Shown here piece by piece: positions 1 through 10,033 of a DNA stretch of 10,033 nt. The notes under the pieces were generated by a model, which made no database searches, had not been told where the DNA came from, and saw only the letters and a program-made list of their open reading frames with translations. The position numbers and the translations under genes are program-made. Positions within the stretch are counted from its first letter, which is position 1, and the number at the start of each line of letters is the position of its first letter. Source of the stretch: an uncultured Spirochaetales bacterium (GTDB taxonomy: Bacteria; Spirochaetota; Spirochaetia; Sphaerochaetales; Sphaerochaetaceae); the NCBI GenBank assembly GCA_934276695.1, contig CAKQTF010000026.1, positions 1 through 10,033 of the forward strand. The letters run 5' to 3'.

Positions 1-32
1 TCCGGGTTTCTCTTGCTAACTGCATATTTCAT
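1..32 (-). CDS. 5' end of a leftward gene, possibly HU-related DNA-binding protein (partial)
   Basis: On the minus strand an ATG at 32-30 opens a frame reading MKYAVSKRNP before the window ends. It is preceded by a good Shine-Dalgarno (AGGAG, 46-42) nine bases upstream, which is why it is called a real start and not chance. Just upstream again, 52-67 is a perfect 6-bp hairpin (TAAGCC, loop ATCC, GGCTTA) that would lie in the leader or promoter. The first ten residues resemble the start of HU-related DNA-binding proteins (the TIGR01201-like type), but ten residues cannot prove a family, so the product name is only a guess. Its promoter would be back-to-back with the one proposed at 79-106. Confidence 0.45.
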   Translation of the reverse strand, partial: MKYAVSKRNP

Positions 33-78
33 ATCATCAATCTCCTATATATAAGCCATCCGGCTTACATAAGAGACC

Positions 79-106
79 TTGCATTTTCCGTGCCAAATGA
101 TATATC
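79..106 (+). promoter_or_regulatory. Candidate sigma-70-type promoter in front of a structured RNA
   Basis: TTGCAT (79-84) and TATATC (101-106) are separated by 16 bases, an acceptable vegetative promoter. The predicted start is near 113, just before the first arm of the nested hairpin at 116. No protein gene with a ribosome binding site follows, so if the promoter is real it probably drives a non-coding transcript. Confidence 0.35.
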
Positions 107-112
107 TTTATG

Positions 113-272
113 CAGTATATGAAATTACACAGATTACACATATGAGCATAGTCCATGGATACGGACATCAGTGCCCATCCGGGAACCTAAAGCACCGCCT
201 TCTGTGTCATTATGGCCCGGAGCGGGTTTCAGACCATGGTTTTATGTGTCAGAATAGAACTCCATATATTCT
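113..272 (+). ncRNA. Candidate structured non-coding RNA with a 6S-like long hairpin shape
   Basis: Successive complementary segments nest in order. TATATG (116-121) pairs with CATATA (263-268), ACACATA (136-142) with TATGTGT (243-249), CCATGG (153-158) with CCATGG (234-239), CCC (174-176) with GGG (224-226), and TCCGGG (178-183) with CCCGGA (216-221). Between the CCATGG and CCC arms is an asymmetric bubble (159-173 opposite 227-233). One long rod with a central bubble and a terminal loop is the general shape of 6S RNA, but I do not recognise conserved 6S sequence. Nested short helices also arise by chance. A weak hairpin followed by T residues (294-314) could be the end of the transcript. 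The open frame through this stretch has no ribosome binding site and no recognisable protein character. The reverse strand could fold equally well. Confidence 0.35.
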
Positions 273-364
273 ACAGATTCTGCCCTAATTAACTACATTG
301 ATCTCATGTATCTTTTAATCATCAAAGGAAGAATACATACTCTTCCAGATATTTCCGTTATATT

Positions 365-386
365 TGGCAGGGCTAACACCCTGCCA
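365..386. terminator. Perfect 8-bp hairpin upstream of the rubredoxin promoter region
   Basis: TGGCAGGG (365-372) and CCCTGCCA (379-386) flank the loop CTAACA. The stem is GC-rich and perfect, but no clear run of T follows on the plus strand (TTATTGATAA) and only an AT-rich stretch follows on the minus strand. It could end a transcript started near 113, or be a protein-binding palindrome next to the Fur-type box. Both readings are inference. Confidence 0.35.
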
Positions 387-389
387 TTA

Positions 390-406
390 TTGATAATCAT
401 TATCAA
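390..406 (+). promoter_or_regulatory. Perfect Fur-family 7-1-7 operator
   Basis: TGATAATCATTATCA (391-405) is a perfect inverted repeat around the central C398 and extends by one more matching T/A pair to 390-406. It equals the known 7-1-7 Fur consensus TGATAATNATTATCA; the related PerR box has TTATAAT half sites. It lies 56 bases before the rubredoxin start, where a repressor could block the promoter. A -10-like TATATT sits at 429-434, but no good -35 is at the right distance, so the promoter itself is not placed. Control by Fur, PerR or another Fur-family repressor is inferred from the site alone; no regulator gene is in the window. Confidence 0.7.
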
Positions 407-461
407 TTAGTTGACTGATATCCATTTCTATATTATCCTTAAGCCATAAGGAGAACCATCT

Positions 462-620
462 ATGAAGTATGTATGTAATCTATGCGGATATGTCTATGAT
501 GAGGAGCTTGGCGCACCAGATGAAGGAATAAAGGCAGGAACAAAATGGGAAGATGTCCCAGAAGACTGGGTATGCCCGCTCTGCGGTGCAACAAAGGAAG
601 ACTTCTCTCCTGAGAACTGA
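462..620 (+). CDS. Rubredoxin
   Basis: This 52-residue protein is a classical rubredoxin, a cytoplasmic one-electron carrier with a single iron bound by four cysteines. The two knuckles are visible: C5-x-x-C8 in the motif [10 protein letters not shown] and C38-P-L-C41 followed by GA. The aromatic core residues (Y12, W29, W36) and the acidic surface are as expected, and the length is the usual 52-54 residues. An ATG at 462 is preceded by AAGGAG (448-453) at 8 bases, so the start is secure. The gene is monocistronic: a Fur-type box lies upstream and an intrinsic terminator begins 17 bases after the stop. In strict anaerobes rubredoxin commonly supplies electrons to oxygen- or superoxide-detoxifying enzymes (rubrerythrin, superoxide reductase, flavodiiron protein). 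The Fur-family box fits such a stress role, but no partner gene is visible here. It was easy to miss because it is short. Confidence 0.97.
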
Positions 621-636
621 TCTGAAACAATACTGG

Positions 637-662
637 ATAGGAGCTTGAAGGCTCCTATTTTT
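637..662 (+). terminator. Intrinsic terminator of the rubredoxin gene
   Basis: ATAGGAGC (637-644) and GCTCCTAT (651-658) form a perfect 8-bp stem with a 6-base loop, running directly into five T residues (658-662). It separates the rubredoxin gene from the convergent ATPase gene that ends at 674. Confidence 0.88.
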
Positions 663-673
663 CATGCCATGTA

Positions 674-1933
674 TCAGACTCCGAGAGCTGTGATAGGAAT
701 CACATTCACGCCATCTTCCCTGCAGTATCCATATGATGAGAGGCCACAGATAACAGCAAGGAAAGCAGCGCCTTTGCCTGTTGCTTCAGTCATTGCCTTA
801 TTGGCTTTATGAAGAGTCTTTGCTGCATAATCAATCTCATTCGCTCCAAGCTTTATCTCAATTGCACCCCATGAGCCATCAGGAGCCTCAATAACCGCAT
901 CTATCTCATTATCCCTATAATCCTGATAGTGCATAAGCCGGCACCCTTTTGCTTCTGCATATATGGCCAAATCCCTTTCCACGAGCGATTCAAACAGAAA
1001 GCCGAAAGCCTGAAGGTCATTTATAAGTGATTCAGGCCTCAGCCCCAGCAATGCTGCAGGAATCGAAGGATCAGCAAAATGCCTCTTCGCCATCTGCTTA
1101 AGCCTTAGGGATGATCTTACAGAAGGGCTGAATGGAAGCTGAGGAGACAGCAGGAATAATCTGGATAGGATCTGAAGATAGGAGCTCACTGTCTCATCGC
1201 TTATTTCACCATTCATATCACGGATAAGAACACGTTTAGAAGCTGTCGTGCTTTCATTGCGGGCAAGAGAACGCATAAAGCGCTCCATCTTCAGGATATC
1301 AATAGAATCAGCCACACGTGGGATGTCCTCATGTATAATGCCATTCACATAATCAGAAGCAAACGACGAAGCATGTTCATATGGAAGGTCAAGAGCTGAT
1401 GGCCAGCCACCTCTGATGACATAATATGCAAGCCTTTCTATGCCAGGACTATCACATTGGATAACACTCTGTATGCTGCTATCAAACAGGGATGATAAAG
1501 ATATCTCTCCTGTTGATTCTCCTGATTCGAATAGTGACATCGTCTTCATTGTGAGAAGGGAAATCCTTCCCGTACCTGAATGCATGATGCCACTACGTTC
1601 AGGAGTTGAAGATCCAGTAAGTATGAACTGGCCTTTCTCCTGGGATTTATCAACAGAATAACGTACAACATCCCATAAGGACGGGATTTCCTGCCATTCA
1701 TCTATCAGATGAGGCATCTTGCCTTTTAATGCAAATGAATTATCAAGCATGGCAACTCTTCGATTAGCAAAATTACCGCTTCCATCACCAAGCATGATTG
1801 AACTTGCTGCCTGATTGATTGCTGTCCATGTTTTTCCGGAAGCCTTAGGTCCCTGTATGCATACAGCTTTCGAAAGCTGTAATTTAGTCTTCAGCTCATC
1901 ATCAATAATCCTTGGTCTATATAATTCATTCAT
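674..1933 (-). CDS. AAA-type ATPase with DUF4143 C-terminal region
   Basis: A 419-residue protein of the widespread ATPase/DUF4143 family. Visible in order: Walker A GPKASGKT (28-35), Walker B with the family motif IDEWQ (77-81), a sensor-like strand LTGSS (105-109), and the alpha-helical DUF4143 region (about 190-345) with helix-turn-helix-like text ISDETVSSYLQIL and the signature KRHFADPSIPAALLG. A C-terminal nuclease-like fold follows, with D345 in NEIDAVIE and E359-x-K361 in IEIKLG. These last residues match the PD-(D/E)xK pattern, but activity is unproven. The length is normal for the family and no damage is seen. The biological role of these proteins is poorly known. The start was placed at ATG 1933; a GTG at 1936 directly precedes it. 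No strong Shine-Dalgarno is visible, and a possible promoter lies so close that the mRNA may be nearly leaderless. The gene stands alone, with three phased repeats upstream and convergent to rubredoxin. Confidence 0.9.
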   Translation of the reverse strand: MNELYRPRIIDDELKTKLQLSKAVCIQGPKASGKTWTAINQAASSIMLGDGSGNFANRRVAMLDNSFALKGKMPHLIDEWQEIPSLWDVVRYSVDKSQEKGQFILTGSSTPERSGIMHSGTGRISLLTMKTMSLFESGESTGEISLSSLFDSSIQSVIQCDSPGIERLAYYVIRGGWPSALDLPYEHASSFASDYVNGIIHEDIPRVADSIDILKMERFMRSLARNESTTASKRVLIRDMNGEISDETVSSYLQILSRLFLLSPQLPFSPSVRSSLRLKQMAKRHFADPSIPAALLGLRPESLINDLQAFGFLFESLVERDLAIYAEAKGCRLMHYQDYRDNEIDAVIEAPDGSWGAIEIKLGANEIDYAAKTLHKANKAMTEATGKGAAFLAVICGLSSYGYCREDGVNVIPITALGV

Positions 1934-1944
1934 CACAGTTACTC

Positions 1945-1973
1945 ATTCTTATTTCAACATCCGAATATGTCAA
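1945..1973 (-). promoter_or_regulatory. Candidate promoter of the DUF4143 ATPase gene
   Basis: The last of the three repeats supplies TTGACA (1973-1968). Seventeen bases on is AAGAAT (1950-1945), a mediocre -10 with four of six consensus bases. Transcription would begin near 1938, only a few bases before the start codon, giving a leaderless or nearly leaderless message. This would explain the lack of a clear ribosome binding site. Confidence 0.35.
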
Positions 1974-2022
1974 GGTCTATTATCAGAATATGTCAAAGTC
2001 AGTTATACGAATATGTCAAAGT
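1963..2022. repeat. Three direct repeats phased at exactly 23 bp
   Basis: The 14-bp core GAATATGTCAA(A/G)GT occurs at 1963-1976, 1986-1999 and 2009-2022, each start 23 bases from the next; spacers are 9 bp and differ in sequence. Read on the minus strand each copy is AC(T/C)TTGACATATTC, so each contains a consensus -35 hexamer TTGACA pointing at the ATPase gene. A period of 23 bp is close to two helical turns and puts all copies on nearly the same face of DNA. This looks like a regulator-binding array for the ATPase gene, not a coding repeat. Three copies with 9-bp spacers do not make a CRISPR array. Confidence 0.8.
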
Positions 2023-2058
2023 AAGTCTTATAGATTCATAAAATATCAGGACAGAGAA

Positions 2059-2091
2059 ATAGCCTGTGTCAGGCTATCTGGCACAGGCTAT
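2059..2091 (-). terminator. Strong hairpin after the first lipoprotein gene
   Basis: ATAGCCTGTG (2059-2068) pairs perfectly with CACAGGCTAT (2082-2091). The stem continues through a T-G wobble and CAG/CTG to a five-base loop (2073-2077), about 14 base pairs in all. It lies 21 bases beyond the stop of the leftward lipoprotein gene. On that strand the stem is followed by TTTCTCT, a weak T-rich tail, so it is a probable but not ideal intrinsic terminator. Confidence 0.65.
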
Positions 2092-2111
2092 CCATAATCA
2101 TGACTCAATGA

Positions 2112-3851
2112 TCATACTCTTTGAGACATATCCTTTATGCTTCCATCATCATTGTATGAGATCAGAAGCGCATTCGTCAGATATGAGCGTCCGCTCAGAT
2201 CAGAATCAGCTGTCTTTGAATACGAATAATCTACCTTATCAGATCCATAGCAGATCACAAGGTATACAGTGCCAGATACATCAACAAATCTATACTTATA
2301 CCCCTCTGCAGAAACTGTCGTAACTGTATTCCATCCTATGTCTGACAGTTCAGGAATTCCGCTCTTCTCTGCATCTGTATCCGAGATTGCCTTAGCCTTA
2401 TATGCCTTTTCCTCACTGCTGACGTTAATTGTCAGGGTGTTGGAATTGGTCTGTGCAATGCAATCTGATGAGCCCTTCTTAAACCAGTATACAGAAGGAA
2501 GGAAAAGCTTAAGCTGGTATATTCCATCAGAAGGCAGCACGAATTCACCATTAGCAGCTGGCATAGCAAGGCTGAGCTTAGAGTCAAAGCTTGCCACTGG
2601 GCTACCTGAGATTCCATCGATATTTTCACTTTTGCTGTTACCGTAGCTGAGAGATGAACTACCTGAGGATGCCTTGATTGTGCCATTGTTGACGACACTA
2701 TCTGCGGAGATCCTGTTATATCTGCTGGCTGAGACATTAGCAGCAAGAAGGCCGACCTTGTAGCCTACGAGATCACCGGAGAATGTGCAGTTATTTATTT
2801 CAGCCTTTGCACCGTAAAGCTGCCCGCCAAGGAACACTGCAGCGCCAGAATCGCCAAAACCTCCGATGAAATTTCCCGATACATCACATCCGGAAATGCT
2901 GATGCTGTATTCAATGCTCTTATTCACGCTCTCATCATAGAACAGGCATGTAGTGTAAGATGGTATTGTCTCACCATTCAGATAAACATCCACACCACTG
3001 ACATTGTTTGATGCATAGAAGCTGAAATTGTTGTCACCGATTGAGTAGTAATGGTTACCAGGTGCAGCATAATTCACATTATCGATAGTCAGGGAAAGCG
3101 TTCTCTTGTCCGTCAGGAATCTATCGGATGAGCCTCCAAGATCGTCGCCTTCACTTGTATATTCATTTCCCTTTGCAATAGCATTTTTGACTCTGACCAG
3201 CGGAGACCTGAACAGCCTTGTGATTGAAGCTGAGTCGAACTCTATCGTCAGATTCCTGAACTCTGTATCCTCAAGGTAGTGATCAAAGATGAAGGAAAGT
3301 GAGTTGCTTCCGATTATCTTATGGCCATTACCTTCAAGAGTTCCTCCGAAGACTGGAGCAGCATAATTCCTATCTTCTATTGATCTGAGATCAATATCAT
3401 CTGTAAGGCAGAAGGAATAGCCGTCTCTTTCAAGGATTGCAGACCTGTTGAGATTAAGCTTATCAAAGTCATCTGCACTACTGAGCTCATATGGCCTGTT
3501 CTTTGTGCCGAACCCCGCAAAGATACCATCTAATGGCATCTCTTCAGCCTTGAAGCTGGATACTATAGCAAGTCCGTTCTGGGCCTTATATGTAATCTCA
3601 TATGTACCTCTTTTAAGTATGATCTGATCTCCGGATACAGATACATCAGATGTGACGCCATCAGGATCCGTATATTTCACTTCTGCAGTCACAGGGACTC
3701 CTGAAGTCGTTGCGACGGCTACTGCGAACGACTCGCCTGCCTTATATGATGAACCGGTATTAATCTCACCAAGTGAAATCGGCTCAGATGTGCATGAAAC
3801 AGCTGCAATGATGAGAATCAGAGCAGAGACATAGTGTAAAATTCTTTTCAT
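2112..3851 (-). CDS. Large predicted lipoprotein with GLUG/beta-helix-like repeats
   Basis: A 579-residue protein exported as a lipoprotein: basic MKR start, hydrophobic stretch (about 4-17), and lipobox A-V-S-C with the acylated cysteine at C20. Residues about 30-105 look like an Ig-like or similar beta domain. Then comes a motif typical of right-handed beta-helix/GLUG surface proteins (113-129: GFGTKNRPYELSSADDF, then CLTDDIDL and GGTLEGNGHKI). Long stretches rich in Ser, Asn and Gly follow, with repeated strand-like segments (NNVSGVDVYLNG, SISISGCDVSGNF, AEINNCTFSGDLVG). No catalytic residues are recognised, so its function is unknown; adhesion or another surface role is a guess. ATG 3851 is preceded by AAGGGG (3863-3858) at 6 bases. 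The promoter directly upstream carries a ten-G spacer, suggesting variable expression. It is monocistronic, with a hairpin after the stop. Confidence 0.85.
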   Translation of the reverse strand: MKRILHYVSALILIIAAVSCTSEPISLGEINTGSSYKAGESFAVAVATTSGVPVTAEVKYTDPDGVTSDVSVSGDQIILKRGTYEITYKAQNGLAIVSSFKAEEMPLDGIFAGFGTKNRPYELSSADDFDKLNLNRSAILERDGYSFCLTDDIDLRSIEDRNYAAPVFGGTLEGNGHKIIGSNSLSFIFDHYLEDTEFRNLTIEFDSASITRLFRSPLVRVKNAIAKGNEYTSEGDDLGGSSDRFLTDKRTLSLTIDNVNYAAPGNHYYSIGDNNFSFYASNNVSGVDVYLNGETIPSYTTCLFYDESVNKSIEYSISISGCDVSGNFIGGFGDSGAAVFLGGQLYGAKAEINNCTFSGDLVGYKVGLLAANVSASRYNRISADSVVNNGTIKASSGSSSLSYGNSKSENIDGISGSPVASFDSKLSLAMPAANGEFVLPSDGIYQLKLFLPSVYWFKKGSSDCIAQTNSNTLTINVSSEEKAYKAKAISDTDAEKSGIPELSDIGWNTVTTVSAEGYKYRFVDVSGTVYLVICYGSDKVDYSYSKTADSDLSGRSYLTNALLISYNDDGSIKDMSQRV

Positions 3852-3869
3852 TCTAAACCCCTTGCTCCA

Positions 3870-3900
3870 AATATACCCCCCCCCCGTTCTATATTGTCAA
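3870..3900 (-). promoter_or_regulatory. Lipoprotein promoter with a poly-G spacer
   Basis: On the minus strand TTGACA (3900-3895) and TATATT (3875-3870) are 19 bases apart, and the ten bases next to the -10 are all G. The predicted start near 3863 gives a 12-base leader in which AAGGGG is the ribosome binding site. The second lipoprotein gene has the same two hexamers and nearly the same leader length (5956-5985), which supports this placement. An alternative -10, TATAGA (3893-3888), would put the G tract at the transcription start, but it lacks a -35. Confidence 0.7.
3876..3885. repeat. Homopolymeric tract of ten G (minus strand)
   Basis: Ten consecutive C on the plus strand, the only such tract in the window. 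It lies wholly between the -35 and -10 elements of the promoter for the 579-residue lipoprotein. Tracts of this kind change length by slipped-strand mispairing during replication. Confidence 0.95.
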
Positions 3901-3928
3901 ACATTTTGGATTTAGTATGAAAAATTTT

Positions 3929-4542
3929 GCTCTTTACGGAAAAATAGGGGAAAAGGAATAAGCAGTAGAAAAAAGAGCATGTGAGTTCTAAAGTTTAGTT
4001 ACCACACTAACAGAAGAACTGACACATGCCCGTAAATCTCTTCCGCAGGGCTGTGAACACATACATACCACCTGATGGGAAGCATGGATTGCAGTATTTC
4101 AGGAGCAACAGGGCAGACAGGAGAGGATGCCCAAACTGCGGAGGGCATGCCTGCGGCAGCTGCAGCACACGGCTAAGAGACATGCCGGTATATGCGGATA
4201 CCAGGCAGGGTCTGCTGATCAGCTGCTATAGATACAGATGCACAGGATGCTCGAGGACATTCAGAGATGAGTCACATCCAGGCATCCAGGATAACTGGAA
4301 AAGCGTGGCAATGGATATGAACGCCTCATACAATATCCTCGTCAGGCAGTACCTACCGGATACACGGACAGTATATGATCATTCCCGATATTCACAGGGA
4401 ATATTAAAGGATTCAACACCAGGATTAAGGTTGTAAAGAGAATTGGATATGGATACAGGGACGATGACTATTTCTTTTCCCTTATCCGCTGCATCTCTAT
4501 CCCTTCGTTAAAACCTAAATCCCCTATGAAAACGTGAATAAC
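3929..4542 (+). mobile_element. ISL3-family insertion sequence, internally deleted remnant
   Basis: About 614 bp bounded by imperfect inverted repeats. The left end reads GCTCTTTACG then GAAAA then ATAGGGG (3929-3950). The reverse of the right end reads GTTATTCACG then TTTTC then ATAGGGG (4542-4521). It encloses remnants of one transposase (4026-4537) too short to be active. ISL3 elements are normally about 1.2-1.5 kb with ends of this GG(C/T)TCTT style. The flanks share AAAAAT (3920-3925 and 4545-4550), but a clean 8-bp target duplication could not be fixed, so the ends are approximate. It sits 29 bases upstream of the -35 of the poly-G promoter, between two lipoprotein genes. Confidence 0.7.
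4026..4537 (+). pseudogene. ISL3-family transposase, two internal deletions
   Basis: Three separate parts of an ISL3 transposase are joined. The first open frame (4026-4436, 136 residues) begins with the family's zinc ribbon (CPNCGG, then CYRYRCTGCSRTFRDESHP). After residue about 88 it jumps straight into a piece of the catalytic domain (VAMDMNASYNILV, then LPDTRTVYDH), where the intact enzyme has a helix-turn-helix region and the first catalytic aspartate. A second gap follows, and the frame shifts. From 4403 to the TGA at 4535-4537 a different frame reads the family's C-terminal end (IKGFNTRIKVVKRIGYGYRD, then DYFFSLIRCISIP). About 300 of the usual 400-odd residues are lost, so the protein cannot transpose by itself. 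The start codon is only a guess; no good ribosome binding site is seen. Confidence 0.82.
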
Positions 4543-4556
4543 CTAAAAATCTGATC

Positions 4557-4593
4557 AAAAAAAGAAGCTAGGAATCTATAATAGATGCCTAGC
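4557..4593 (-). terminator. Intrinsic terminator of the second lipoprotein gene
   Basis: GCTAGG (4567-4572) and CCTAGC (4588-4593) enclose one mismatch, then ATCTA/TAGAT (4574-4578/4582-4586) and a TAA loop. On the minus strand the stem is followed by TTC and seven T (4563-4557). It lies 21 bases after the lipoprotein stop, between that gene and the insertion remnant. Confidence 0.85.
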
Positions 4594-4613
4594 GAAATAA
4601 GAAGATATTCTAT

Positions 4614-5936
4614 TTATTTCACAACCCAGCGTTTATTGCTTTTATCGTCTGTTATACTCACATCATCATTGATATAGCCATCAGGAGATGAATTGAATGT
4701 TCCGGCTTTTATTACTTTCTTTTCCTTTATGCTATTAAGCTTAATGGCAGCCTTTGATTCATTGCCAATAAACTCTCCACCATTGATTGCAAGCTTAACA
4801 TAGCTTTCTTCTGCAACAGGTTCCGTTGTTCCTTTGCCATTTGGAATACCCTCATATACAGCATATCCATTCACGCTCTCAAACTTTCCTCCATTGACAG
4901 TAACATCAAGCTTCTTTGCATATACATCATTACTCGTCATAGATAATGCAGCACCGGTATCTACACTTCCGCTAGAAGTATCCTCCGGGGTCTCAGCAAA
5001 TTTACCAGTAGATATATAACGGCCACCATCAATGATGAATTCTCCAGCTCTAAGGCTTAATGCATAATCTGCTTCGATATCAGAATTCCTGATATTCCAT
5101 TTTGCATATCCAGCTGCATAAATGCCAATCTCTCTCGCTTTAATAGAAGCTCCATCCAATGTGATTACAGGGACGCAGCCTTCTGTATCTTTAATATCAC
5201 CATGGATATAAATGCCGGCACCGGCAGCATGATCATCTTCTGATGGAACTATGATTCTGCCATACATATTAACAACTATGCCATATGCATGAGATAAACT
5301 TGGATAAATGAAGATTCCGGCCCATCCTTTCAAGGTAACATCCTGTCCTATTGTTACAACAGAATAATCAGGCACATCTTCTGAAGCACCTATAATGTAA
5401 ATCGATGATTTCCCATTTGATTCTGTTTCCTTTATTATACCTTCACCCTTGAACTCCACATTGGCATTATATATTTGGAATGGTGTTGATTTAGCTGAAA
5501 TGCTATGTCCATTGAGATTGATGGCAACTTTCACTCTATTTGTTATCACCAATGTATTCTCAAGCGATATATCTGATGCCAGGCATATTCTTTCTTTATT
5601 CCCAGATATAGCACTTATCAGCTCGGCTTCAGTACTGACAGTTACAAAGTCTTCCTTCCATACAGCAGCTAGAGTTATATCTGAAGTGACTGCAGATGAG
5701 AAATCATATCGCTCTCCATTAAGCTGCCATTCAATGAAAGAATACCATTCCCTGACAGGATCAGCTGGCTTTACTGCCTTCTCGCCTTCTTTAACCCCAA
5801 TCGGGCTGATTCCAGAACCGCCTGAAGTATCAAAAGAAATAACATATTCTGGAACAGCTGGTTCATTTGCACATGCTGCAACAAAGAGCATTACCAGAAT
5901 TGCAAGTACTAAAACGGAAAAATATCTATTTCTCAT
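4614..5936 (-). CDS. Lipoprotein with Listeria-Bacteroides repeat and beta-helix-like body
   Basis: A 440-residue exported lipoprotein. MRNRYF is followed by a hydrophobic stretch and the lipobox V-A-A-C with the acylated cysteine at C22. Residues about 30-92 are one Listeria-Bacteroides (InlB B-type) repeat, with the signature ISFDTSGGSGISP, an EGEKAVKPADPVREW turn, and the closing ITLAAVW. Residues about 95-430 are strand-rich with recurring short turns typical of a right-handed beta-helix (INLNGHSIS, IDGGRYIS, VNGGKFES, INGGEFIG). No catalytic site is recognised, so its function is unknown; a cell-surface role is likely. The start is set at ATG 5936: it has GAGGG (5946-5942) at 5 bases, whereas the upstream in-frame ATG at 5966 has none, lies between the -35 and -10 of the promoter, and would put ten charged and polar residues before the signal peptide. 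Confidence 0.86.
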   Translation of the reverse strand: MRNRYFSVLVLAILVMLFVAACANEPAVPEYVISFDTSGGSGISPIGVKEGEKAVKPADPVREWYSFIEWQLNGERYDFSSAVTSDITLAAVWKEDFVTVSTEAELISAISGNKERICLASDISLENTLVITNRVKVAINLNGHSISAKSTPFQIYNANVEFKGEGIIKETESNGKSSIYIIGASEDVPDYSVVTIGQDVTLKGWAGIFIYPSLSHAYGIVVNMYGRIIVPSEDDHAAGAGIYIHGDIKDTEGCVPVITLDGASIKAREIGIYAAGYAKWNIRNSDIEADYALSLRAGEFIIDGGRYISTGKFAETPEDTSSGSVDTGAALSMTSNDVYAKKLDVTVNGGKFESVNGYAVYEGIPNGKGTTEPVAEESYVKLAINGGEFIGNESKAAIKLNSIKEKKVIKAGTFNSSPDGYINDDVSITDDKSNKRWVVK

Positions 5937-5955
5937 ATTTGCCCTCTGACTTTTG

Positions 5956-5985
5956 AATATATCCATGCCTGATTATCAATGTCAA
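5956..5985 (-). promoter_or_regulatory. Promoter of the second lipoprotein gene
   Basis: TTGACA (5985-5980) and TATATT (5961-5956) are 18 bases apart on the minus strand. The start would fall near 5949, giving a leader of about 13 bases that contains the GAGGG ribosome binding site. It is the fixed-spacer counterpart of the poly-G promoter at 3870-3900. The rest of the gap (5986-6126) is AT-rich and shows nothing else I can name. Confidence 0.7.
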
Positions 5986-6126
5986 ATACATTATTTCTTA
6001 CATATAAACGAATTATGTAATTAAAATCATTTTCAATGTATAATATTTCCATGCATAATAGAAAATTATCAATATAAACACTAACAAAGTAAATGAGAAT
6101 GCTTAAACTGTTTGGCTAACAAGAGA

Positions 6127-6166
6127 AGCGCAGGGCAGAGACTTGTCATTTATCCCTGGCTGCGCT
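6127..6166 (-). terminator. Possible terminator of the amino-sugar operon
   Basis: AGCGCAG (6127-6133) pairs with CTGCGCT (6160-6166); an alternative inner stem CAGGG/CCCTG is also possible. It lies 20 bases after the stop of the last gene of the leftward operon. On that strand the stem is followed by TCTCTTGTT, T-rich but not a clean T run. Confidence 0.5.
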
Positions 6167-6185
6167 GCATATTATAAGATTGATT

Positions 6186-6926
6186 TTACATACCAAGCAG
6201 CATTGAGGCTGCATCATGGTCAATGAACAGATTCCAGTCAGGATGGGTCTTAAGAAGCGTAGCCGGGACCATCGGGCTGACAGGTCCTGTTACTGTGTCA
6301 AAGATGGCCTTTGCCTTCACGCTGTGCGGGCAGACAGTGACTATGTGCTCTGATTTCATAATCTCCTTAGGTGTCATTGATATTGCCTTCTCAGGTACAT
6401 CTGATACTGATGGGAACCAGCCTTCGCCAACCTGCTGCTTACGGCATTTCTCATCAAGCACGACTACTCTGTAAGCCTCATCTGTCTCAAAGTCAGCAGG
6501 TGGATCATTGAATGCAATATGGCCATTCTCCCCGATTCCGATGATGCCGACATCAATTGAATCCTTTCTCAGCTCCTCTGTGAGCTCTGCGATGTTCCTA
6601 GCAATATCGCCTTCCCCGTTCACGAAATGCGCTGCCTTCAGAGGGACTCTGGATACGAATCTCTCTTTCAGGTACTTCCTGAATGAGGCTTTATGGCTCT
6701 CCGGAAGGCCTGCATACTCATCAAGATGGAACATCTCGACCTTTGTCCAGTCAACATCCTCCCTTACGAGTGCTTCGAACATCTCGAACTGGCTTGATCC
6801 AGTTGACACGATGATCCTTGCCTTACCTCTTTGCCTGACTGCATCATTGATCAGGGCTGCGATTCTGGCAGCAGCCCTCTTTCCATTCTCTGCAGCATTC
6901 TCTGAAATAGTGATCTTTATATTCAT
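6186..6926 (-). CDS. nagB: Glucosamine-6-phosphate deaminase family protein
   Basis: A 246-residue cytoplasmic protein of the NagB family (glucosamine 6-phosphate to fructose 6-phosphate and ammonia), of normal length. The Rossmann-type fold shows the phosphate loop VSTGSSQFEMF (40-50), the motif FHLDEYAGL with D69 equal to the classical general base, and GIGENGHIAFNDPP (130-143) with the ring-opening histidine H136. Two positions differ from the classical DGHIAFNE motif: the first Asp is N134 and the Glu is D141. Together with the text KCRKQQVGEGWFP this marks a divergent subfamily usually still annotated as the deaminase; a related amino-sugar phosphate could be the true substrate. The start is set at 6926 behind GGAGG (6935-6931), 4 bases away; an ATG at 6947 overlapping the nagA stop as ATGA would place that ribosome binding site inside the coding region. 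Last gene of the operon. Confidence 0.87.
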   Translation of the reverse strand: MNIKITISENAAENGKRAAARIAALINDAVRQRGKARIIVSTGSSQFEMFEALVREDVDWTKVEMFHLDEYAGLPESHKASFRKYLKERFVSRVPLKAAHFVNGEGDIARNIAELTEELRKDSIDVGIIGIGENGHIAFNDPPADFETDEAYRVVVLDEKCRKQQVGEGWFPSVSDVPEKAISMTPKEIMKSEHIVTVCPHSVKAKAIFDTVTGPVSPMVPATLLKTHPDWNLFIDHDAASMLLGM

Positions 6927-6943
6927 AACACCTCCATATGAAC

Positions 6944-8107
6944 TCATCTGACGACAGATCCGCCGATCAGTGTGCTTCTCAGCTTCATGCTGCTGTCAAA
7001 CAGCAGCAGATCTGCGTTCTTGCCCTTCTCTATCGACCCAATAGAGCTATCCATCCCGATTGTCCTTGCAGGCTGAAGAGAAAGAATAGCAGCCGCATCC
7101 TCAGGCGTCATCCCCATCGTAAGCACCAGCGTCTGCACCATTCTCTCTCCTGTGGCAACGGAGCCGGCAAAGCATGTACGATCAGGCATCTTGGCAATGC
7201 CATCCTCGATTATCACGGCTGTTCCATTTGACTTAGGCCCAAGGATAGATGGCCCTTCAGGCATACCGGCCCCTCTCATGCTGTCTGAGCAGCCTACGAT
7301 CCTGTCTTTCCTCTTGAACCTGAATATGAATTCAAGAAGCTCCGGAGGCAGGTGCATCCCGTCAGCTATGATCTCAGCATACATATCATCGATAAGGTAT
7401 CCGGCCTCTACAGCACCTAGGACCCTGAATCCTCCTCTGCGCACTATCGATGACATCCCGCTATAGAAATGAGTAAGCTCTGAGGCCCCGCTGTCATATG
7501 CTTCTGATATCTGATCATATGTCGCAGCAGTATGCCCGCATGAGACTGTGATCCCCATGCCTGAAAGAGTGCGGATGAACTCCATTGCACCTGGAAGCTC
7601 CGGCGCAACGGTCCACCTTCTTATAAGCCCATCTGCGCATTCAAGTATCCTATAATAGTGTGATGGATCAGGATTCCTTATATACCTGGGATCCTGAGCT
7701 CCCTTCATTTCCATATCAAAGTAAGGGCCTTCAAGATGCACGCCAAGTATTCTTGCACCTCTTCCTGCATCCCTCGCCTTCCTTATATTCCTCAGAAAGA
7801 GGAAAAGATCATCATCAGATGATGTAAGAGATGTTGGAAGACAGGCTGTGGTTCCATGCTTTGCAAGGCTGAGTGCTGCCTCTTCTGCCTCTTCCTCTGT
7901 GCCATCCATGAAATCATAGCCACCGCTTCCATGCGTATGGCAGTCGACGACGCCTGGCATCACTATCATGCCATCAGCATCCATAATCTCCTCGCCAGGC
8001 TGTGGGGCAATATGCTCAGATACATCAGCAATAAGCCCTGATGTTATACGCAGACTGCCATGCATAACACGCTCTGGAAGGACTATATCAGCATTCGTTA
8101 TCAGCAT
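6944..8107 (-). CDS. nagA: N-acetylglucosamine-6-phosphate deacetylase
   Basis: A 387-residue amidohydrolase-fold enzyme that removes acetate from N-acetylglucosamine 6-phosphate in the cytoplasm, supplying the substrate of the next gene. Metal- and substrate-site motifs are in place: PGVVDCHTHG (H57, H59), GVHLEGPYF (E126), SCGHTAATYD (H192), LTHFYSGM (H213), ADGMH (H252) and CSDSMRGAGM with the catalytic Asp at D275. The length is normal. One oddity is FYSGM, where most family members have (L/F)(Y/F)NAM, so substrate-contacting Asn-Ala is replaced by Ser-Gly. The start is set at ATG 8107 behind GGAGG (8118-8114) at 6 bases; an earlier ATG at 8122 has no such site. The gene overlaps the epimerase by 20 bases and its stop is 17 bases before the nagB start, so translation is likely coupled. 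Confidence 0.9.
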   Translation of the reverse strand: MLITNADIVLPERVMHGSLRITSGLIADVSEHIAPQPGEEIMDADGMIVMPGVVDCHTHGSGGYDFMDGTEEEAEEAALSLAKHGTTACLPTSLTSSDDDLFLFLRNIRKARDAGRGARILGVHLEGPYFDMEMKGAQDPRYIRNPDPSHYYRILECADGLIRRWTVAPELPGAMEFIRTLSGMGITVSCGHTAATYDQISEAYDSGASELTHFYSGMSSIVRRGGFRVLGAVEAGYLIDDMYAEIIADGMHLPPELLEFIFRFKRKDRIVGCSDSMRGAGMPEGPSILGPKSNGTAVIIEDGIAKMPDRTCFAGSVATGERMVQTLVLTMGMTPEDAAAILSLQPARTIGMDSSIGSIEKGKNADLLLFDSSMKLRSTLIGGSVVR

Positions 8108-9344
8108 AAGCCACCTCCGCAAGATCGATTATCCTGATGAAATCCCTCAGAATATGAAACGGATCCTTCACTGGCAGTGCGACTACCCTATCCTCAGGAG
8201 ACCCATCCCTCGTTCTTATCTGATTCCACTCACCATTATCCGGAGATGGGAAGACAGAGAATGAATAGCCACGGACAGTCTCATACATCTGTATGTACTC
8301 CTTATCACCAGTGATCGAATACATCCTTAAAAAAAGATAGAGCATCTCGCTATGGGGCCACCAGAGCTTCATATCCCATGTGCTGAGGACAAGCTCCTCA
8401 TATCCGTCTCCGATCAGCCTTCCACAGGGCTTGCCGCCATTCTCATCTATGAATCTCAGAAGCCCTCCGTACTCCCTGTCCCAGGCAAGATAGTACGTAT
8501 CCTTTATGATTGAGGAGATCCTATCAGAGTAAACCGGGACTTCGTGCCTGGATTCAAAGCCATCAAGCCAGAACCATGCATCCTCAAGCACATGCCCTGG
8601 ATTTATATGCCGGCAGAGAAGAGTATCATCATTTCCAGGTGCAGACCAGTATTCATGCACAAGTCCCAGCTCAGTGTCATAGAACCTGCTGAGAATATAA
8701 GAGATGCATCTCTGCTGATGTTCCCTCAGTGCTGATGAATCCTCTCTGAATGATTCAAGCATCCCCGCAGCAGTCCCGAAGACATTTGAGAGAATCATCG
8801 GGATTCCATGGCTCTCAAATCCTTCCGGGATCCCATAAGGAGCAGTAGGCATATGGCCATCCGCCACCCTCTCTTCAAGAGACCTGATGAGAAAGAGCAC
8901 AGTATCCCTGCTTTTGCTGCACCCAGTCACTGATGCATACGAAGCGAGCCCGATTATTATGAAGCAGTCAGCATAGACTGACATGTGGTACTCACCATCT
9001 GGGTTCCGGATCCAGCTTCCATCACGCTCAGTGATGAATACAGACTGCCCTTTGCTGTCAAATGAATGCTCAATCAGAAAAGCTGCTGTAAGCTCAGCGC
9101 TCTGAAGCACCTTCTCATAATCAGATGGACGCAGCAGGCTTCTTCTGGCAATCAGCTCAGACATAATATAGAGCCAGCGTCCCTGTGACCAGATGTACTT
9201 ATCATCAGATATGAGCGTATTGCCATCATTTGATATGCAGTTCAGGACGCCGCCATGCTCCATATCAGCAAAGCGGAGCCAGTAGGGAATGAACTTATCC
9301 CCTACCTGGTCCGCATAGAAATCATGGATTTCTTTCCAGTCAAT
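8088..9344 (-). CDS. N-acylglucosamine 2-epimerase (AGE) family protein
   Basis: A protein of the (alpha/alpha)6-barrel AGE family, which interconverts N-acetylmannosamine and N-acetylglucosamine or acts on related sugars. Counting from the first in-frame ATG (9263, 391 residues), family motifs are YIWSQGRW (R29), HINPGHVLEDAWFWLDG (H224, E227), WWPHSEM and DPFHILRDF (H370), matching the Arg, His, Glu and His positions used by AGE enzymes. That ATG is probably not the start. The frame continues upstream as DWKEIHDFYADQV then KFIPYWLRFADMEHGG, which is the expected AGE N-terminus (compare LPFWENHSLDSEGGYF in Anabaena AGE). No ATG, GTG or TTG exists in that extension as far as the overlap with the permease, so initiation at ATT 9344 (418 residues; no clear ribosome binding site), or ATC 9365 seven bases after AGGAG (9377-9373), is proposed. 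Substrate not proven. Confidence 0.85.
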   Translation of the reverse strand: MDWKEIHDFYADQVGDKFIPYWLRFADMEHGGVLNCISNDGNTLISDDKYIWSQGRWLYIMSELIARRSLLRPSDYEKVLQSAELTAAFLIEHSFDSKGQSVFITERDGSWIRNPDGEYHMSVYADCFIIIGLASYASVTGCSKSRDTVLFLIRSLEERVADGHMPTAPYGIPEGFESHGIPMILSNVFGTAAGMLESFREDSSALREHQQRCISYILSRFYDTELGLVHEYWSAPGNDDTLLCRHINPGHVLEDAWFWLDGFESRHEVPVYSDRISSIIKDTYYLAWDREYGGLLRFIDENGGKPCGRLIGDGYEELVLSTWDMKLWWPHSEMLYLFLRMYSITGDKEYIQMYETVRGYSFSVFPSPDNGEWNQIRTRDGSPEDRVVALPVKDPFHILRDFIRIIDLAEVAYADNEC

Positions 9345-9346
9345 CC

Positions 9347-10033
9347 TTACATCTTCAGTGATGATGACAGGTCTCCTCCCTTCCTGCTGTTTGTTGAGTA
9401 TATTATCGCAAACACAACAACAAGAAGCACAACAGAGAGAGCACTTGCCTCTCCGAGCTTTCCATCCTGCACAGCTCCGTAGATCTGGATAGGCACAGTC
9501 CTTGTCTTTCCTGAATACAGGAGGATTGTTGTGCTCAGTTCCTGAAGCAGTGTTGTGAGTGTCATGATCGAACCGGAGATTATTGCCGGCATAATCAGTG
9601 GCACACTGACTTTCCTGAATGTATAGAACCAGCTTGCGCCGCTGATCGTGCTTGCTTCCTCAAGTGAAGGATTAAGCTGCGTAAGCTGGGCACTGACTGA
9701 CCTGTATACATACGGAGTACGCCTGATCATATATGAGATTATGATGATCACATAGGTGCCTGTGAGCCTTAATGCGCTGTTTCCGCTGAATGCAGATAGC
9801 AATGCAATTGAGACTACAGTTCCTGGAAGAATGAACGGAGCCATGACAGAGAGATCAAGCAAAGCGGCTCCCTTAGGCTTCTTCCTCTCTGTTATATAGG
9901 CTATGACAGATCCGAGAAGAGCACATAGAAGCGTTGCGACTATCGAGAGGAAGAATGAGTTGAAGAGCTCTCTATGAGAGTACTTCGGGATCCTGAGATA
10001 GTTTGCGAATGTGAATCCCTCAGGGAACAGGCC
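9347..10033 (-). CDS. ABC-transporter permease, C-terminal part (5' end outside window)
   Basis: 228 residues of an inner-membrane permease of the binding-protein-dependent (BPD) type; the start lies beyond the right edge. The text begins mid-protein (GLFPEGFTFANYLRIP, then LFNSFFLSIVATLLCALLGS) and shows about five membrane helices. The hallmark EAA loop is clear: LEEASTISGASWFYTFRKV followed by VPLIMPAI, the site that docks on the ATPase subunit. The pattern ERKKPKGAALLDLSVMAPF then ILPGT is typical of permeases related to iron(III), thiamine, polyamine and similar importers, often fused two-domain proteins. The sequence does not show the substrate. Its place ahead of AGE, NagA and NagB suggests uptake of an amino sugar, amino-sugar derivative or phosphate ester; this is inference. 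It ends ...SLKM TAA, just upstream of or overlapping the epimerase start. Confidence 0.88.
   Translation of the reverse strand, partial: GLFPEGFTFANYLRIPKYSHRELFNSFFLSIVATLLCALLGSVIAYITERKKPKGAALLDLSVMAPFILPGTVVSIALLSAFSGNSALRLTGTYVIIIISYMIRRTPYVYRSVSAQLTQLNPSLEEASTISGASWFYTFRKVSVPLIMPAIISGSIMTLTTLLQELSTTILLYSGKTRTVPIQIYGAVQDGKLGEASALSVVLLVVVFAIIYSTNSRKGGDLSSSLKM

What the first reader, a model, noticed from the sequence alone, without database searches (positions are those of the whole stretch)
3870..3900. Poly-G spacer promoter: candidate phase-variable lipoprotein
Seen: TTGACA and TATATT on the minus strand are 19 bases apart and ten of those bases are an uninterrupted G run, directly before a 579-residue surface-type lipoprotein. 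Known: poly-C/G tracts between -35 and -10 tune or switch surface-protein promoters in Neisseria (porA, opc), and poly-G length modulates tpr promoters in Treponema pallidum. Inference: the present 19-base spacing is suboptimal, and loss of two G would give the ideal 17, so the population may contain on, weak and off variants.
Basis: partly seen in the sequence, partly recalled or inferred. Interest (0 to 1): 0.75.

Follow-up and report, generated by a model that had tools for sequence, protein, structure and literature searches.

The report
Poly-G switch promoter for surface lipoprotein
A run of ten G's sits inside the on-switch of a surface-protein gene in an uncultured spirochaete, and related bacteria carry many copies of the same arrangement in front of lipoprotein genes, which suggests that they randomly vary their surface proteins by slippage of the G runs.

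Summary
It is the only G/C run of 6 or more in the window, and one copy of a dispersed promoter family. In the family of Sphaerochaeta sp. Phil3, 50 of 139 genomes carry TTGACA-N-G8+ (reversed control: 4 hits); C8 instead of G8 gave 13 hits in 11 of 139. Among 147 fetched copies a TAnnnT hexamer abuts the tract in 129; 120 of 133 assessable copies precede a predicted lipoprotein, against 9 of 114 control ORFs. Near-identical copies differ in tract length in 10 of 13 pairs. Coding G tracts in two relatives are partly in, partly out of frame. Slippage-driven phase variation is the best explanation. Length variation in this species, transcription start and promoter activity could not be tested. 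Closest known: T. pallidum tp0126. New here: scale, lipoprotein focus, uncultured non-pallidum hosts.

The parts
3895..3900 (-). -35 hexamer TTGACA
   Evidence: Sequence. In a census of G8+ tracts in two relatives chosen without regard to TTGACA, 19 of 43 tracts follow exact TTGACA (classified by eye).
3886..3894 (-). Non-G part of the spacer, ATATAGAAC (ends in AAC)
   Evidence: In 147 copies the bases before the tract favour A/T-A-C or A/T-A-C-C; near twin ATATTGAAC in L126.
3876..3885 (-). G10 tract (C10 on the + strand)
   Evidence: only G/C run of 6 or more in the window.
3870..3875 (-). -10 hexamer TATATT, directly abutting the tract
   Evidence: TAnnnT abuts the tract in 129 of 147 copies, TATATT itself in 8.
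3852..3869 (-). Leader of 18 nt with Shine-Dalgarno candidates GGAG (3868-3865) and AAGGGG (3863-3858)
   Evidence: Tract-to-ATG distance is 24 nt, at the 5th percentile of 120 measurable copies (median 38), so a transcript starting about 7 nt after the -10 would have a short leader (inference).
2112..3851 (-). Predicted lipoprotein gene, 579 aa
   Evidence: ORF; signal MKRILHYVSALILIIAAVSC; no Pfam family; four homologues at 29-35% identity; 9 of 139 family genomes match; beta-rich model, mean pLDDT 69.4.
5956..5985 (-). Tract-free comparison promoter TTGACA-18-TATATT
4614..5936 (-). Neighbouring predicted lipoprotein gene (start MRNRYFSVLVLAILVMLFVAACA) behind the tract-free promoter
   Evidence: ORF; Pfam PF09479, E 1e-11.

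Best explanation
This is a sigma-70-type promoter whose -35/-10 spacer holds a slippage-prone G tract. In replication the G10 run gains or loses single G's. Each change alters the distance and rotation between TTGACA and TATATT by one base pair and so changes RNA polymerase binding and the amount of a surface lipoprotein made, reversibly and from cell to cell. The locus is one member of a dispersed set of such promoters that these spirochaetes place mostly in front of lipoprotein genes; a second set of G tracts lies inside surface-type genes and would switch by reading frame. Shown here: the arrangement, its recurrence, the lipoprotein bias, tract-length differences between near-identical copies, and coding tracts in and out of frame. 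Inferred: slippage in living cells, the effect on transcription, surface exposure. Which length is strongest is open.
For: TTGACA-N3..13-G8 in 50 of 139 family genomes, reversed control 4 hits in 3 genomes; counted once per tract, 95 in 13 of 13 genomes and 84 in 18 of 19 genomes, reversed control 0; C8 version 13 hits in 11 of 139, its reversed control 5. TAnnnT abuts the tract in 129 of 147 copies. 120 of 133 assessable copies precede a predicted lipoprotein, against 9 of 114 control ORFs. 10 of 13 near-identical promoter pairs differ in tract length. Of 9 coding tracts in two genomes, 5 are in frame and 4 out of frame from the best ATG. Near twin of this promoter in L126. Known precedent in T. 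pallidum (passages of PMC7864442).
Against: No length variation, transcript start or activity is shown for this locus. Assembled lengths of G tracts are unreliable (passages of PMC9187656), which could make part of the length differences. For two of the four out-of-frame coding tracts a non-ATG start would be in frame (L105, L109). The dominance of 18-19 nt spacing is not what a 17-nt optimum predicts. In H. pylori sabA a promoter T tract does not act as a mere spacer (passages of PMC4081817). 89 of 139 family genomes lack the pattern.
Confidence: 0.78

Rival explanations
1. The G tract is a fixed promoter element, for example a regulator-binding or DNA-shape motif shared by a lipoprotein regulon, and its length is not used for switching.
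For: The flanks are strongly patterned: A/T-A-C before the tract, TAG-any-C/A-T after it, and 78 of 147 tracts are exactly G9.
Against: Tracts run from 8 to 14; near-identical copies differ in length (10 of 13 pairs); G tracts also lie inside surface-type genes, where no promoter motif is needed.
Confidence: 0.12
2. The tract varies, but acts through something other than -35/-10 spacing, such as the start of transcription, the leader or a G-rich DNA structure, as may hold for T. pallidum tpr genes where the start lies four bases after the tract.
For: T. pallidum tprL starts at the fourth base after its poly-G (passages of PMC7864442); a promoter T tract of H. pylori sabA is not a mere spacer (passages of PMC4081817); the window's leader is short.
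Against: A -10-like TAnnnT abuts the tract in 129 of 147 copies with A 94% and last T 94%, and in two relatives 19 of 43 G8+ tracts follow exact TTGACA, so the tract lies where a spacer should.
Confidence: 0.08
3. Chance or artefact: the two hexamers are coincidental and the G run is a neutral or mis-assembled homopolymer.
For: The hexamer pair alone is expected about once per window, and G-tract lengths in assemblies are uncertain (passages of PMC9187656).
Against: The arrangement recurs in 50 of 139 genomes with 4 reversed hits and 120 of 133 copies precede predicted lipoproteins. In 164 kb of family DNA not fetched for tracts, G/C runs of 6 or more number 4, one of them 8 long.
Confidence: 0.02

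Closest known systems
tp0126 (OmpW homologue) promoter of Treponema pallidum
   Same: Spirochaete; poly-G of varying length between -35 and -10 before a surface-protein gene; transcription depends on length (passages of PMC7864442).
   Different: Outer-membrane protein, not a lipoprotein; best transcription reported at 17 nt, whereas 19 and 18 are commonest here; no activity measured here.
tprE, tprG, tprJ, tprL promoters of Treponema pallidum
   Same: Poly-G tracts in promoters of putative surface proteins, length variable within isolates (passages of PMC7864442).
   Different: For tprL the transcript starts four bases after the tract, whereas here a -10-like hexamer abuts the tract.
porA of Neisseria meningitidis
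   Same: Poly-G between -35 and -10 tunes a surface-protein promoter (as cited in PMC7864442, passages).
Intragenic G tracts of Bifidobacterium breve pilus genes
   Same: G-tract slippage varies a surface structure in a gut commensal (passages of PMC9187656); resembles the coding tracts.
   Different: Works by reading frame, not by promoter spacing.

Membership tests
Spacer-tract phase-variable promoter (porA / tp0126 type) | Long mononucleotide tract between -35 and -10 | tested here: met
   G10 within a 19-nt spacer.
Spacer-tract phase-variable promoter (porA / tp0126 type) | Gene encodes a surface protein | tested here: inconclusive
   Lipoprotein signal by sequence and beta-rich model; surface exposure itself not testable.
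Spacer-tract phase-variable promoter (porA / tp0126 type) | Tract length varies between or within strains | tested here: inconclusive
   Only one allele of this locus at hand; near-identical copies in relatives differ in 10 of 13 pairs.
Spacer-tract phase-variable promoter (porA / tp0126 type) | Transcript starts downstream of these hexamers | not testable with these tools
   Needs 5'-end mapping.
Spacer-tract phase-variable promoter (porA / tp0126 type) | Transcription depends on tract length | not testable with these tools
   Needs reporters or paired tract-length and transcript data.
Dispersed poly-G lipoprotein promoter family (described here) | TTGACA, short non-G stretch, G8 or more, abutting TAnnnT | tested here: met
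   Window fits; 129 of 147 TTGACA-N-G8+ copies have the abutting TAnnnT.
Dispersed poly-G lipoprotein promoter family (described here) | Lipoprotein ORF close downstream | tested here: met
   Window ORF starts 24 nt after the tract; 108 of 116 assessable copies with TAnnnT fit (the window is one of the 147).

The most novel reading that the evidence does not exclude
Spirochaetes of the Sphaerochaeta family, and some other members of the phylum, carry a genome-wide phase-variable lipoprotein system. Up to 14 genes per genome share one poly-G spacer promoter cassette that is copied among paralogues (in several copies similarity is high from the -35 onward and low upstream of it), and further surface genes carry coding G tracts. 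Independent slippage at each locus would give a combinatorial surface in uncultured, non-pallidum spirochaetes, several of them from rumen.
Probability: 0.6. Interest if true: 0.75.

Novelty: new member of a known kind. Interest (0 to 1): 0.6.

Why it matters
The spirochaete poly-G promoters found in print here are those of Treponema pallidum: all six papers listed for spirochete, poly-G, lipoprotein and phase variation have syphilis or T. pallidum as their subject by title (listing). The same layout in many other spirochaetes, at up to 14 places per genome, would make it a widespread way of varying surface lipoproteins rather than a speciality of one pathogen. It also supplies hundreds of natural variants for working out how spacer length sets promoter strength, and targets for counting tract lengths in existing gut and rumen read sets. 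Searches pairing Sphaerochaeta with phase variation or with homopolymeric found no paper in the held library, which lacks most subscription journals.

Tried and rejected
Exact promoter pattern in viral contigs: 0 matches. Own genome: none held. Lipoprotein search of 10 genomes reached through NagA: 0 of 10; the wider family search then gave 9 of 139. Close relative by DNA of the nagB-nagA-epimerase region: matches in 103 of 139 genomes, but the six best places only 65-72% identical, so no close relative. Pfam for the lipoprotein: none. Fold search: one match under E 0.001, 3n6z (titled putative IgA1 protease, Bacteroides ovatus; E 2.5e-4, TM 0.25 by query length), too weak to name a function. 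Search bias as the cause of the 18-19 nt peak (only G8 or more was sought): rejected by the G4-G8 search in 13 genomes (that pattern allowed 6-10 non-G bases only). Any homopolymer would do: C8 gives 13 hits in 11 of 139 genomes, so it is mainly G. Paper searches gave no paper whose listing describes such promoters in Sphaerochaeta; one search listed 15 of 47 and 12 of 389, so they are not exhaustive. An earlier count said 7 of 9 homologue loci hold a tract; one search shows 6 of 9 loci (7 tracts).

Full report
What is there. On the minus strand the window reads TTGACA (3900-3895), ATATAGAAC, ten G (3885-3876), TATATT (3875-3870), an 18-nt leader with Shine-Dalgarno candidates, and ATG at 3851 of a 579-aa ORF. 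The tract is the only G/C run of 6 or more in the window; a run of 10 or more arose in 1 of 300 order-1 and 0 of 300 order-2 and order-3 Markov windows. The hexamers by themselves prove little: about one such pair is expected per simulated window and two were found, both before predicted lipoprotein genes. The second, TTGACA-18-TATATT at 5985-5956, has no tract.

Whose DNA. No genome is held for the window. Its NagA is 53-63% identical to the proteins of loci L001-L008: six are labelled Sphaerochaeta or Spirochaetales and two (L002, L005) Clostridiales by their depositors; three titles say rumen. DNA of the nagB-nagA-epimerase region has matches in 103 of 139 genomes of the family of Sphaerochaeta sp. 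Phil3 (G001), the six best places at 65-72%. I take the window to be an unsampled species in or near that family; this is inference.

The gene. The protein has a lipoprotein-like signal, no Pfam family and four homologues at 29-35% identity in the protein collection. In the family 9 of 139 genomes have a match, three of them with E below 1e-60. Its model is mostly beta strands at mean pLDDT 69.4; the only solved match under E 0.001 is 3n6z, at TM 0.25. Its function beyond predicted surface lipoprotein is not established.

The lead. Six of the nine homologue loci hold G8-G9 tracts, seven in all; L053 (its gene cut by the contig end), L056 and L058 hold none. In L054 and L059 the arrangement is TTGACA-N9-G9-TATGCT or -TAGGCT before a lipoprotein start. 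In L057 the tract lies in the early coding region. In L051 and L052 it lies at the signal-peptide end of a neighbouring outer-membrane-type gene. In L055 it lies before a lipoprotein start without TTGACA.

Family-wide search. TTGACA, 3-13 nt, G8 occurs in 50 of 139 genomes; the pattern read backwards gives 4 hits in 3 genomes. Counted once per tract there are 95 in 13 of 13 genomes and 84 in 18 of 19 (G060, a match, is lost under this stricter pattern), reversed control 0 in both. The richest of these is G052 with 14. With C8 in place of G8 the family gives 13 hits in 11 of 139, reversed control 5. The other 89 genomes of the family have no match.

Anatomy of 147 copies (every unique TTGACA-N-G8+ copy in loci L051-L243 plus the window; not a random sample, because I fetched extra stretches from copy-rich genomes). 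TAnnnT abuts the tract in 129. Downstream frequencies: T 91%, A 94%, then G 69%, any, C 57% or A 24%, T 94%. Tract lengths: 8 (29), 9 (78), 10 (24), 11 (7), 12 (7), 13 (1), 14 (1). Spacers: 19 (56), 18 (30), 16 (13), 20 (11), 17 (10), others 27. Of 133 copies with at least 300 nt downstream, 120 precede a predicted lipoprotein: 108 of 116 with TAnnnT, 12 of 17 without. The 14 shorter ones were dropped. The 13 misses include a secreted protein without lipobox (L070) and one that by eye is a lipoprotein (L236). Control: 9 of 114 ORFs of at least 100 aa in eight contigs fetched by NagA similarity. The lipoprotein rule is my own pattern, not a published predictor, and many copies are paralogues. 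TTGACA is fixed by the search and is not itself evidence here.

Census without that bias. The G8+ tracts of two genomes were fetched with 43 of 43 read: 25 in G051 and 18 in G047. By eye, 19 follow exact TTGACA, 2 a one-mismatch version (L118, L119), 2 more lie before lipoprotein starts without a clear -35 (L124, L125), 9 lie inside surface-type genes, and 11 are other or near contig ends. L126 is a near twin of the window promoter (TTGACAATATTGAAC-G10-TATATT before a lipoprotein). In 164 kb of family DNA not fetched for tracts, G/C runs of 6 or more number 4.

Signs of slippage. Thirteen promoter pairs share the same non-G spacer letters and at least 70% of compared flanking bases; ten differ in tract length. 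Examples: L201/L203 G8/G11 and L142/L235 G9/G10 (two places in one genome), each with 100 of 100 downstream bases identical; L138/L151 G10/G9 with 97 of 100. The pairs overlap and are not independent, and some join different genomes (L157 with L142 and L235). In some pairs upstream identity is low (31 of 60 in L201/L203), in others high (56 of 60 in L153/L216). Of nine coding tracts five are in frame (L091, L107, L123, L128, L130; L123 and L128 without a clear Shine-Dalgarno) and four are out of frame from the best ATG (L105, L108, L109, L111); for L105 a TTG and for L109 a GTG start would be in frame. L108 is the tract of L051, out of frame there; its counterpart in L052 is in frame in both copies. 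Such a mixture is what phase-variable genes show, but assembly error in G runs could mimic part of it.

Spacing. A search for G4-G8 in the 13 genomes returned 23 rows: 11 with exactly G8, 3 with G5-G7 abutting TAnnnT, the rest interrupted or offset. Tract-free TTGACA/TATAAT-like pairs in fetched DNA number 27, with 5 at 17 and 4 at 18 (5 also at 24; reversed control 6 in all), too few to fix an optimum. Either the usual allele is a weak state or a G-rich spacer works best when slightly longer; I cannot decide.

Outside the family. 89 of 392 genomes drawn from the phylum, some of them family members, have at least one match (reversed control 14 hits). Forty non-family copies were read: of 30 from seven copy-rich genomes 17 precede lipoproteins by my rule, of 10 others none. 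Many have N6-N7 and total spacing 14-16; the five copies read from G457 have N4-N6 with G12-G16 and total 18-20. The lipoprotein bias is weaker than in the family.

What is known. Passages of PMC7864442 describe poly-G tracts in T. pallidum surface-gene promoters, including tp0126 with the tract between -35 and -10 and best transcription at 17 nt, and compare porA and opc. Passages of PMC4081817 show that the sabA T tract is not a mere spacer. Passages of PMC9187656 show G-tract slippage in a gut commensal and warn of G-tract sequencing error. Searches pairing Sphaerochaeta with phase variation or homopolymeric returned nothing; rumen, poly-G and phase variation returned one Helicobacter paper (listing). 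The mechanism is of a known kind; this promoter family was not found described in the held library.

Verdict. Very likely a slippage-tuned promoter of a surface lipoprotein and a member of a dispersed family. Observation confirmed; interpretation right in kind; the claim about the best spacing unproven.

Noticed in passing
window 1959-2027: Three tandem copies of a 23-nt repeat (ATCCGAATATGTCAAGGTCTATT and two variants, 83% and 74% identical) just upstream of the start of an AAA_14/DUF4143 gene (674-1936, minus strand).
   Followed up: no
window 4026-4436 (+): Short ORF (136 aa) with a sub-threshold match to the ISL3 transposase domain (22.7 bits, cut-off 23; 66 of 240 profile positions), possibly a transposase remnant, about 125 bp upstream of the lipoprotein promoter.
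   Followed up: partly
L093 and L096 (genomes G051, G047): Similar genes (MAYQLSPLNV...) in two genomes both have a G9-G10 tract upstream but no TTGACA and no lipobox, so the tract may serve other promoters too.
   Followed up: partly
L260, L267, L274, L281, L288 (genome G457, outside the family): Short non-G part (4-6 nt) with long tracts (G12-G16) and total spacing 18-20, as if tract length made up for the shorter spacer.
   Followed up: partly
L201/L203, L142/L235, L223/L226: Copies 95-100% identical downstream of the tract but only 31-45 of 60 bases alike upstream of the -35, as if a promoter-plus-gene-start cassette were copied among paralogues; other pairs are alike on both sides.
   Followed up: partly
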